Part shown: positions 1 through 64,000 of the stretch, in pieces
Layout: each line of letters opens with the position of its first letter
Numbering within the stretch: the first letter of the stretch is position 1
Source: Luteolibacter sp. Y139
Lineage (GTDB): Bacteria; Verrucomicrobiota; Verrucomicrobiia; Verrucomicrobiales; Akkermansiaceae
Assembly (NCBI RefSeq): GCF_038066715.1
Contig: NZ_JBBUKT010000008.1
Location: 248,001 to 312,000, forward strand
Reading direction: 5' to 3'
Length of the DNA stretch: 64,000 bases
Position numbers and translations under genes: made by a program
Notes under the pieces: generated by a model
Seen by the model: the letters and a program-made list of their open reading frames with translations, nothing else
Databases searched by the model: none
Told to the model about the DNA's origin: nothing

Positions 1-1
1 T

Positions 2-1405
2 GCCCCGGGCTCATCGGGTGCACCTCTGGATACCGACAACGACGGCATCCCCAACGCTTACGAAGTCGATAGCGATAACAACGGCACCAAGGATATCGCC
101 GGCACGCCCTACGCGAGCCTTGATGGCAATGGCGACGGCCGCATCGACAATGGCGCCGATACCGACCACGACGGCGTCCCCAACGTGGCCGATGTCCAAC
201 CCGGCGTCTTCGGCGGCTTGCCGAACCCAGCCGGCGACAATGACGGCGACGGCATTTCCAACGGAGCCGAAGGTTCCGGCCTGGTGGATACCGATGGTGA
301 CGGCGTGGCCGACATTGCGGATGGCGACTCGGACGGCGATGGCATTCCCGATCTCGCGGAAGGCCCCGGCGATCTCGATCGCGACGGTGTTCCAAATGCC
401 CGCGACCTCGATTCCGACAACGATGGCATCAATGATGTGATCGAAGGCGGCGGCAAGGACACCGACGGCAATGGCCTCCAAGATCCCAGCGGCGACGGAA
501 ATGCCGATGAAGATCACGATGGCATCGTGGACTCGGTCGATTCGAATGACGCAGTCGCCGGTGGTGGCACCGGAGTCGCGCTGACGCTTCCGGACACCGA
601 TGGCGATGGAGCGAAGAACTTCCTCGATCTCGACAGCGACAACGACACCATCTCCGACCTCGTTGAAAGCGGCCTGGGTGCCGTCGATAGCAACAACGAT
701 GGCATTGGTGAAGGAGCGGATACGGATCAGGACGGCCTTGTGGCTTCAGTCGACGGACTGCCCGGTGCCCGCGGTGATGCGAACGGCTCTACGCCGATCG
801 ATACCGATGGCGATGGCATCCCGAACTACATCGACCCGAACAGCGATAACACCGGCTCGCCGGACATCGTCGGTGCGGGCAATGGTGCTCTTGACGCCAA
901 CCATGATGGCAAGGTCGACAACGCCACCGATTCGGACGGCGACGGCATTCCGGATGTTGCTGATAACGACGACATCAATTCCGGCGGACTGGGCTTCAAC
1001 CTGAAGACCTACGCGCAATGGGTGAACGAGCAATTCAGCTCACCAGCCAATACCAACCCGGCGATTTCGGGTCAGGAAGCGGATCCCGATGGCGATGGTT
1101 TCACCAACGCGGAGGAATTCGCCTTCGGAACCGATCCTGAGGACAACCGGAGCTTCCCGAAGGTCATGACCTCAGGCATCCCCGGTGCGATGGGCGGCGT
1201 CCAAGCTACCGTGACCAAGGATCCTACCGCCTATGCCTTCGTCACCGTCGAGGGTTCCCGCGACCTGGTGATCTGGCTGACCGGCCCCGGAGCGATCTCG
1301 GTCGGCACCGATCAGCCGGCGCTCTTCAGCGCCCAGATCAACAATGCCTTGCCGGGCGGTGAGAAAATGCGCGGCTTCATCCGCTTCCGCGTCATCATTC
1401 CCTGA
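2..1405 (+). CDS. Calcium-binding (thrombospondin type 3-like) repeat protein, 3' part
   Basis: The reading frame is open from base 2, so the 5' end lies outside the window. Almost all of the visible protein consists of short Asp/Gly repeats of the DTDGDGIPN or DSDGDG type, the calcium-binding loops of thrombospondin type 3 repeats, which form a long stiff extracellular stalk. The last ~130 residues change character: a W..EQF segment, a final DPDGDGFTNAEEFAFGTDP loop, then a beta-rich tail. That ending is common in exported Verrucomicrobiota proteins. The likely role is a surface or secreted structural protein; the partner is unknown. A rho-independent terminator follows at once. Confidence 0.8.
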   Translation, partial: APGSSGAPLDTDNDGIPNAYEVDSDNNGTKDIAGTPYASLDGNGDGRIDNGADTDHDGVPNVADVQPGVFGGLPNPAGDNDGDGISNGAEGSGLVDTDGDGVADIADGDSDGDGIPDLAEGPGDLDRDGVPNARDLDSDNDGINDVIEGGGKDTDGNGLQDPSGDGNADEDHDGIVDSVDSNDAVAGGGTGVALTLPDTDGDGAKNFLDLDSDNDTISDLVESGLGAVDSNNDGIGEGADTDQDGLVASVDGLPGARGDANGSTPIDTDGDGIPNYIDPNSDNTGSPDIVGAGNGALDANHDGKVDNATDSDGDGIPDVADNDDINSGGLGFNLKTYAQWVNEQFSSPANTNPAISGQEADPDGDGFTNAEEFAFGTDPEDNRSFPKVMTSGIPGAMGGVQATVTKDPTAYAFVTVEGSRDLVIWLTGPGAISVGTDQPALFSAQINNALPGGEKMRGFIRFRVIIP

Positions 1406-1424
1406 TAGAAACAGGACAGCACAT

Positions 1425-1459
1425 CCCGCCGGTCTCCTTGCGAGGCCGGCGGGCTTTTC
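1425..1459 (+). terminator. Rho-independent terminator
   Basis: An 8-bp GC stem (CCCGCCGG with CCGGCGGG) is followed by CTTTT, 20 bases after the stop of the calcium-binding repeat gene. The convergent isomerase gene ends 12 bases further on, so it may serve both strands. Confidence 0.75.
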
Positions 1460-1470
1460 GTTTCCACGCC

Positions 1471-2397
1471 TCAGCTCCGCTCCGGGAACTTGTGCTTCCA
1501 CACCGTCAGCGCGTCGCGGATGTCCTCCGTCTTCTGCGTCGGACTGAGTTCCCACACGATCGGGCAGCCTTGCGGGAAAAACGGCAGCAGCTCCTGATAC
1601 TCCAGCGTGCCCATGAAGGGCGTGCGGTGATCGCGCGCCGGCCATTGGACATCGTGCAAGTGCCCGCCGATCAGGTGAGGGGAGATGCGCCGCAGCCACT
1701 CGACGTGGTCTAACAGCCCGAGGTTGTGCTTCAGCTGCACGTGGCCGAAGTCGTGCCAATAGCCGACCCACCGGTTGTCCGCGAAGTGCTCCTGCAGGCG
1801 CACCATCTCGCGCTCCGTCGGCATGTCCTCGAAGCGCGAGCGTGATTCCACGGCCAGCTTCACGCCATACTCCGCGGCCTTCTCCGCGATCTGCCCGAGT
1901 GCCTCGATCGCGCGCTGGTAGTAAAGCGGCGCGATCTTCTCCCGCTTCTTCACGAAGGCGATCTTCTCGGCCGCGTAGTCAGCGCCATTGCGGCCCTGCT
2001 CGGACACCATCGCGGTCAGCCGCTTGGTCCACTTCTTCGAGTCCATGGGCACCGAGCCCATGTGGAGCACCAGGTACTGCGCCTTGAATTCGGCCGCGAT
2101 CTCCAGCGTCTTCAGAGTCATCTCCATCGCCCGCTGGCGGTCAAAGGGCCGGTGCGAGGTGAATTCATACGCGTCCGGCGCGTCGATCATCACCTCGACG
2201 GGCGAGGGGAAGTAGTTGTGCACCCCTAAGCACGTGAACTTGCCCGCCGCATACGCCTTCCGAATCCCCGGCAGCTTCGCGATGGTCATGCCATGCGATA
2301 GCTCGATGTTCGTGAACCCGAGTTCCACGATCTCATCGATCATCGCCTCGCCATCGTGATGGCGGGAGTTGTTCCAGCAGGTGGAGAAGGAAAGCAT
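1471..2397 (-). CDS. Sugar phosphate isomerase/epimerase-like TIM-barrel protein
   Basis: 308 residues of the xylose isomerase-like/AP endonuclease 2 superfamily. The N-terminus has the typical first strand and helix (LSFSTCW..., EMIDEIVELGFTNIELS). Acidic and histidine residues at strand ends fit a divalent metal site: LHMGS, AVESRSRFED, WHDFGH, GGHLHD. Enzymes of this group isomerise or epimerise sugars or inositols; the substrate cannot be told here. The phosphatase gene lies 6 bases upstream on the same strand, so the two are probably co-transcribed. Confidence 0.75.
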   Translation of the reverse strand: MLSFSTCWNNSRHHDGEAMIDEIVELGFTNIELSHGMTIAKLPGIRKAYAAGKFTCLGVHNYFPSPVEVMIDAPDAYEFTSHRPFDRQRAMEMTLKTLEIAAEFKAQYLVLHMGSVPMDSKKWTKRLTAMVSEQGRNGADYAAEKIAFVKKREKIAPLYYQRAIEALGQIAEKAAEYGVKLAVESRSRFEDMPTEREMVRLQEHFADNRWVGYWHDFGHVQLKHNLGLLDHVEWLRRISPHLIGGHLHDVQWPARDHRTPFMGTLEYQELLPFFPQGCPIVWELSPTQKTEDIRDALTVWKHKFPERS

Positions 2398-2403
2398 GGC
2401 GGT

Positions 2404-2895
2404 CTAGCCGATCTGGCGCTTCAGCGTATCGAGCAAACCCTGGCAGGCATCTTCCACCAGATCGGCGACATCTTCGAACCCGCGCTGGCCGCCATAATAC
2501 GGATCAGGCACGTGGTTCGCTTCCTTCTCGACGCAGTATTCGACCAGCAGCCGGATCTTTTCGCGATGCGTTCCCGTCCGGTCGAGGCGGCGGAGGTCCG
2601 CCAGGTTGTCCTCGTCCGCGGCGAGCAGGAGGTCGAAATCGCGCAAGTCCTCCGCTGTCACCTGCCGCGAACGGCCCTCGATCGTATAGCCGCGGCGGCG
2701 CAGCGTGTCGGCCATCCTCGGGTCCGGGCCCTTCCCGGCGTGGTAGCCGATCGTCCCGGCGGAATCGATCTCGATCGCGTCGTTCAGCCCGGCGTCGGCG
2801 ACCTGATGGCGGAACACGATTTCAGCGGCGGGCGAGCGGCAGATGTTCCCCATGCACACAAAGAGAACACGGATGGGCTTGCGGTCGGCGGGCAT
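2404..2895 (-). CDS. Low-molecular-weight protein-tyrosine phosphatase
   Basis: The P-loop CMGNICRS (C-x5-R-S) near the N-terminus is the phosphate-binding and nucleophile loop of this family. The late DPYYGG motif supplies the general acid Asp. At ~163 residues the length fits the family. A start 54 bases further upstream is possible, but it would add an 18-residue extension not seen in the family and would run into the divergent sulfatase gene, so the ATG at 2895 was chosen. Bacterial members often act on tyrosine kinases of polysaccharide export; nothing here shows the target. Confidence 0.85.
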   Translation of the reverse strand: MPADRKPIRVLFVCMGNICRSPAAEIVFRHQVADAGLNDAIEIDSAGTIGYHAGKGPDPRMADTLRRRGYTIEGRSRQVTAEDLRDFDLLLAADEDNLADLRRLDRTGTHREKIRLLVEYCVEKEANHVPDPYYGGQRGFEDVADLVEDACQGLLDTLKRQIG

Positions 2896-2915
2896 GGTGG
2901 CGAAAAGCTCCCGGC

Positions 2916-4730
2916 ATGCTCCGCATTCCCGCGCTCGCGGCAATCGCAAAGGTCCTGCTCGCTGTCGCCTTCGCGGCCGGGCCGAACGTCATCGTCGTCA
3001 TTACCGATGACCAGGGCTACGGCGACCTGTCTGCCCATGGCAGCACCCAGGTGAAAACCCCGGCGCTGGACAAGTTCCGCGCCGAGTCCACCTCGCTCGA
3101 CCGCTTCTACGCCAGCCCCACCTGCGCGCCGACCCGCGCTGCCCTGATGACCGGCCTGCACGAGTTCCGCTGCGGCGTCAGTCACACCCTCATGGGCCGC
3201 AGCCTGTTGCGGCCGGGGATTCCGACCCTGCCGGAAATGTTCCACGCCGCGGGCTACCGCACCGGCATCATCGGCAAGTGGCACCTCGGCGATGCCTACC
3301 CGTGCCGGCCGGAGGACCGCGGCTTCGACGATGTCTTCGTCCTCGGCGGCGGCGGCATCGGCCAGACACCTGACTATTGGGGAAACAGCTACTTCGACCC
3401 CATGATCCGGCGTCGCTCCGGATGGGAAAAGACCAGCGGCTACTGCACGCAGGTCTTTTTCAATGAGGCGATCCACTGGATGAATGAGCGCGTCGCCGCC
3501 AAGCAGCCCTTCTACCTGCACCTCGCCACCAACGCCCCGCACGCCCCATACATCCCGCCGCAGAAGGACTCGAAGCTCACCGGCGCCGATGCCTTCCACG
3601 CGATGATCGACGACATCGACGCCAACTTCGCCCGGCTGATGGAAGCGCTGGAAAAGAGCGGCGCTGCGAAGGACACCATCGTCGTCTTCATGACCGACAA
3701 CGGCTCCGCCATCGCCGCGTCCAATGCCGGCATGAAGGGGAAAAAGGGCAGCCCGGACGAAGGCGGCGTGCGCGTGCCATGCTTCATCCGTTGGCCGGAA
3801 AAGATCGCCGCCGGAAAGGTCGTCAAGGACGTGACCGCCCACCTCGACCTGCTGCCCACCCTGACCAGCCTCTGCGGCGTCACCCGCCCGGCGGATTGGC
3901 AGGGCGACGGCGTCGATCTGGCTCCCGCGCTGAAAGGGGAGACTGAATTCAAAAAGAACCGCATGCTCTTCACCCAGGTCGGCCGCTGGCCCGGCGATGC
4001 GCCTGCCGGGCGCTTCCGCGGTCAGGATTTCTCCGTCCGCGATGACCGCTCGCTCCTCGTCGGCCTGGAACTCTATGACCTCTTCGCCGACCCCGGCCAA
4101 AAGACGAACCTCTTCGCCGAGCGCCAGGTCGATGCCCAGCGCCTGCTGACCGCCTACGGCCGCTGGTGGAATGAGGTGCTGCCCGTCGTCCGCGAGCCCG
4201 TCCGCTACGTCGTCGGGGCGGAGGAGGCTCCGGTCGCCCACCTGACTGCGCATGACTGGTGGCCATCGAAGGAGGCGGACCAGGTCCGCGGCGCCGAATC
4301 CGTCGTCGATCAGGAACAGATCCGCACCTTCCTGCAAAACGCCCAGGTCGCCGCCACCCGGAATCCGCTCCCGGCCACCTCCGGCCACTGGAAGCTCCAA
4401 GTCGCCCGCGAGGGGAACTACGAGATCACCTTCGGCCTCGTCCCCCCCGAAGCCTCGGCCGAAGACCGCCGCGCCCTCGGCCGCCTCCGCCCCGGCACCG
4501 CCCACCTCCGCGCCGGTCAGGAGGAAACCAAAATGGCCGTCCAGGACGGCGCGACCTCGCTCAAGGTCCCCATGGACCTCGACTCCGGCCCGCTCGACTT
4601 CGAAGTTTGGTTCGATGGCCAGCTCCTCAACGACCGCATTCTCGGCGCATTCTTCGTTTCCATCGAGCGCAAGGGCGACCGCAAGGTCCCGAAGCTCGAC
4701 CTGAAACCACGCCCCGCCCCGGCAAAGTGA
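2916..4730 (+). CDS. Sulfatase (formylglycine-dependent, arylsulfatase family)
   Basis: 604 residues. A hydrophobic N-terminus (AIAKVLLAVAFAAG) suggests export. NVIVVITDDQGYGDL gives the first metal-binding aspartates. CAPTR at residues 70-74 is the C-x-P-S/T-R signature whose Cys becomes formylglycine, and MTDNGS near residue 260 completes the calcium site. The C-terminal ~130 residues form a separate beta-rich domain (GHWKLQVAREGNYEITF). The protein hydrolyses sulfate esters, probably on polysaccharides, a common trait of this phylum. It is divergent from the phosphatase with only 20 bases between the starts. Confidence 0.9.
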   Translation: MLRIPALAAIAKVLLAVAFAAGPNVIVVITDDQGYGDLSAHGSTQVKTPALDKFRAESTSLDRFYASPTCAPTRAALMTGLHEFRCGVSHTLMGRSLLRPGIPTLPEMFHAAGYRTGIIGKWHLGDAYPCRPEDRGFDDVFVLGGGGIGQTPDYWGNSYFDPMIRRRSGWEKTSGYCTQVFFNEAIHWMNERVAAKQPFYLHLATNAPHAPYIPPQKDSKLTGADAFHAMIDDIDANFARLMEALEKSGAAKDTIVVFMTDNGSAIAASNAGMKGKKGSPDEGGVRVPCFIRWPEKIAAGKVVKDVTAHLDLLPTLTSLCGVTRPADWQGDGVDLAPALKGETEFKKNRMLFTQVGRWPGDAPAGRFRGQDFSVRDDRSLLVGLELYDLFADPGQKTNLFAERQVDAQRLLTAYGRWWNEVLPVVREPVRYVVGAEEAPVAHLTAHDWWPSKEADQVRGAESVVDQEQIRTFLQNAQVAATRNPLPATSGHWKLQVAREGNYEITFGLVPPEASAEDRRALGRLRPGTAHLRAGQEETKMAVQDGATSLKVPMDLDSGPLDFEVWFDGQLLNDRILGAFFVSIERKGDRKVPKLDLKPRPAPAK

Positions 4731-4792
4731 AAGATTGGTCGCAACTTTCGCGGGGAGAACGGGTTTGAGACGACCGGAGATCGATACGTATC

Positions 4793-6193
4793 ATGAAAAA
4801 CACCGCCACCATCGGAATTGCGGCCCTCCTCGCCGGAGCTGCCGGGGGATATTTTGCCGGGAAAGCCGGCTCGCCGGACGCCACGGCCACCACCGCGGCG
4901 GAGTCTGCCATGCGCGACACCAAGACCAGCCTGCGTCCGGGTGCTGCTTCCGCAGGGGAGTCGAAAAAGGGAGTCCGCAGCGTGAAGGAAGCCCTGAGCG
5001 AGCCCGGCCAGATGGCCCGCATGCAGTCCCTCATGGATCTCTATGCCGGCATGAATGCCGACCAGCTCCAGGAAGCCGCCGGCAAGCTCGAAGAGCTCCC
5101 GATGGCCCAGCGGATCATGGCCTCCATGCTCCTCTTCAGCCGTTGGGGTGAAGTTGACCCGCAGGGTGCGCTTGCCCACGCCGCCACCCTTGGCCCCGGC
5201 GGATTCTTCGCCCGCCCGACCATTCTCCAGAGCTGGGCCAGCTCCGACCCGGCAAATGCCGCCAAGTATTTCAGCGAGCACCCCGGCGACTTCGCCAATA
5301 TGGGCTTCGGTGGTCCCGGCGGCGGCGGCGAAGGCGGTGCCGGCACCATTGCCGCGGAATGGGCCAAGCTTGACCCGACGGCGGCCATCGCCTGGGCCAA
5401 TAGCCTGAACGGCAACAACCAGACCAATGCCCTGCGCTCGATCATCACCGAGCTGGCAGGCACCGATCCGACCAAGGCCGCGCAGATCGTCACCACGCTT
5501 CCTGCCGATGAGCAGGGCCGTGCCTATGGCGACATCGCGGAAAAGATCGCCTCGAAGGATTTCGCCGCTGCTGAAACCTTCATCGCAGGCCTGCCGGCCG
5601 ACGTCCGCGACCGCGCTCTCTCGAACGCCCTCAATGCGCTCGCCCGCACCGACCCGCAAGCCGCCGCAGCCAAGCTCTCGGGCATGGCCGAAGGGAACGA
5701 CCGCGACCGTGCCATCTCCGGCATCGCCGACGGCTGGGCCCGTCAGGATCCCGCCGCTGCCGCTGCCTGGCTGAGTCAGCAGACCTCGGACAATATGGAC
5801 AATGCCGTGCGCTCGGTGGTCTCCTCGTGGGCCGGCCGTGACAGCGCCGCGGCGCTCTCCTGGATCCAATCGCAACCGCAGGGTGACCTCCGCGACGAGG
5901 CGGTCGGCACCTACATCTGGACCAGCCGCAACTCCGATCCGCAGAGCACCATGCAGCTCGCGGAAAGCATTACCGACGAGAACACTCGCAACCGCTCCGT
6001 CTTCATGGCCACCCGCCGTTGGATGCAGCAGGACCGCGATGCAGCCACTGCTTACATCCAGCAATCCACGACCCTCAGCGACGACGCCAAGCAGAACCTC
6101 CTCGACGCGGGGAATAATGGCGGACGCGGTGGCTGGGGTGGTGGCGGCCCTGGCGGTGGCGGCGGTAACCGTGGTCGCCGCGGCGGGAACTAA
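4793..6193 (+). CDS. Exported DPxxAxxW helical-repeat protein with Gly-rich tail
   Basis: 466 residues. The N-terminus (TIGIAALLAGAAGGYFAG) is a signal or membrane anchor. From residue ~110 a unit of about 30 residues recurs: W.(K/R).DPxAAxxWxxxLP....R..A, for example at LDPTAAIAWANSL, TDPTKAAQIVTTLP, TDPQAAAAKLS, QDPAAAAAWLS, RDSAAALSWIQ. It looks like a helical-hairpin (TPR/HEAT-like) scaffold. The protein ends in a Gly/Arg tail. Such proteins are numerous in Verrucomicrobiota and have no assigned function. A strong terminator follows. Confidence 0.75.
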   Translation: MKNTATIGIAALLAGAAGGYFAGKAGSPDATATTAAESAMRDTKTSLRPGAASAGESKKGVRSVKEALSEPGQMARMQSLMDLYAGMNADQLQEAAGKLEELPMAQRIMASMLLFSRWGEVDPQGALAHAATLGPGGFFARPTILQSWASSDPANAAKYFSEHPGDFANMGFGGPGGGGEGGAGTIAAEWAKLDPTAAIAWANSLNGNNQTNALRSIITELAGTDPTKAAQIVTTLPADEQGRAYGDIAEKIASKDFAAAETFIAGLPADVRDRALSNALNALARTDPQAAAAKLSGMAEGNDRDRAISGIADGWARQDPAAAAAWLSQQTSDNMDNAVRSVVSSWAGRDSAAALSWIQSQPQGDLRDEAVGTYIWTSRNSDPQSTMQLAESITDENTRNRSVFMATRRWMQQDRDAATAYIQQSTTLSDDAKQNLLDAGNNGGRGGWGGGGPGGGGGNRGRRGGN

Positions 6194-6213
6194 TCTCCCC
6201 CTGATTTGACAAG

Positions 6214-6250
6214 CCCGTCCCCGGCGCAAATCGTCGGGGACGGGTTTTTT
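6214..6250 (+). terminator. Rho-independent terminator
   Basis: A perfect 10-bp stem (CCCGTCCCCG with CGGGGACGGG) is followed directly by six T. It ends the transcript of the DPxxAxxW repeat protein. Confidence 0.9.
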
Positions 6251-6259
6251 CGTTCATTC

Positions 6260-6691
6260 ATGTGGGCTCCGGAGGACACCTATGCCATCGCGCGCATCGA
6301 TCTGCCCCGTGCTGGCACGCACGGCTGGCAGGTCCGTCTGCAACGCCGCGGCGTGAAATACGGGAAGTTCTTCGCCGACCGGCAGCAGGGCGGACCCCGC
6401 GAAGCCTACGACGCCGCCCGCAGGTGGCGGGATGAGCTGATGACCCGCTTCGCCGCGGAGGAAACTCAGGCCCGCATCTGCCGCCCATCCGCCAGGAATC
6501 AATCCGGCGTCGTCGGCGTCTCCAAGATCCGCATCATCGCTGCCAACGGCACCGAGTACTGGTTCTGGCAAGCCGCCTGGTGCCCCGCTCCTGGCGAGCG
6601 GCGCAGCATCAAATTCTCCATCAAACGCCACGGCGACCGCGCCGCCTTCCGCCTCGCCGTCGAAGCCCGCCGCGACGGCACCAGCCCGTAG
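6260..6691 (+). CDS. AP2-like DNA-binding domain protein
   Basis: 143 residues from the ATG at 6260; the longer frame would begin inside the terminator hairpin. Two related segments are visible. The first is GWQVRLQRRGVKYGKFF...AYDAARRWRDEL. The second is SGVVGVS followed by YWFWQAAW, RRSIKFSIKRHGD and AFRLAVEAR. Both fit the three-strand-plus-helix pattern of AP2/ERF-type domains (WQA.W ... K.FSV.KHG ... A..LA..AR), often found in bacterial and phage DNA-binding proteins. It stands alone; no regulatory target is evident. Confidence 0.6.
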   Translation: MWAPEDTYAIARIDLPRAGTHGWQVRLQRRGVKYGKFFADRQQGGPREAYDAARRWRDELMTRFAAEETQARICRPSARNQSGVVGVSKIRIIAANGTEYWFWQAAWCPAPGERRSIKFSIKRHGDRAAFRLAVEARRDGTSP

Positions 6692-6696
6692 CATCA

Positions 6697-6725
6697 CACT
6701 GGGAGCGCGGGATTCATCCCGCCCG
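6697..6725. repeat. REP-like palindrome, copy 1
   Basis: The common string CACTGGGAGCGCGG is followed by a 7-bp stem (GCGGGAT, 2-base loop, ATCCCGC). A second copy at 13757-13785 flanks the other end of the giant gene and differs by one compensated base pair. Confidence 0.7.
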
Positions 6726-6751
6726 TCTTCCCATGTAGCGGCGCGTCTATG

Positions 6752-6772
6752 ACCCTCGCTAAAAGCGAGGGT
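6752..6772. other. Short perfect hairpin in the intergenic region
   Basis: A 9-bp stem (ACCCTCGCT with AGCGAGGGT) closes an AAA loop. It lies 88 bases beyond the stop of the giant - strand gene and has no T run on either strand, so a terminator role is only possible, not shown. The rest of 6726-6859 holds nothing recognisable. Confidence 0.5.
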
Positions 6773-6859
6773 AAGGCTCGCATCACCCTTCACCGCGATC
6801 CCTCTTCCACCCAAGCCGCGGCGGAAGGATGCTGCCCTTCCGCCGCTTTGCTCCACCCC

Positions 6860-9800
6860 TCACAAATCAAAACTCTCAATCCGCGCCCCCTTCTCCGGAT
6901 GGCTCACCAGCACCGCCACCTTCCGGATTTCCCCCAGCTCGCTCCCGGTGTGGCTCAGGTAGTCAAACTTCCCACGCAGGTCCGTGTATCCGTCCTTGTG
7001 GAAGACCGCCTCACCATTCGGCCCCTGCACATACACCTTCACATACGTCTGCGGCAAAGGCAGCCGGCTCGCGCTGTCGAACACCTGGATCGTCCGCTCC
7101 AGCGGCTGCCGCACCGTCTCCAGCGCCCGGCTATCCAGCACCCGCAGCACCTTCGTCTTCTCCGACTGCGCCGCCACCAGCACGTTGCCACGGCGGAATG
7201 CCTCGGGTAGCTCCACCTCCGTCTGCTCGCCCAGCAAGGCCACCTCGCGCGACTCATTCGCCCGGATCGCCGGTAGGGCTGCACCTTCGCCAGTAAGGAA
7301 CGGGTCCTTCGAGAACATCACCTCGAGATCCACACTGAAGAGCTGCAGCATCGTCTTGTCGAGACGGTGTTGCTTCACCAGCAGCTTGCCGTCCGCGGCC
7401 AGCGCGAGATCGAGCGAAGGCGCTTCCTCCTTCGGCCGCTCCGCTTCCACCGGGCGCGGCACCTTCAGCGCCACGATCTCGTCGGCCTGAGTAAGGATCG
7501 CCTCAAAGCGCGACTTCCACAGCCCCGGCGGCAGGACGTTCCGGCGCATCGCGATCGCCCGCGCCTCCTCCGGCTCGCCACGATGGAAATGCACCACCGC
7601 CTTCAGATAATCATACGCCAGCTTGGCTTCCAGCTTCGTGGCATCGATCTCATTGAAACGAGCCAGTGCCTCCTCGATCCGATCCTGCATCAGCAGATGC
7701 GCCGTGAGCGCCAGCTTGTCGTCATCGCTCAGGGCCGGCTTCCACGACAACACCTCCAGGAACTTCTCATAATGCTGTGCCGCCTCCTCGTGGGTCAGCC
7801 GCTCCTTGTCGGCGAAACGATGCGCCCGCGGATTCACCAGCGGGTCGAATTCCAGCGTCTCCCAATCGCGGTGAATCACCGGCCGGATCTCTAACAGCGG
7901 ACTATCCAGCCAGTCTCCGAATTCCGGGGATGGGACGTAGTCGGCCCCGGGAGGCATCGGCAAGACGCCTCCACTGCCTTCGTAGATCGGCAGCAAATTC
8001 TCCAGATAGTCCCGGATCGCTGGCAGCGAATCGTGGAGGAAGCCGAACGACGCGACATCCTTCGAGTAGAAGAGCCGCTCATGCAGGATCGGCGCGGCCT
8101 TCCGGAAAAAGTCCGCGTTGCGGAGACGCCAGCGGATCAGCTTGAGATCGATCGTCTTCAGGTTCGCCGTCTTGAGCCGCTCAAGCACCGCATCATCCGT
8201 GCCGTCGCTTGCAAGCGCCGGCCACGAATTCGCGTCCGCAGGCGGCGCTTCGGCGACCACCTTCAGCGTCCGCGTCGCGGTGCGGGCGAGCACATTGTCG
8301 GCCTCGGACACTTGCAGCGGATACATCGCGAATTCGCCGGCCGCGGGGAAATAGAAGGCTAGCCGCAGGTTCAACACGCCGTACGGTTGCAACTCGTGGG
8401 TCGAGGTCAGGGTCGAAGGTTGCCCGTCCAGCGGGATCGCTCCCGCGGGGATCTGCGAAAGCACATCCACCCGGCGGCCGACACCCTCCGGATTCGTCAC
8501 CACCAGCGAGGCACCATACGGCACGCCGGCGATGAACTCTCCCGTGATGCTGTTCTCGATCTGCCGCCCCTCGACCGTGCGGAAACGGTCATCCAGTCGA
8601 TGGAACGTCTGCCGCACCAGCACCGGCGCATCCGGCGCCACCTTCTGCGTCTCGCGGGTATCCTTGTAGAACAGCAGCATCGGCTCGCGTGCCTTGACCC
8701 GCAGCGTCGATCCATCCACCTTGGTTTCCGGCCGCTCTGCCTTGAAGGGCAGGTCCAGCATCGCCAGGCAGAACAACGCCTCGTTGGCGTTGTGCGTGCA
8801 CGCATTGAAATGCGGCGAAAGGAAACCGCCCTTGCCATCCCACGCCGCGAGATCCAGCCAGAAGCGATTCAACGGGATGAACGGCTCACCGGTCGGTCCA
8901 CGATACTTGTAGTAGTTCGACTCGAACCACAGCCGCGTCTGGTCGCGCTCGGAACTCCACGAAGGACGGGACCGCGGAGCCGAGAACGGATCGGCAAGGA
9001 CACCGCCACCGGATCCTCCGACCGAGTTCGGCAACTCGGCAACCCCTTCGAGAGCGCCTGCTCCTGCAGCAAACGGATCAATTCCCGCGTCTCCGGCTCT
9101 GTTGCCACCGCCGACAGTCGAGTTCACGAGCGAATCGATCATGTCGATGTTGGTGGGTGTGTTGCGCACGATGAGCTTGTTCCCGACGATTCTGGCGGAG
9201 GCACCGGGAGCTTCGGCAACGCCGCGCTCCTTGAGAAGATCACCAATGCTCACACGCGGTCTGAGTTCCGGGCGGTCCTCGCTGCCAGGTTCCGCGAATG
9301 GATCCGTCGCTCCGGAGTCCACTCCGCCTCCGAGTATGGTGACAAAGTCGGGCGGGATGGTGAAGGTGTGGTTGAGCAAGTCCTCACCCACCTCGGTGGC
9401 GGCATTGATGGTCACCGCGTAGTCGTCCACTTTGTAGCGGAGGTGAGTCTTTTCGCAAACGTAGCGGAGCGCCTCACCAAGCGGGACGTTGCGGAGATTC
9501 AGTTGATCGATAATGAGGACTCCCGGATCTGCGTTTACTTCGCCTCTTGGTCTCCTGATCACGAAATTTACGCCTTTCTTCGATGGGTCGCTTTCGGTGG
9601 TGTCGTATTTGGCCGCGCGCGAACGGAGGAAGTCGACGGCTTCAGCAACGGAGGTGTCGTCGAAGTCGATTGCCGGAATGATGATGGTCTGTAGCTTTTG
9701 GAATAGGTAGTTTGCTCCACTGGTTTTCGCTGCTCCTGTCAGCCCGCCGGTCAGTATCTCGTTTCTCGCCAGTCCCAGCGAATCCTGCGTCGCCAGATCC

Positions 9801-12800
9801 GTCCCGCGCAGCGTCTGCGTGAACAGGATCGTCTCCTGCTCCGGCGTCGGCGCTTCCAGTTCCCAGCGCTGCTTGAGTTCAGCCGCGATCCGCTCCCGCA
9901 CCTCCGGCATCGCCTGCGAAAGCAGCGCCTTCTCCGCCGCATTCAGACGCTGCCACGCATAGGGCCGCAGGTGCTTGGAAAGATCCCGCCCGAGCAGGAT
10001 GTCATCGATCACCGTCGGCTCGCGTTTCTCGGCCAGCATCGGCTTCACATACTTGGTGAAGAAGTCCGGATCCTTCCTCGCAAGGAACAGATGCAGCTCA
10101 TGGCAAGCATGCTCGGAAAGGAAGGCCAGCTTCCGCTTCTCATCCAGCGATGGCCAGTCGAGCAGCGGCAGGAAGTCATTCAGCCGCGCATCGCCCGTCG
10201 CGCCTACCAGGAATTGATGCGCCTCCGCCAGCGTCGTGAACGCCCGCCAGTCGGCATCGATCACGCTCTCGATGCTCGCCTCCGCACCCTTCGCCAAGGC
10301 CGCCGCGCGTCGCGTCCCCACATGATACTTCTGCGCATCCAGCGGCCGCGAAAGCCGGCGATCCCGCAGCGGCGTGTCCGTCGCCTTCAGCGGCACCACC
10401 AGATGATGCCGTCCCGCCGGATCAGCCGCCACGATGTCGACCACTTGGCAATTCGAGAAATCCGCCGCAGGCACCTGCACCATCCCATTCGCACCCACTT
10501 CCAGGTCATATCGCAGCACCGAAGGAGCCGCGAGGAAGTCGATGCTCGGCCCGCCATCTTCGCCGGTCTTTCGCGACTCGGGAGCGGGAGGCGCAGGCTT
10601 GAAACTCCGTCCACCCGCGCCGCTTCCCGTCCCGCGGCCTCCGCCCCCGGACTTTGGATCTTGGCGCGTCTGCGTGAGATCGTCCTCGCTCCAGCGATTC
10701 ACCAGCAGTCCGGGACGCGGCAACATCGAACCGGGGAAAGTCTTCGCCGCACGTCGATCGAGGATGTAGCGCATCTCATCCCCGAGCCGGCTTTCTTCTT
10801 GAAACGCCAGACCCGTGAAGCCCGGCTGCAACGCATTCGGCATCGGCGGAGTGAAAGGCTGCAGCGCCTCGCCCGAATCCCACGAGTGCAGGAAGCGGCT
10901 GCCCAGCAGTGAGACCCGCGTGCCCGGCGTCGCACCTTCGATTCGCACCACCAGTGAGCCCGCCTCTTCCGTTGCCGCCGCGATGAAAGGCAGCGAGGGT
11001 AAGGAGCGCGGCAGCAAGCGGGTAGGGGACACCAGCAGCCCATCGCGATCCACTCCGCCCGAGACCCGCACGGCGATCGCGTGGCCATCTAGCCGGAGCG
11101 CGTAGTCACCAGCCGCCAGCCCGCGGGCCACCAGTCGGCGATTCTCCACTGCCAGCTTGTCGAAATGATCGCGGAGGATGACGCCCTCGCGCTTCTCTAA
11201 CAAACTCACCCGCGCATGCTCCGGTGCCGCCATGAAGCGCACCAGCGGCAGCCGGATTTCATCGCGAGTGGACAGCTGGATCTCCTCCGGCAGGTCCATC
11301 CATCCGCCATCCTCATCCGGGAAATAACCGGCCGGAGCGATGTCCGGACCGGTCACGCGGACTTCGGCGATATCGGCCAGCTTGCCAAGCGCCACCCGGC
11401 CCCGGTCATCGCTGCGCAGCGCCAGCTTGATCGTTTCGAGATGATTCCGGTGCTTGAACTCGAAATTGAGCGGCCGCGAGGCCAGCGGCTCACCATTCCG
11501 CCCGCGCAGCTCCACGCGATGGCCGTCCGTATCCCGCGTGAAGAAAGCAGCAGCAATGCGCCCCGTGCCGAGGATCCCGTTCATCGCATAGCTGTGCTCG
11601 GCCGTCAGCGGAATCGGGTCCGCTCCGTCGCGCGGCGTGACCGTGCCGGTCAGCCGCAGCTTCAGCGATGTCGCATCCGCCGGCACCTGGAAGGGCACGA
11701 ACATCTTCGGCGTGAGCTTCAGGTCCCCACCGATCACCCGCTCGGTGGTGATGCCGCCATTCAAGGTCGCGATCAAAGTCAGCGATGGTTTCTCGATCCA
11801 CTCCAGCGGCAACTCATAGCCATGGCTGGTCAATTGCAGCCGCACGAAAAGATTCGCCTGCTGGTCGGCGAGCAGTTGCTCGCGATCCAGGTGAAAGCGC
11901 GCCTGAAGTGCGATGTGTTCGCGTCGCGGTTCCAGATCCAGCGGCACCGCGAGCTTGCCACGACGGACCAATCCACTGTCCCGAGCATCATCCGTGCGAT
12001 CGGGAATCAGGATCCGGCCGTCCGCGCCCGCGGTGAAGGTCTCGCTCCCCAGCGAAATCGTCGCGTCCTTGAGCAGCGCCCCGTCTTCATTGAAGACCCG
12101 CACGCTTTGTCCCCGCGCCTGTCGCTCGACGTAGGGAATGAGCCGGCCCTTTCTAACAAGCGCCCGCGATGACACCCCGCGAGACACGCATTCCACGATC
12201 CACGCGCCCGGACCGGCCAACTCCGGCAGATCTAGTAGTTCCCGATGAACCACCAGCGGCGGCTGTTGGAAAGTGATCCGCTTCTCGTGGTGCGGCACCA
12301 GCCCCTCCAGATCCAGATCCACCGGCGGCTCCTTGCCTTCACGCTCCATCCACGCCGGCAGATCCAGCTCGAAGATCCGCACCAGCAGCTCCGGCGTGTA
12401 TTTCAGATCCAGCGGCAGCTTCACCGCGGCATCCGCTGGCAGCGTGATCGGCTGACCGGGTGCGAAGGAAATGCGCGTCTCCTTCTGCAAGGACTGCACC
12501 TCCGCCGGATCCAGCTCTGCACCCCAGCGCACCGGATCCGCCCCGGCCAGCAGCTTGGCGCGTGCCTGCAAGCGACGCAGCACCTTCTGCTCGATCAGAT
12601 CCTTGAAGGCATCCGGCGTATCGGCAGTCGCCAGGAAGTGCTGGAGGTAGGCCTCGATCAACTCGAGGTCGTCGCCGATCGGCGGACAGGCCGTGGCGGC
12701 TTCGTAGTCGTGGCTCGCATCGATGCGCGGATTGGCCACGAAGTTCTCCGTGACCTTCAGCAGGGGATGGCTCGCCCGCGGCAGCTTCAGATACGCGAGG

Positions 12801-13720
12801 AAGTCGTCCAGCGGCAGCTGCCCAAGTTCCCGCTGCAGCCGCAGGTGATGGAACAGCACGTGGGCCTTCAACGAATTGAGTGCCGGCGGCGCATTCTTCA
12901 GGAAATCGCGGCAAGCGGCGAGATGGGCAGCGTGCGCGGCACGATCGAGCTCGAAGTTCGTCTCGCTCCCCGGCAGCAGCGTGACAAGGCAGCGGACCAC
13001 GAAGTCCTCATTGGCCTGCAGGGTGGGAATGGCGACCAGCAGCTGCTCCAATTGCCCACGGGTCAGCAGTTCATGGATCTTCGCCGACCCGAACCTCGGA
13101 GGATGATCCAGCGCCAGCACCTTCACGATCAGCGGCACCACCGCCGGGTGATCCGCACGAGTTAGCCTCTCGTTGAAGTAGCGTAGCTTCGCCTCGTCGA
13201 AGGTATCCAGCCGGTCGAGCTCCGAAAACAAGCGCTCCTCGGAGAAGCCGCGATAGCCCGAGTTGTTAGAGCGATCATTGGCCGCGGTCTCGAAGGCTTG
13301 CGCGGAGACCAGCGCCGGATCCAGCCGGTCCGGCAGCTTCGCATCCGCACGGGCATCGGGCTTCGCGTCGTCGAACTTCAGATCGAGCAGCCGCACCAGC
13401 GAATCGATCGTCTTCTTCGGCGTCGCATCATAGCGCAGCAGCAGCTCGCGCGTCTCAAGCGTCTGGAAGCCATCATCGGACACCGGGTTTTCCTTCCGTC
13501 CCGACTCCGCCTTCCACGCATCCATCGTCCGCCGGAAATCATTCGCCCGGCCCGCGAGCTGATGATTCAGCGCTTGGTAGAAAAACCAGTCGCGCGTCTG
13601 CGGCACCAGCCGGGTCAGCGCGGAGTCGCGAGTGGCCGGATCGGCGAAGGCTTCCTTGAATTCCAGATCGGCGGCAGCGAGGGGAAGCGCGAGTAGCAGG
13701 GAAATGAGGATTTTGCGCAT
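6860..13720 (-). CDS. Giant exported protein with STN/secretin-like domain
   Basis: 2286 residues from the ATG at 13720, chosen because MRKILISLLLALPLAAA is a clear signal peptide. The first ~1200 residues are alpha/beta with stretches that look like repeated beta-sandwich domains (for example around 4.5 kb downstream, LRGRNGEPLASRPLNFEF and LVVRIEGATPGTRVSLLG). Residues ~1345-1450 contain an STN-like segment (VDFLRSRAAKYD, LRNVPLGEALRYVCEKT, YKVDDYAVTI), as in secretin and TonB-receptor N-termini. A Gly-rich linker and further beta domains follow. The layout recalls alpha-2-macroglobulin-like surface proteins, but no GCxEQ thioester motif was found. Function unknown; a periplasmic or surface role is likely. 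Confidence 0.8.
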   Translation of the reverse strand: MRKILISLLLALPLAAADLEFKEAFADPATRDSALTRLVPQTRDWFFYQALNHQLAGRANDFRRTMDAWKAESGRKENPVSDDGFQTLETRELLLRYDATPKKTIDSLVRLLDLKFDDAKPDARADAKLPDRLDPALVSAQAFETAANDRSNNSGYRGFSEERLFSELDRLDTFDEAKLRYFNERLTRADHPAVVPLIVKVLALDHPPRFGSAKIHELLTRGQLEQLLVAIPTLQANEDFVVRCLVTLLPGSETNFELDRAAHAAHLAACRDFLKNAPPALNSLKAHVLFHHLRLQRELGQLPLDDFLAYLKLPRASHPLLKVTENFVANPRIDASHDYEAATACPPIGDDLELIEAYLQHFLATADTPDAFKDLIEQKVLRRLQARAKLLAGADPVRWGAELDPAEVQSLQKETRISFAPGQPITLPADAAVKLPLDLKYTPELLVRIFELDLPAWMEREGKEPPVDLDLEGLVPHHEKRITFQQPPLVVHRELLDLPELAGPGAWIVECVSRGVSSRALVRKGRLIPYVERQARGQSVRVFNEDGALLKDATISLGSETFTAGADGRILIPDRTDDARDSGLVRRGKLAVPLDLEPRREHIALQARFHLDREQLLADQQANLFVRLQLTSHGYELPLEWIEKPSLTLIATLNGGITTERVIGGDLKLTPKMFVPFQVPADATSLKLRLTGTVTPRDGADPIPLTAEHSYAMNGILGTGRIAAAFFTRDTDGHRVELRGRNGEPLASRPLNFEFKHRNHLETIKLALRSDDRGRVALGKLADIAEVRVTGPDIAPAGYFPDEDGGWMDLPEEIQLSTRDEIRLPLVRFMAAPEHARVSLLEKREGVILRDHFDKLAVENRRLVARGLAAGDYALRLDGHAIAVRVSGGVDRDGLLVSPTRLLPRSLPSLPFIAAATEEAGSLVVRIEGATPGTRVSLLGSRFLHSWDSGEALQPFTPPMPNALQPGFTGLAFQEESRLGDEMRYILDRRAAKTFPGSMLPRPGLLVNRWSEDDLTQTRQDPKSGGGGRGTGSGAGGRSFKPAPPAPESRKTGEDGGPSIDFLAAPSVLRYDLEVGANGMVQVPAADFSNCQVVDIVAADPAGRHHLVVPLKATDTPLRDRRLSRPLDAQKYHVGTRRAAALAKGAEASIESVIDADWRAFTTLAEAHQFLVGATGDARLNDFLPLLDWPSLDEKRKLAFLSEHACHELHLFLARKDPDFFTKYVKPMLAEKREPTVIDDILLGRDLSKHLRPYAWQRLNAAEKALLSQAMPEVRERIAAELKQRWELEAPTPEQETILFTQTLRGTDLATQDSLGLARNEILTGGLTGAAKTSGANYLFQKLQTIIIPAIDFDDTSVAEAVDFLRSRAAKYDTTESDPSKKGVNFVIRRPRGEVNADPGVLIIDQLNLRNVPLGEALRYVCEKTHLRYKVDDYAVTINAATEVGEDLLNHTFTIPPDFVTILGGGVDSGATDPFAEPGSEDRPELRPRVSIGDLLKERGVAEAPGASARIVGNKLIVRNTPTNIDMIDSLVNSTVGGGNRAGDAGIDPFAAGAGALEGVAELPNSVGGSGGGVLADPFSAPRSRPSWSSERDQTRLWFESNYYKYRGPTGEPFIPLNRFWLDLAAWDGKGGFLSPHFNACTHNANEALFCLAMLDLPFKAERPETKVDGSTLRVKAREPMLLFYKDTRETQKVAPDAPVLVRQTFHRLDDRFRTVEGRQIENSITGEFIAGVPYGASLVVTNPEGVGRRVDVLSQIPAGAIPLDGQPSTLTSTHELQPYGVLNLRLAFYFPAAGEFAMYPLQVSEADNVLARTATRTLKVVAEAPPADANSWPALASDGTDDAVLERLKTANLKTIDLKLIRWRLRNADFFRKAAPILHERLFYSKDVASFGFLHDSLPAIRDYLENLLPIYEGSGGVLPMPPGADYVPSPEFGDWLDSPLLEIRPVIHRDWETLEFDPLVNPRAHRFADKERLTHEEAAQHYEKFLEVLSWKPALSDDDKLALTAHLLMQDRIEEALARFNEIDATKLEAKLAYDYLKAVVHFHRGEPEEARAIAMRRNVLPPGLWKSRFEAILTQADEIVALKVPRPVEAERPKEEAPSLDLALAADGKLLVKQHRLDKTMLQLFSVDLEVMFSKDPFLTGEGAALPAIRANESREVALLGEQTEVELPEAFRRGNVLVAAQSEKTKVLRVLDSRALETVRQPLERTIQVFDSASRLPLPQTYVKVYVQGPNGEAVFHKDGYTDLRGKFDYLSHTGSELGEIRKVAVLVSHPEKGARIESFDL

Positions 13721-13756
13721 GCTCGAGATATAGGAGAGCCACGCGGGGAAGGTCCA

Positions 13757-13785
13757 CACTGGGAGCGCGGAATTTATTCCGCCCG
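13757..13785. repeat. REP-like palindrome, copy 2
   Basis: Same CACTGGGAGCGCGG lead as copy 1, with stem GCGGAAT / TT / ATTCCGC. Compared with copy 1, a G:C pair has become A:T on both arms, so pairing is kept. Confidence 0.7.
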
Positions 13786-13860
13786 AAGCCACGGGCGCTG
13801 CCACCTCCATCCTCGGCTCCCGCCGAATCGGGGGCTTTCCTTAAAATCCCATTTCAGAGA

Positions 13861-13945
13861 ACAATGAAACGAGCGAAACGAGCAAAAGGAATAGGGGAGG
13901 GCGGAACCTCTGCCTTTCTTTCGTTCGTTTCGCTCGTTTCGTTGT
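13861..13945. repeat. 23-bp inverted repeat built of GAAACGAGC units
   Basis: The left arm (13861-13883) and right arm (13923-13945) are reverse complements at 21 of 23 positions, and both differences allow G-T pairing. Each arm contains tandem (G)AAACGAGC units. It sits in the 340-base gap between the giant gene's upstream side and rpsI, which otherwise holds copy 2 of the REP-like palindrome and the rpsI terminator. No coding frame is convincing here. Confidence 0.65.
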
Positions 13946-14011
13946 CATCCGCTCAGAACTCCGACAGCCCACCACCTCCTACGGAATGACTTCCTCTCTC
14001 CCGGCAGACAC

Positions 14012-14046
14012 GAAAAAGCCGCATCCCTCTCGGAATGCGGCTTTCG
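14012..14046 (-). terminator. Terminator of the rplM-rpsI operon
   Basis: Read on the - strand, a stem of AAAGCCGCAT with ATGCGGCTTT closes a short loop and continues into T residues, starting 16 bases after the rpsI stop. Confidence 0.85.
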
Positions 14047-14061
14047 TAAACTCGGTAGCGA

Positions 14062-14457
14062 TTAGCGCTTGGAGAACTGGAAGCGCTTGCGGGCGCCGGG
14101 GCGGCCTGGCTTCTTACGTTCCTTCATGCGCGGGTCGCGGCGAAGCAGGCCGTGCGGCTTGATCACCTTGCGCAGCTCGGCGTCGAAGATGGTCAGCGCG
14201 CGGGCCACCGCGAGGCGGATGGCGCCGGCTTGGCCGTGGGTGCCACCGCCGGCAGCGGAGACGACCACGTCGAACTTGTTCAGCAGGTTTGCATGCTGGA
14301 ACGGGGCCAGCACGGTGTTCTGCAGGGGCAGCGTCGGCAGGTATTCCTCGAAGGAACGACCGTTGATGACGATTTGGCCGGTGCCTTCGGTGAGGCGGAC
14401 GCGGGCAACGGCGTTCTTACGACGGCCGGTGGCGCTGAGGTTCTTGGCTTCGCTCAT
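14062..14457 (-). CDS. rpsI: 30S ribosomal protein S9
   Basis: 131 residues, full length for S9. Typical S9 features are present: ATGRRKNAVARVRL at the N-terminus, the central GGGTHGQAGAIRLAVARAL, LRRDPRMKERKKPGRPGARK, and the C-terminal FQFSKR whose Lys-Arg reaches the P-site tRNA. It lies 22 bases after rplM, as in most bacteria, and the pair ends at a terminator. Confidence 0.98.
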   Translation of the reverse strand: MSEAKNLSATGRRKNAVARVRLTEGTGQIVINGRSFEEYLPTLPLQNTVLAPFQHANLLNKFDVVVSAAGGGTHGQAGAIRLAVARALTIFDAELRKVIKPHGLLRRDPRMKERKKPGRPGARKRFQFSKR

Positions 14458-14479
14458 TTCAAAAAGAGGTCAGTGGGGT

Positions 14480-14911
14480 TCAGGCGATTTCGTAGGCCTG
14501 CGGCTGCTGGGCTTCGTGCGGGTGCTCGGCACCGGCGTACACCTTCAGCTTGCCGTATTGCTGGCGACCGAGGCGGTTCTTCGGGATCATGCCCCAGACC
14601 GCGTTCTCGACGAGCAGCACCGGGCGGCGCTTGCGCACCATGCGCGGGGTTTCCACCTTCTTGCCGCCGACGTAGCCGGTGAAGCGGGTGTAGATCTTGT
14701 CGTTTTCCTTGGTGCCGGAAAGGGCAACCTGGTCAGCATTGATCACGATGACGAAGTCACCGGTGTCAATGTGCGGGGTGAAAGTCGGCTTGTGCTTGCC
14801 ACGCAGGAGGCGGGCGGCCTCCACGGCCACCTGGCCCAGGATTTTGTCCTTGGCATCGATCACATGCCACTTGCGCTCGATGTCGGTCGGCTTGGCGGAA
14901 AACGTCTTCAT
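14480..14911 (-). CDS. rplM: 50S ribosomal protein L13
   Basis: 143 residues, the usual length. Recognisable L13 elements are [73 protein letters not shown] and a C-terminal [11 protein letters not shown]. It is the first gene of the rplM-rpsI operon, with a sigma70-like promoter about 70-95 bases upstream. Confidence 0.98.
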
Positions 14912-14977
14912 TGAATTGGAACTGAAAGGTGCCTGTCAGCGACGGGACGGTGCACGTCTCGCGGCGAAGGGGCGCGC

Positions 14978-15006
14978 AAGCTAGGGATCGCCACTAGGGG
15001 TGTCAA
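14978..15006 (-). promoter_or_regulatory. Probable promoter of rplM-rpsI
   Basis: On the - strand, a perfect TTGACA (15006-15001), a 17-base spacer and TAGCTT (14983-14978). This would give a leader of about 60 bases before the rplM start. Sequence match only. Confidence 0.55.
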
Positions 15007-15082
15007 TCGGAAATCCGCCGGAACTTTTCGTCCCGCAGACGCGCGAATTCAAACCCCTCTGCCGCTACCCTGTCGAGAGGGC

Positions 15083-16729
15083 ATGCAAGGTGCTTGGCAG
15101 ATTGCAGCGCCAGCCCTTTCTTTACTTGTGACGGACTCCCTCTCCCTCCAACATCCGGCCATCCTGACCCCCATGGTAGAGCAACTCACCGTCCAGCCGT
15201 TTTTCGATGTCCTCGGGCAGGCCTGCGCTCCCCACGCTCCGGGAGTCAATGCAGCCGCCACCGCCCGCTTGGAGCGCGTCCTCAAGTCCCCGGTTGATGC
15301 TCCCGGCCGCGGCATCCTCCTCCGCGCGCCCCGCGCCGGCTTCGGGAAATCCCACCTGCTCGGCTACGTCCAGCAGCGCCTCGGCACCACCCACGAATTC
15401 CTTCCCATCCACCCGCTCGAGGGCTCGCGCGTCGATGCCTCCGGCGCCATCGAGGCCGCCCTGCGCCGCCTGACCCGGCCGCTGCCAGCGGGTGGGGGAC
15501 TCACCTCGCTCGATCTCCAGGCCCGCCGCCTCTTCTCGATGGCCCTCCAGCCGCTGGTCACCTCGGGCGAGGTCCCGTGCCAAGACCGCGAGGCCGCCCT
15601 GACCGCCCTGCGCCAGCGCCCGGTGGAAACCTTCGACTTCCACCACTCCCAAGCCGTCACCGCCCATTGGACCAAGGAAAACTTCGAAGTCCTCGGCCCG
15701 CGCCTCGCCCTCGAGCTGAGCCGCCGCACCGGCACCGCGCTGAATGAGTCCTCCTTCTGGCTGGCCTCGCTGTTCCGCTTCGCCGTCGCCACCCCGGAGC
15801 ACCCGGGCCGCACCGGCATGATCATCCAGTCCGCGACCTCCGAGGCCGGCGTGGAACGTTTCGCCGCCCTGCTCGCCATGCTTTCCCTGATCGGCCGCGT
15901 CGTCATCGTCGCCGATGATCTGGAAGGCCTCCACGCCGACCGCGCCGCCGCCCTCCGCTTCGCCAGCTTCCTCGCCAGCGTCCGGCAAGAGGCCCCGCGC
16001 GTGGATGCCATCGTCTCTCTCAATGACGATGTCTGGCAAAGCGCCTTCGAGCCCGCCCTCAGCGGCGGCCTCCAGGATCGCCTGGGAGAGGTGGAGGTCC
16101 GCCTCGAGCCGCTCGATGAGCAGGCCCTGATTTCCCTCCTCGAAGCCCGCACCCCCGGCCGCGCCAGCTCCCTGCGCCACCGCCTCGGCCTTTTCCCCGC
16201 CGAATTCTACGCCCGCCGCATTCTGCGAAAGGTCGCCGAGATGGACGAAGAAGCCGGCTACATCGAGGCCCCCGCCCCGGAGCCGACCCCAGCCCCCGTC
16301 GCTGCAGCAATCCCCGCCGCCGCCGTCGCTGCCCCTGCGCCCCAACCGGCACCTGCACCGGTTCCGGAAGCCACACCTGCGCCAGCACCCACTCCAGCTT
16401 CAACTCCCTTCAGCGAACCACCCGCGGCAGTCGCAGCCCCCGCACCCGTTCCACCAGCGGAGCCCGTCTTAGAGAGACCTGCGGCCCCCGACCTCGTCGA
16501 GCCCCACGCCTTGGACCTGGAGCCCGAGCTCCGCCCCGTATCTTCGCCTGTCGCCTCGCCCTTCGCCGAAGCCGCACCACCACCACTCGCGAAGCACGAA
16601 TTCGAAGCCGAAGTCATTTCCGAATCCAAGCCCGCCGCCGAGCAGGAACAAGAGCCTGTCGCAGCCACTGGCGGTGATCGCATCGATGACCTCCTCCGCC
16701 AATTCCGCGAACGCTACGGCCGCGAGTGA
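15083..16729 (+). CDS. P-loop ATPase-like protein with Pro/Ala-rich tail
   Basis: 548 residues from ATG 15083, or 518 from ATG 15173 (MVEQLTVQPFFDVL), which may be the true start because homology-like sequence begins there. LLRAPRAGFGKSHLL resembles a Walker A loop and VVIVADDLEGLH a Walker B strand, in AAA/KAP-like order, followed by VDAIVSLNDDVW (sensor-like). After residue ~395 a long linker of Pro, Ala and Glu leads to a short C-terminal helix (IDDLLRQFRERYG). This fits an NTPase tethered to a partner by a flexible tail. Role unknown; the tRNA-Asn gene follows. Confidence 0.6.
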   Translation: MQGAWQIAAPALSLLVTDSLSLQHPAILTPMVEQLTVQPFFDVLGQACAPHAPGVNAAATARLERVLKSPVDAPGRGILLRAPRAGFGKSHLLGYVQQRLGTTHEFLPIHPLEGSRVDASGAIEAALRRLTRPLPAGGGLTSLDLQARRLFSMALQPLVTSGEVPCQDREAALTALRQRPVETFDFHHSQAVTAHWTKENFEVLGPRLALELSRRTGTALNESSFWLASLFRFAVATPEHPGRTGMIIQSATSEAGVERFAALLAMLSLIGRVVIVADDLEGLHADRAAALRFASFLASVRQEAPRVDAIVSLNDDVWQSAFEPALSGGLQDRLGEVEVRLEPLDEQALISLLEARTPGRASSLRHRLGLFPAEFYARRILRKVAEMDEEAGYIEAPAPEPTPAPVAAAIPAAAVAAPAPQPAPAPVPEATPAPAPTPASTPFSEPPAAVAAPAPVPPAEPVLERPAAPDLVEPHALDLEPELRPVSSPVASPFAEAAPPPLAKHEFEAEVISESKPAAEQEQEPVAATGGDRIDDLLRQFRERYGRE

Positions 16730-16842
16730 GCAGGGGAAGCACACGAAAAAATTGCTGAAGAAACCTTCGATTTTTCCCTTGCCAGTTCGTAGGTCGTCGT
16801 CCCATCTTCCGCCCGCCCCGGTTCCCGGGGTTGGTTCTCAAA

Positions 16843-16917
16843 TCCGGCGTAGCTCAGCGGTAGAGCGGGTGGCTGTTAACCACTAGGTCGTAGGTTCGAT
16901 CCCTACCGCCGGAGCCA
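16843..16917 (+). tRNA. tRNA-Asn (GTT), prophage integration site
   Basis: All four arms fold: acceptor TCCGGCG/CGCCGGA, D stem GCTC/GAGC, anticodon stem GGTGG/CCACT with loop CTGTTAA (anticodon GTT), T stem GTAGG/CCTAC. CCA is encoded. The 3' part (16895-16917) is duplicated at the far end of the prophage, so integration keeps the tRNA intact. Confidence 0.97.
16895..16917. repeat. attL
   Basis: 23 bases covering the T-loop side, the acceptor 3' strand and CCA of tRNA-Asn. They match 57773-57795 exactly. With one mismatch the match extends five bases further left (GTAG shared). Confidence 0.93.
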
Positions 16918-16983
16918 TAAAATCAACGACTTACGTTGATTGTTCCGATTCTGATCCGATAGAATCGACATTGTGCGCCAGGC

Positions 16984-17283
16984 TCACTGCTGCCTGTTTT
17001 GCTCCACCTCAATCGAGATGAGCACCACCGCGTAGGACTTCGCGCGGATGAACCAACGAGTCCCGAAACTGTAGGGCATGCCGCCGTATTTCTGAAGCAT
17101 CCTCACCATCGCCCTCTCCTTCAACCCATGCCGCTCGCCGATCTCAGCCACCGGGATTTCTTCAATAGGGCTGATGGTTACGGCTGCCTTGCTGGCTGCT
17201 TCGATCATTGGCCCGAGATGTTGGTCCAAGATGTGCCAGCGATCAGCTGGAGGGAAGTGAGCGAACTTCATCCGCTTTGACAT
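16984..17283 (-). CDS. Small phage protein with HTH-like segment next to attL
   Basis: 99 residues from the ATG at 17283; the frame stays open for another 460 bases upstream, but that part is Arg/Pro-rich and overlaps a repeated non-coding element. The segment IPVAEIGERHGLKERAMVRMLQKYGG, followed by a short aromatic strand (YSFGTRWFI), looks like a helix-turn-helix with a wing. That would suit an excisionase or other small DNA-binding protein at this attL-proximal position. No family could be named. Confidence 0.5.
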   Translation of the reverse strand: MSKRMKFAHFPPADRWHILDQHLGPMIEAASKAAVTISPIEEIPVAEIGERHGLKERAMVRMLQKYGGMPYSFGTRWFIRAKSYAVVLISIEVEQNRQQ

Positions 17284-17614
17284 ACACCATATGGGCTCGG
17301 TGTGGCAAATCTGCGGGGCGAACTTTCCACCTGTCCCGACTTCGCATCGTCCTTGTCGCCCAAATGGGAGAGGTGAGGGCACTCTCACCGCTTGGATGGA
17401 GTGCCCAGCCCGCTGCTGCCGCCGTCTGGGTTTTGGGTTTGGGGCGGTCGGAGGCAGTGCGCGCCAGATCCCTGAGGTAGCCAAGATGCTACTCAGACCG
17501 GCTCCGGTCGCAAACGACTTTTGCCTGCACCTGCTACCCTGGGGCTTGACCGCCATGACTTCGTGAGTATTTCGGTGACGACGTCCTGACGTCTTGCTCA
17601 AGGGAACGACCGTG

Positions 17615-17698
17615 ATCCCACCGTGCGGCCCGAGAGACCGATCTGAGGTAACATAAGGCGCTCGCTGCCGGTCGGGCGTAGTAACGGGGGAACCGGCA
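17615..17698. repeat. Prophage non-coding repeat, copy A
   Basis: An 84-base element shared with 43323-43407: both begin ATCCCACCGTG(C/T)GGCCCGAG, have ~44 divergent bases, and end GGGCG..(A/G)TAACGG(A/G)GGA(A/G)CCGGCA. Copy A lies 43 bases upstream of the winged-helix gene at 17742. The remaining gap 17284-17614 shows no convincing gene. Confidence 0.55.
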
Positions 17699-17741
17699 TC
17701 CAGCCTTCTCCATCTGGTGAGGGCTACCTCCTCCCGGAACA

Positions 17742-18017
17742 ATGCCTAAAAAGAAACTTGGACACCTTCAGCGATCCGTTCTCCAGCTAGCCCGAAGAAA
17801 TGAAGGGTATGTTTGGGCAGATCTTATTTATCAGGAGCTCTTCGGCCGTGCGCCCAAGGCGGGGCATGGAATGCGCGATCCTATTGACGGTACCACTCGG
17901 AACTCCGTTTCACGCACACTTTTATCGTTAGAGAAGCGGGGGTTGCTAGTACCCGCACCGGATGTGCGAGGCTTCAAACTGAGCGATAATGGCCAGGACC
18001 GAGCCGCTGCATCGTAA
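17742..18017 (+). CDS. Small winged-helix DNA-binding protein
   Basis: 91 residues. After a basic start (MPKKKLG), the helices LQRSVLQLARRNEGYVWADLIYQELFG and TRNSVSRTLLSLEKRGLL, then LVPAP..RGFKLSDNG, give the helix-helix-recognition helix-wing order of winged-helix regulators. The S-R-T-L-L-S-L-E-K-R-G-L-L string is typical of the recognition helix and wing start. A role in controlling the adjacent early left end or the packaging genes is possible. AT content is higher than in the neighbours. Confidence 0.55.
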   Translation: MPKKKLGHLQRSVLQLARRNEGYVWADLIYQELFGRAPKAGHGMRDPIDGTTRNSVSRTLLSLEKRGLLVPAPDVRGFKLSDNGQDRAAAS

Positions 18018-18055
18018 GCCCACGGGACGCACACGACGTTCTGCAACGATGGTTG

Positions 18056-18382
18056 TCAGCCGAAGCGTGCTGTCTTCTTCGAGTGACACGAATGGCAGAG
18101 AGCCTGATGGTTGGCGCGGTCCCACTTGTCCCCTCCGGCGTTGATGGGCTGGATGTGGTCGGTCTGAAACGAGGGGGCCACGGCTCCCGGAGGACCGAAC
18201 GAAACAACCAGGGGGGTGCCATCCACCCACACCTTCACAGCGTCGCAGAAGCAGATTGGATGAGCTCGCAGGTAGCTCCGCGAGTAGCGCTGCCACGCAG
18301 GGTCGTAGGCATTGGCCTGCCTCAGGGACCTGAATGTCCCACCTTTCTTAACTGTTCGCTGGAACGTCGCATTTCGCCTCAT
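18056..18382 (-). CDS. HNH endonuclease
   Basis: 108 residues. The C-terminal half holds the HNH core: TDHIQPINAGGD (first His), W.RANHQALCHSCHSKKT (Asn, His and a CxxC pair with an earlier ICFC). HNH proteins beside terminase genes in HK97-type phages stimulate the packaging nuclease. Here the gene has the expected place next to TerS but is on the opposite strand, which is unusual. Confidence 0.85.
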   Translation of the reverse strand: MRRNATFQRTVKKGGTFRSLRQANAYDPAWQRYSRSYLRAHPICFCDAVKVWVDGTPLVVSFGPPGAVAPSFQTDHIQPINAGGDKWDRANHQALCHSCHSKKTARFG

Positions 18383-18573
18383 GGGATGGTCAAGGTTGGT
18401 TAGAGGTCAGGCGAGGGTGGGGGAGGGGGGCAAATCTCTGCCACTCCCGAAACAGCAGAGCGCGCCCAAGCCTTTTTAATCGCTCTGTGGGTTTTGACGG
18501 GGTGGGGGTCAACGGGGCCAACCTGCCGTCCAGCGGGTTCTCCGGAAACGTCCATGGCGGCACGTTCGGGTCG

Positions 18574-19011
18574 ATGGGCGCCCGAGGGACCAAGCCGAAA
18601 GAGAACCTGTCCGTGTTGTCGGGCACGTTGGCGCCGCTTTCCTTGAAGGCTCCGGTCGGAATCAAGGGTGGCGACGAGGCGAAGCGGGAGTATGAGCGGC
18701 TGGCGAACGAGTTGGTGAAGCTCGGGCACCTCACCGACCTAAACCGGCAGTTGCTCGTCGATTACGTCGAGGGCTGGGCCATTGCCGCGGATGCGCTGAA
18801 GGAGGTGAACGATGAGGGGGTTACCCTTACCGGCGAGAAGGGCAGCAAATACCTCCATCCCGCCATGACCGCCTGGTCGATGGCCCGGAGCGCCATGGAG
18901 ACCGCGGCGAAGGCGCTGGGGATGACCCCCCTGGCCTTGCAGTCGATCAAGAACGTCAAACCACCGAAGAGTGAAAAGAAGGAAGACGGGCCGTCCAACT
19001 TCCTCACCTGA
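18574..19011 (+). CDS. Phage terminase small subunit (P27-like)
   Basis: 145 residues from ATG 18574 (MGARGTKPKENL), a start typical of the P27 family; a further 29 residues upstream are in frame but Gly/Ser-rich. The helical middle part (EYERLANELVKLGHLTDLNRQLLVDYVEGWA) and late AWSMARSAMETAAKALGM match the family pattern. It binds phage DNA and starts packaging together with TerL. It overlaps the TerL start by 41 bases. Confidence 0.8.
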   Translation: MGARGTKPKENLSVLSGTLAPLSLKAPVGIKGGDEAKREYERLANELVKLGHLTDLNRQLLVDYVEGWAIAADALKEVNDEGVTLTGEKGSKYLHPAMTAWSMARSAMETAAKALGMTPLALQSIKNVKPPKSEKKEDGPSNFLT

Positions 19012-20707
19012 GGCGATCGAGCATGTCTCGATCGACTACGCGCGGGAGGTTGTGGCCGGCGACCGGATTGCGTGCCGATGGGTGAGGCTGGCATGCGAGC
19101 GGTTCCTCCGTGACTTGGAGCGGACTGACATCCGCTTCGACGTGGCGGCTGCGGACCGAGCGATCGGGTTCATGGAGACGTTCCGGCACTACAAGGGCCA
19201 GTGGGCGGGCACGCGGATGAAGCTGGAGGCGTGGCAGAAGTTCGTGGTGGGAAACATCTTCGGGTGGAAGTGGGTCGATAGCGGACTGCGTCGGTTCAAA
19301 TACGCTCACATCGAGGTCCCCCGAAAGAACGGCAAAACCCTGCTCGCTGCCGGCATCTCGCTCTACATGCTGTGCGCCGATAACGAGGGGGGCGCGGAGG
19401 TCTACAATGCGGCAACCAAGAAAGACCAGGCGATGATCCTGCACCGGGACGCTCGTGTGCTGATCGAGAAATCGAAGGACCCGGACTTCAGGGCAGCTTT
19501 CGCCATCCGGAAGAACCCGCCGATCATCGAGTATGGTGCCGCGGACTCGTTCATGAGACCGCTGGGTCGGGACACCGAAGGCGACACCACCGACGGCTTG
19601 AACCCGCATGCGGTGATTGCCGACGAAACGCACGCATGGACGAAGCTGGGTTTCTGGAACGTCCTTAACTCGGCGCTTGGTGCACGTTCCCAGCCGCTGT
19701 TTCTGATGATCACCACGGCCGGCCACAATATGGACTCGGTCGGCCGCTCGCACTCGCTTATCGTGCAGCGGATCTTGAAGGGGGAAGACGGTGGGGAGGG
19801 TGACGACTACTTCGGCATCATTTTCACCATCGACGAGGAGGATAAGGAGCGCCTCGACGATCCGATGGTGTGGGCGAAGGCCAACCCGCTCTACGGCATT
19901 ACCGTCGATGAGAAGAAATTCCGGTCCCAACTCGCGCTGGCGAAGGCGGACCCCGCGATCAACCGGGAGCTGAAAACCAAGTGGCTCAACATCTGGATCA
20001 ACCAGGCCTCGCTGTGGCTCGATTCTGACAAGTGGGCGAAGGGCGTGCACAGCTACGATAAGGCGAAGCTCGACGGCCTTCGTTGCTACGGCGGGCTGGA
20101 TCTTGCCATCACCCGGGACCTCTCGGCGTTGGTGTGGGTCTTTCCTCCGCAAGACTGGCTCGAGCGGTGGACGCTGCTTTCGCACTTCTGGTGCCCTGCG
20201 GCGGATATCAACACCCGGTCCAAGCGCGATAAAGTGCCCTACCAGAGTTGGGCAGAGAATGGCTTCATTGTTCCTACGCCCGGTGAGGTGATGGACCACG
20301 GCTACATTACCGCCCAGATCCTCGCCGATTGTCAGCGCTACGACGTGCAGGCCGTGGGCTACGACAAAACCTACGCCGCCTCACTGGTCAATCCGCTGGT
20401 GGAAGAAGGGGTGAACATGCTGGCGTTCTCACAGGGCATCATGACTATCTCGCCGTATGCGAAGGAATTGGAGCGGCTGGTCATTCAAGGGACGCACCTG
20501 AATCACTTCGGCCACCCAGTGCTGGCGTGGAATGCGGGCAACGTGGTGGTCCACATGGATGCTAACGGCAACATCAAGCCGGACAAGAAGCGCTCGGAGG
20601 AGCGCATCGATGGCATCATCGCGAGTATCATGGGGCTCGGGTGCGCGATCGAGATGGAGTATGACGGATCGCTGGCGGGGCAATGGGACTGCACGGTCCT
20701 CAGCTGA
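18971..20707 (+). CDS. Phage terminase large subunit
   Basis: 578 residues, the usual length for HK97-type TerL. The ATPase half has VPRKNGKT (Walker A), HAVIADETHAW (Walker B with catalytic Glu) and MITTAGHN (coupling motif). The nuclease half has GGLDLAITRDLSALVW with the first metal Asp and a later YDKTYA segment. It drives DNA into the prohead and cuts it. The portal gene would normally follow directly but is displaced by a 1.6 kb cargo gene on the opposite strand. Confidence 0.95.
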   Translation: MKRRKTGRPTSSPEAIEHVSIDYAREVVAGDRIACRWVRLACERFLRDLERTDIRFDVAAADRAIGFMETFRHYKGQWAGTRMKLEAWQKFVVGNIFGWKWVDSGLRRFKYAHIEVPRKNGKTLLAAGISLYMLCADNEGGAEVYNAATKKDQAMILHRDARVLIEKSKDPDFRAAFAIRKNPPIIEYGAADSFMRPLGRDTEGDTTDGLNPHAVIADETHAWTKLGFWNVLNSALGARSQPLFLMITTAGHNMDSVGRSHSLIVQRILKGEDGGEGDDYFGIIFTIDEEDKERLDDPMVWAKANPLYGITVDEKKFRSQLALAKADPAINRELKTKWLNIWINQASLWLDSDKWAKGVHSYDKAKLDGLRCYGGLDLAITRDLSALVWVFPPQDWLERWTLLSHFWCPAADINTRSKRDKVPYQSWAENGFIVPTPGEVMDHGYITAQILADCQRYDVQAVGYDKTYAASLVNPLVEEGVNMLAFSQGIMTISPYAKELERLVIQGTHLNHFGHPVLAWNAGNVVVHMDANGNIKPDKKRSEERIDGIIASIMGLGCAIEMEYDGSLAGQWDCTVLS

Positions 20708-20714
20708 AGCTATT

Positions 20715-22319
20715 TCAGGCCGGGGGCAGGATCGAATCAACCCGAGACTCATCCAGCTTACTTCGGCGCCTGAGCTTAGAAAGTATTCCCCGCATCAAGC
20801 TGATTGCTTCTGCGGCTGCCTGATCTTGCGAAAAGCGACGTATGAACTCTTTCAGGATGTATTGGACATCCGAATCGCTTGTCTTGATCCACTCCTCTAT
20901 TTCGCGGCTGCTAAAGTTGGCCAAGAACTTCAGCTCACTGGGATTCCAACTATTGCTACCCGCAAGTCTCTTAAGAAGCTCATCAAGCGTGAAATCCGGA
21001 ATTGTAGCCTCCATCTTCTCGGTTGCTTTGACCCGCACCGACTCAGGAAGCCGGCTCATTGTTAAATCGAACCAACGACCATGTGTCATTGCAGCCACGA
21101 AACGATTTAGTGAGGCTTCAAATGATATCGACACATCCTTCGGAATCCTGACCTTAAGCTGTTTCAGGAAATCGACCACCGTCGCGAATTCTGCTACCGA
21201 CACGTCAGATCCATGCTCCCGCAGGAATTGAATCTGCTGTTCAACGAATTCGCGGTGGGATGTCGTGAAATTTGTGTAGTAGCGAGCCCAAATCTGGCGA
21301 TGTATTGCGGTAATGTTACCCACTCGGTTTGCCTCGTTGCGGCTGGTTAATAGCTCATCCCAGTCGGCGAGCTTCGCGAATCCGTGGATCAAATAGTCAA
21401 CAATGACCTCGTCCTCTTCTGCTGGGTAGAACTCCAATTTTTTCAGAAACTCAAGATCCGGCTTTTCGCGTTCATCCTTGTCCAAAAAGAGCGAATAATA
21501 GTTGGACTTAAGCACCTCCTCTATGGATACCACAGATGAGAACGCGTGATGGACGATTGTAAGTATTACGCATTTTTCTAAAAAGGAATGAAGAATGAAT
21601 GGATATTTTTCTGATATGTCCTTTTCGAAATACTCGATAGCCCACGCTACGCGCTGCATCACTCTTATATTATTCAATTTCAGCCGGTGGAACGCCGCGC
21701 TAACGGATTCTGGAATGCCGCTTTGCCAGATGATTCGCAAATTGTCCGAAATTGACGGGGAGTAGGTTATCTCAAGATCAACGACCTTCTCGCGGTACTC
21801 GTCGAATGCCTTGGCTGCATCAGCGGAGAGCTTGTCGTCGTTGAGAATCAGCACGACTTTGCAGCCCCGATCCTGTGTCAGGAGTGAAATCATCCCCAGG
21901 ACGCTGGAGGTCGAGACGCTTTCCTCTTTCCTCTCCAAGTCGTCGATGCACACCAGGAAATTGTTGATCAAATGGCTCTCGACGACCTTGTTAGCGATGC
22001 CAACCAAGTTCACGTGGGGGGTCTGAAAATATCCGGCATATTTCAGTATAGGACCAAGCTTTTCCAGATGCTTCTTCGGAGACTGCTCATCGACAATCTT
22101 GAAATTGGAGGAGATCTGACTTGTGAGTGCCTCTATAGAAGTGGCACCAAAAAGCGACGCATAGGCGTAAGCAGTGAATTTTAGGCCGGACAGTCGGTTG
22201 GAGAGGAAACTGCGCCAGAAAAAAGTTTTCCCCACACCCCACTCGCCTTTGATCACGGCTACGCGGAGCGAATCATTGCTGAGGAAGTTCTCGAGACTTC
22301 GTTCAAGGGGGGAGATCAT
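20715..22319 (-). CDS. KAP-type P-loop NTPase, cargo between TerL and portal
   Basis: 534 residues. The Walker A loop GEWGVGKT lies at residues 25-32 and the Walker B strand FLVCIDDLER at 121-130. KVVLILNDDKL follows as a sensor-like strand. This is the order seen in KAP-family NTPases and the NTPase subunits of several defence systems. A long helical C-terminal half (residues ~200-534) shows no known motif and no membrane helix. The gene is opposite to the packaging operon and clearly richer in A/T than its neighbours, so it is probably recently acquired. An immunity or superinfection-exclusion role is inferred, not shown. Confidence 0.7.
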   Translation of the reverse strand: MISPLERSLENFLSNDSLRVAVIKGEWGVGKTFFWRSFLSNRLSGLKFTAYAYASLFGATSIEALTSQISSNFKIVDEQSPKKHLEKLGPILKYAGYFQTPHVNLVGIANKVVESHLINNFLVCIDDLERKEESVSTSSVLGMISLLTQDRGCKVVLILNDDKLSADAAKAFDEYREKVVDLEITYSPSISDNLRIIWQSGIPESVSAAFHRLKLNNIRVMQRVAWAIEYFEKDISEKYPFILHSFLEKCVILTIVHHAFSSVVSIEEVLKSNYYSLFLDKDEREKPDLEFLKKLEFYPAEEDEVIVDYLIHGFAKLADWDELLTSRNEANRVGNITAIHRQIWARYYTNFTTSHREFVEQQIQFLREHGSDVSVAEFATVVDFLKQLKVRIPKDVSISFEASLNRFVAAMTHGRWFDLTMSRLPESVRVKATEKMEATIPDFTLDELLKRLAGSNSWNPSELKFLANFSSREIEEWIKTSDSDVQYILKEFIRRFSQDQAAAEAISLMRGILSKLRRRSKLDESRVDSILPPA

Positions 22320-22358
22320 GACTCATCTTGATACAAATGTGGTGGGATCTGTCCACCC

Positions 22359-22372
22359 GTGAACGGGGCGAA
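22359..22372 (+). promoter_or_regulatory. AACGGGGCGA element upstream of portal
   Basis: GTGAACGGGGCGAA. The same core occurs before the capsid gene (25152-25165), before the tail tube gene (30087-30100) and in the duplication scar (29124-29137). A shared late-gene control site or RNA element is possible. Confidence 0.4.
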
Positions 22373-22423
22373 AGGAGGCATCGGGATGGGGTGTGAACCG
22401 GGCCGGTGCGGCACGGTGACGGG

Positions 22424-23740
22424 GTGTTCAGCCGTCTGAAAGCCGCCGCCACTGTCCTTTTCACGGGCCAGAATACCCCTGCCGTGCCGGTGGATGGTGG
22501 GGACGAAGGGACCGATTCCGATGTCGGCACCACTTCCTTGCCGCCAAACTGGGCGAAAATGTGGGGCGGCGACGGGGCGGGCACCAGCTCCGCGGACCGG
22601 CTCGCCGCCGTGTATGGGTGCGTGCAGGTAATTGCCACGTCGATCGCTGCCATGCCGCTGCAGTTGTATCGGAAGAACGGTGACCGTCGCGAAAAGGAGA
22701 CGGCCCATCCTCTCGCACGGTTGCTTGAGGGCCGTCCCAATGAGGTGATGACGTGGACCGAGCTGCGGGAGGCGCTACTGTATGAGCAGATCCTTCGTGG
22801 GAATGCCTTCGTCAGGGCATTTTGGTCCGGAGGCAACGTGCGGGAACTGTTCCCAGTGCCGCGGGCCAACGTGACTGCCAAGCTGACGGACCAGCGTCGC
22901 ATTCAGTACAAGATCGGCACCAATCCGAACAAAGTGCCGGAGGGGAACTTCGGCTTCCAAGAGGTGCTGCACTTCAAGGCGCTGACGGGCGACGGCTTGG
23001 AGGGAATCAATCCGATCAAGCATTGCCGCATGAGCACTGCGGCAGCGGCGGCCTTGTCGCGCTACGGCCGCACCTCGGCGGAGGAAGGCCAGCCCTTGCG
23101 CGGGATTATCACGGCCGAAACCACTTTCAAGAATGATACCCAGGCAAAGCAGGTGCGGTCGCGGTGGGGCCAAGCGTGGAACGACGCAAAGAATGGCGAC
23201 GGCATCGCAATCTTCGAGGGTGGCGATATGAAGTTCCACCAGGTGACGATGAGCATGCGGGACGCGCAGTTCATCGAGTCGATGGAATTCTCGGTCGAGG
23301 AGATCTGCCGAATCTTCAACGTGCCGCCTCACCGGATTCACAAGCTCGACCGGGCCACGTTCTCCAACATCGAGCACCAGTCGAAGGAGTTCTATACCGG
23401 GACGCTGGTGCCGTGGATCACGCGCATTGAGGACACGCTGGACCATTGCTTGCTCACCGAAGGAGACCGGGCCGCCGGGCTCTATTTCCGGCACAACGCC
23501 GATGCGCTGCTCCGCGGAGACCTTAAGACGCGGTCGGAAAGCTACTACCGGCAGATCACCTCAGGCGTGATGAAGCCCAACGAGGCGCGTGCGCTCGAGG
23601 AACGGCCGCCGGTGGAAGGAGGCGACCAGCTTTTCATTCCCACGAACCACGTCCCGATCGAATTGGCCGGCAAGGTGGCGGCGGGTGCCCCTGCGAAGGA
23701 CCAAAAGACCGACGAAACCGATCCTCCAACCGACTCCTAA
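22424..23740 (+). CDS. Phage portal protein (HK97 family)
   Basis: 438 residues from GTG 22424 (V/M-FSRLKAA), a start typical of HK97-type portals; GTG 22406 is an alternative. Family features include ADRLAAVYGCVQVIATSIAAMPLQLYRK, ETAHPLARLLEGRPNEVMTWTELREALL, LRGNAFVRAFW and VEEICRIFNVPPHRIHKLDRATFSNIEHQSKEF. Twelve copies form the ring through which DNA enters. It precedes the protease and capsid genes in standard order. The last residues (KDQKTDETDPPTDS) are a disordered acidic tail. Confidence 0.95.
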   Translation: MFSRLKAAATVLFTGQNTPAVPVDGGDEGTDSDVGTTSLPPNWAKMWGGDGAGTSSADRLAAVYGCVQVIATSIAAMPLQLYRKNGDRREKETAHPLARLLEGRPNEVMTWTELREALLYEQILRGNAFVRAFWSGGNVRELFPVPRANVTAKLTDQRRIQYKIGTNPNKVPEGNFGFQEVLHFKALTGDGLEGINPIKHCRMSTAAAAALSRYGRTSAEEGQPLRGIITAETTFKNDTQAKQVRSRWGQAWNDAKNGDGIAIFEGGDMKFHQVTMSMRDAQFIESMEFSVEEICRIFNVPPHRIHKLDRATFSNIEHQSKEFYTGTLVPWITRIEDTLDHCLLTEGDRAAGLYFRHNADALLRGDLKTRSESYYRQITSGVMKPNEARALEERPPVEGGDQLFIPTNHVPIELAGKVAAGAPAKDQKTDETDPPTDS

Positions 23741-23744
23741 TCCG

Positions 23745-24650
23745 ATGCCCAAGAAAAAGAAGTTTCCCGAGCTCGTCGCCACCGACGAGTTGCTTGCCGT
23801 GCTCGACAAGCGCCCGCTGCCGGCGGCGGCGCGGCGCATCGATCCCGAAAACCGTTTGCCCAAGTTCGAGGTGGTGAACGCTGCCGCGGGCGGGAAGAAG
23901 AAGGCGGCGATTCACATCCTTGACGCCATCTCGTGGTGGACCGGCAACGATGCGCGCACGTTCCAGCAACGGCTGGCGGCGATCGATGCGGACGAGATCG
24001 ATCTCTACCTCAATTCCCCGGGCGGTTCGGTGTTCGAGGGAGTGACGATCTACAATCTTCTGGTGGCCCACAAGGCGACGGTGACGGTTCATGTCCTCGG
24101 CTTGGCGGCTTCCATCGCCTCGGTGATTGCGCTGGCGGGTGACACCGTCCACATCGCGGAAAACGCGATGTTCATGATTCACAACCCGTCCGCCGGTGTG
24201 TGGGGCGAGGCGGAGGAACTGCGGAAGGTTGCCGGTGTGCTCGACAAGATCACCGAATCGATCCTCAACACCTACGAGGAGCGAACCAAACTCACGCGTG
24301 ACCAGCTTCGCACGGCGATGGCGGCCACGACCTACTACACGGCGGACGAGGCGGTCACCTCCGGCTTTGCCACGGCCAAGGTGGCATCGGTGAAGGCCGC
24401 GGCGGCGCTGTGGAGCCCCGATGATTTCCCGGAACTCAGTCCCGAGGCGCTGGCGCTGGCGGTTGCTGCGGAGGACGACGAGGAAGAAAAGGAAGAGGAA
24501 GAGCCTACCGGAGAAGCGGGCAAGCGGACGGCACCGCCAGCGACGGATGATGACATCCAAGAGCATCCCCATGAGCCGACGCTGGACGATGTCCATGCGG
24601 CTGAAGATCTCCTCAAATCCATCCGCGCCGAGTTCGATGCTGACGACTGA
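23745..24650 (+). CDS. ClpP-like prohead protease
   Basis: 301 residues from ATG 23745, 4 bases after the portal stop. A ClpP fold is visible: DLYLNSPGGSVFEGVTIYNLL, then VLGLAASIASVIALAGD with the nucleophile Ser, and MFMIHNPSAGVWG with the catalytic His. The C-terminal ~80 residues are acidic (DDEEEKEEEEP) and probably unstructured, as in scaffold-fused proteases. It trims the scaffold or capsid delta domain during head maturation. No separate scaffold gene is seen, and the capsid protein here has its own N-terminal extension. Confidence 0.9.
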   Translation: MPKKKKFPELVATDELLAVLDKRPLPAAARRIDPENRLPKFEVVNAAAGGKKKAAIHILDAISWWTGNDARTFQQRLAAIDADEIDLYLNSPGGSVFEGVTIYNLLVAHKATVTVHVLGLAASIASVIALAGDTVHIAENAMFMIHNPSAGVWGEAEELRKVAGVLDKITESILNTYEERTKLTRDQLRTAMAATTYYTADEAVTSGFATAKVASVKAAAALWSPDDFPELSPEALALAVAAEDDEEEKEEEEPTGEAGKRTAPPATDDDIQEHPHEPTLDDVHAAEDLLKSIRAEFDADD

Positions 24651-24792
24651 AGAAATGGAGGTCTTGAAGGACCTGGCCGGTGCCATGCGCGAGCTCGCGG
24701 AGTCAAACCGCGAGCTTGCCGCGGCGCAGATCGAGCACGCGGAGGCGTTGTTTGGTGGCAAGGACGAGGAGGACGCTGCCACGCTCGATTGA
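24637..24792 (+). CDS. Small helical phage protein
   Basis: 51 residues, from an ATG inside the end of the protease gene (14-base overlap) to a stop that overlaps the next ATG (TGAATGA). The sequence is one amphipathic helix with heptad-like spacing (MRELAESNRELAAAQIEHAEALF) and an acidic end. Tight coupling on both sides supports expression. Function unknown; a small head-assembly helper is possible. Confidence 0.6.
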   Translation: MLTTEEMEVLKDLAGAMRELAESNRELAAAQIEHAEALFGGKDEEDAATLD

Positions 24793-25146
24793 ATGAACCC
24801 GGGTCTTCTCAACCAACGAATCCGGATCGAGCGCGCCGGTGCGGGTGCCGACGCTCTCGGGCAGCCCACCGAGGCGTGGGAGCTGGTTCTGTCCGTCGCC
24901 GCCCGCCGGATGCGGGACAAGGCGGCGGACGAGGCGGTCATTGCCGACCGGGACACCGAGAAGCGGACGATTCGCTTCCGGGTGAGGTCGCGGCCGTTCA
25001 CGCAGATCTACGAGCCGGGCGACCGCCTGGTGGAAGCGAAGCGGACCGACCAGCCGGAGACGATCTGGAACATCACCGGGTGGACCGAAGTCGATGGCAC
25101 GAATGGGATGTATACCGACATCCTGTGTGCGGCACCGGCTCGCTAA
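24793..25146 (+). CDS. Head-tail adaptor / head closure protein
   Basis: 117 residues. It begins NPGLLNQRIRIERAG and continues with TEAWELVLSVAARRM..., FRVRSRPF, DRLVE and IWNITGWTEVD, the usual beta-barrel pattern of SPP1 gp16-like head closure proteins. These plug the portal-connector channel and hold the tail. It is usually placed after the capsid gene; here it comes before it, a local reordering. Confidence 0.8.
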   Translation: MNPGLLNQRIRIERAGAGADALGQPTEAWELVLSVAARRMRDKAADEAVIADRDTEKRTIRFRVRSRPFTQIYEPGDRLVEAKRTDQPETIWNITGWTEVDGTNGMYTDILCAAPAR

Positions 25147-25218
25147 CAGCGGCGAACGGGGCGAATGAGGGTTGCGCGATCTACGCAGTGCCCCGGATTC
25201 CCGGGAATGCTGCGGGGC

Positions 25219-26508
25219 ATGGATCGACAAGACATCATCCGACGAATCGCGGCAACCACGGCGCTCATCACCCCGAAGCTCGGAGAGTATGAGGCGTTGA
25301 TCAAAGAAACCAAGGGCAAGGGGGAGAACGGTGCCGACCGCCCGTTCACGGCCGAGGAGATGACGAAGCACGTCACTCTCGGCAAGGAGATCAATGTGCT
25401 GAACTCCTCCCTTTCCACGGATAAGGGCATGCTCAAGGCGCTGGACCTTTCCAATGCGTCTGACGATGCGACTGCCGAGCAGATGAACCTGCCAGGCCGG
25501 GAAAAGCTGCCGCAGGCGAGCGATGAGTATTTCGAGAAGTTCCAAGCCCTGGGCCGCGTCGGTTTCAATGCCGCGCGAATGGACCCGGAGCAGTTCAAGG
25601 CGCTTTCCACGGTGTCCCCCTCGACTGGTGCTGTGCTGATCCCCACCGTCATCGAGCAAGCCATTTTGATGGAAGCCGCGAGCCTCTGCCCGCTGATGCG
25701 CATTTCGGGGGTCGAAATGACCTCGACCATCCACGGACAGATTCCCTTCATGGGAGAACTCGGCGTCCTCGCTCCACGCAAGGAAACCGAAGCCTATGCC
25801 GGCTACGATCCGACGCTGTCGGCAAAGGCGATCGACATCTACAACTACGGCGGACTTTTCCCGGTCTCGCAGGAGATCATGGATGACGCCGCGGGCCTTC
25901 CCGGTGCCTTCGCTCGCGTTTGGGGCCGTGCCTACGCTTCCACCATTGAAGAATACGGCTGGAAGGGGACGGGTGGACAGACTGCCTTCTTCAACCAAGC
26001 GGGCGGTGCGATCACCGTGACGCTTGCCGGCCGCGTGTGCCCCGGTATCCGGACGCAAAACTCAACGGTGGTGCCGGTCGTGGTAGCCCTTGCCGCCGCC
26101 GCGGTTGCCTACGACGACGTCGTGAAGCTGAAGCAAGCGGTGGTCCCCGAGGCCCGTGCTGGCGGTGTCTACGTCATTTCGACGGACTTCGAGACCAAGG
26201 CACTCCTCCTTAAGGACACCACCGGCCGCCCGATCTGGACGCCGTCGATGATCGCCGGGCAGCCTGCCCAGATCAACGGATCGCCCTACGAAGTTTCCAG
26301 CAAGCTGGATGCTGCCACCACTGGCCTCAATCCGGCGTTCTTCGGCAACTTCAAGCAGGGTCACCGCATCGCGGTCCGCAAGGGCCTCACGATCAAGACC
26401 AGCGAGCACTACCTCTTCGGCAATGGCATGATCGCCGTCGCCGGTGATGTCCGCTGGGGTTCGCTCGTTGAATACAACGCCTACCTCGCTCGCCTCAACA
26501 TGGCGTAA
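25219..26508 (+). CDS. Major capsid protein (HK97 fold)
   Basis: 429 residues from ATG 25219; an in-frame ATG at 25165 would add 18 residues of non-typical sequence. The first ~100 residues are helical (delta domain-like, removed by the protease). The mature part follows the HK97 pattern: STGAVLIPTVIEQAIL, LCPLMRISGVEM, FPVSQEIMDDAAG, then ...KTSEHYLFGNGMIAVAGDVRWGSLVEYNAYLARLNMA at the end. It forms the icosahedral shell. A terminator-like hairpin follows. Confidence 0.93.
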   Translation: MDRQDIIRRIAATTALITPKLGEYEALIKETKGKGENGADRPFTAEEMTKHVTLGKEINVLNSSLSTDKGMLKALDLSNASDDATAEQMNLPGREKLPQASDEYFEKFQALGRVGFNAARMDPEQFKALSTVSPSTGAVLIPTVIEQAILMEAASLCPLMRISGVEMTSTIHGQIPFMGELGVLAPRKETEAYAGYDPTLSAKAIDIYNYGGLFPVSQEIMDDAAGLPGAFARVWGRAYASTIEEYGWKGTGGQTAFFNQAGGAITVTLAGRVCPGIRTQNSTVVPVVVALAAAAVAYDDVVKLKQAVVPEARAGGVYVISTDFETKALLLKDTTGRPIWTPSMIAGQPAQINGSPYEVSSKLDAATTGLNPAFFGNFKQGHRIAVRKGLTIKTSEHYLFGNGMIAVAGDVRWGSLVEYNAYLARLNMA

Positions 26509-26534
26509 GCCTGACCACCTTGGGTTAATCGGAA

Positions 26535-26570
26535 GGGCCGGCCGGGTGACTGGCCGGTCCTTTCTCTTTT
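26535..26570 (+). terminator. Terminator after the capsid gene
   Basis: Stem GGGCCGGCC with GGCCGGTCC (one G-T pair), followed by TTTCTCTTTT. Probably partial read-through, since essential connector genes follow on the same strand. Confidence 0.7.
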
Positions 26571-26585
26571 GCTTCCAACTCGATC

Positions 26586-26780
26586 ATGAAAAAGAAACCA
26601 ACCTCGAAAGAAGGAGCGGCGGATCAAACGAATGCCGCAGCAAACACCGCGACCGGCGATAGCGACAGGACGGCGGTGGCAGTCCGAGAGACGTCTGCGT
26701 TCATTACCCCGCAGATGGCTTCCTGCAACTACTTCGCTGGCGATCCGACCTCCGTCGATCCGAAGGACGAGAATCCTTGA
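26586..26780 (+). CDS. Small phage protein after the capsid gene
   Basis: 64 residues, low complexity at the start (KKKPTSKEGAADQTNAAANT) and ending FITPQMASCNYFAGDPTSVDPKDENP. The start is 3 bases from the next gene's spacing pattern, in the connector operon. No family recognised. The disordered basic-to-acidic composition would suit a minor head protein or assembly helper. Confidence 0.5.
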   Translation: MKKKPTSKEGAADQTNAAANTATGDSDRTAVAVRETSAFITPQMASCNYFAGDPTSVDPKDENP

Positions 26781-26783
26781 TTC

Positions 26784-27308
26784 ATGGCCAAGCCTGTCAT
26801 TCCCGTGACCGAGGCAAAGCAACACCTGCGGGTTGAGCATGACCTCGATGATGCGATCATCGCCGCCTACACGGAGGCTGCGGTGGACCGGACCTTGCAG
26901 GAGATCGGTCTGGCGGGCGTGCTCGAGCGCGTGCACTCCACGGAGACGACGTTGCGGGAGTTCGGTTTCCTCTACCCGGTGGAGGAAGTGACGTCCGTCG
27001 AGAAGAAGGGCACGGGCGGCGAGTGGCAGACCTTGCCGGCGGAGGAGTGGACGCTCTCGGGCAACCTCGAAGAGCGGCACGTCCTCACGCTGGGCGCTGG
27101 TCATCTTTCGGGGAACTGCTACCGGGTGACCTGGAAGGCGGGCTTGAAGCCCTTGCCCGCCTGGTTCCGGGTGGCAGCGCTGTTCCTTATCGGGCACTAC
27201 TACGAAAACCGTAGTTCGGTGCTACTCGGGCAGGGAGTGGCGGCCGTGGAGGTGCCGATGGGATTCAAGCACCTCACTGCGCCGCACAAGCGCTGGTTTT
27301 TCGCCTGA
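26784..27308 (+). CDS. Head-tail connector (HK97 gp6-like)
   Basis: 174 residues. The N-terminus PVTEAKQHLRVEHDLDDAIIAAYTEAAVDRTLQ is the classical start of gp6-like DNA packaging/connector proteins, followed by a phi-E-G-rich middle and a C-terminal helix (PAWFRVAALFLIGHYYENRSS). The ring lies under the portal. The stop overlaps the next start (TGATG). Confidence 0.88.
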   Translation: MAKPVIPVTEAKQHLRVEHDLDDAIIAAYTEAAVDRTLQEIGLAGVLERVHSTETTLREFGFLYPVEEVTSVEKKGTGGEWQTLPAEEWTLSGNLEERHVLTLGAGHLSGNCYRVTWKAGLKPLPAWFRVAALFLIGHYYENRSSVLLGQGVAAVEVPMGFKHLTAPHKRWFFA

Positions 27309-27772
27309 TGGGTGCCGAGATCAAAGTCGAGGGATTCAAGGAGCTGCGGGACCGGGCGCTGAAGCTGGACAAACGGCTTCAGCGCAAGGTCTACGGCGCC
27401 GCGGTGCGGGCCGGTGGTAAGGTGCTGGTCGATGCCGCGCAGGGGAAGGTGCCGGTGCGTACTGGATCTGTGAAGGCCTCGCTAGTGCACCGGGCCAGCT
27501 CGAAGCCGTCGCAAGGGTTGTTCGGGGTCAAAGTGACCATCAAGGGCGGGAAGCTGGCATCGGCTCGGGTGGCGCATCGCCGCGGTGGCAAGGGCAGCGA
27601 GTATCACCCCGACGCGGTGGAGCGCTACTACCGCTTCCAAGAGCTCGGAACGAAGCATCACGCGGCCCAGCCGTTCCTCAAGCCCGCCATCGAAGGCAAC
27701 CAGTCGGCCGTGCTGAATGCCGTGAAACAGGAGCTAGCGGCGGGTCTCGAACGTGAAGCCCGGTCACTGTGA
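27308..27772 (+). CDS. Tail completion / HK97 gp10-like protein
   Basis: 154 residues. Family signs are IKVEGFKELRDRALKLDKRLQRKVYGAAVRAGGKVL.., AQGKVPVRTGSVKASL, and a C-terminal FQELGTKHHAAQPFLKPAIE. Proteins of this group sit between head connector and tail tube. It overlaps the connector gene by one base and is followed after 4 bases by the next tail gene. Confidence 0.9.
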   Translation: MGAEIKVEGFKELRDRALKLDKRLQRKVYGAAVRAGGKVLVDAAQGKVPVRTGSVKASLVHRASSKPSQGLFGVKVTIKGGKLASARVAHRRGGKGSEYHPDAVERYYRFQELGTKHHAAQPFLKPAIEGNQSAVLNAVKQELAAGLEREARSL

Positions 27773-27776
27773 GGCC

Positions 27777-28178
27777 ATGATCAATGACCTGCTGACGTGG
27801 TTCGTGGCGGCCGTGAAACAGGAGCCGACGCTGGCGGCGTTGCAGGCCCGGGTGTTTCCGGACGTGGCGCCAGAGCAGACTCCCAATCCGTGCATGATCT
27901 ATCAGTTCATCGAAAACGAGGGCGAGCCGGTGCTGGATGCCGGGGCGGCAACCCACGGCACCCTCGCGTTCCAGGTGAGGATCTACGGTGACTCCCGGCG
28001 CGAAGCGAATGCCTTCCGGGAATCGATCCGGCTAAAGTTCCAAGGGATGACGCCGCAGGCGATTGGCGGCGGGTGGAAGATCGAGGGCAGTGCCTGGGGC
28101 GACCTGCCCGATACCTACGAGAAGGAGACGAAGGACTACGGTGCACTCGGCGTGGTGGAATTCCATGTTGCCCGGTAG
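27777..28178 (+). CDS. Tail terminator/completion protein (DUF3168-like)
   Basis: 133 residues from ATG 27777. The pattern INDLLTWFVAAVKQEPTLAAL..VFPDVAPEQTPNPCMIYQFI..., THGTLAFQVRIYGDSRREANAFRESIRL and a final Y.DYGALGVVEFHVAR matches DUF3168 tail completion proteins (lambda gpU-like). A decayed copy of its 3' third lies at 29226-29390. The tail tube gene should follow but is displaced by ~2 kb of cargo. Confidence 0.85.
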   Translation: MINDLLTWFVAAVKQEPTLAALQARVFPDVAPEQTPNPCMIYQFIENEGEPVLDAGAATHGTLAFQVRIYGDSRREANAFRESIRLKFQGMTPQAIGGGWKIEGSAWGDLPDTYEKETKDYGALGVVEFHVAR

Positions 28179-28192
28179 CCCAGGACTCCGTG

Positions 28193-28948
28193 TTAGCAGC
28201 GCTGGCGCTTGCGGCGAAGGAAAAGGGCGAGGATGCCGGCGCTGAGGAGAGCGGATGATGGCTCGGGGATGAGGACGAACTGGGACTGGAAGCCATTGGG
28301 CGCGCTGCCATATGCCCCTGGCATCCCGTTAGCGAGGATGTCCATCTGAATCGAAGAGTTCGTGGGATAGTCGGTGAGATCCAGCACACCATTAGTGGTA
28401 AACCGAACGGTGAAGTTTTGAGACTGGGTAGTCGTCTTAGATTCGCCTTCAGAAAAGACCGTCATCGAATAGGTCATGAGCCCTTGCATGGTCCCAATGT
28501 CGCCGGGGCCGAAACGATAGGTCTTGCCGGTCCACGTGAGGGCACGGTCTCCGGAGTCGAAAGTTGCCGCGGACAGATCTAGGGTGACGGTCACTGTCGA
28601 GTAGCCATCGGCGAAATGCGGCTGGGGGCCCTGGGGAAACTGCGGTGCGTAGTCGTTCACTCGCTGATTCGTGACGCCGGTGGTGTATGAAATCGTGGCC
28701 GAGGATCCACCCATGGAACCGGAAAGCCGTGCGGTCAGATGGTCGGGATCGATTTCCAAGGTGGTGGTAAGCTGCGCCTTAGGTAGCTGCACGTAGGCCG
28801 ACTGGCCGCCGGTTTCGGGATGGGAAATCTGGAGGTAGGCTGGAGTCATGTAGGCGAGTTCCGAGGTGATGTAGGTCTGCACCGCATGGGACGGCACCAC
28901 GGCGAGCAGTTGGGCAACAGTAGCGAGAAGGATGGCTTTGATTTTCAT
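28193..28948 (-). CDS. PEP-CTERM sorted exported protein carried by the prophage
   Basis: 251 residues from ATG 28948, where MKIKAILLATVAQLLAVVPSHA gives a signal peptide. The body is beta-rich with many Thr/Ser. The C-terminus is a textbook PEP-CTERM tripartite signal: IPEPS, a hydrophobic helix (SALLSAGILALFL), then RRKRQRC. Such proteins are cut and anchored by a host exosortase. The gene is opposite to the tail operon and not part of any virion module, so it is lysogenic cargo, probably altering the host surface. Confidence 0.85.
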   Translation of the reverse strand: MKIKAILLATVAQLLAVVPSHAVQTYITSELAYMTPAYLQISHPETGGQSAYVQLPKAQLTTTLEIDPDHLTARLSGSMGGSSATISYTTGVTNQRVNDYAPQFPQGPQPHFADGYSTVTVTLDLSAATFDSGDRALTWTGKTYRFGPGDIGTMQGLMTYSMTVFSEGESKTTTQSQNFTVRFTTNGVLDLTDYPTNSSIQMDILANGMPGAYGSAPNGFQSQFVLIPEPSSALLSAGILALFLRRKRQRC

Positions 28949-29086
28949 AGTTGAGGGGTTGTTGTGCCAGGTAGGCGGCGGACATGATGGCACTAACCGA
29001 GAAGTGGATGGCAAGGCCGGGTGGAGGCGTGACCGCGGATGGCGCGGATACCGTTGATCTTTGAGGAATGAGGGCGGCGAAGTAAC

Positions 29087-29112
29087 GTGGACAGAATGTC
29101 CACGCTCCTTAA
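29087..29112. repeat. REP-like hairpin, copy 1 (CTCCTTA type)
   Basis: A perfect 7-bp stem (GTGGACA, loop GAA, TGTCCAC) followed by GCTCCTTAA. Related copies are at 31181-31204 and 35328-35352. Confidence 0.65.
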
Positions 29113-29125
29113 TGGCTTTGCCGGT

Positions 29126-29390
29126 AAACGGGGCGAGCAAGGTTGCCGCCCTTCCCGTTACCTTGTTCCGGAGCTGGATGCTCCAAGCCGTGAAAGGCGA
29201 CTGCACGAGACTTCAGCGACCAAACGGCACACCACGGCATGCTCGCCTTCCAAGGAAGGATCTACAGTGACTCTCGGCGCGAAGCGAATACGCAGAGGAA
29301 GTCGTCAGGTACATGTCCCAAGGAATGACGCCGCGGGCTATCGGCGGCGCGTGGAGGATCGAGGTCGGTGCCTATGGCGAGCTGCGATTT
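29126..29390 (+). pseudogene. Chimeric scar: tail tube 5' end joined to tail completion 3' part
   Basis: 29126-29231 matches the leader and first codons of the tail tube gene (30088-30196, sharing GTGAAAGGC.ACTGCACGA). 29226-29390 matches 27946-28110 of the tail completion gene (sharing for example CGGCGCGAAGCGAAT and GGAATGACGCCGCGGGC with few changes). The joint falls at a shared ACGGCAC. The frame is broken by small deletions and substitutions. This is what a tandem duplication of the segment 'completion 3' end - cargo - tube 5' end' would leave. Confidence 0.75.
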
Positions 29391-29456
29391 GGAGGTCTCT
29401 TCTGCGGCTAGGGAAAGATTGACGGAGTGGAAAGGTTCTCCTTCGCTGGGAGGCGC

Positions 29457-30041
29457 ATGAAATCCCTCCTAAGCACCCCGCTCCTGACCTTGACGCTCGG
29501 GTCTCTGTCTGCTCCGGCGCAAGGCGCTGTGATCATGGCCTCGACTTATTGGACGAGCCTAGCGGACGGACCCTATTATGGGACGACGCAGCCATTCCTT
29601 TCCGCGGGCACTCGCCCAGCGGCCGAGACCTCGATGTCAGGCTACGAAGGTCCGTCCGGCGGCCAGGTGACGATTGATCTTAACATGGGCGAGACGGTGA
29701 TCAGCGCAAAGATGATCGCCAGTGCCGTGACCATCACCGGCACGGTCTTTGCGCCCGTAGAGTGGAATATGGTTCTTTATGGGAACTACCCGGCGGCCGG
29801 GTATCAGGCAGGGGATCAGGTGTGGTATACCCAACAGCAGCATTGGGCCGGGTTCTTCACCCAAATGGACTGGAAGTCGGAGATCATGATGTACTTCGAG
29901 GTGGTAACCAATCAGGGAACCTTTGTGGATGACAACGGTGGAACTGGTTACCTGATTCACTATGGAAGCATCCCAGAGGGATCGACGGTTACGCTTGGGC
30001 TCTTCGGGCTGGCGATGGCAGCGAGACGTCGCAGATGGTGA
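29457..30041 (+). CDS. Second exported protein with degenerate PEP-CTERM signal
   Basis: 194 residues from ATG 29457 (MKSLLSTPLLTLTLGSLSAPAQGA, signal peptide). The body is rich in Tyr, Trp and Gly with no known domain. The C-terminus reads IPEGS, a short hydrophobic run (TVTLGLFGLAMAA) and RRRRW. This is a PEP-CTERM signal in which PEP has become PEG, so sorting by exosortase may be weakened. It is on the tail strand but not a virion gene type. It is not obviously related to the other PEP-CTERM gene 0.5 kb upstream. Confidence 0.7.
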   Translation: MKSLLSTPLLTLTLGSLSAPAQGAVIMASTYWTSLADGPYYGTTQPFLSAGTRPAAETSMSGYEGPSGGQVTIDLNMGETVISAKMIASAVTITGTVFAPVEWNMVLYGNYPAAGYQAGDQVWYTQQQHWAGFFTQMDWKSEIMMYFEVVTNQGTFVDDNGGTGYLIHYGSIPEGSTVTLGLFGLAMAARRRRW

Positions 30042-30141
30042 AAAGGTGCGCCCGGAAAACCGGAAACGGCGAGTGCGGATCACGTTGCGAACGGGGCGAA
30101 CAAGCAGCCGCCGCCCTCCCCAGCGCCTCGGTGACTCGCCG

Positions 30142-31017
30142 ATGGTGCGAGGCGTGAAAGGCAACTGCACGACTCTCCAGCGTTACAACGGCACCGGTTG
30201 GGACACGATTTCCAAGCGGGTATCCATCACCGGTCCCAGTCGCTCCCGCGAGACGGTCGAGCAAGAGCTCACTTTGGACTGTGATGCCTCCGGCGGCAGC
30301 TCCACGAAAAAGAAGAGTCCGGGGACCAAGGAAATCGGCGACATCTCGGTAGAGGTGCTGTGGAATCCGAACACGCCTTCCGGGACCAAGCAGGTCAACA
30401 CGGCGACCGGCGCCGGCACGGTGACGGTGGCGGGCAATGCCTCGTTTACGGTGACCGATCCGGCGCTGGCCGGATCACCGAAGGCTTACGCGGTGCCGGT
30501 GCCGACGGGCGCGCCTGCGGTGTGGATGGCTGCCGCTCGCTTGTGGTTCCAAACGAATGCCGCCGCCGCGGACTTGCGTGCGCTCTACGACATCTCCGGA
30601 GCCACCGACAAGCTGATCCTCACCGCGAGCGATTCGCGAGCAGATGTGCCGACCTTGAACGTGGCGATTGCGACGGGGTCGGCGACCGGGATTACGACAG
30701 CGGCGACCTCGGCGGACACGACCGCCGGTGTGGCCGGGTTTGACAACGATGAGAACCATCACCTGTTCGAGGATGACTACGACGCCGAGGTGGCAACCTT
30801 CTGGAGAATCGTCCATGAGAATGCGGCAGGCACCGGGATGCTGGTGCACGCAACCGTGAAGGAAATTGGCGAGCCGAGCCACGAGCCGAACAAGGACGTG
30901 AAGGTAACCTTCACCTTGGAACCTACCGGCGAGTTCTTCAAGAAGGCCAACGACATCGAGAGCTACGTCTTGCCGGCCTCGATCACCGCTCCGCAGAACA
31001 ACTGGGGCCACAACTGA
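30142..31017 (+). CDS. Tail tube protein
   Basis: 291 residues from ATG 30142. The order (completion protein, then this, then chaperones with a frameshift) and the composition (many Thr, Ala, Asp; beta-rich; VKGNCTTLQRYNGTGWDTISKRVSITGPSRSRETVEQELTLD) fit a siphovirus major tail tube protein. KVTFTLEPTGEFF near the end is a typical last strand. A middle insert with DISGATDKLILTAS may be a surface Ig-like decoration. The gene's leader and first codons are duplicated in the scar 0.9 kb upstream. Confidence 0.8.
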   Translation: MVRGVKGNCTTLQRYNGTGWDTISKRVSITGPSRSRETVEQELTLDCDASGGSSTKKKSPGTKEIGDISVEVLWNPNTPSGTKQVNTATGAGTVTVAGNASFTVTDPALAGSPKAYAVPVPTGAPAVWMAAARLWFQTNAAAADLRALYDISGATDKLILTASDSRADVPTLNVAIATGSATGITTAATSADTTAGVAGFDNDENHHLFEDDYDAEVATFWRIVHENAAGTGMLVHATVKEIGEPSHEPNKDVKVTFTLEPTGEFFKKANDIESYVLPASITAPQNNWGHN

Positions 31018-31030
31018 TCATCCTCTCCCT

Positions 31031-31104
31031 CGCGGGGTAGAGCAGGCAGGTAGCTCGCTAGGCTCATAACCTAGAGGTCATCGGTTCAAATCCGATCCCC
31101 GCCA
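31031..31104 (+). tRNA. tRNA-fMet (CAT), initiator type, in the prophage
   Basis: 74 bases fold fully: acceptor with positions 1 and 72 unpaired (C and C), D stem GAGC/GCTC with the A11-T24 pair, anticodon stem CTAGG/CCTAG with loop CTCATAA, T stem ATCGG/CCGAT with loop TTCAAAT. The 1:72 mismatch and A11-T24 are marks of bacterial initiator tRNA. Of the three G-C pairs usual at 29-31:39-41, the outermost is A-T here. CCA is not encoded. It lies 14 bases after the tail tube stop. Confidence 0.85.
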
Positions 31105-31180
31105 CTCTTTCAAAGCTTCAATCATCAGTCCTCCAATCACCAATCGAAGTGTGAGGGGGAATGATGGCCAACCGTCCAAG

Positions 31181-31204
31181 TCGACAGGATGTCGCACTCC
31201 TTAT
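31181..31204. repeat. REP-like hairpin, copy 2 (CTCCTTA type)
   Basis: Stem CGACA, loop GGA, TGTCG, followed by CACTCCTTA. It ends 12 bases before the chaperone start codon. Confidence 0.6.
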
Positions 31205-31215
31205 TTGCCTAACCG

Positions 31216-31476
31216 ATGAAACAGCGACTCAAGCTCACCGTCCGTGCGATCCGTGCCATTCAAAAGAAGCATGGCATCGAGAACCTTCTCCAACCCAAGC
31301 CCGAGGATGAGGCCAAGATGGCGAACCTCGATTTCCTGGTGGATTTCTACTTCGAGGGCTCCCGTGGTTGGGACAATGCGCCGACGATTGAGCAGGTGGA
31401 GGACGTCGAGATCGGCGATCTATCCAACGCGGTGAAGGCGGTCTTCAATGGCGCACCGGCGGAGGGAAACGCCTGA
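31216..31476 (+). CDS. Tail assembly chaperone (gpG-like)
   Basis: 86 residues: MKQRLKLTVRAIRAIQKKHG, then acidic and hydrophobic helices ending APAEGNA. Size, place between tail tube and tape measure functions, and the slippery GGGAAAC just before its stop identify it as the zero-frame product of a lambda G/GT-type pair. It binds tape measure protein during tail assembly. Here the tape measure gene is 10 kb away on the other strand. Confidence 0.8.
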   Translation: MKQRLKLTVRAIRAIQKKHGIENLLQPKPEDEAKMANLDFLVDFYFEGSRGWDNAPTIEQVEDVEIGDLSNAVKAVFNGAPAEGNA

Positions 31477-31516
31477 CGGAGGCATGGGCGCGGCTGCACG
31501 TCGCGACCGGCCTCCG
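31464..31516 (+). promoter_or_regulatory. Programmed -1 ribosomal frameshift site
   Basis: The heptamer G GGA AAC (31464-31470) is in the correct X XXY YYZ phase of the chaperone frame. Six bases later a 7-bp stem begins (CGGAGGC 31477-31483 with GCCTCCG 31510-31516). The -1 frame is open to 31820. Lambda uses GGGAAAG at the same place. Confidence 0.85.
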
Positions 31517-31820
31517 CAAGGACGAGTTTGAGCAGCTCGACATCGGCGAGCTCGCGGCGCTGAATGACGCGTTGGAGCAGCGGCATCGTTACGAAGCCCG
31601 GCGGGATGCCGGGTTCAAGGCGATGCTGTGCAACCTGCTGGCCGGCGGGAAGAAGACGTGGCGGGAGGAAGACTTCCTTGCCGAGAGTGCTGTAGCCGTA
31701 CCACCCGAAAGCGAAGAGGCCCGGCAAGCGATCGAAGCTTACCGGGCCAGAGTGGCGAGGGGGCGGAAGAAAGTGCCCGGTGATCAGGGAACCCAGACGA
31801 ACTCGGACGGGCCGGGATGA
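31470..31820 (+). CDS. Tail assembly chaperone T domain, made by -1 frameshift (gpGT-like)
   Basis: This is the -1-frame extension of the chaperone gene; the fusion would be 201 residues from 31216. There is no good independent start before the ATG at 31572. The sequence TEAWARLHVATGLRKDEFEQLDIGELAALNDALEQRHRYE has the helix pattern of T domains. The last ~15 residues run into the antisense of the tail spike gene (37-base overlap with its 3' end), so the original end of the protein may have been lost when the tail block was inverted. Confidence 0.78.
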   Translation, partial: RLTEAWARLHVATGLRKDEFEQLDIGELAALNDALEQRHRYEARRDAGFKAMLCNLLAGGKKTWREEDFLAESAVAVPPESEEARQAIEAYRARVARGRKKVPGDQGTQTNSDGPG

Positions 31821-34342
31821 GAGCGGACCTTGAAGGTGAATAGATTGACCTGTCCCGGCTGGGCGCTTGAAACCGCGCTGAAGACGCCGGGACTCACGAA
31901 GGCACCGCCGGGCGTGCATGCCAGATGGACCTGTGGCGCCACGATGGCCCCGGTTCCCGCGTTCCGCGCGACCACCGAAAAGCCGGTAAAGGTCCGCTGA
32001 AGCGTGAACTTCATCTGGGTCGTGAGCGAGGTGTAGGGAATGCCCGTGTCCACTTCGCTCACCGTGCCGCCGTTGCGGAATTCCATCTTGAGGTTCGCAT
32101 CCGGCACCGATCGATCGAGCTTGAGCCCGATGCCATGGTCCGGGGTCATGTCCGCGGTCGAGTCGCGAGAATAGAGGCCAGCGCGGAAGATGCCGCTTGC
32201 CGGAGCCCACGGGCACGCCATCTCGATCGCCATCTCGTAGGTGTTGCCAAACCAGAACATCGCCGCCTCCAGCATGAGGCGGGCTTGTTCGGAGCCGCCG
32301 CTGGTGGTCGAGTAGAACTCGACATTGTTGCCGCCGGTCACGCTGCCGCGGACAAGGTAGCCGCCCGCGATATTGGTGATGGTCCAACCGTTGTTGCCGT
32401 AGGGGCTGGTTCCTCGGGAACGAATCCACGGTTCATGGAAGATGAGGCCATGGCCGAGGTGCTCATTGATGGTCTCGGAGCGATTCTGTTGGACGACATG
32501 CTCGAGCTGCGAGCGGGTGGCGAAGGTGTAGTCGATGAAGCGGCAGATGTAGCCGCTCTGCATGGCGGGGTATTCCAGGCCGCCCGTGTAATAGAAGGCC
32601 GAGGCGTCGCTGCTGTTGATGACCACGTTGCCCTGGCTGGAAGAGTCCATCCGGCGGACGATGAAATTCGCGTTAACGAAGGTCGCGCGGTCGACCACCA
32701 GCGAGGACGCACCGCTCAGATCGACGAACGACGCGCCGGTCGACTGCTCCATGTTCATGGCCACGATCACGAGACTGGAGACCTGATAGAGGTCGGCAAA
32801 CTTCTCGCAGAAGGTCGCGTCCACGCCGATCACGGTGAGGTCCTTGCAAGAGAGCCCATAGATGGCGGTGACCGAGCAGTGATCGAAGTAGCTGGCGCTG
32901 ATGAGGTGGTTGGCCGTTGCTCCATTCGGTCCCACGCCGATCTCGGAAAAGTAGATGCCGTAGTCGCAGAAGCCGAAGGTGCACCCATTGATGAGGTGGT
33001 TTGCCGTGCGGTTGGAAACGAGGTCGTATTTGAAGCCGAGGATCTGGACCTGATCCATCACGAAGCCATTTCCCACCCAATCGTTCGCGCCGGTCGCCGG
33101 GTCGCCAATCTGGACCCCGGTACCAACTTTGCCTCCCATGGCGGTATTCGAACCCGAGACCTTGAGATTCCGCATCGCGGCCCCGAAAGCCGAGGTGAAG
33201 TAAACCACCGGCGAGGTGCGGACGGCCGGGAAGAGCACCGCGGGAGAGTCGGTGAAGTTCGAATTGTTCGCCCCGTGGATGAGACCCACCACACCGCCCT
33301 GGCCCATGCCGACCAGGTGCGTGTTGATGCCAACGGTAACGTTGCAGAGATAGCGGCCCTGCGGGAAACAGACCGTCTGGATCTTGTCCGATGCGACCGC
33401 GGCATCGATCGCCGCTTGCACCGCGGCGGTATCGTTGGTGCCCCAGAAGGCCGCCGTATTGGCGACCGAGGAACCCGCCGCCACTGCGAGGGTGACCTGG
33501 CCAGAATTTTGGTAGCTGGCGATGGTGGTGATGAGGTCGGCGCTTGCGGCACCCGCTTTCTCCACCCGGATGTATTTGCCCACATCGCCCGCCGAGAATC
33601 CTGCGTAGCCGGACGAGAGCACCGCGCTGCCACTGGTCATCGAAGCGACGAAGATCGCCTTGGCATCGCCCGCAGCTCCGAAGGCCTTGACCGAGATTGC
33701 GGCCCCGAGATCGATGGCCGCCTGAGCCGCTTGTGCGGCGCTCATCGCACTGATGCTGGCAAGGGTCACGTCGGCACTCGGCAGGCCGAGGTTGGCGAGG
33801 GCCTGCTCCTTCTGACCACCGGTGAGGGACTGGGGAATGTCCGGCCGGATGACGGGAAGGCCTTCGAGGTAGGACCATGCCACCGGCGGAGCATCGAGGC
33901 CCTCGCTGCCGGACTGGGGATCGAGGAGGCGGAACTCGGCGGAGATGTAGGTCATCTCGCTGCCGTCATCCGCCACATGGCGGACGATGAAGCGGTAGCT
34001 GTCCTGGGCGAGGGCTGCCTCGGCCTTGGTGAAGGTCGCCGCGAGGAGCTGCTTGGCCCCACCGGCCCAGTCGCCAGCCACGAACGTCTCATCGCAATCG
34101 TCGGCATCGAACTCCTTCCGCATGAGGGAATCATCGGCGGAGGTGGCATTGAGGGACTTGACCTCGACGATGATGGTGCCGACGCCGGCGGCGAGGAGGT
34201 GCTGGCCGTTGTCGGTGAGAGCGAGTTGGAAGGCGAGGTCGGAGCCGCGCCACGCGAAGGGTGCCTCCTGGGTCGCAGCGTCACGAACGGTGCGGGACTG
34301 GGAACGGGCTTCGCAGAGGATGCGAATGATGTGAGACGGCAT
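31784..34342 (-). CDS. Tail spike / beta-helix receptor-binding protein
   Basis: 852 residues from ATG 34342. The first ~180 residues (MPSHIIRILCEARSQS...) look like a tail-attachment domain. Then VKAFGAAGDAKAIF and NDTAAVQAAIDAA are the standard start of a pectate-lyase-type beta-helix (the usual D-G-x-x-D-D-T-x-A-I-Q pattern). Strand-like repeats (GCTFGFCDYGIYFSEIG, HLISASYFDHCSVTAIYG) follow to ~residue 600. The end is a jelly-roll-like sandwich. It probably recognises and may cut a surface polysaccharide. It is convergent with the chaperone. Confidence 0.85.
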   Translation of the reverse strand: MPSHIIRILCEARSQSRTVRDAATQEAPFAWRGSDLAFQLALTDNGQHLLAAGVGTIIVEVKSLNATSADDSLMRKEFDADDCDETFVAGDWAGGAKQLLAATFTKAEAALAQDSYRFIVRHVADDGSEMTYISAEFRLLDPQSGSEGLDAPPVAWSYLEGLPVIRPDIPQSLTGGQKEQALANLGLPSADVTLASISAMSAAQAAQAAIDLGAAISVKAFGAAGDAKAIFVASMTSGSAVLSSGYAGFSAGDVGKYIRVEKAGAASADLITTIASYQNSGQVTLAVAAGSSVANTAAFWGTNDTAAVQAAIDAAVASDKIQTVCFPQGRYLCNVTVGINTHLVGMGQGGVVGLIHGANNSNFTDSPAVLFPAVRTSPVVYFTSAFGAAMRNLKVSGSNTAMGGKVGTGVQIGDPATGANDWVGNGFVMDQVQILGFKYDLVSNRTANHLINGCTFGFCDYGIYFSEIGVGPNGATANHLISASYFDHCSVTAIYGLSCKDLTVIGVDATFCEKFADLYQVSSLVIVAMNMEQSTGASFVDLSGASSLVVDRATFVNANFIVRRMDSSSQGNVVINSSDASAFYYTGGLEYPAMQSGYICRFIDYTFATRSQLEHVVQQNRSETINEHLGHGLIFHEPWIRSRGTSPYGNNGWTITNIAGGYLVRGSVTGGNNVEFYSTTSGGSEQARLMLEAAMFWFGNTYEMAIEMACPWAPASGIFRAGLYSRDSTADMTPDHGIGLKLDRSVPDANLKMEFRNGGTVSEVDTGIPYTSLTTQMKFTLQRTFTGFSVVARNAGTGAIVAPQVHLACTPGGAFVSPGVFSAVSSAQPGQVNLFTFKVRSHPGPSEFVWVP

Positions 34343-34369
34343 GCCCGGATTGTGCCGGGCGACCGGTGT

Positions 34370-34382
34370 TCGGTGATCAGTG
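34370..34382 (-). promoter_or_regulatory. TCGGTGATCAGTG box upstream of tail spike
   Basis: A 13-base string with the palindrome TGATCA, 28 bases before the tail spike start. The identical string is 30 bases before the tape measure start (42287-42299). Possible shared operator or activator site for the - strand tail transcripts. Confidence 0.4.
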
Positions 34383-34425
34383 GAGGAACGCGGTTGGGGG
34401 CGTTCGGGAGGAGATGAGACGCATC

Positions 34426-35211
34426 CTAGCGGCCAAGCGGAATAAAGCCGCTCACCACTGGGGGCTGCCCTTTGTCGAACCGGGCAGGAGCCCCGCTGGA
34501 TGTGCAGTGGATGAAGTCGGCCCCATACGTTGACGGAAATTTGAAATCTCGTCGGATATTGCCGTTCAGTGTCATGATGCACGAGCCATTGTAGATGCCG
34601 CCTTCGCCGCGACTGCAAGGCATGCAAAGCGACACTGCTTCAATTTCATTGTCGAGGTCCGCAGTCGACGCGTTTCTTTCTTCCAGCCAGTTGAGCAGCC
34701 GTCGACCATCAGCGTCATCCCAGCTGGGCGAAGGCCACTCGAAGGTCATGGCAAAACTCCAGCCTTCCAGCACGACAGGCGGCTTTACGGTATTATCTGA
34801 AGACCTCGATATTGCAGGGGTAAATTTGACGCATTGAAGTTCGCATAGTGTCTTTGATCGGCTTAAGAGAAACAGCTTAGAACCCAGCACGGATTGCGGC
34901 ATTTCCTTGAGGTGGTCGTCCAGAAATGGCCCTGTTGCGAATACGAATATGTCGACGCGGACCGACCTAACCGGCACCTTGGCCGGGTCGATGCGTGCAA
35001 GCTCAAGACGCGCTTCGGCGGCCTCTTTCTCGAGTAAAGCGGCGCGCTCGCGAGATTCCGATTGGAAACGTTTCAGTTCCCCGTCCTTCCAGTCGGCTTC
35101 CTTGGCTGCGAAGTACCAGGCACCGAATCCCGCAACGGCAGCGAGAACCGTTAGGACGACCGTCGCGACGCCGCAGGTCTGAGACGCCTTGGAAATGAAT
35201 TCCGATGTCAT
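34426..35211 (-). CDS. Membrane-anchored coiled-coil cargo protein in the tail block
   Basis: 261 residues. One N-terminal membrane helix (TVVLTVLAAVAGFGAWYFAA, residues ~18-36), then a charged coiled coil (DWKDGELKRFQSESRERAALLEKEAAEARLELARID) and a globular C-terminal domain with several Cys (CELQC, CMPCSRGEGG, SCIM, HCTS). No family recognised. It lies between the tail tip and tail spike genes, is not a known virion type, and is bordered by a REP-like hairpin. It may be a lysogenic conversion or exclusion protein. Confidence 0.6.
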   Translation of the reverse strand: MTSEFISKASQTCGVATVVLTVLAAVAGFGAWYFAAKEADWKDGELKRFQSESRERAALLEKEAAEARLELARIDPAKVPVRSVRVDIFVFATGPFLDDHLKEMPQSVLGSKLFLLSRSKTLCELQCVKFTPAISRSSDNTVKPPVVLEGWSFAMTFEWPSPSWDDADGRRLLNWLEERNASTADLDNEIEAVSLCMPCSRGEGGIYNGSCIMTLNGNIRRDFKFPSTYGADFIHCTSSGAPARFDKGQPPVVSGFIPLGR

Positions 35212-35327
35212 AGGCGACGCGGTTTACAAGAGTTCGGTATCGGAGGCTGCAACAAAACGTCGCGAAATTTGGAAGCGACTCTCTCTGGTAGAATGGCTTC
35301 CGCGGTTCCAATCTCCGCGCCGCCCAA

Positions 35328-35352
35328 GTCGAATGAAAGTCGACACTCCTTA
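35328..35352. repeat. REP-like hairpin, copy 3 (CTCCTTA type)
   Basis: GTCG, 9 bases, CGAC, then ACTCCTTA. It overlaps the last codon region of the tail-tip gene, next to the membrane cargo gene. Confidence 0.5.
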
Positions 35353-37317
35353 TGGCGGCAGCTTCTCAATGCCTTGCTCCGGACCGATGAGGTTGTTTTT
35401 GAAGAAGGCTTGGATGATCGAGACGTCCGCGACGCCATAGTCGACGGCGATCTCGCCGGAGGGGAAAACGACGCTGGTGCTATTGAAGGCACGGGAGAGC
35501 GAGCCGTTGGTGATGGTCGCGGTGTAGGTCGCGGTGCTCGTGTAGTTGAAGAGCGAGGAACCATCGGTGGTGGTGACGTAGGTCTTGACCGTCAATTCGA
35601 CCTTCTGGAGCTCGCTCTCGGTGTATTCAGGCGGCTCCCAAGTGATGGTGTAACCGGCATTAATGCGGTGGTTGGCGATGATGTCGGCCGGGTTCGGTGG
35701 CGTGGTCATTTCCCACTGGGGATTCTTCACGCCACGGGAGCGGATGCTGGCGAGGGCACCATTGCCGCGATTGATATCGAGCTCGTCGGTGTCCGCGTCC
35801 CACTCGTAGATGGAGGGGTCATATTCAATGAGGTCGAGGCGGGTAAGGAACTTGTCCCCATCGCGGAGGAACGTGAATCCGTCGACCTCGAAGACGGTGG
35901 CATCAAGGCCGATCTCAAGGGAGGTGTATTTGCAGAGGTCTCCCGGGCGGACCAGAAGCCCGCGGAGGTCGAGATTGATGGAAAGGGTGCGGCGGAATCG
36001 GGCGCGGCGGAGGGCGATGCGTGCGATGCGCTGGGCGGCCGTGTAGCTGATCGTGAGGGGGAGATCGATGTCCAGCCAGTTGGTATTGCCCTCGGCGGCG
36101 ATGGCGGAGGTGTCCTCGTATTGCGGGAAGGACGCGGGCTGCCAGTCGGCCTCATCGAAGAAGTTGCCGCGGACGGCGTTGGGGAAGGCGCGGTCCGGCT
36201 GATCGAAGTTCAACTCATAGGCACCCTGCACCATGGCCTCGGTGAAGTGGGGCGTATCGGCGTCGGCTTCCTTGGGTGCCCCGGCCTCGATGAACCAGGT
36301 GCCCGAGCTGTAGCGGATCTTGCCGGCCATCGCCTGCTCGAGGGTCTTGAGGACCTCATCGTGCGGCTGGTCCGCGGTGAACACCCCATCGCCCCGGTAG
36401 CGCTTCTCGCTGCCGCCGCCTTTCAACGGCACGTCCTGATCGCAGACATTCGCCGAGGCATTGAGGGTGGGCGTGTCGATGTTGGCCGGGTCCACTCCCA
36501 TCTTGGTGACGAGGTAGTGGCGGGCCTGGAGGGCGGGATTGCGGCTCCAGGCGGTGGAACTACTGCGGGTGTCGTAGATCTTGGCGCCCTTGACGATGGC
36601 GGAGAACTCGGGGGACTGGCCTTCCCATGAGACGCTGAAAGCTTTTGTCACCGCGTAGATGGCGGCGATGCCGTGAAACTTGTCGGTGGTCTCGATGACA
36701 TCCGGGATGCCGATCGGGTCGCCCAGATTCGGGGTATTGCGCGGATCGAGGGCATTGCGCATCTGGTTGCCGATGTCCTGCGTGGGCGTGCCCTTGAAGG
36801 TCCAGAGGATGATGGTTTTGCCGTATTTTCCGGCGACGCGGCCGAAGGTCTCGCCGGGGATGACCGAATAGGAGAGCTGCTCATCGAACATCCACACCGA
36901 TTCGATCTCCTGCACCTCGTGACCGGCGAGGGCGACGAGGAGGTGGGTCTCGAAGCCGATGCGGTTGTGGGCGAAGATCAGCGGGCCACCGACACGAGCG
37001 CGGCCGAAGATGGTGCGGCGCGGCGTGAGAGGCTGGCGAAAGTTGCGGCGGGCATTCCGCTGGATGCTGTTGAATTGGTCCTGTAGGGCTTCCTTGCGCT
37101 GATCGTTCGCCTGCTTGAGGGAGTAGGCGATCGAGGCGACGGCGACCACGGCTTCGACGACGGCCGCGTATTCGACGATGTAGGAGACGATGGCGACGAT
37201 GGCCTCGCCGATGCCGCCGAGGCAGGGCGGCCGGTGAGGCGACCACGGGAAGCCCGGATGGCCGATCTCCGCGCGGACGCCAGGCGGAAGGTAAGGGATG
37301 GGTTCGTGGCTTCTCAT
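35350..37317 (-). CDS. Tail tip / central fibre protein (gpJ-like)
   Basis: 655 residues. Near the N-terminus a hydrophobic stretch (GEAIVAIVSYIVEYAAVVEAVVAVASIAYS) is followed by NARRNFRQPLTPRRTIFGRARVGGPLIF, which is characteristic of the TipJ/gpJ group. Later FWKGTPTQ-like and DNLCDQDVPL-like segments and a C-terminal fibronectin-like part (YTITWEPPEYTES) agree. It forms the tail tip that contacts the host. Its start overlaps the upstream gene by 4 bases (ATGA). Confidence 0.82.
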   Translation of the reverse strand: MRSHEPIPYLPPGVRAEIGHPGFPWSPHRPPCLGGIGEAIVAIVSYIVEYAAVVEAVVAVASIAYSLKQANDQRKEALQDQFNSIQRNARRNFRQPLTPRRTIFGRARVGGPLIFAHNRIGFETHLLVALAGHEVQEIESVWMFDEQLSYSVIPGETFGRVAGKYGKTIILWTFKGTPTQDIGNQMRNALDPRNTPNLGDPIGIPDVIETTDKFHGIAAIYAVTKAFSVSWEGQSPEFSAIVKGAKIYDTRSSSTAWSRNPALQARHYLVTKMGVDPANIDTPTLNASANVCDQDVPLKGGGSEKRYRGDGVFTADQPHDEVLKTLEQAMAGKIRYSSGTWFIEAGAPKEADADTPHFTEAMVQGAYELNFDQPDRAFPNAVRGNFFDEADWQPASFPQYEDTSAIAAEGNTNWLDIDLPLTISYTAAQRIARIALRRARFRRTLSINLDLRGLLVRPGDLCKYTSLEIGLDATVFEVDGFTFLRDGDKFLTRLDLIEYDPSIYEWDADTDELDINRGNGALASIRSRGVKNPQWEMTTPPNPADIIANHRINAGYTITWEPPEYTESELQKVELTVKTYVTTTDGSSLFNYTSTATYTATITNGSLSRAFNSTSVVFPSGEIAVDYGVADVSIIQAFFKNNLIGPEQGIEKLPP

Positions 37318-37730
37318 GGGGCGGGCCAGCGGAGGGCGGCGGTGGCGTGGCGGCGGTGGAGGTAGGCGTGGCCGGCGAAGCCGAAAGCCGAGGCGACGAT
37401 TGACTTGCCGCGCCAGATGCCGGGGTGATCGCCATCGGTGAGGATGATGTCACCGGTTCGGAAGTCGCCGGGATCGGTCACCTGCTGCCATCCAGCGGCG
37501 AGAAGTTGCCCTTGCACGGCCATGCAGATGGTTCCCTTTCCCGCGACGTGCTTGCGGAGGCCTTCATTATGAGTCGCGTAGGTGCCGCGGATGGAATCAG
37601 CGTGGGAGGAGCCGGACACGAGGTCGACCCAGCCAGCGATGAAGAGCACACAGTCATGATCGCCGGGAACGTAGCGTCTGCCAAAGGTGGCTCGGAGGTA
37701 GGAATCGAGGTCGGCGATGAGATCCTTCAT
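37314..37730 (-). CDS. Tail-tip NlpC/P60-like protein (DUF6950-like)
   Basis: 138 residues. HDCVLFIAGWVDLVSG resembles the catalytic Cys region of NlpC/P60-type peptidases, and GDIILTDGDHPGIWRG followed by SAFGFAGHAYLHRR would supply the His. In siphoviruses this position (after the minor tail protein, before the tip protein) often codes a gpK-like protein that opens peptidoglycan locally or assists tail assembly. Operon overlap with the next gene supports the assignment. Confidence 0.7.
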   Translation of the reverse strand: MKDLIADLDSYLRATFGRRYVPGDHDCVLFIAGWVDLVSGSSHADSIRGTYATHNEGLRKHVAGKGTICMAVQGQLLAAGWQQVTDPGDFRTGDIILTDGDHPGIWRGKSIVASAFGFAGHAYLHRRHATAALRWPAP

Positions 37731-37740
37731 AGTGCCGTTC

Positions 37741-38289
37741 TTAGAGCTTGATGGTGATGTCCTGCAGGGACGCGACGAAGCGGAGCGAAGTGTCGCCGGG
37801 GTAGAGCCCTTGCTGGTGGGCGTCCGTGTAGAGCGAGCCCTCCGAATCGCGCAGGCGGGCGAGCTCGTTGCCCACGGTCATCCGGAGGGTGGAGCCTTCC
37901 GGGGCGCGGGAGAGTTGGAGGGTATCCATCTTGCCCCGCATGAGCAGTTCCACGCCGATGAGGGTGCGGGTGTCGCCGAGGAAGAGGGCGAGGTAGACCT
38001 CGGCGAGGCGGCGCTTGTAGACGATGCCCGCGAGTTCGGAGAGGAGCTGGTTGGGGATCTCGGTAAGCGAGAGCTTCAGGCTCCCGGCGCGGATGTCGCT
38101 GTATTCCTCGATTGGTTCGACGCCGGCGAGGCAGCCGAGGCCAAGCCAGGTGTGACCGTTCCAGACGACGGGGCCCAAGCCGGTCCAGGCGAAGAGCGGG
38201 TCGCCGAGGATATCGAGGTGGACCAAGAGCGCCGGGGTGATGGCGCTCGTCTGGATGGCATCCGCGAAGTCGGGACTGAGATCTCGCAT
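37741..38289 (-). CDS. Tail-tip associated protein (DUF2163-like)
   Basis: 182 residues from ATG 38289 (MRDLSPDFADAIQT). An upstream ATG at 38313 would read through an inserted GTTCAG repeat and is less likely. Strands such as ALLVHLDILGDPLFAWTGLGPVVWNGHTWLGLG and LRMTVGNELARLRDSEGSLYTDAHQQGLYPGDTSLRFV match minor tail proteins of the DUF2163/gpL-like kind. It lies between the DUF2460-like and NlpC-like genes as expected. Confidence 0.68.
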   Translation of the reverse strand: MRDLSPDFADAIQTSAITPALLVHLDILGDPLFAWTGLGPVVWNGHTWLGLGCLAGVEPIEEYSDIRAGSLKLSLTEIPNQLLSELAGIVYKRRLAEVYLALFLGDTRTLIGVELLMRGKMDTLQLSRAPEGSTLRMTVGNELARLRDSEGSLYTDAHQQGLYPGDTSLRFVASLQDITIKL

Positions 38290-38300
38290 TTGCGAGAAGT

Positions 38301-38327
38301 GTTCAGTTTCCAATGTTCAGTTTTCAG
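38301..38327. repeat. GTTCAGTTTTC-type short repeats
   Basis: GTTCAGTTTC, CAAT, GTTCAGTTTTCAG in tandem, followed at 38335-38370 by a GC hairpin region (CGGGGGATTCCCG). It lies upstream of the DUF2163-like gene, next to the + strand small gene. Confidence 0.5.
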
Positions 38328-38416
38328 CATGGGCAGCGGGGGATTCCCGCCATTCGCGGGAGCGCCGCCAATCTGCTCGTCCCTTGCATCCCACGCATCA
38401 TGGGCTAGCAGTCCGC

Positions 38417-38620
38417 ATGGATGAAACCGCGCTACGAACGTTCGTTGAGGAGCAGATCGAGTCGTATCATGCCCCCCAGGGAAGCTCTGGCGTCGGCGAC
38501 CAGTCCGCTGCCGACCACGTGCGCCGCTCGCTGGCCGAAAGCGGAATGAATGTGGCGGTGCCTCACGAACTGTTTGAAAAGGTGCTCGCGGATTCGCTGG
38601 CGAAGCATGACGAGAGCTAG
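38417..38620 (+). CDS. Small + strand gene inside the tail-tip block
   Basis: 67 residues: MDETALRTFVEEQIESYHAP... DHVRRSLAESGMNVAVPHELFEKVLADSLAKHDES. Helical and acidic; no family recognised. It is opposite to all surrounding tail genes and overlaps the end of the DUF2460-like gene by 4 bases. A promoter-like TTGCAT - 16 - TAGCAG lies directly upstream. It is probably a small cargo gene. Confidence 0.45.
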   Translation: MDETALRTFVEEQIESYHAPQGSSGVGDQSAADHVRRSLAESGMNVAVPHELFEKVLADSLAKHDES

Positions 38621-39243
38621 TCCACCAATATCTCCTGCACGCCGGTCAGGCTGAAGGTGTAGGGCCGGGAACGTTCGTAGGCATCGGCCTCCCACTCGGG
38701 CGCTTGGGAGGTGAAGCGGAAAACGCCAATGGCATCGCGGACGATGAGCGGGGTCTCATCCGGTACCGTCCTCATGATCTTAGGCCAGAGGGAAATGGTG
38801 GCGGTGCCCGTGGCGGAGCTGTTGACGTCGGCGCGGACCTTGGAGAGTTGGTCGCCGACTTGGACCCAGTCGCCCGCCTTGAGGATGCCGGGGACGTTTG
38901 GCGTGAATCCGGAGACGGAGATGGTGCGATCGCCCGGGGTCGCAGCAGCGGTGAGAATGGGATTCCCGGTGGCCTTGCCGAGGGGCTTGCGGCGGGCGGG
39001 GTCCGGCATGCGGAAGAGACCGAAGGGTGCCTCCAACATGAGGAAGAAGCCCTCGGCAACCTGTGCTTCGCGGCGGTTGAGGCGGCGGACCTTCATGACA
39101 AACGACCACCGCTCGAGCTGGCCGCGCTGGGCTTGCGCTTGACCGGAGAAGGGCGACTCGGCGAGGCCGTGATTGCTCTCCATCTTCCATGAGATGGTGA
39201 TGGCGTTGAGAAGTTCCTCCGGAATGTCGATGGGGTCGGGCAT
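38617..39243 (-). CDS. Minor tail protein (DUF2460/gpM-like)
   Basis: 208 residues from ATG 39243 (MPDPIDIPEELLNAITISWKM). The segment GQLERWSFVMKVRRLNRREAQVAEGFFLMLEAPFGLFRMPDP and the final YERSRPYTFSLTGVQEILVD are beta-rich and fit the protein that follows the tape measure in siphovirus tail operons. It starts 17 bases after the tape measure stop. The exact family is inferred from position. Confidence 0.6.
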   Translation of the reverse strand: MPDPIDIPEELLNAITISWKMESNHGLAESPFSGQAQAQRGQLERWSFVMKVRRLNRREAQVAEGFFLMLEAPFGLFRMPDPARRKPLGKATGNPILTAAATPGDRTISVSGFTPNVPGILKAGDWVQVGDQLSKVRADVNSSATGTATISLWPKIMRTVPDETPLIVRDAIGVFRFTSQAPEWEADAYERSRPYTFSLTGVQEILVD

Positions 39244-39260
39244 GGGCCAGCGGTAGGTGG

Positions 39261-42257
39261 TCAGGTTCCAAACGCGGACGCGCGACGGCCGCCTTGGGCA
39301 ATGAGTTCGGGGATGGTTTGGATGATGTCCCGCTTGAGCATGGGGAGGATCTTGGCGAGCTCCTGGTGAGAGACGCCCGGCGCGAGGTTGATGGGGGTGG
39401 TAACGTTGATGACGGGACGGCCGCCACGGCGGGCACCGGAGGAGCGGCGGATCTTGTCGTGATCGATGACCGTCTCGTTCGGGTGTACCATGGCGAGCAT
39501 GCCGCCGCGGCCGTCGAGGCCACCGGTCCTGGAGCCGGTGCCGGTGAAGCCGCCGCCCTCGAAGGAGGTGAAACCCTTGAGGACGGTGCCGAGGAGATTG
39601 CCCCAGGTGGACGCGTCGCCCGCGCTGTCCCCGGTCAGCCCGGCGAGGCCTTTGAAGAGGGCTTCGAACGCACCCTTGAGCGCGGAGCTGGCGAGGTCGG
39701 CGGCGAGGCCATCGATGAAGCCCTTGAAGTTGAAGCGACCGTCCTTGATGAACTGGTCGATGGCCGATGAGACGTTGTCGAGCGAGTGCTTCCACACGCC
39801 CTCGAAACGCTCCGCTTCCTTCACCGGGTTACCGTCCTTATCGAGCTCGATGGCGCGCGGGGCGAAGGCGAGCTTGAAGCCTTGGCCAAAAGAGAGGTTC
39901 TTGCCGGTGCGGCCGAAGTCGACGAGGGCCTTGCCTGCGGGCGAGATGCCGTCGGTGACAAGGCTCTTGAAAAGCGAGACGCCCTTTTCACAGAGATCAG
40001 TGAGCCACGAGTGACCCACGGCGCGATCGGTTTCCTCCTCACCGGTATCGCCGAAGACGTTGAGCGCCTTGCGCGCTTCATTGATGCCGTCGCGGAGGCT
40101 GCGGAGCGGAGCGAGGGCCTTGTTGCCGAGGTCCTCGAAAGCCTGGACGATTCCGGCGACCGCGTTCTTGGAGAAGTCCCAGAATCCCTGAATGGCCGTC
40201 TGAATCTCGGTCCAGATGCCGACCGCGACTTCCTTCACCTTCTGGAAGGCGGCGACGATGGGCGGGCCGAAGCTGGCGGCGATCCATGCCCCGAACTCCT
40301 TCAGCTTCTCCCAGACGGGGGTGAGGGCGGTCAGAACGGCACCGATGCCGAGCTTGATCGCATCGAAGGCGAGCAGCGCGACATCCTTCACGAGCCCGCA
40401 GGCTTCCGATGCGACCTGTCCCCAAGTGGCGAAGGCCTCGCGGAGTGGCAGGAGTTTTTCCCACAAGGCGGAGATGCCATTGACGAGGAAGTCGCGGGCG
40501 GTGGCGAAGGCGCTCTTTACCGAGTTCCACGCCTCGCCGATGCGAGCGCCCATGTCCTTGAAGAACTGGACGATGCCATTGACCGTCTCGCCCGCGCTGG
40601 TGCCCGCGGCGGGAAGCTCGGCGGTGAGCCAGGTAACGAAGGAGGTGAGGCTGGCGATGGCGCTGGTGACGCCCTGGACGATGCCAGTGAGCGCGCCGCC
40701 CGCCGCCTGCTTGAAGGACTCGAAGAGGCTGGCGCCATCGGTCCCGAACGCCTTGGCGACGGCAGTGCCGAAGTTCGAGAGCGAGAGCTTCAGGGAATCG
40801 AAGAGCGGTCCAAAAGTGGCGACCAGCGAGGACCATGACGACTTGAGCTGATCGAGCAGCGGCTGGTTGCTCTGTACCCAACCGGAGAACCACGCGCGGA
40901 GATCGTTCCACGCGCCCATGAGCTGATCCTTGAACAAGATGGCGCCACCGACCGCGGCGGCGATGGCGATGCCCCACGGGCCCGTTAGAAAAGCGGTGAC
41001 GGCACCGAGGCCGGTGAGAAGCGCGGGACCGGCGGTGACGATCGAGGAAAGTGCCAGCGCGAACGGCGGCAGAAGGGCGGCAGTGGTGGCGATACCAAGG
41101 CCGAGGTTCTTGGCCCACTGCGGGAGGCCGGAGAGCTTGCCAAGGAGATCGGAGCCCTTGTTGGCGAGATCGGTGAGGCCCTGCAGGAAGCCGCCGCTGG
41201 TGAGCTCGATGGCAATGCGCTGGAAGGATGCCTTGAGCGCATCGATGGCGCCGCGGTAGCCCTTGGTGCGGGCTTCCGAGAGTCGCTCGGCGGCCTGCTG
41301 ATCGCGGGTGGCCTCGATGTAGGTCTGAAGGTCCGCTGCACCCTTCTCGGTGAGGATGGCGGCGGCGCGGATGGCATCGGAGCCGAAGATGGTTTGGAGA
41401 GTGGAATTGCGCTGGGCTTCGCTCAGTCCCCCGAGCTTGGTGCGGAGGATGTCGGCGACCTGGGTGATGTCCTTGATCTTGCCCGCGCTGGTGGTGAATG
41501 AGATGCCGTATTGGGCCATCGCCGCCGCGGCTTCATCCGTGGACGGAATGAGGCGGGACAACATCGTCTTGAGCGAGGTGCCGGCATCGGAGCCTTTCAG
41601 GCCGTTGGAGGCGAAGAGTGCGAGAGAGCCCGCGGTCTCATTGAGATCGAGGCCGAAGATCTTGGCGACCTTCGCGCTTTGGGAGAGGCCTTGGGACAGG
41701 CTCTCCACCGAGGCTGTGGAAGCGATCGAGGCACCGGCCAGCGCATCGGCAATGCCCGCGGTATCCTTCGCGGTGAGCCCGAAGGCACCCATCTGCTCCG
41801 CCATAACCTCGGCGGCGCGGCCTAGGGCGAGGCCCTCGGTGGCAGCGAGGCGCATGGTTTCCGCGAGGGCGCCCGCGGATTGTTCGGCCGGCGTGATGCC
41901 CGCCTTCGTAAGCTCAAGCATGCCCTCGGCGACCTGCTGGGGGGCGAAGGTCTTGAAGGCCTTCGAGAGGTCGAGGGCCTGCTTGGAAAGACCGGCGATG
42001 GCAGAGTCTCCGAGTTCGGCAGCGGCGGCGGCCTGGTTGATCGTGGTTTCGAAGTCTCCGGCGACATCGATCCCGCTGGCGAGGGTGGCACCGAGGCTTG
42101 CGGAGCCGATGAGGCTGCCGAAGTTGGTGAGACCGGAAAGGCCTTTCGAGATGCCCTTGGCACGCTTCTCCAGGTCCTTGGTGAAGTTGCCGAACTTCTG
42201 GCTGAACGTCGCCACGTCCAAACCCAGACGGACTTGCAGTGTGCCGAGGAGTGCCAT
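39261..42257 (-). CDS. Tail tape measure protein
   Basis: 998 residues. The N-terminal third has the TP901-type core (SGIDVAGDFETTINQAAAAAEL, LDLSKAFKTFAPQQVAEGMLELTKAGI, MGAFGLTAKDTAGIADALAGASIASTASVESLSQGLSQSAKVAKIFGL). Residues ~385-450 contain membrane-compatible helices (LGLGIATTAALLPPFALALSSIV; TGPWGIAIAAAVGGAILF). The C-terminus is Gly-rich. It sets tail length (about 0.15 nm per residue predicts ~150 nm) and ejects with the DNA. It heads the inverted tail block. Confidence 0.93.
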   Translation of the reverse strand: MALLGTLQVRLGLDVATFSQKFGNFTKDLEKRAKGISKGLSGLTNFGSLIGSASLGATLASGIDVAGDFETTINQAAAAAELGDSAIAGLSKQALDLSKAFKTFAPQQVAEGMLELTKAGITPAEQSAGALAETMRLAATEGLALGRAAEVMAEQMGAFGLTAKDTAGIADALAGASIASTASVESLSQGLSQSAKVAKIFGLDLNETAGSLALFASNGLKGSDAGTSLKTMLSRLIPSTDEAAAAMAQYGISFTTSAGKIKDITQVADILRTKLGGLSEAQRNSTLQTIFGSDAIRAAAILTEKGAADLQTYIEATRDQQAAERLSEARTKGYRGAIDALKASFQRIAIELTSGGFLQGLTDLANKGSDLLGKLSGLPQWAKNLGLGIATTAALLPPFALALSSIVTAGPALLTGLGAVTAFLTGPWGIAIAAAVGGAILFKDQLMGAWNDLRAWFSGWVQSNQPLLDQLKSSWSSLVATFGPLFDSLKLSLSNFGTAVAKAFGTDGASLFESFKQAAGGALTGIVQGVTSAIASLTSFVTWLTAELPAAGTSAGETVNGIVQFFKDMGARIGEAWNSVKSAFATARDFLVNGISALWEKLLPLREAFATWGQVASEACGLVKDVALLAFDAIKLGIGAVLTALTPVWEKLKEFGAWIAASFGPPIVAAFQKVKEVAVGIWTEIQTAIQGFWDFSKNAVAGIVQAFEDLGNKALAPLRSLRDGINEARKALNVFGDTGEEETDRAVGHSWLTDLCEKGVSLFKSLVTDGISPAGKALVDFGRTGKNLSFGQGFKLAFAPRAIELDKDGNPVKEAERFEGVWKHSLDNVSSAIDQFIKDGRFNFKGFIDGLAADLASSALKGAFEALFKGLAGLTGDSAGDASTWGNLLGTVLKGFTSFEGGGFTGTGSRTGGLDGRGGMLAMVHPNETVIDHDKIRRSSGARRGGRPVINVTTPINLAPGVSHQELAKILPMLKRDIIQTIPELIAQGGRRASAFGT

Positions 42258-42258
42258 T

Positions 42259-42274
42259 CGGCACGAGAGTGCCG
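42259..42274 (-). promoter_or_regulatory. Hairpin abutting the tape measure start codon
   Basis: A 6-bp stem (CGGCAC, loop GAGA, GTGCCG) begins one base upstream of the ATG. No Shine-Dalgarno sequence is visible, so the hairpin would cover the initiation region and could limit translation. Confidence 0.45.
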
Positions 42275-42286
42275 AGTGGGCGATGA

Positions 42287-42299
42287 TCGGTGATCAGTG
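42287..42299 (-). promoter_or_regulatory. TCGGTGATCAGTG box upstream of tape measure
   Basis: Identical to the 13-base box in front of the tail spike gene, at nearly the same distance from the start codon. Confidence 0.4.
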
Positions 42300-42370
42300 A
42301 CAGATGGTCTTTCGGGCCATTCGCGGAGTCCGTCCGGCTGCCGAAAAAAGTGCGAGCCCACCGCTTGACG

Positions 42371-42399
42371 AATTCCGGAGATGAGTATTTTCCGGAATT
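42371..42399 (+). promoter_or_regulatory. Palindromic operator-like site at the WYL-like gene
   Basis: AATTCCGG (42371-42378) and CCGGAATT (42392-42399) form a perfect 8-bp inverted repeat around 13 AT-rich bases that include GGAGATGAG. The ATG of the next gene follows directly. It could be an operator for autoregulation or an RNA hairpin over the ribosome site. Confidence 0.55.
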
Positions 42400-42687
42400 A
42401 TGGCACTGCAAAAAAATGCATTGATGGCCGACCTTCGGGGGGCGATCCGCCATTACCGCGTGATTCGCTTTGCTTACGAAGGCCGGAAGTATGAAGTGGA
42501 ACCTCACGAGCTGGGGCGCAACCCGGTGACGGGTACCTACGAACTCAAAGCGTGGGTGCGCCGCACGGCGAGTGAACATCCCCGCTGGCTGACCTTCAAT
42601 TATTGGAACATGCGGGCTCTGGAAGTATTGCCGGACACCTTCTTGCCCAGGCTGGTCAAGGAAAGCGACACCTCAATGGCTGGTTGA
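42400..42687 (+). CDS. Solo WYL-like domain protein 1
   Basis: 95 residues. LMADLRGAIRHYRVIRFAYEGRKYEVEPHELGRNPVTGTYELKAWVRR... WLTFNYWNMRALEVL matches the five-strand WYL pattern (Y-x-G-x-x-R-x-V-x-P-x-x-L), though the W-Y-L triad itself is replaced. It lacks the N-terminal DNA-binding part of normal WYL regulators. WYL domains bind nucleic acids or nucleotides and regulate phage and defence genes. A second such protein is at 44318. The palindrome abutting its start suggests self-control. Confidence 0.6.
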   Translation: MALQKNALMADLRGAIRHYRVIRFAYEGRKYEVEPHELGRNPVTGTYELKAWVRRTASEHPRWLTFNYWNMRALEVLPDTFLPRLVKESDTSMAG

Positions 42688-42776
42688 GGTGCGTCATGCT
42701 GATCCCTGATGCCGCGGGGCGGGATCTTGCCAATCAGTGGGCTGCTTGATACTCTCCCTTAGGCCTCCCAGCCAAG

Positions 42777-42818
42777 GGCGGCAGGTGCACGGGTTTCACA
42801 ACCGCACCTGCCGCCTTC
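42777..42818 (+). terminator. Strong hairpin, probable terminator of the WYL-like gene
   Basis: A 12-bp stem (GGCGGCAGGTGC with GCACCTGCCGCC) is followed by TTCTC. The T run is weak. The rest of 42688-42844 shows no gene. Confidence 0.6.
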
Positions 42819-42844
42819 TCCGGGGAGGTATCGCGCGGTGTTCA

Positions 42845-43093
42845 ATGGTCTCATACTTGATCAAAAATGGCGAAGCGGTCGGCGAAATTTTAAGGGCCGA
42901 CTTCGAATCCCTCCCCGAAAATCCCGAGCACCGATGGCACGACTATCAAATCATGCTCACCAAGCGGGTGACTGCGCACGCCGGGGACAACTTCAATATC
43001 GTCATCTCTAACGGCACAACGCTGCCGTATTCAGTCTCCCGGTGCTATGTCGGCCCAGACGGCTGGGTGGTCGAGGGTCAAATCCTATTCTAA
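42845..43093 (+). CDS. Small phage protein, unknown
   Basis: 82 residues from ATG 42845 (MVSYLIKNGEAVGEILRADFESLPENPEHRW...). Alternating strands (FNIVISNGTTLPYSVSRCYVGPDGWVVEGQILF) suggest a small beta domain. It follows GGGGAGG, a fair ribosome site 18 bases upstream. No family recognised. Confidence 0.5.
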   Translation: MVSYLIKNGEAVGEILRADFESLPENPEHRWHDYQIMLTKRVTAHAGDNFNIVISNGTTLPYSVSRCYVGPDGWVVEGQILF

Positions 43094-43322
43094 CCCTCCG
43101 ACTATCCGCCCCGCCGGGGGGAGGACCGGCTGGGGGTTGGGAAAGTGGAGCAACATCATGATGGCCTTGAGGACTGCGCGGCATCACGCGATCGCGTAGG
43201 GGGGGCGGTGGGACGAGTTGGAGGTTGCGGGCGCTGGGTAAACTGCGGGACATAATCCTGTCTTGGATCGACGACACTTGGAACCCACACCTCTTTTCTT
43301 GGACTCCGACGGACTCACCACC

Positions 43323-43407
43323 ATCCCACCGTGTGGCCCGAGGAACTCATTCACTTGGGCAAACAACGCTTCGCCGCCGGCCGGGCGAAATAACGGAGGA
43401 GCCGGCA
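43323..43407. repeat. Prophage non-coding repeat, copy B
   Basis: Counterpart of 17615-17698. It lies in a 470-base gap without a gene (43094-43566) that ends in a perfect terminator at 43490, so a small untranslated RNA from this gap is possible. Confidence 0.5.
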
Positions 43408-43489
43408 ATGAATTTCATTTGATAGCAGCGCGACGCTCTACAACGTGGCGCGGTCATGAGCGCTCTGCCGGGTAGCCTCGGCACCAACA

Positions 43490-43517
43490 CCCTCCCCGTC
43501 GCCGGGGGAGGGTTTTT
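43490..43517 (+). terminator. Rho-independent terminator
   Basis: A perfect 8-bp stem (CCCTCCCC with GGGGAGGG) and five T. No protein gene ends directly before it on the + strand. Confidence 0.85.
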
Positions 43518-43566
43518 CATTTAGTGACGACTTGTCCTCGGCGACACGGCATGGTATTCGCGGGGG

Positions 43567-43803
43567 ATGGACCGGCATCTCCCCAGCCCGGAAAAGGTGA
43601 TCAAGGACCTCGGGTCGATGGCTGCTGATCTTGTCGACATGCGAAATCGCCTGGAGCGGTTGCAGCTTCACCCTGGAATCGAGCGTCCTCCCGTTCCTGA
43701 CCGCACCAGGACGCCCGAATGTCCATCAAAAGCTCCCGAACAAGAACCGGTGCACCAGCGCGACAGCGGCGGCGATTGCGGTCACGACCACCGACGCCAC
43801 TAG
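43567..43803 (+). CDS. Possible small phage protein
   Basis: 78 residues. The first half (MDRHLPSPEKVIKDLGSMAADLVDMRNRLERLQ) is a plausible helix pair; the second half is Pro/Arg/His-rich and overlaps the small membrane protein gene on the other strand. Only one of the two is likely to be real in the overlap. Confidence 0.3.
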   Translation: MDRHLPSPEKVIKDLGSMAADLVDMRNRLERLQLHPGIERPPVPDRTRTPECPSKAPEQEPVHQRDSGGDCGHDHRRH

Positions 43804-43842
43804 CAGCAGTTCATCAGGTCCAAACTTTCGAATCCTCGGCAT
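43726..43842 (-). CDS. 38-residue single-span membrane protein
   Basis: Short frame, easily missed: a basic start (MPRIRKFGPDE), one strong membrane helix (LLLVASVVVTAIAAAVALV) and HRFLFGSF. It follows the 114-residue gene upstream on the same strand after 42 bases. In a phage such a protein might be a small holin, an antiholin or an exclusion peptide. The position, 3 kb from the lysis cassette, argues against a main holin. Confidence 0.5.
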   Translation of the reverse strand: MPRIRKFGPDELLLVASVVVTAIAAAVALVHRFLFGSF

Positions 43843-43884
43843 CGCCGTTCCTGTTAGTCAGCCCTCACTCCTTGTCAAACGACG

Positions 43885-44229
43885 TCAGGCGTCGTGGCCA
43901 TTCCTCCGCAGGATGAACTGCAGGAGCGCGCTCGCCTCAGCCACCTTGTCGCCGGACAGCCGGGCGAGAAGGCCGCGAACGTAGCGGATCGCCCGGGGAT
44001 GGCTCTCGTGGTAGTGCTCGCCGCCGATGTTGAATTCGCGGCCGACGTCGACCTGCCAGTAGAAGACCTCGAACTCGGCACCGGTGGCGTCACGCACGAT
44101 CGCCTTCATGTCCTCGACGCCCCGGGTAACGGTGACCGCCTGCTCATTCGCAAGCCCTGTAGGCAACGGGTACCCGATCACGTCAACCAACCAGCCGTTC
44201 ATGCCGGATCTCACTGCCACGCTGCGCAT
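43885..44229 (-). CDS. Phage protein of unknown function
   Basis: 114 residues (MRSVAVRSGMNGWLVDVIGYPLPTGLANEQAVTV...). Mixed alpha/beta with VTRGVEDMKAIVRDATGAEFEVFYWQVDVG and a C-terminal helix pair (YVRGLLARLSGDKVAEASALLQFILRRNG). No family recognised. Probably in one transcript with the small membrane protein downstream. Confidence 0.5.
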   Translation of the reverse strand: MRSVAVRSGMNGWLVDVIGYPLPTGLANEQAVTVTRGVEDMKAIVRDATGAEFEVFYWQVDVGREFNIGGEHYHESHPRAIRYVRGLLARLSGDKVAEASALLQFILRRNGHDA

Positions 44230-44317
44230 GCGAACAGCGTAACGGGGAGGTCAAGACGGGGGCAACGCTGAGGAAACGTCAGTTGAAAAACCAGTCTAAC
44301 CGAATTTGTTCGCAATT

Positions 44318-44635
44318 ATGCGTGTTTCCGCATCCCTCAATGAAATCAGGTCGGCAGTCCGCGGCGGCCGCCGTGTGGCGTTCGAACATGGCCGTGAAAA
44401 GGTGGTTGCCGACCTTTATATGCTCGGGCATTCGAAGAAGACGGGAGCCTACGTTGTCGTCGCCTGGTGCCACGAGCCCGTCCAAGAGTGGCGACATTTC
44501 CGATTCTCAATGATGTACGACATTGAGCCTTTAGGGGAGATTGAGAGGTTCCGCGAGGATTTCAATCCGAACGACCCCAAGCTGGTGGCCATCGACTGCA
44601 TGGTGCCCTACCTCCCCCCGCGTCGGCACCACTGA
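44318..44635 (+). CDS. Solo WYL-like domain protein 2
   Basis: 105 residues from ATG 44318. LNEIRSAVRGGRRVAFEHGREKVVADLYMLGHSKKTGAYVVVAWCHEP..EWRHFRFSMMYDIEPL follows the same order as the protein at 42400 (helix, F-A-Y/H-x-G-R, xEPHxLG..TGxYxLxAW, then W-x-x-F....M..IE.L). The two look like diverged paralogues. Like the first, it has no DNA-binding domain of its own. Its C-terminal extension (FREDFNPNDPKLVAIDCMVPYLPPRRHH) is unique. Confidence 0.5.
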   Translation: MRVSASLNEIRSAVRGGRRVAFEHGREKVVADLYMLGHSKKTGAYVVVAWCHEPVQEWRHFRFSMMYDIEPLGEIERFREDFNPNDPKLVAIDCMVPYLPPRRHH

Positions 44636-44651
44636 GCGGATTCCCGGTGTC

Positions 44652-44918
44652 TCAGGGGAGGGTATCGACCCCAATCCCCACCTCTGAGCTCGCGGCATCT
44701 CGAAGCCTTTTCGCTTCCACCTCAGCCTGCTGAGTAGCGGACAATTTCTCCAGAATGTACGAGGATACAGTTTCCAAGTCGGAAGGCTCTCCCTCCGGCA
44801 TGATAGTTCGAGCCATGTAGAAGGCGTCGAGCAATTCGGAGTAACGGGAACTCGGAAATTTCCGGCGGAGTGTGAGGAGTAGACCAACCTCCGGTGGCAA
44901 AGGGTGGGGAGAGCTCAT
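44652..44918 (-). CDS. Small helical phage protein, unknown
   Basis: 88 residues: MSSPHPLPPEVGLLLTLRRKFPSSRYSELLDAFYMARTIMPEG... ETVSSYILEKLSATQQAEVEAKRLRDAAS. Mostly helical, ending in a coiled-coil-like stretch. No family recognised and no clear ribosome site. Confidence 0.45.
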   Translation of the reverse strand: MSSPHPLPPEVGLLLTLRRKFPSSRYSELLDAFYMARTIMPEGEPSDLETVSSYILEKLSATQQAEVEAKRLRDAASSEVGIGVDTLP

Positions 44919-45241
44919 GGCGGGAGACCTCCAATTTACTCAAGACACCCTTACTTTCCACAAAATTGCACGTCGCAAATCTGCGCTAAATTACGGTGCG
45001 CACGCGAACAGCAGAGAGGTGGCGATGCCGCAGAGCCTCCGGCCCGTCACCGGCGGTGCGTGCACTGGACGCGCCGGAGACTCTGGACATAGCAGGGCTA
45101 TCACAGCAGTAGGACCGTGCCAGCAATTTCCGATCCGAGCCCGGGCCCTAAATCCGCAAGGGATTGCTACCGCGAGGGGGAGACAACGCGCGTTTTTTGA
45201 TCGGGCTCGTGCCGTTCAAGGATTCTTGGTCGGCTGGGAGG
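44919..45241. other. Gap without a convincing gene
   Basis: 323 bases between the 88-residue gene and the 4-TM gene. Short open frames are Arg/Ser-rich and have no ribosome site. A run of six T in CGCGCGTTTTTTGATCGGG (~45187-45205) could be part of a terminator. Nothing else was recognised. Confidence 0.5.
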
Positions 45242-45874
45242 TCAGGGCGCTTCGTTCTTAGCGGCGTGCTCGATTTGACCAGCCTTAATCATCGTCATAG
45301 CGAAGTGATACACGTTGAACACGAACGATTTGAGCTGCATCATCACAAATGCCCAGAACATCACTGACATGATGAACGTAGCTTGCACCAGCTTCATGCG
45401 CACATCTTCACTCACCTCGAAGATCGTCGCCCACGATTGAAAAACCCCCTCCTTTTTGCCAAAAGCGATAATGCAAAGTTGGAACATCGCAAACGCGAGG
45501 AAATAGATAAAAACTCTAACGATCGTGAAAAAGTTATACTTCAGGTAAATTAGTTGGGTCTTTTTGTGGCGCTTACGAAGCATTAGTTGAAGTAGGGAGG
45601 GACTTGCGCTCGCAGCGAAGATCGTGAAGCCGGCAATTAAGAAGCCTAGGAGACTGACCGCCGAATTGAATCCTAGATTTGCGAGGTCCTGAATGGCTTC
45701 CAAGATTTTCTCCCCATTTTGTATGAACGCGAATCCGCCTGCCACCACCCCCGCCAGTACCGCAACGATCCAATTGAAAATCGAATCAGGAATTCCTAGC
45801 GATGCGAGGTAGATTTGCCAGAGGTTCTTCTCGGCAAGAACGTCGTCTGGATTCTTTGAGCGAGCAAACTTCAT
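45242..45874 (-). CDS. Four-helix membrane protein, RexB-like position
   Basis: 210 residues with four membrane segments at about 31-51, 70-90, 113-138 and 163-190, separated by a basic loop (LRKRHKKTQ). It is translationally coupled to the upstream soluble gene (ATGA overlap at 45871-45874). A soluble protein followed by a 4-TM protein in a prophage is the arrangement of lambda rexA-rexB, where RexB is thought to form an ion channel that depolarises the cell on superinfection. RexB is shorter (144 residues), and no sequence match can be claimed. Function inferred from context. Confidence 0.5.
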   Translation of the reverse strand: MKFARSKNPDDVLAEKNLWQIYLASLGIPDSIFNWIVAVLAGVVAGGFAFIQNGEKILEAIQDLANLGFNSAVSLLGFLIAGFTIFAASASPSLLQLMLRKRHKKTQLIYLKYNFFTIVRVFIYFLAFAMFQLCIIAFGKKEGVFQSWATIFEVSEDVRMKLVQATFIMSVMFWAFVMMQLKSFVFNVYHFAMTMIKAGQIEHAAKNEAP

Positions 45875-46863
45875 AGGCCGTAGGAGTCTTTGATCATCCT
45901 AACCTTCTCCTTCACTTTGTCGATGACGTCCGGGACAATAATCGAGGCGGTTTTCTTAAGTCGTTTAAATGCTCCGTATAGCTCTAGCGCGGCACTTTCT
46001 AGATCCTCGGAGAGCTCCGGGATCGAATGCTTCAGCTTTAGGCTGTCTTCATCGCCCTTCATTTCGGACCCCCCAAAGTCGACTCCGTTTAGTTGAAGAT
46101 CGTGATTTCCCTGCTTGGCAAGAGCTGCCACCTGCTTTGTCGCCTCGTCCTTATTCAAGCCTTCTTTGTTCTCATAACGGAGAGTCGTTTTCGTGCTTTT
46201 AAGGAGATCCTGGGATGTCCGAACTTGGTCGAACAGTCCATCGTTATCAAATTCGCTATTCGTTTTCTTGAGGGTCGTTGTGATGGACTTTAACCGAGCA
46301 AACTTTTTGATGAAATCTTCGACTGATCCTTCGTTGGCAATAGGGGTGATGCTGATACTTGGATACGGATATTTTTCGACTAACTGCTTCTTCTGCATTC
46401 GGCCGATACCCGGGTGCTCAATTTTGGACTGAAAGTCGATGAACGCCTTGTGCTTCAACTTCAGAAACTTCGCCAGCGTGGCTTGGAACGTCCCGACACT
46501 CGGCGAACCTGTGTTCTCCCTGACGTAAATGAGCCGGTGCGACCCCACCACAAGCAGGAAGAGGGAGGAAGGGGAGGAATGCAGAGTATCCTCAGTGGGG
46601 CGGAGTTCGTTCTCAATCAACTGCTGCTCTGAGGCGATGACCTCATCTTTCACCAATCGTCCCACCACCCCCAAGTCGTCTTTCAAATTCACAAGCCTTG
46701 GCTCGTGAAGCAGATAATGGGTGCCGGTGAAGCTCCGACGCAGGGTGTCATCAGTGAGGGCGGGCGCTACCACCTCCTCGAAAAGGTCAACAAGGTTCAA
46801 ATGATCTCCAAACTTAACTACGAAATTGGCTACTTCCAAGTATAGGGACTTAGTTTTAGGCAT
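45871..46863 (-). CDS. RexA-like soluble exclusion protein candidate
   Basis: 330 residues from ATG 46863; an earlier in-frame start at 46914 is less likely. From memory of lambda RexA, the segment order agrees: a G-[ST]-x-YL-x-H strand (TGTHYLLHEP), a charged helical stretch, then SPSSLFLLVVGSHRLIYVRENTG..SVGTFQATLAKFL against RexA SFLFVEGDTIGFART..TSDLTDFL. Then comes ITPIANEGSVEDFIKKF, a Thr/Lys-rich strand region, and a C-terminal helix. RexA is a DNA-binding sensor that triggers RexB. The gene is A/T-rich compared with its neighbours, coupled to a 4-TM partner and not part of any virion module. Confidence 0.45.
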   Translation of the reverse strand: MPKTKSLYLEVANFVVKFGDHLNLVDLFEEVVAPALTDDTLRRSFTGTHYLLHEPRLVNLKDDLGVVGRLVKDEVIASEQQLIENELRPTEDTLHSSPSSLFLLVVGSHRLIYVRENTGSPSVGTFQATLAKFLKLKHKAFIDFQSKIEHPGIGRMQKKQLVEKYPYPSISITPIANEGSVEDFIKKFARLKSITTTLKKTNSEFDNDGLFDQVRTSQDLLKSTKTTLRYENKEGLNKDEATKQVAALAKQGNHDLQLNGVDFGGSEMKGDEDSLKLKHSIPELSEDLESAALELYGAFKRLKKTASIIVPDVIDKVKEKVRMIKDSYGL

Positions 46864-47009
46864 GGGAAGGATTAGGCTTACCCTTCGCGAAATAGCTGAA
46901 TCGACCCATAGCACCAGATTTATCTACGTATCCCATTTTTCCCACGTCGAAAATCCCTGTTTGCTCTGCCTACCGATCTCTCAACCTCGAGGGTGTTCGC
47001 CTCGATCCC

Positions 47010-47321
47010 TCATTTCTCCTCCGGGTCCAGCTTGTCAGACTTCGCCCCTTTGATCTCCTCGACCGCGGACGCCACCTGCTGGGATAGCTCGACGATCTTC
47101 GAATTGTGCCCGTTGGCGGTGTCGAAGGCCGTCGTGGAAATCTCGGTGTTCGCGTCGATCCTAGCCACGAGATCCTTCTTGTTCTTCGACTGCCGCCAGA
47201 TGAGCACCGCGACACCGGCGGTGGTGGCAAGGCTGGAGATGGCGGCAACGAGGGTGCCGAAGTGACGGATGATCGCGTCAATCTGCGATTCGGTAAGGGA
47301 GGCAAGGATGGTGGTGGACAT
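47010..47321 (-). CDS. Holin-like / XhlA-like membrane protein
   Basis: 103 residues: a short N-terminal helix (LTESQIDAIIRHFGT), one membrane span (LVAAISSLATTAGVAVLIW, residues ~24-42), a basic RQSKNKKD stop, and a coiled coil (IDANTEISTTAFDTANGHNSKIVELSQQVASAVEEIK). It is directly downstream of the endolysin candidate. Single-span proteins with a coiled coil beside phage lysins are often holins or lysis accessory proteins. Confidence 0.6.
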   Translation of the reverse strand: MSTTILASLTESQIDAIIRHFGTLVAAISSLATTAGVAVLIWRQSKNKKDLVARIDANTEISTTAFDTANGHNSKIVELSQQVASAVEEIKGAKSDKLDPEEK

Positions 47322-47341
47322 TGGAAGAGGGTATCAGGGTG

Positions 47342-47959
47342 TCAGATGATCGGGCCTTCAATCAGGATGTTCGGGAGTAGCTTCTGCCCGTACTTCTTCA
47401 GCGCGTTCACCGCCTCCTGAATCCACGGCGAGCCCTCGGGCACCGTGAGGCAAAGCCAGCTCGACGTGCCGGTGATCGGTCCACGGCCGAAATGGAGGTT
47501 CACCTGCTGGTGACCCCATTCGTCGTAGTTGCGCGGATCGTCCCGGCCCCACATGCGGCGGATGTGGAACTTCCCTTCGTGGGGAATGCCGAGCTGCTTG
47601 GCCACCTCCGCGTCGTCCGCCTGCCGGAGCGCCGGCTTGCGGCCCTTGTGAGCGCCGGAGTACATCCACCACACGCCGGGCTTGAGCATCCCGTAGGGCT
47701 TGCCAACGCCTTCATTCCAGCCGAGGCGGGATGGGTCAGTGTTCGCGTTCGCGGGGAGCATCCACTCCGGAGTGACCAAGAAGAAGGCGTCATCGAAATA
47801 CCCGAAGTCGTTCTCCTTCGTCGGGCCCATCGACTCCGCGCGATAACCACGAACCGCGAGGTTGTAGACCTTCGGCAGCGGTCCGGTGTTGCCATCCTTC
47901 AGCCACGCCTCAAGGGCGAGCGTCTTGATGAGGGAAACAGGTGCTTTCGGCAGGTTCAT
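47342..47959 (-). CDS. Endolysin candidate of the lysis cassette
   Basis: 205 residues from ATG 47959. Conserved-looking core: YNLAVRGYRAESMG..NDFGYFDDAFFLVTPEW, NANTDPSRLGWNEGVGKP, MLKPGVWWMYSGAHKG, then VNLHFGRGPITGTSSWLCLTVP. The H-x(n)-TSS-x-x-C layout recalls L,D-transpeptidase-like folds seen next to phage holins, but the Gly usually before Cys is Leu. Position between a holin-like gene and two small lipoproteins supports a peptidoglycan role. The enzyme class is uncertain. Confidence 0.5.
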   Translation of the reverse strand: MNLPKAPVSLIKTLALEAWLKDGNTGPLPKVYNLAVRGYRAESMGPTKENDFGYFDDAFFLVTPEWMLPANANTDPSRLGWNEGVGKPYGMLKPGVWWMYSGAHKGRKPALRQADDAEVAKQLGIPHEGKFHIRRMWGRDDPRNYDEWGHQQVNLHFGRGPITGTSSWLCLTVPEGSPWIQEAVNALKKYGQKLLPNILIEGPII

Positions 47960-48004
47960 GGTGTGGTACGGTTGCAAGCGGCGACTTCCTCGGGCGAGAT
48001 CCGG

Positions 48005-48226
48005 TCACTTCTCAGCGCGGATCTGCGGTTGCTTGGCGGCGACGACAGCCGCGGCGGTGGTGGTGACGGCGTTTGCCCCCGCGGTGAAGGCGGCCCCGTC
48101 GAAGGACTGAATGACGGTTCGCTCCAAGGCCTTCCCGGTAAGAGGGTCGAGCTTCTCGGTGGTGGTCGTACTGCAAGCAGGACAAAGGCAGGCGACCGCG
48201 AGGGTGAGGAGCCGGGCTTTCACCAC
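48005..48226 (-). CDS. Small lipoprotein, spanin candidate 2
   Basis: 73 residues from GTG 48226. Signal sequence with an atypical lipobox (AVACLCPAC-S), then TTTTEKLDPLTGKALERTV and an Ala-rich helix. It overlaps the upstream lipoprotein gene by 7 bases. Paired, overlapping small lipoprotein genes before an endolysin suggest an outer-membrane disruption (spanin-like) function. Confidence 0.55.
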   Translation of the reverse strand: MVKARLLTLAVACLCPACSTTTTEKLDPLTGKALERTVIQSFDGAAFTAGANAVTTTAAAVVAAKQPQIRAEK

Positions 48227-48399
48227 GTCACCCCCTTATTTGAGTGGCCGAACCGGCCCTCGGCTTTGGGCGTTTTCAGCCGCACTGACGGCGTGTCCAG
48301 TGGGTTCGCGGACCCGTTCCAAGAGGGTGGGGCAACGAGCCCGCACGATGAGAGCGCCAGAGCCAGTCCGGTCGACAGAAGGCGGAGTTTTGTTTTCAT
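48220..48399 (-). CDS. Small lipoprotein, spanin (Rz1-like) candidate
   Basis: 59 residues. MKTKLRLLSTGLALALSSCG has a good lipobox (L-S-S-C). The mature part is Pro-rich and basic (APPSW, DTPSVRLKTPKAEG), as in Rz1-type outer-membrane spanins. It is the first gene of the lysis cassette and overlaps the second lipoprotein. The short frame is easily overlooked. Confidence 0.6.
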   Translation of the reverse strand: MKTKLRLLSTGLALALSSCGLVAPPSWNGSANPLDTPSVRLKTPKAEGRFGHSNKGVTW

Positions 48400-48514
48400 G
48401 CACCGCCAGTCTTCCGCCTGAGCGGATCGCTGGAACTAGCAGAGAGACCGCTTTCAAGCCGTTCGGGAGGCGAATCCACTTTCAGAATTCCGGGCCCGGT
48501 GTTACCTGCCCACG

Positions 48515-48712
48515 ATGGCCATTCCCTGTTGCCCCAAATGCGAATCCGCGGAATTCGAAGTAAGCACGATTACCCCCAAGGGGTCGATCCATCCCCTCAA
48601 CGCCATCCATTGTGCTTCGTGCGGTTCGGTCGTTACTTTCATGGAATTCCACAACATCGGATCTCGCCAGGCGATGATTGCGAACCACCTTGGCCTAAGA
48701 TTGGAACCTTAG
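48515..48712 (+). CDS. Zinc-ribbon small protein
   Basis: 65 residues. Two Cys pairs (CPKCESAEFEV and CASCG, 28 residues apart) form a zinc ribbon; the rest is FHNIGSRQAMIANHLGL. It is divergent from the lysis cassette, with a 115-base gap between the starts. Small zinc ribbons in phages usually act as DNA- or RNA-polymerase-binding regulators; no target is evident. Confidence 0.65.
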   Translation: MAIPCCPKCESAEFEVSTITPKGSIHPLNAIHCASCGSVVTFMEFHNIGSRQAMIANHLGLRLEP

Positions 48713-48793
48713 CTTCGCACGCTATATACGGGCTCCGGGAGCAAACGAGCCGCATTTGGTCCGAGCGCAGCTAAGAGGAGCTACTTCCACGTT

Positions 48794-49090
48794 ATGCATT
48801 CCGAACCCCCATCCGCTTGGCGAGTGGTCTTCAGTGTGCCCTCCATTCCGGGCTTTAAGTCAATAGAGGCCCGGGTGAACGGCTGTAATTGGAAACCCCA
48901 GGTTGGAATGACGCTGCGGATGCTGAACGAAGGTAAGGGTCCCGGCATGAAATATGCAGTCGCCTCGTGCGAGATGCTCGCAGCCGAAAAGACCCTGAAT
49001 GTAAAGTTGCGACCGCTTGAAGACCCCAACGACGTACCTGGGATTCCTCTGTTGGACGATCTTCCCGGCCCCGTCGATCTTCCGGAATAA
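48794..49090 (+). CDS. Small phage protein, unknown
   Basis: 98 residues (MHSEPPSAWRVVFSVPSIPGFKSIEARVNGCNWKPQVGMTLRML...). Beta-rich first half (VASCEMLAAEKTLNVKLRPLED) and an acidic Pro-rich end. GAGGAG lies 15-20 bases upstream of the start. No family recognised. Confidence 0.5.
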   Translation: MHSEPPSAWRVVFSVPSIPGFKSIEARVNGCNWKPQVGMTLRMLNEGKGPGMKYAVASCEMLAAEKTLNVKLRPLEDPNDVPGIPLLDDLPGPVDLPE

Positions 49091-49150
49091 TTGCTACTCA
49101 GAACCGCGATCAGCCAACTGTCGCGGCCGGGCCTTTGCATACGCCGGTGA

Positions 49151-49774
49151 TCAGCGCTTGGCGTGACGGAGGACGCCGACGTAAACGGCCTTGCGGGTGA
49201 AGAGCAGCACCGGCTGCCGGTTGGCGGACCGCTGTTCCTCGATCAGCGTGAGGACCGTCTGCAGCTCACCGGGATAGCAGGCATCGGTGAGGATCTCCAC
49301 GTTGGAGGGACAGTCGTTCCGGTGGTGGTGGGGATGCTCTTTCAGCAGCGCCTCAAACGCGGCCGGCCGGTTGTAAGAAGCAGGACGTTCGACCGGGCCG
49401 CGTAGGGCAGGGAAGCGCCGTTGCGATTCGATGGTGAGCGACCAGTCCGGCTTCATCGCCGAGCGCGGGGCGCAGGCAGTCCGCACGCTGCGGCGGCGGT
49501 TGCGATCCCGCTCCTTTTTGATGGCTGCCGAAAGTTGCGACAGAATGGCGAACTCCTTGTTAGAGAACAGGATCAGGCGGCGACCTTGCAGAGACCCGCA
49601 GAGTTTAACGGCGTGCTCCGGCGTGATTTCGAGGTGGTTGGTCAGCAGATCGACCGGCGGCGCTGTGCCAAGGCCGCTTTCATTGGTGAACCCGCGCAGG
49701 CAATCCAAGGCCAGCGCCTCGTGGAGCGGAAGCTTCTGAGCGATGCGACGGGGGCGGGGAAGTACGAGTTTCAT
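49151..49774 (-). CDS. Phage replication-module protein, unknown
   Basis: 207 residues. An N-terminal helical part (LPLHEALALDCLRGFTNESGLGTAPPVDLLTNHLEITPEHAVKLCGSL) resembles a winged-helix, followed by a basic region (KKERDRNRRRSVRT) and an alpha/beta C-terminal half (PSNVEILTDACYPGELQTVLTLIEEQR). It starts 10 bases after the helicase stop, so it is the last gene of the replication operon. Confidence 0.5.
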   Translation of the reverse strand: MKLVLPRPRRIAQKLPLHEALALDCLRGFTNESGLGTAPPVDLLTNHLEITPEHAVKLCGSLQGRRLILFSNKEFAILSQLSAAIKKERDRNRRRSVRTACAPRSAMKPDWSLTIESQRRFPALRGPVERPASYNRPAAFEALLKEHPHHHRNDCPSNVEILTDACYPGELQTVLTLIEEQRSANRQPVLLFTRKAVYVGVLRHAKR

Positions 49775-49784
49775 GGTAGGTCGA

Positions 49785-51110
49785 TCATTTCTTGAACTGC
49801 TTGTCCGTGCGGCCCTTCCGCGCGGCCTTCCATTGGTCGGCCTGCTTGTTTACGACTTCTGGAGGCGCCTCCTCCGGCGGAGGCGGCGTGAATGGCTGGA
49901 AGGCCTGTACGGCACCATTGAGGCGGTAGTGCAGCGTGACGTCCTTCGGTCCGTTCCGCACCTTGGCCAGCTTGATGCCGTCGTCGCCGATCATCAGGGC
50001 CACATCGGAGTCGAAGAGGATGGCGTCGGACTCGCGGCTATCGCCTTTCTTGTTCACCTGGGAACCGGTGAGGACCGGGCAGTTCAGCTTCTTGGCAAGC
50101 TGTTTGAGGCCGTTGGAGAGGCCGGCAACCGCTTCCTCGCGGTTCTGGTTCCGGTTTCGCTCTGCCTTGAGAATTTGCAGGTAGTCGACGACCACAAGGT
50201 CGAGCCCGTCATTCTCGTCGGCGAGCCTGCATGCTTCCCGCTCGATGTAGGCCAGGGACATTCCGGGCGTGTCGTTCACCCAGCAGGTTTCCTCGACCAG
50301 GATTCGGATCTGATTCTCGATCGCCTGAAGGTCCAGCTTCTTGGCGCGCCTCGGCTGGGTCATCAGCTCCATCGGAATTTTTCCGCGGTTCGACACCGCA
50401 CGCATCCCGATCTCGATCGTCATCATCTCGACCGAGAAGAACGCCACCTTGTATCCGGCCTTCAGGGCCGCGCATGCGATCTGGAGCATCAGGACCGACT
50501 TACCTCGGGAAGTTTGAGCGAGAACGGTCCAGAGGCTTCCGTCCTTGAGCCCGCCGGTGGCGGCGTCCAGATCGTCCATGCCAGTCGAGATGCCCGGGAT
50601 AGGGCCCGCAGCCGCAAGCCGCTTCATTTCCTCCATCAGCTCCGCCATCACCTGCCGCATCGTCTTCGACCGCGTGGGGCCCGCGAGAGCCCGCCTCATC
50701 GCCTCACGGGTTGACTCCAGGGCTTCCAGCGCTTCGTCGGTAGTGGTCGCGTCAGTGGCCCATGCCAAGCCATCGCGCTGGATGCGCATGGCATGCGTCA
50801 TTCGCAGGTCCTTCAAGTATTTCGCCCAGGCACGGCCCCCGGTGGTCTCACGGAACAGGTCCGAGATTACGATGTGTCCGCCGATAGACATGATCTGGCC
50901 GGAGTGCTCGAGCGAGGCGGAGAGCGTGGCCTCGTCGACGGGTTCGCCATTGCGGGCAAGCTCGGTGATCGCGTCGAAGATCGGCTTGCAGGCGTAGAAG
51001 TGGTCCGAGTCGAGCCCGTCCGCGGAGGCACGGCGGCGGAAGGATTCGTCCCTCGCCATGAGCGAGAGCACCGTGCGCTCGGTGATTGGCGACTGCGGGA
51101 TCTCAGACAC
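49785..51110 (-). CDS. Replicative DNA helicase (DnaB-like)
   Basis: 441 residues, DnaB length. The N-terminal helical domain (ERTVLSLMARDESFRRR..., CKPIFDAITELARNGEPVDEATLSASLE) and the RecA-like core are present: GISTGMDDLDAATGGLKDGSLWTVLAQTSRGKS (Walker A variant), VAFFSVEMM, LDLVVVDYLQIL (Walker B) and CPVLTGSQVNKKG. It unwinds phage DNA at the fork. The start overlaps the end of the DUF1376 gene by 8 bases, which likely supplies the loader/initiator function. Confidence 0.93.
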   Translation of the reverse strand: MSEIPQSPITERTVLSLMARDESFRRRASADGLDSDHFYACKPIFDAITELARNGEPVDEATLSASLEHSGQIMSIGGHIVISDLFRETTGGRAWAKYLKDLRMTHAMRIQRDGLAWATDATTTDEALEALESTREAMRRALAGPTRSKTMRQVMAELMEEMKRLAAAGPIPGISTGMDDLDAATGGLKDGSLWTVLAQTSRGKSVLMLQIACAALKAGYKVAFFSVEMMTIEIGMRAVSNRGKIPMELMTQPRRAKKLDLQAIENQIRILVEETCWVNDTPGMSLAYIEREACRLADENDGLDLVVVDYLQILKAERNRNQNREEAVAGLSNGLKQLAKKLNCPVLTGSQVNKKGDSRESDAILFDSDVALMIGDDGIKLAKVRNGPKDVTLHYRLNGAVQAFQPFTPPPPEEAPPEVVNKQADQWKAARKGRTDKQFKK

Positions 51111-51933
51111 GGAACTCGGAGGTTTTGAGGGTTCGTCCCAACAGGGAGTCTTCGCCGCCGGTGGCTGTCGGCGCGGGCACCGGCGTGATTCCCCACTTCC
51201 GGTCCTTCACCCAGACGTGGGCTGTGCAGACGTACTGGCCGCCCGCCTTGGTCCACTTCTCCGACTTTCGCCAAAGGCCGAGCGAGTCGACGAGTTCGTC
51301 GTGCTCCGGCCGCTCTGATTTCGGGATCGCGTCCCACGCCTTCCGCACCCTGGGCTTGGAGGAGCGCTCACGGCCACGGGGGAAGATGTCGTAGGCTTCC
51401 CAGATCCGGGCGCAGCACTCGGCGTCTTCGTCCCACGGGAGATTTCCAGAATCCGCCCCGTCCCCTGTGGGGACTATAGGGGTATTATTAGAAGAATGAA
51501 GAGCATCGTTTTGGCATGCGTTCGGCATCGCAGTGGCATCCGGTTTGGCATGTGCCGCTTTCTTGCCACCACGCTGCCGCTTTGATGCGGTGGCATCGGT
51601 GTCCGTCTTCTTGTTTCTCTTTTCCCATCCGTTTTTTGCGTTTTGTGACTGTCGGTCGCGAAACGCCTTCTGTTCGTTTCGAATTTGTTCGAGACGCGCA
51701 TTCCGGAGGAGACCATCAGCGCCGACGTCAAATTTCGCCCGCACGGATGCCACCGCATTGCCATGGCATCCGCCCAGTCGCGCGAGGGTTTCGATGTCGT
51801 CCGGGAGAGCACCGTGCTCCCATTGGTAGCAGAGGAACCGGATGTAAGCGCCGGCCTGCTCCGCGGTGAAGATGGCGGTGCCGACCAGGAAGTCTTGCGG
51901 GTAGAATTGGAAAGCAGGTGCCTGGGTGTTCAT
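51103..51933 (-). CDS. DUF1376 replication protein (initiator/loader-like)
   Basis: 276 residues from ATG 51933. FQFYPQDFLVGTAIFTAEQAGAYIRFLCYQWEHGALPDDIETLARLGG is the DUF1376 domain, a winged helix common in phage initiation proteins. A low-complexity Lys/Asn linker follows, then a C-terminal helical domain (WDAIPKSERPEHDELVDSLGLWRKSEKW...GQYVCTAHVWVKDRKW) typical of helicase-loader partners. It is directly upstream of and overlapping the DnaB gene. Confidence 0.85.
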   Translation of the reverse strand: MNTQAPAFQFYPQDFLVGTAIFTAEQAGAYIRFLCYQWEHGALPDDIETLARLGGCHGNAVASVRAKFDVGADGLLRNARLEQIRNEQKAFRDRQSQNAKNGWEKRNKKTDTDATASKRQRGGKKAAHAKPDATAMPNACQNDALHSSNNTPIVPTGDGADSGNLPWDEDAECCARIWEAYDIFPRGRERSSKPRVRKAWDAIPKSERPEHDELVDSLGLWRKSEKWTKAGGQYVCTAHVWVKDRKWGITPVPAPTATGGEDSLLGRTLKTSEFRV

Positions 51934-51940
51934 GGAAATG

Positions 51941-52231
51941 TTAGACGTCGCTGGAGGTCTCCAGCGGGAGTGCGGAAGGAGTTGCGAGGTGGACGCGATG
52001 AACGACACCACGGGTGCCGTCGCGGGCCGAGATGAAGCCGAGCTCTTTCAGCTGCTTCAGGGCAGCGTCGACGGCGCGCCCGGAAAGACCGGTGGCGGCC
52101 GCGAGCTTGTGGAGGCGCATACCGGTCTCGCCCGCGGCATTTGAAAGGCGCGCCAATGTCGCCAGCACGGCTTGTGACCCGTCGTCACCCGTCGGTGTTT
52201 GCAGCGCTGCCTGCTGAAGTCGCTTGTTCAT
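51941..52231 (-). CDS. Winged-helix DNA-binding protein
   Basis: 96 residues from ATG 52231. TGMRLHKLAAATGLSGRAVDAALKQLKELGFISARDGTRGVVHRVHL has the helix-turn-helix (LAAATGLSGRAVDAALKQL) and wing of MarR/IclR-type domains. It lies 7 bases before the DUF1376 gene, in the replication operon. It may regulate the operon or bind the origin. Confidence 0.65.
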   Translation of the reverse strand: MNKRLQQAALQTPTGDDGSQAVLATLARLSNAAGETGMRLHKLAAATGLSGRAVDAALKQLKELGFISARDGTRGVVHRVHLATPSALPLETSSDV

Positions 52232-52239
52232 CGGGATCT

Positions 52240-52710
52240 CTATTTGCGGACAGATGGGCGAAACTTCCACCACCACGGCGGCAGTGGTGTATGGGTTTGC
52301 TCCGAGATGCCGATGGCTTCTTCCAAGAGCCTGCAATCCGACCTCAGCCGCTTCCGGGCGATAGTCATGGTGGAAATCGTCGAATAGCGGCGCATCACCT
52401 CCGCCGAGTATTTTTTGCGCAGGAACTCTTCGATCGCGTGCATCTGCACCACGGCACCGGTGATGTCTTCCCACAGCCCCACGCGCTCCGCCTCAGCGGC
52501 TCGCATGGTCGCAAGGAAGCGCACCTCCCAAGTGCCGGGGCCGCGCCACACCGCGGCGATGCGCTCGGTCACCGGCATGGTCATCGGTTCAGCCGGTCCG
52601 CCCTGCAACTCGTAGCAGAGGTTCAGGAGATCGGGATGAGGCATGCAACGCCCCACGGCATGGAGCGTTGCATCCTCATCTTCAGGCCCGGCATGGAGAG
52701 CGATGCTCAA
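52240..52710 (-). CDS. Phage early-operon protein, unknown
   Basis: 156 residues if translation starts at TTG 52710 (TTGA overlap with the previous stop), or 134 from ATG 52644 (MPHPDLLNLCYELQGG). Helical, with VTERIAAVWRGPGTWEVRFLATMRAAEAERVGLWEDITGAVVQMHAIEEFLRKKY. No family recognised. Tight packing in the operon supports expression. Confidence 0.5.
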   Translation of the reverse strand: MSIALHAGPEDEDATLHAVGRCMPHPDLLNLCYELQGGPAEPMTMPVTERIAAVWRGPGTWEVRFLATMRAAEAERVGLWEDITGAVVQMHAIEEFLRKKYSAEVMRRYSTISTMTIARKRLRSDCRLLEEAIGISEQTHTPLPPWWWKFRPSVRK

Positions 52711-53573
52711 GCAGCGGCAGTGCCTGGGTTGGAGTCTGGAGCGGCATAGATCTCCCATCCTTTCGCCGAGCAAACCATGCCGACGAAGTCGCGGACCATC
52801 TCCGCGGTGCACCACGTCTTGGCGGTGAGATCCGAGACCCACTTGAGCAGCCGCGTCGGGTTCGGGATGTCATCGAGCGCCACTGACCATGTGGGTCCCG
52901 GCTCTTCCGGCCGGCACTCGACGACCACACGGTCACCGAAGATGACCACCGGGCCCTTGCCCTCTTGCTTTGCCGTCAATTTCCGCCGGAACTCTTCGGC
53001 GGCTTCCTTCGCCGTCCACATGCGGCCCTCCGGTCGTCGCGTAGTTCCTTCGCGGGCGATACTCTCACGGATGATGGCGAGCTTCTCTTCATGCGCCTTT
53101 TGCGTCTCGTAGACCCGGCAGATCACCGGCAGCATCACGGACGCGAGGCGGGCGTCGTGCTTCCACCACTCCTCCGAGGGACCGGGCCCATGGAATGGGG
53201 AGGTGTTTTTTTCGATGATGGTCGCGACGTCTGCCAACCCGGCGACGATCTTGCGGTGATCGAGGCCGGATTCTGCGGCGTAGTCGCGGGCGGCTTGGAG
53301 CACCCGCATGGTGCAGTCGTGCATGCCGGTGTGATCCTTCACCTCACCGCTCGCGCGGAAGATGGCGGAGGCGACGGCAACGGCGGCGATAAACACCTCG
53401 TTCGACTGCGGCACCGACCACGCGGGCGAGGCGGGAGAGGGGACGCCTTCCGACTCGGAAGCCGGCGAGGTCATGGCTGCGAGCCCTTCACGAAGCTTGC
53501 CGTGATCGTCAGCAGCTTCGCGGCGACGGGTGGCGAAGATTCCGGCAAGGTCGGAAATGAGGATGATGGTCAT
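52707..53573 (-). CDS. Phage early-operon protein, unknown
   Basis: 288 residues. A variable Ser/Pro-rich N-terminus, a helical middle (NEVFIAAVAVASAIFRASGEVKDHTGMHDCTMRVLQAARDYAAES; MLPVICRVYETQKAHEEKLAIIRES) and an alpha/beta C-terminus (GPVVIFGDRVVVECRPEEPGPTWSVALDDI). No family recognised. First of several coupled genes leading to the replication proteins. Confidence 0.5.
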   Translation of the reverse strand: MTIILISDLAGIFATRRREAADDHGKLREGLAAMTSPASESEGVPSPASPAWSVPQSNEVFIAAVAVASAIFRASGEVKDHTGMHDCTMRVLQAARDYAAESGLDHRKIVAGLADVATIIEKNTSPFHGPGPSEEWWKHDARLASVMLPVICRVYETQKAHEEKLAIIRESIAREGTTRRPEGRMWTAKEAAEEFRRKLTAKQEGKGPVVIFGDRVVVECRPEEPGPTWSVALDDIPNPTRLLKWVSDLTAKTWCTAEMVRDFVGMVCSAKGWEIYAAPDSNPGTAAA

Positions 53574-53607
53574 GGAATTGATGGATTGAGATTTAGGTGG
53601 TGGATTT

Positions 53608-53865
53608 TCAGGCGATGCGTTGCTCGATGCGGATGGCGTCGAGCTCGGTGCGGCTCCAGCCGCGGAGGTGTCGGCGGATCATCGCGACTGGCGTGTCGCG
53701 ACGGTGCCGCTTGGCGAGTTCGTGAAGCCGGCGGAGTTCCTCCTGGTCGGCGATCACGATGGTGATCGGCTCCAGTTTGGCGGCTTCACGCGCGGCCTTC
53801 CGCTCGGCTGCCGCCTCATGGTCGAGGGCCTGTTCGAAGGCGACGAGGGCAGGAACGTCAGGCAC
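53608..53865 (-). CDS. Small phage protein, unknown
   Basis: 85 residues from GTG 53865, overlapping the previous stop by 8 bases. A long helix (FEQALDHEAAAERKAAREAAKL) leads to PITIVIADQEELRRLHELAKRHRRDTPVAMIRRHLRGW, which could be a small DNA-binding helical bundle. No family recognised. Confidence 0.5.
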   Translation of the reverse strand: MPDVPALVAFEQALDHEAAAERKAAREAAKLEPITIVIADQEELRRLHELAKRHRRDTPVAMIRRHLRGWSRTELDAIRIEQRIA

Positions 53866-54412
53866 GGGCGGACCCTCCCTTCTTCTTTGGGCGATCGATT
53901 CCGAGCTGCACCCACGCGTCGTATTCGCAAGTCTTCGGGAACTTGCCTGCACGCGCGCACATGGAGTGCGAGAAGATCGTTTTCGCCTGATCCTGCACGT
54001 CGGTGTCGTCGGCGAGGTTTCCCTCCTCCTCGGCGTTCTTCATCTGCCTCCAGACGAGATCGGTGCCTCCTTCAACGAACAAGGTCACCAGCCAGCCCAG
54101 CGGGCGGTTGAGCACCTTCGCGGCGATCGCTGTAAGCTCCATTGCCTCCGCGAGGATCGACAGCTGGACCGTGACAGGATCGGCGATCGGCGGGCGCTGG
54201 TCAGCACGGACCAGCGCTTCAAGGAGGTCATCGCCAAACGATTCCAGTTCCATGTAGAACTGGCCTTCCATCACCATTTCGGGCGTGAGCCCGAAGTGGC
54301 GCGCAAACTCCTCGGCAGCTTCCAGCGTGGCACGCGGGACGGTGACCTCCACCATCTTGAGCGGCTGCGGATCGGCCCTGGCCTTCCGGCGCCGGAGTGC
54401 GGTCGCATTCAA
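53858..54412 (-). CDS. Phage early-operon protein, unknown
   Basis: 184 residues. KMVEVTVPRATLEAAEEFARHFGLTPEMVMEGQFYMEL resembles a strand plus two helices of ribbon-helix-helix proteins. A helical middle and a Lys-rich end (GIDRPKKKGG) follow. It overlaps the genes on both sides by a few bases, so it is firmly in the operon. The DNA-binding idea is tentative. Confidence 0.5.
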   Translation of the reverse strand: MNATALRRRKARADPQPLKMVEVTVPRATLEAAEEFARHFGLTPEMVMEGQFYMELESFGDDLLEALVRADQRPPIADPVTVQLSILAEAMELTAIAAKVLNRPLGWLVTLFVEGGTDLVWRQMKNAEEEGNLADDTDVQDQAKTIFSHSMCARAGKFPKTCEYDAWVQLGIDRPKKKGGSARA

Positions 54413-54912
54413 GACGCACCCCCTTCCAGGGAAGCCTTCGCCTCCTGCTGAAACTTCAAGGCTACGGGGCGGAGCTTTTCGTAGAGTGCCTCCATTTCCT
54501 CTGGGCTCCGGTCGCCGTGTTCCGCGACAATGTCGTAGGTCAAACCGTTGAACGAGACGTCGTAGTCACCGCTCAAGCCGTCCTTCACCATGGTGTCGAT
54601 CCATTCATCGACCCACTTGTCGGCGTCCACGTCGGCAATCGCGCAGCACTCCCGCAGATAGCGGACGCGGCGCTCATCGACGAACACCGGCAGCTTGCCG
54701 GAGGGGACCACACAGAGGGTGAGGGGCACCGTGAACTCGCCGCCGGCTTCGATCTCCTTGAGGAGAGCGGTGAGGGCGGCCGACTGGGCGATGTCGCGAA
54801 GATCCCTCACATCGAAGCCGAGCTCGTCGGCGAAGGACTTCAGTTGATCCGGATTGAGGTGCGGGGTATCTCCGGCGTTGACCGGAGCCTGCATTGTGGT
54901 TACTGGTTTCAT
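54409..54912 (-). CDS. Phage early-operon protein, unknown
   Basis: 167 residues from ATG 54912 (MKPVTTMQAPVNAGDTPHL). Acidic; LNPDQLKSFADELGFDVRDLRDIAQSAALTALLKEIE, GGEFTVPLTLCVVPSGKLPVFVDERRVRYLRECC and DGDYDVSFNGLTYDI-like strands. No family recognised. Overlaps the next gene by 4 bases. Confidence 0.5.
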   Translation of the reverse strand: MKPVTTMQAPVNAGDTPHLNPDQLKSFADELGFDVRDLRDIAQSAALTALLKEIEAGGEFTVPLTLCVVPSGKLPVFVDERRVRYLRECCAIADVDADKWVDEWIDTMVKDGLSGDYDVSFNGLTYDIVAEHGDRSPEEMEALYEKLRPVALKFQQEAKASLEGGAS

Positions 54913-54944
54913 TGTAGTTTGTGGATTTGCCCGCGCGGGGCGAT

Positions 54945-55253
54945 TCATTTGGCAGGGGTCGAGGTTGCCGCCTCGGCCCTTGCTTTTTTCCGCTCTTTGC
55001 CCGGCCAGACGGTTTTGCCGTCGAGGTAGGCTTCGAGATTCTCAAGGGTCACCCCATGCTTGCCGGGACTCGTCTCGGTGACGGGCATGCGCTGGGGAAC
55101 GGTGTGGCGGGACAGGCCCGTCATTTGGCAAATGGTTGGAATCGGGAAGGTGACGAGCCGCTTGGCACCGCCGGCTTCCTTGATCGCGGCATCGGCGACA
55201 ATGCGGGCAGCCATCGCCTTCACCTCCTGTAGGTCGGTTGGGCTGAAGTTCAT
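54945..55253 (-). CDS. Small HTH-type DNA-binding protein
   Basis: 102 residues. AMAARIVADAAIKEAGGAKRLVTFPIPTICQMTGLSRHTVPQRMPVTETSPGKHGVTLENLEAYLDGK contains a MerR/excisionase-like helix-turn-helix (TICQMTGLSRHTV) and ends in a basic tail (PGKERKKARAEAA). It is the second gene after the divergent switch promoter, the place of cII- or Cro-accessory regulators. Confidence 0.6.
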   Translation of the reverse strand: MNFSPTDLQEVKAMAARIVADAAIKEAGGAKRLVTFPIPTICQMTGLSRHTVPQRMPVTETSPGKHGVTLENLEAYLDGKTVWPGKERKKARAEAATSTPAK

Positions 55254-55256
55254 GGC

Positions 55257-55445
55257 TCAGTTTCCAGTTGGGGCGGTCGAGAGTTCTACAGGGGGAAGGG
55301 GAAGACGGCCGGTCGCGCGGACCTCGGCCACCAGGCGCTCAACGGCAAGTTGGATGACTTTCGACTCACTCGTTCGATTCGCGGAAGCGATTCGAGCGAG
55401 GTCACCTGCTAGGTCGTCGGCTAGGTATGTCGCTTTTGGTTTCAT
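55257..55445 (-). CDS. Ribbon-helix-helix protein at the lysis-lysogeny switch
   Basis: 62 residues. KPKATYLADDLAGDLARIASANRTSESKVIQLAVERLVAEV has the strand-helix-helix pattern of CopG/Arc proteins (ATYLADDLAGDLARIA, S-E-S-K-V-I-Q-L-A-V-E-R-L). It is the first gene of the leftward early operon and divergent from the RHH-S24 repressor, 118 bases apart, with operator repeats between. By position it is the Cro counterpart, but built on an RHH fold. Confidence 0.65.
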   Translation of the reverse strand: MKPKATYLADDLAGDLARIASANRTSESKVIQLAVERLVAEVRATGRLPLPPVELSTAPTGN

Positions 55446-55453
55446 TTGGAATG

Positions 55454-55543
55454 GCTACAATGAAGCGCAGTGTCGCGCAACGAAGAATGCGCTACAGTGT
55501 CGCACAATATTTCGCAAGAAAAAACGTGCTACAGTGTCGCGCA
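55454..55543. promoter_or_regulatory. 37-bp-phased operator repeats of the switch
   Basis: GCTACA(A/G)TG starts at 55454, 55491 and 55528, exactly 37 bases apart; the second and third read GCTACAGTGTCGC(A/G)CA. An extra CAGTGTCGCGCAA half lies at 55468-55480. The whole array fills the gap between the two divergent start codons, as expected for binding sites shared by both regulators. Confidence 0.7.
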
Positions 55544-55563
55544 TCTGCCAAATTGCCGAAAAG

Positions 55564-56367
55564 ATGGATCGCGAAAGGAAGAACAATGCAATCTCCGTGC
55601 GTTTGGAGCCTCAGCTTCGAGAGCGCGCGGCGGCCGTCGAGAAAGCAACCGGGATCAACACCGCGGACCTAATAAGACAATCCCTGGAGGCAGTAATACG
55701 CTCGTTCGAGCTGAACGGGAAAATCGATTTCCCCATCTATGTAGTCGGCTCCGAAGGTATGCTCTCCGCTGTTGCCCAAACTTTCGTTGAAAAGGAGGGC
55801 GAAAAGATGCGGGGACGCATCGAAGAATTGCTTTACGCAAGGATGGAAGAGGAGTGGCGGAAACACACGGGACTCTTCCCTCCAAAGGAAGGCGATGGGG
55901 GTAATTATGTCATCGAGGTAGACGACTGGGTTTCCGCGGGCGGACCTGAGAAGGAGGATCGGATCAGCATTGACTGCATCGTCACTGAGAAAAACTACCC
56001 CGAGAACTACCGCGCTTTCCAAGTGTCTGGACAGTCGATGTATCCGGAGATCGTAGATTCCGAGGTCGTAATTGTTCGGCCAAATCACGAGATGGCTGAT
56101 CCTGTATCGGGATCGCGGGTGATTTTCCGAGATGACGCCGGTAGACTATCGCTTCATCAGTTTATCATCGACGCGAACGGCGTCCGGTCATTGAGGCCGT
56201 ATAATCCGGTATTTCCCGAGATCAAGCCCATCGCTGCCGGGCTCATTGATGCAGTTGTTGTCGACGTGCTCCCGTTGCCCGAAGGGCAGAAGGTTATGAC
56301 GGAAGCTGAATTCCGAGCAATACACGGCTGGCCACCAGGTCACCCTGACGCTCCTAAGCCCACTTGA
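55564..56367 (+). CDS. Phage repressor: RHH domain fused to an S24 peptidase domain
   Basis: 267 residues from ATG 55564. Residues 1-50 (NAISVRLEPQLRERAAAVEKATGINTADLIRQSLEAVI) read as ribbon-helix-helix, not the usual helix-turn-helix of CI/LexA. The C-terminal domain is S24-like: an Ala-Gly at 125-126 where LexA and CI are cut, and VSGQSMYP with Ser158. The expected catalytic Lys is replaced: the LxLKxF-like position reads SLHQF (His198). Self-cleavage, and so induction by RecA, may be lost or altered. It faces the small RHH gene across the operator repeats. Confidence 0.75.
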   Translation: MDRERKNNAISVRLEPQLRERAAAVEKATGINTADLIRQSLEAVIRSFELNGKIDFPIYVVGSEGMLSAVAQTFVEKEGEKMRGRIEELLYARMEEEWRKHTGLFPPKEGDGGNYVIEVDDWVSAGGPEKEDRISIDCIVTEKNYPENYRAFQVSGQSMYPEIVDSEVVIVRPNHEMADPVSGSRVIFRDDAGRLSLHQFIIDANGVRSLRPYNPVFPEIKPIAAGLIDAVVVDVLPLPEGQKVMTEAEFRAIHGWPPGHPDAPKPT

Positions 56368-56447
56368 TGCTACGAAGGGGCGCGTTCGTCTCCCAGTCAA
56401 GGTTTCCACTACGAGACTGCGCTTGGTATCTATCACTCCAATCATCC

Positions 56448-57713
56448 ATGCCCGCATCCCCTCGCAAAGCTTTCAAAGTGCGCCGAGGTAACTCACACCT
56501 CACGTGCTACCCGTGGACGCATCCGACCACCCGCAAGGAGCTATGGCGTTACGCGTGGCGCGAGTCGGTCGGCAAGCCGTGGCGCTACGTGACCGAGGCC
56601 ACGAAGGCCAACATCGAGGCAAGCGCCCACGAGAAGCTCGAACAACTTGAAGCCGGCGGGCTGGTCTGGAGTGGCCTTGCTGGCGACGAGCAGAGGTTCC
56701 TCGAAGCGGTTCACCGGCAAACGACACCCGCGGATTGGCCGGCGGTGCTCGACTTCCTAAAGGCCCGGAAGCGCAGCTCCGACATCGTAGGCGCCGTCGC
56801 CCGCTTCATGGACTGGAAGACCGAAGCCGCCGGTGAAGAGACCCCGCACCTTGCCCGCGTTCGGGGAGTACTGGAGGAGATGTCCACCGCCTTCACCGGC
56901 CGGGATGTCGCCGAGATCCACGCGCCCGATCTGCTTGAGTGGTGGCGTGGGCGAGGGGAGGGGAAGAGCCCGAAGCGCCGGAAGGACATCCGCAGCGCCC
57001 TAGTGACCTTTTGGTCTTGGGCGCGCCGCGAGGGCATCGCCGGTGCCGATCCGATTACTCCGGCCGAGCGCATCCCATCGGTGCAGGTGGATCATGGCGA
57101 GCGTCGCGTCCTGACGATCGACGAGATGGAGAGGCTCTTCGCCGCCGTGGACCCGAAGTTCCGCGTCTGGGCGGTGCTGGGCGCGTTCGCCGGTCTCCGG
57201 CCCGAAGAGATCGCCCCGCCGACCAAGGGCTCCAGCAAGAAGAAGCGGAAGCGCGGGCTGCACATCGAAGAAATCGACTGGACCTTCGGCGTGATCCGGG
57301 TGCCTGCCGTTGTCTCAAAGGTGAACACGCCCCGCGTGGTGCCGTTCAACGATGCTCTGCGCGCCGGCCTCGCTTGGGCGAACATTGAGCCGGGAATGAC
57401 CGGCCCGGTCTGTCTGCTCAATCCCGTGGAGGAAGGGGAGACCATGCGGCTCGGGAAAGCGGTGTTCAAAACCGGCTGGCCCCAGGACGCGCTCCGGCAC
57501 TCCTACGGCAGTTACAGGAATGCGGTGGTTCGCTCGCTCCCGAAGGTGGCAGAAGAGATGGGAACGTCGGTGACAATGCTCAATCGCCACTACCACAATC
57601 CCAAGGCCGAAGAGGAGGGACACCAGTGGTTCGCACTGCGTCCAAAATGTTCCGATTTTGTTCCGATGAAACGGAGGTCTAAGGCTGTAAAACCGATCGA
57701 GGCCACCGGCTGA
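56448..57713 (+). CDS. int: Tyrosine-type site-specific integrase
   Basis: 421 residues from ATG 56448. The core-binding domain (residues ~100-200) is followed by the catalytic domain with LGAFAGLRPEEIAPPTK (first Arg), a Lys-rich beta hairpin, DALRHSYGSYRNA (H-x-x-R region, read as LRHSYGS) and MLNRHYHNPKA with the nucleophile Tyr. It inserts and excises the prophage at tRNA-Asn. It lies 60 bases from attR and starts just after the repressor, as in many lysogenic phages. Confidence 0.93.
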   Translation: MPASPRKAFKVRRGNSHLTCYPWTHPTTRKELWRYAWRESVGKPWRYVTEATKANIEASAHEKLEQLEAGGLVWSGLAGDEQRFLEAVHRQTTPADWPAVLDFLKARKRSSDIVGAVARFMDWKTEAAGEETPHLARVRGVLEEMSTAFTGRDVAEIHAPDLLEWWRGRGEGKSPKRRKDIRSALVTFWSWARREGIAGADPITPAERIPSVQVDHGERRVLTIDEMERLFAAVDPKFRVWAVLGAFAGLRPEEIAPPTKGSSKKKRKRGLHIEEIDWTFGVIRVPAVVSKVNTPRVVPFNDALRAGLAWANIEPGMTGPVCLLNPVEEGETMRLGKAVFKTGWPQDALRHSYGSYRNAVVRSLPKVAEEMGTSVTMLNRHYHNPKAEEEGHQWFALRPKCSDFVPMKRRSKAVKPIEATG

Positions 57714-57772
57714 CCCCTTGATTTAGCAAGGTTTTCTATGGATTCGACAATTCCAGCACATGCCTTTGTAGT

Positions 57773-57795
57773 TTCGATCCCTACCGCCGGAGCCA
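57773..57795. repeat. attR
   Basis: Exact 23-base copy of the tRNA-Asn 3' end including CCA. The remaining tRNA is absent here, so this is the bacterial side of the crossover. Confidence 0.93.
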
Positions 57796-57806
57796 ATTTG
57801 AAAGGT

Positions 57807-57839
57807 GCGCATCCTCAAGGGGTTGCGCGTTTTGTGTTT
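57807..57839 (+). terminator. Original tRNA-Asn terminator, now at attR
   Basis: Stem GCGCATCC with GGTTGCGC (one mismatch), then GTTTTGTGTTT, 12 bases after attR. Before integration it would have ended the tRNA-Asn transcript; the prophage has moved it 41 kb away. Confidence 0.6.
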
Positions 57840-58048
57840 CGATACTCGGCAAGAAGCTGAACATTTCGGCCCTTCAAGTGGGATGGTCCGCCGGGGGAAA
57901 GTTTAGGTCTTCCAACGAAGCCGCAACGATTCCAACGATGGGGGACGAAACCGCAATGGGGATGACACCACCCCAGCCATCCGGGAGATTCGGCTTTTGG
58001 AGGTTCTCGCGAGAGAAAGTAACCTTTTCGTGCTTCGAAACGAAATCA

Positions 58049-58894
58049 ATGAACATGGACTCTGGCGTGCGGCACATTCTGGTTTTTGGCGCAGCGGCGG
58101 TCGTCGCATTCGTTGTTCCCCGACGATCATGCGCGGGCGAGACCGCCCCCGGCCTGCCACATGAGCAGAAAGCGAATTTCGATTCCGCCCTCTCCGCGGA
58201 GATCTTGAAATTGTTCGCAGAAGATCAGAAGCTGCTAGCTCGTTTTGGAGATGCGAAACGAGACCCGGAATTCAGTGGCGCTTACGAGAGGTATAAGGGC
58301 ACCATCCTCAAGACGCATCCCTCGGTTTTTTACGATCTCGCCGTTAAAGAATTGTGGGCTGCCGACCCTGACGCTCTGGCGCTCGTGACAGAAATTGTTA
58401 GATGGCGCGCCTCCACAACCGGCAGATTGAAAACGCTGATTTTACAGAACGGATGGCCAACACGTCAGCTCGTGGGTGACGAGGCGGCGGCAGCGGTTTT
58501 CTTTCTATTCGGACACGCTGACACCGACAATGCGTGGAGACGAGCGCAGCTCGACACGATCAAGCGGGTTTTCGAGGTAGATCATTTTAACCCCCGGCTA
58601 TTTGCCCATATTTGCGATCGAATTGAGTCTGTGGACAATGCCGCCCAGATCTTCGGAACAGTCATGGGACCCGGAACGGCGGTGGGAACTGCGGAGCTAT
58701 ACCGCCCGCTGAAGGACGGCTACGACGCCGTCAATCTCCGGCGATTGCAGATAGGACTGCCGCCCATGGAAGCAGATTTGGAGAGGTTCAGAAAAGGTGC
58801 TAAAGTCGGCCCCTACATGACGCCGATTTTCAAAGAGTGGAACATGTCTGAGGTGTATTCACCAAGCGAGGCCGTGGAGAAACCATCGGAATAG
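58049..58894 (+). CDS. Exported DUF6624-like protein
   Basis: 281 residues from ATG 58049. A hydrophobic start (HILVFGAAAVVAFVVP) suggests export. Then NFDSALSAEILKLFAEDQKLL, and LVGDEAAAAVFFLFGHADTDNAWRRAQL agree with the DUF6624 pattern (G..A....W.L.QHAD...Q), where His and Asp may form a site. Function of the family is unknown. It is the first host gene right of the prophage. Confidence 0.6.
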   Translation: MNMDSGVRHILVFGAAAVVAFVVPRRSCAGETAPGLPHEQKANFDSALSAEILKLFAEDQKLLARFGDAKRDPEFSGAYERYKGTILKTHPSVFYDLAVKELWAADPDALALVTEIVRWRASTTGRLKTLILQNGWPTRQLVGDEAAAAVFFLFGHADTDNAWRRAQLDTIKRVFEVDHFNPRLFAHICDRIESVDNAAQIFGTVMGPGTAVGTAELYRPLKDGYDAVNLRRLQIGLPPMEADLERFRKGAKVGPYMTPIFKEWNMSEVYSPSEAVEKPSE

Positions 58895-59072
58895 GCGTTC
58901 GACTTCCGAAACGATGCGCTGAGGGGCGGGGATGTCTGCTTAGGCGCCGATTTCGACGACCAAGCGATTTCCTCGCAGACCGTCGCAAAACAAATGGGGG
59001 CGCTAGAATTCATCGGTCGCGGCAATTGTGCCGTGATGGGGGCGTAGCTCGGGACGGTGATCGGCCCTTGGG

Positions 59073-59089
59073 TTGACACTCAGCGGCTT
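59073..59089 (+). promoter_or_regulatory. TTGACACTCAGCGGCTT promoter-like motif, copy 1
   Basis: It contains a perfect -35 hexamer. A near-identical 17-mer (one base changed) lies at 62948-62964, both about 75-95 bases before a small exported gene. Confidence 0.45.
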
Positions 59090-59181
59090 TTTTCCAAGCT
59101 TTATCAAGAAAGTCCGCCTAGTCTGGAGTGTTAGATATCCGGCTCCGGGTGGGCTAATAAACACGGTTCGGCAAGAATCCC

Positions 59182-59766
59182 ATGACGCGACTGGCACGGT
59201 CTCTTCTCTTGATCCCCTTTGGTGTAGTGCTCTTCGTAGCGGGTAATCTGGCATCACCCATCTTCCGCGGCAATCAAGGGCAATGGCTAACGTTCCGGAA
59301 TACGAGCCAATGGACTGAGGGAACAAGAGGCCCCGTGAAGTTTCCCGGAAGCTTCGCAATTGAACTGGTGAGCGAGATCAACCTGAAGGTTTATCGGATA
59401 GAAGACGGCGAGGATTCACTTGAAGAGAATATCCGGCTCGATCCGAAGGATTTCCGTGTGGTTTATGTGACCCCGGTGATTCCATCAGACGGACAGTCCA
59501 GAGTTGTGATTTATGCGACCGGTTCGGCCGGTAAAGACCGAAGCTGGACATTGAAGACCGGCGAATTCATGGCGATGGGGTGCAATCCTTGGGTAGGAGG
59601 GATTGACCGAAGGCTTCGTCCTGGTGAGGAGGTGTTCCTTTTCGCGTTATCAATGTCACTCACGCCAGATGGGACACCAGTTACTGGCTCGGTTCAGGCA
59701 ATGAAGGCCGAGTCTCGATCACACAAGAGCGCCTTCCTGGCATTTACGTGCGAAGCGATCCAATGA
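59182..59766 (+). CDS. Small exported protein, unknown
   Basis: 194 residues. One N-terminal membrane or signal helix (SLLLIPFGVVLFVAGNLA) and a beta-rich body (FRVVYVTPVIPSDGQSRVVIYATGSAGKD). No family recognised. One of several host-side exported genes in a row. Confidence 0.55.
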   Translation: MTRLARSLLLIPFGVVLFVAGNLASPIFRGNQGQWLTFRNTSQWTEGTRGPVKFPGSFAIELVSEINLKVYRIEDGEDSLEENIRLDPKDFRVVYVTPVIPSDGQSRVVIYATGSAGKDRSWTLKTGEFMAMGCNPWVGGIDRRLRPGEEVFLFALSMSLTPDGTPVTGSVQAMKAESRSHKSAFLAFTCEAIQ

Positions 59767-59842
59767 AAGCCAAGCCGAACAAGTCATGCCTGGCAACCCC
59801 GTCAGGGCGGAGCAATAAATACTGCCCAGTTTGAAATTCTCC

Positions 59843-60427
59843 ATGAATCGCTCACCGCTTCTCGCTCTTTCTGGCGCGTTCATTCTCTGTCATTGCACGC
59901 AACAAGGCCCGCTCCCGGAAGGCCGCCCTGACGCGGCAAAGTCTCCAACTGGAGAGACGAAGTTCGCCACACGGTCGCATGGCATTTCCACGCAGCATGC
60001 GATGAGAGAGCTGGTGCTCGCGCTTCCTGACGTCTGGGGAGATGTCAGCCCAAAGTTCGCTGAGTCGTTGTTCGACAAGCAATACCCTAAAGGACCACCC
60101 GAGGACTTTGCGGCAGTGGAAGGGCAAGGCTTAATGGCTTCATTCACGGTGGCGCGATTGGAGCCTGACCTTGTCTCTGTCGCGAACCACTGGGATCTCG
60201 CTGGCGAACACGATGAGGTGCGAGTCCTGAGGCGGACGCCGGATGGGTGGAAGGATCTCACTCCAACTCTATTTCCCTATCCAGTTCCGAAAAATGAAGA
60301 CGTCAGGGTTCGGGGCACTCGCGGCGGAACAATATCAGTGCAGCTTAAATTCGGCGGACCTTCGCAAAACTACCACTGGGACGGCACGCGATATAGGAAG
60401 ATCCAACCTGGCAAAACTACGAATTAA
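59843..60427 (+). CDS. Lipoprotein, unknown
   Basis: 194 residues from ATG 59843. MNRSPLLALSGAFILCHCTQQG has a lipobox-like LCHC (Cys+1). The mature protein is mixed, with TQHAMRELVLALPDVWGD and FGGPSQNYHWDGTRYRKI at the end. No family recognised. Probably anchored in the outer membrane. Confidence 0.6.
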   Translation: MNRSPLLALSGAFILCHCTQQGPLPEGRPDAAKSPTGETKFATRSHGISTQHAMRELVLALPDVWGDVSPKFAESLFDKQYPKGPPEDFAAVEGQGLMASFTVARLEPDLVSVANHWDLAGEHDEVRVLRRTPDGWKDLTPTLFPYPVPKNEDVRVRGTRGGTISVQLKFGGPSQNYHWDGTRYRKIQPGKTTN

Positions 60428-60466
60428 TACCGAACAATTCGCGACTCCGCCAACCTGCCAAGCGCA

Positions 60467-61018
60467 ATGATTCGACTTGCTCGCTTGATTCTCCATCGGC
60501 TCGGCCTCGCAGACCATCCCGAACCTTGGAATGGTCCGGTGGGAGACTTCTTTATCTCCGACAAGGATGCTACCTGCGATTATCTCAGCCAGCGGTTTTC
60601 TCAGGAGGCTGTTGAGATACTGGGCAAGATTCTTGGGTTCACGATGGTCGCGAAGATCAATGGCCGTGCCTTTCTCATTTCTCGGAACTATGTGGAGGAG
60701 ATGACTGCGGAGCGAGTCGTGAGAAGAGGGAGAGACTTTCTCACTACGGTCGGATATTCCGCCATTTGGGAGCGCCAGCGACGATCCACCATCTATCGAT
60801 CCGAGTCCGGGCAGGGCTACTGGGTTGCCTCAGATCGTCCGCTTCACGGCTACAGGGAGCATTTTCGATCCATCAGTGCGGATGAGTTTCAGGCTCTGAC
60901 AGCTCATATACCCCGCGACCCTGCCGGGTATCCCATCGTCACTCCTCCAGACGAGTCCACTTTGCAGACAGCCCGCAGCCTTTCCCAGTCATCACCCCGT
61001 GGGATCAGGCTTGATTGA
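60467..61018 (+). CDS. Protein of unknown function
   Basis: 183 residues. Start MIRLARLILHRLGLADHPEPWNGPVGDFF, then alternating helices and strands (VGYSAIWERQRRSTIYRSE). No signal peptide and no family recognised. It starts 39 bases after the lipoprotein, so may be co-transcribed. Confidence 0.5.
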   Translation: MIRLARLILHRLGLADHPEPWNGPVGDFFISDKDATCDYLSQRFSQEAVEILGKILGFTMVAKINGRAFLISRNYVEEMTAERVVRRGRDFLTTVGYSAIWERQRRSTIYRSESGQGYWVASDRPLHGYREHFRSISADEFQALTAHIPRDPAGYPIVTPPDESTLQTARSLSQSSPRGIRLD

Positions 61019-61045
61019 ATCCGCTAGCTCCCGAGCTATAAACTC

Positions 61046-61519
61046 GTGCCTCCCGTGAGCGAAATCCAAACCAAAGTCGAAGAGCACTGCTCACCCCAGG
61101 ACCGTGAGCTGATCGTACGGGAATTGGTCCGCTTCAACGACACCCACGCCGCACCGGAAAACTACCACGATCTGGTGGTGCTCTCCCGTCGCGATGGAGC
61201 GCTTGTTGGCGGCCTCATCGGCTACACCCACTGGCACTGGCTTTTCATCAAGCAGCTCTGGGTCTCCGAAGGCCATCGCCAACTTGGCATCGGCACCAGC
61301 CTCATGACCGCCGCAGAACGCGAAGCCGTCGCGCGCGGCTGCCTTCATGCACATTGCGACACCTTCGATTTCCAAGCCCTGCCTTTTTACCAAAAGCTCG
61401 GCTACCAGACGTTCGGAAGTCTCGCGGACTACCCGGTGGGCCACACGAGATACTTCCTCTCAAAGCGAAACCTGAAGGAACCGGAAAGTCCGGCCCGGTT
61501 TGTGCAGCCAACGCCGTAA
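61046..61519 (+). CDS. GNAT-family N-acetyltransferase
   Basis: 157 residues from GTG 61046. The acetyl-CoA motif A is clear (LWVSEGHRQLGIGTSLMTAAEREAVARG), followed by the last core strands (HCDTFDFQALPFYQKLGYQTFGSL). It transfers an acetyl group to a small molecule or protein amine; the substrate is unknown. Confidence 0.88.
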   Translation: MPPVSEIQTKVEEHCSPQDRELIVRELVRFNDTHAAPENYHDLVVLSRRDGALVGGLIGYTHWHWLFIKQLWVSEGHRQLGIGTSLMTAAEREAVARGCLHAHCDTFDFQALPFYQKLGYQTFGSLADYPVGHTRYFLSKRNLKEPESPARFVQPTP

Positions 61520-61632
61520 CCGAAACAGCCGAAGAACCCGGGACTTTTATTGGACCGCTAGGGTGAATTCGCTTACCGCTTCCCGCGTCCGAGGCTCACG
61601 CCTCCAGTCCCCCCCGGGCTTTTCATGTCACC

Positions 61633-62928
61633 ATGTATCGCCCGATCCTTCTCTTCCTTTTCTCCAGCCTGCTCGCCCACGGCGAAGCCGACTCATCGCC
61701 GCGTTTGGTGCCGGTCTGCCCGAACCTGGTGTTCGAGGACAATGCCTCCGCCGCCGCGGTGGTGCCGGATGACTCAGGCCGAGTGATCGTTGGCCTCCAG
61801 CGGGGAATGCTGAAGCTACTCCCCCAATCGGAAGACGCCTCCCAAGCGGACACCTTCCTCGATCTCCGCGAGAAGATGAAGGAGGAGACCGACTTCGAAG
61901 AGGGGATCCATGGCATCGCCTTCCACCCGGACTTCAGGAACAACCGCAAAGTCTACCTCTCCTACTCCCAACGCGGGCCGCGCCGCACCATCATCAGCGA
62001 ATTCACCGTGCCGACTGGCGATGACTTCAAGGCGGAGCCGGCCAGCGAGCGCATCATCCTCGAGCACCCACACCCGCTCGGCAATCATTGGGGCGGCGGC
62101 ATTGTTTTCGGGAACGACGGCCTGCTCTACATTGCCATCGGCGATGGCGGCCTGCGGGACGATCCCTATCGTCTCGGCCAGAATCTCTGGAGCCTTCACG
62201 GGAAGATCCTCCGCATCGATGTGAACCGCCAGAGCCGCGCGCTGCCCTACGGCATCCCGGAGGACAATCCCTTCGTGAATCGCCAGGAAATCCGCGACGA
62301 GATCTGGGCCTATGGCTTCCGCAATCCCTGGGGCATCTCCATCGATCGTCCCACCGGCAATCTCTGGTGCGCCGACGTCGGCCAGGACAAGTGGGAAGAG
62401 GTCAATCTCGTCAAACCCGGCGGCAACTACGGCTGGAGCGAGCGGGAGGGCCCGGAGCGCTTCGCCACCCGCGCGAATGCCCCTGAGGAAGGTGGTCCCT
62501 TCGTCCAGCCCTATCACGCCTATCAGCACTCGGAGGGCATCAGCATCACCGGCGGATTTGTCTATCGCGGCAAGCAGCTGCCATCGCTCGTCGGCCACTA
62601 CCTCTTTGCCGATTGGGGAGCCGGAAAAGTCTGGGCCATCCCCGCCGAAGGCAAGGCCCCCGATGAAGCCCCCAGGCTGCTCTTCGCCAAGACGCCGGAC
62701 AACCACCCGGCGTTCGTCCCCACCGTCTTCATCGCGGACGCCTCGGGCGAGCCACTGCTATTCTCCCACGCGCCGTCCGTCGTCTACACGCTAAAGGAAA
62801 ACCGCGCTCTCGCTGTCACCGACGAGATCATCCCCGAGCAGGAAGAAAGCCTGCCCTCAGTCACTCCGGACGAACCCGACCTACCAGGCGACGTCGCGCC
62901 GGATGAAGAGACGGAAGTGTCCATCTGA
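61633..62928 (+). CDS. PQQ-dependent sugar (aldose/sorbosone) dehydrogenase-like protein
   Basis: 431 residues with a signal peptide (MYRPILLFLFSSLLAHGEA). The six-bladed propeller of soluble glucose dehydrogenases is visible: GIAFHPDFRNNRKVYLSYS, LGNHWGGGIVFGNDGLLYIAIGDGG, HGKILRIDV, IWAYGFRNPWGISID, LWCADVGQDKWEEVN, GGNYGW. The HWGG.I..G.DG and GDGG motifs bind PQQ and calcium. It probably oxidises a sugar in the periplasm. The C-terminal ~40 residues are acidic and Pro-rich. Confidence 0.88.
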   Translation: MYRPILLFLFSSLLAHGEADSSPRLVPVCPNLVFEDNASAAAVVPDDSGRVIVGLQRGMLKLLPQSEDASQADTFLDLREKMKEETDFEEGIHGIAFHPDFRNNRKVYLSYSQRGPRRTIISEFTVPTGDDFKAEPASERIILEHPHPLGNHWGGGIVFGNDGLLYIAIGDGGLRDDPYRLGQNLWSLHGKILRIDVNRQSRALPYGIPEDNPFVNRQEIRDEIWAYGFRNPWGISIDRPTGNLWCADVGQDKWEEVNLVKPGGNYGWSEREGPERFATRANAPEEGGPFVQPYHAYQHSEGISITGGFVYRGKQLPSLVGHYLFADWGAGKVWAIPAEGKAPDEAPRLLFAKTPDNHPAFVPTVFIADASGEPLLFSHAPSVVYTLKENRALAVTDEIIPEQEESLPSVTPDEPDLPGDVAPDEETEVSI

Positions 62929-62947
62929 TGTCACGCTGGCTCTTGGT

Positions 62948-62964
62948 TTGACACTCAACGGCTT
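62948..62964 (+). promoter_or_regulatory. TTGACACTCAACGGCTT promoter-like motif, copy 2
   Basis: Differs from 59073-59089 by one base. It is 74 bases before the next start codon. A shorter relative, TTGACACCCGGCTT, lies at 63496-63509 before the last gene. Confidence 0.45.
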
Positions 62965-63037
62965 ACATTTAAGCCTTTAGGGGGAAGTCGCTCTGGATGG
63001 TGGGTTCGCTCTCCGGCTCGATTTCTCGATACCCACT

Positions 63038-63379
63038 ATGGATCTGGATCCCCAGAAAGATCGATCAAGCGCCAGTGCCAATGGCCGCCTCAATTTCTGC
63101 CTCAACTTCTTTCGGCTGGGAGCGCTTCTGAATCCATTCATCTATTTCTGCGCCCTGATGCGCGCAAATCCGAAGAGCGACTGGCTTGGCGTGGTCGCGC
63201 TTGCGGCACTGGTGCTTCAACTGGTTTTCCCTTTTGGCCTGCTGCTCATAATCATGGGACCTCGGGCGAAATCATCCGATGTGATTTATGACTTCTTCAT
63301 CGTGCTGGTAGGGTGGGCGATCGTGGCAGTAATGGTCTACTTCCTGATCGTCTACACCGCAGCCCACGCAGGATGTTGA
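63038..63379 (+). CDS. Small membrane protein, unknown
   Basis: 113 residues with probably three membrane helices (LGALLNPFIYFCALM, VVALAALVLQLVFPFGLLLIIMG, FFIVLVGWAIVAVMVYFLIVY). No family recognised. Confidence 0.6.
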   Translation: MDLDPQKDRSSASANGRLNFCLNFFRLGALLNPFIYFCALMRANPKSDWLGVVALAALVLQLVFPFGLLLIIMGPRAKSSDVIYDFFIVLVGWAIVAVMVYFLIVYTAAHAGC

Positions 63380-63533
63380 ATATAGCCTTCTAGCTGCGAT
63401 ATCGACCCCTTGCGCCATTCGGGGCCGTCCTTGAGGGCCGGATCAGTTGGAGCCTAATGCTCCATGGCATTCGCTGCATGGGAATTTACACAGCATTGAC
63501 ACCCGGCTTTCCATCCTCAGGTATCATTCGGAC

Positions 63534-64000
63534 ATGTCCCGATTCGTCTACCTGGTTCTCCTTCTCGCAATAATCGCGGGGCGCGCCGAAGAGGCATTGT
63601 GGGAGGACAACAAGCTCACCCCGGGTCAACCCTTTCCCGGACGCGTGATGGCTGTGGAAAGCAGTTGGGGTGGCTACCGGTTGGTGATCGAGAGCATCGG
63701 CGAAGGAGACAAGGCCTATTGCATCGCCCAGGCTTGGCCAGGTGGACAGCCTCACTTAAACTACAAGGTGATCCAGAAGGCCGACCTTCCGGTGTCGAGC
63801 TCCACGATGATCTATTTGAATCCGGCGATCGAGGTCGGTCGCTTCAGTTGGTCGATGGGGCCTTGGAAGATCGGAGAGGTCTTCGGTGATGACGACTGCC
63901 TGAAAAAGGCGGTGGCCATGGACCCGGCCACCGCGAATCGACAGGACGAACCGATATTCAGCGAGTTGATGCCCGGGCGGATCTTCTCCATTCCCGAAGA
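63534..64000 (+). CDS. Exported protein, unknown, 3' end outside the window
   Basis: 155 residues visible, open to the window edge. MSRFVYLVLLLAIIAGRAEE is a signal peptide. WEDNKLTPGQPFPGRVMAVESSWGGYRLVIESIGEGDKAYCIAQ suggests a beta-rich domain. No family recognised. Confidence 0.6.
   Translation, partial: MSRFVYLVLLLAIIAGRAEEALWEDNKLTPGQPFPGRVMAVESSWGGYRLVIESIGEGDKAYCIAQAWPGGQPHLNYKVIQKADLPVSSSTMIYLNPAIEVGRFSWSMGPWKIGEVFGDDDCLKKAVAMDPATANRQDEPIFSELMPGRIFSIPE

Follow-up and report, generated by a model that had tools for sequence, protein, structure and literature searches.

We describe here a prophage in which two unrelated cargo genes are stacked around a decayed fusion of the two tail genes that flank them. 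In the window (the whole 64,000-nt stretch of Luteolibacter sp. Y139 DNA that was analysed), the tail completion and tail tube genes are separated by 1975 nt, occupied in order by cargo gene 1 on the minus strand, a patchwork scar of ~260 nt and cargo gene 2 on the plus strand, after which the intact tube gene begins. The scar consists of the tube leader and tube 5′ end joined to the 3′ part of the completion gene. We consider it probable that this stack arose when two close relatives with different cargo underwent one staggered crossover guided by microhomology. The gain and pile-up of passenger genes in temperate phages are usually inferred from finished mosaics, and the decayed joint in this prophage preserves the order of events. 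The features on which the description relies are as follows.

16890 to 57795, no strand: whole prophage, sitting in the 3′ end of tRNA-Asn (28-nt repeat and integrase)
20715 to 22319, minus strand: KAP-type NTPase, cargo between terminase and portal (PF07693, 31.7 against a cut-off of 20; PADLOC candidate PDC-S49, E 9e-23)
27777 to 28178, plus strand: intact tail completion/terminator gene (PF11367, 25.0 bits against a cut-off of 24.5; phrog_347 tail terminator; start taken from the sequence)
27946 to 28107, plus strand: part of the completion gene duplicated in the scar (repeat families D1 and D2; blastn E 6e-32)
28193 to 28948, minus strand: cargo gene 1, 251 aa, predicted secreted, with a PEP-CTERM-like tail (TIGR02595; hydrophobic N-terminus)
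29086 to 29111, no strand: host-type palindromic repeat of 26 nt between cargo gene 1 and the scar, 14 nt before the scar
29126 to 29229, plus strand: left part of the scar, a decayed tube leader and tube codons 1-13 (repeats, blastn, shuffles)
29225 to 29385, plus strand: right part of the scar, a decayed piece of the completion gene (repeats, blastn, polarised differences, shuffles)
29225 to 29229, plus strand: the joint, CGGCA, 5 bp common to the tube and completion genes
29457 to 30041, plus strand: cargo gene 2, 194 aa, possibly secreted, with a degenerate C-terminal anchor (open frame)
30089 to 30153, plus strand: tube leader with box GAACGGGGCGAA, covering 65 nt up to the start of the tube and marking the slot's right-hand border
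30154 to 31017, plus strand: intact tail tube gene, named by position
31031 to 31105, plus strand: tRNA-Met (ARAGORN), in the gap between the tube and the next gene

The prophage belongs to a 7.1-Mb draft genome of 31 contigs (the window lies in contig C8) and is flanked by a 28-nt stretch of the 3′ end of tRNA-Asn, repeated at 16890-16917 and 57768-57795 (27/28 identical), with the integrase (56364-57713; phrog_1, E 7e-17) near its right end. Its head-tail genes run in the order terminase, portal, protease, head closure, capsid, adaptor, neck, completion, tube and one further gene on the plus strand. Some of these names come from family matches, while terminase, portal, protease and tube were named from their position and the order common to relatives, the terminase also from annotated matches. 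The tube gene matches no Pfam or PHROGs family; its relatives, 57-59% identical, stand at the equivalent position. Among 50,697 GenBank phage records it had zero matches at E 1e-5, and the terminase matched 2230 GenBank phage records, all at less than 60% identity (38.3% for the best among the matches listed).

The repeats of tail genes that the initial annotation had claimed in this gap are real. By blastn, scar positions 29225-29385 align with the completion gene at 27946-28107 (77.8% identity over 162 columns, E 6e-32) and positions 29127-29230 with the tube leader and 5′ end at 30090-30194 (70.8% over 106 columns, E 1.7e-7), so that identity is present between both pairs of intervals on which the claim turned (29126-29231 with 30088-30196, and 29226-29390 with 27946-28110). 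Repeats D1 and D2 (83 and 85% identical) tie the scar to the completion gene and repeats D3 and D10 (78 and 93% identical) tie it to the tube. The gap scores 140 against its own completion 3′ end and 50 against its own tube 5′ end, compared with top scores of 30 and 29, respectively, in 500 Markov shuffles. An assembly artefact or a chance similarity, for which the draft state of the genome in 31 contigs might speak, is hardly credible given that copies of the repeats diverge by 15-29%, well beyond what a collapse of identical repeats would leave, and that no shuffle reached either similarity score. The two parts of the scar overlap in CGGCA, which is found at 30189-30193 in the tube, 27946-27950 in the completion gene and 29225-29229 in the scar. 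This 5-bp overlap replaces the ACGGCAC microhomology first proposed for the joint, a motif that is only adjacent to it: ACGGCAC lies next to the joint in the completion gene (27955-27961), and the scar has ACGGCAC and then ACGGCAT 10 nt later. The fusion is out of frame, the frame from the old tube start stopping after 26 codons, and the final ~70 nt of the completion gene have no recognisable counterpart in the scar.

We propose that, in a family of temperate phages living in Akkermansiaceae-type bacteria, the gap between the completion and tube genes serves as a cargo (moron) slot, with cargo placed between the completion stop codon and the ~65-nt tube leader. Two closely related phages that shared a host cell and differed in cargo would have recombined out of register at the 5-bp CGGCA, phage A contributing the completion gene, cargo gene 1 and the tube 5′ end, and phage B the 3′ part of the completion gene, cargo gene 2 and the whole tube. 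The product would have had one working copy of each tail gene together with both cargo genes, and the out-of-frame fusion left between the cargo genes would have decayed afterwards. The order of the pieces, the single working copies of the tail genes and the overlap at the joint are all explained by such a staggered crossover, and the cargo genes would be unrelated because the crossover partner carried different cargo. The tandem duplication or unequal crossover suggested initially holds up in so far as it accounts for the order of the pieces, the event itself being reconstructed rather than observed directly.

The same gap was followed in related phages. Searches with the tube covered 189 genomes of the order at the protein level, and 384 genomes of the class and 260 of the family by alignment (E limit 1e-12), in overlapping samples; matches confined to tube residues 72-202, most of which lay in frames 278-2300 codons long, were not counted as tubes. 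Full-length tubes were found in five genomes (the phage's own, G064 with two, G100, G195 and G572), and G064 has a third copy, decayed and reduced to the 5′ end. As G064 holds several related copies, crossover partners can co-reside in one cell. A search with the completion gene gave matches in 4 of the 18 genomes covered from the genus, own included, and scans of IMG/VR contributed loci L034, L035 and L052-L054. Eight distinct loci with the gene order of the window were scored, L034 being counted once with its close relative L035, and L053 once with L052 and L054 (100% identical over long overlaps). Left out were L051, which shares a contig with L033 and has a rearranged gene order, and the distant L072, with a gap of 338 nt and no recognisable leader; L055, L056 and L057 also stand outside the count, L057 having been mapped only. 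Compared with the window, L051 (JAQGPE010000473.1) has inverted head-tail blocks whose breakpoints lie close to slot positions, which may be real or an assembly error of the MAG.

That this gap is a slot for cargo is shown by relatives in which the flanking genes are adjacent, 65 nt apart, compared with 1975 nt in the window. Two of the eight loci have an empty slot (L034 and L071, each with 65 nt from completion stop to tube start), in two the gap measures 454 and 474 nt and shows no clear gene (L020 and L021), and four are filled with cargo that differs from one to the next (the window, L019, L022 and L053). The window and L019 hold two cargo genes each, as does L022, a decayed prophage; the slot of L053 has a protein with a hydrophobic start followed by at least two further genes, one for a glycine-rich collagen-like protein. 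No cargo gene occurs twice in the slots examined, L053 not included, and slot-against-slot blastn at E 0.01 matched only gaps between the tube and the next gene. The supposition that the partners had different cargo in the same slot is borne out to the extent that relatives carry other cargo or none; a relative with only one of the window's two cargo genes, the form that the initial annotation suggested looking for, was not found among the 189 genomes of the order or in IMG/VR scans with each cargo gene, which reach close relatives only. In the search queries used, cargo gene 2 starts at 29460 (its start codon, at 29457, lies outside) and the completion gene at 27780 rather than at the gene start, 27777. 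The decayed prophage L022 of G064 retains the completion gene, two cargo genes and ~48 tube codons at 11410-11826 and upstream, and could be the source of a cargo unit flanked by its two arms.

The scar is closer to the completion gene of its own phage (76.6% identical) than to those of the five relatives compared (at most 64.6%), which suggests that the tail genes of the partner were close to those of this phage. That closeness would also fit a tandem duplication within one phage or a concatemer, one cargo copy having later been replaced by recombination in the flanking pieces. We rate this as unlikely. It requires one extra event; the cargo genes are on opposite strands, with an alignment confined to their C-terminal parts (BLASTP E 0.001 over 84 residues); and no cargo gene recurs in the slots examined, L053 not being among them. 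The staggered crossover between two phages is consequently the reading that we retain. Since its formation, the scar may have decayed as a non-gene under little or no coding constraint, because the changes on its side are distributed across all three codon positions: polarisation with four relatives assigns 23 of the 37 scar-gene differences to the scar (8/9/6 at codon positions 1/2/3) and 7 to the gene (1/2/4), leaving 7 ambiguous (0/2/5, leaning to third positions). The differences between relatives and the completion gene fall about half or more at third positions (10/10/24 for L019, 13/11/25 for L020, 15/11/30 for L021 and 13/9/23 for L022), and when the 23 scar-side changes were set against each of these four in turn, with ambiguous sites excluded, Fisher tests gave p values of 0.038, 0.073, 0.045 and 0.070. 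The pattern is suggestive rather than decisive, the 7 ambiguous changes weakening the case. Without polarisation, ungapped differences at positions 1/2/3 number 3/9/10 in the completion part of the scar and 2/2/4 in the tube part.

The cargo genes differ in both sequence and direction, as had been claimed, and the confinement of their alignment to the C-terminal part led us to reject a duplicated-then-diverged pair. Their description as two PEP-CTERM genes has divided support for cargo gene 1 (above the cut-off of 16 for NCBIfam TIGR02595, at 18.1, but under that of 20.7 for Pfam PF07589, at 17.1); it does not stand for cargo gene 2, which is below cut-off for both families, matches no Pfam family and reaches 14.8 for MYXO-CTERM, under the cut-off of 20 that defines this curated C-terminal sorting domain. 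Cargo gene 2 resembles a secreted protein by eye, with zero stretches over the hydropathy threshold. Because the host has an exosortase (PF09721, 163.5 bits against a cut-off of 25.7) and 16 PEP-CTERM places over cut-off, cargo gene 1 could be a substrate of the host surface-sorting system, and a role of the cargo genes at the cell surface is conceivable. Matches to cargo gene 1 were found in 10 of the 189 genomes of the order, own included; eight of the nine others are C-terminal only (from residue 143 or later), and G028 matches residues 67-251 (E 1.9e-4) with an internal stop. Cargo gene 2 has matches in five of the 189, own included, the four others running from residue 117 or 148 to 192. 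Predicted structures had mean pLDDT values of 35 and 40 and were unusable, and PADLOC gave zero matches for either gene. The GC content of the two cargo genes (0.586 and 0.582) differs by a small amount from that of the tail genes (0.645 and 0.626) and the window (0.615); cargo in other slots and in L019 has 0.47-0.52, and that of L022 has 0.553 and 0.581. Selection for the cargo genes is at most hinted at by simulations with substitutions and no indels: at 14.6% divergence, 5.2% and 6.9% of runs left the unconstrained cargo frames without a stop, against 13% at 10% divergence and 34-36% at 5%.

The origin of cargo gene 1 may be traced further. A palindrome of host type lies between it and the scar, which would point to a host chromosome of this bacterial group as the source of the cargo 1 block. 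Three places in the genome match 18 nt of the palindrome exactly, its own copy included; when as many as two mismatches are allowed, the 24-nt core has 10 places, own included, and the reversed control none. A sister pattern occurs at 86 places against 0 in the control; the sister-pattern and core lists share one place, and the copy beside cargo gene 1 is absent from the 86. Copies inside the prophage lie at 29088 near cargo gene 1, at ~31180 near tRNA-Met and at 35329 near a minus-strand gene of 261 aa, the first and last found by pattern and that at ~31180 by eye. The position of the palindrome would also suit a later insertion of cargo gene 1 from the host chromosome, beside a scar left by an older, separate duplication; this we regard as improbable, since the tube leader of the scar starts directly after the cargo 1 block, at the place that the right border of the slot takes in filled relatives. 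A site-specific, integron-like cassette array was considered and rejected: no direct repeat of at least 12 nt joins the left borders of the cargo, and the large repeats are pieces of tail genes.

A second candidate for a stack of two cargo genes around a tail-gene remnant is found in L019, where a piece resembling the C-terminus of the completion gene directly follows the first cargo gene, ends at its own stop and lies between the two cargo genes. The fragment aligns over 26 nt at 88%, with no tube part, and its score of 37 was not reached in 2000 shuffles (top score 29). Among the six non-empty slots, similarity to the completion 3′ end exceeds every shuffle in the window and in L019 and does not in L020, L021 or L022, where for L022 no scar was seen by this measure; the score of L053 is borderline, being reached by 27 of 500 shuffles. 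Similarity to the tube 5′ end exceeds every shuffle only in the window. A second phage with a similar layout makes stacking by faulty crossover both testable and countable.

At its right border the slot of the window ends in the tube leader, whose box has counterparts elsewhere. The 12-nt form, GAAYGGGSCGAA, is present in the window at 22361, 25154 and 30089, and also in L019, L020, L021, L022, L051 and L053. With at most one mismatch, nine phage stretches (307 kb with both strands counted) contain it 18 times, compared with 6-10 times in five simulations of like dinucleotide composition. Fourteen of these boxes precede the portal, capsid, tube or following gene by roughly 60-70 nt; of the remainder, one (in L053) precedes another start codon and three lie elsewhere. 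Before the tube, the box at this stringency is absent in L021, L053 and L034, and L071 has a weaker form. A looser 13-base box with two mismatches occurs 9 times in the window against 3.5 expected, a count reached by 3 of 100 shuffles and weak evidence by itself, so it is because of its fixed position that we make a case for the leader box, possibly a late promoter or leader.

Other gaps of the head-tail cluster are filled in a comparable way. Between terminase and portal lie the KAP NTPase in the window, a DUF4062 protein in L019, a NACHT protein in L021 (its Mrr-like part under its cut-off) and a DUF2971 protein in L054; between head closure and capsid, a 239-aa protein in L019, a SLATT-type 2TM protein in L021 (PADLOC E 4e-23, Pfam below cut-off) and an FG-GAP protein with a hydrophobic start in L054; and after the tube, tRNA-Met in the window and a 213-aa protein in L019. 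By family match the KAP (20715-22319), DUF4062 (L019, 6666-7736), NACHT (L021, 519-2942) and SLATT-type (L021, 5723-6280) genes appear defence-like, and the slots draw attention to putative genes of defence-like and surface type in bacteria that have been little studied. Proteins over the hydropathy threshold make up four of seven in the completion-tube slot, none of four between terminase and portal, two of three between head closure and capsid and none of one after the tube; the second cargo protein of L022 is lipoprotein-like by eye. When the other gaps of the window, L019, L020 and L021 were compared with core genes, blastn gave no scar-like match, only short chance-like ones. Tentatively, as a layout that we rate somewhat short of probable, the cluster would have at least four docking slots for cargo, each ending at a conserved leader with the box GAAYGGGSCGAA ~65 nt ahead of the next gene. 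Cargo would be swapped through recombination in the conserved flanking genes, rare out-of-register joints would stack it and leave dateable scars, and the leader would let even reversed cargo sit in the cluster without silencing the downstream gene.

Phage morons are extra genes between late genes, a notion that the abstract of PMC6469090 also sets out, and morons, hotspots and mosaic recombination are all known already. The present case resembles morons in that extra genes lie between genes that are adjacent in relatives, and differs in that two unrelated genes are stacked around a decayed fusion of the flanking genes. A promoter and terminator belonging to the cargo were not found, the cargo region having 1 promoter-like and 2 terminator-like sites against 0.9 and 2.5 in shuffles, by a sigma-70 consensus that may not suit the phylum. 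As far as the account in PMC9122126 goes, the antiviral hotspots of P2 and P4 are fixed loci between core genes with very variable content, for which exchange upon co-infection, with homologous recombination as a second step, has been suggested. The fixed, core-flanked locus with variable content is shared with the slots described here; however, the P2/P4 hotspots of that account lie by the cos site (others being named in other phages), whereas here several gaps fall inside the head-tail cluster, several of them end in a leader box, and some of the genes are defence-like by family match. The arrays of displaced Rhs tips, as portrayed in PMC2935791, are likewise built by recombination that stacks alternatives and leaves displaced remnants in the array, but these are C-terminal tips of one gene and not whole separate genes between two tail genes. 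Homeologous recombination between diverged phages feeds mosaicism in the description of PMC2327257, whereas the joint here is out of register at 5 bp and no Red- or RecT-type family match was found in the six early-region proteins scanned. The literature search found no publication combining unequal crossing over, tandem duplication and morons, and as far as it extends, the readable stacking scar, the second candidate and the leader-bordered slot layout are new.

Elsewhere in the window, two adjoining minus-strand genes at 45242-46914, of unassigned family, gave weak PADLOC matches only, and the tRNA-Met at 31031-31105 has one host locus that is 86% identical over 64 nt.
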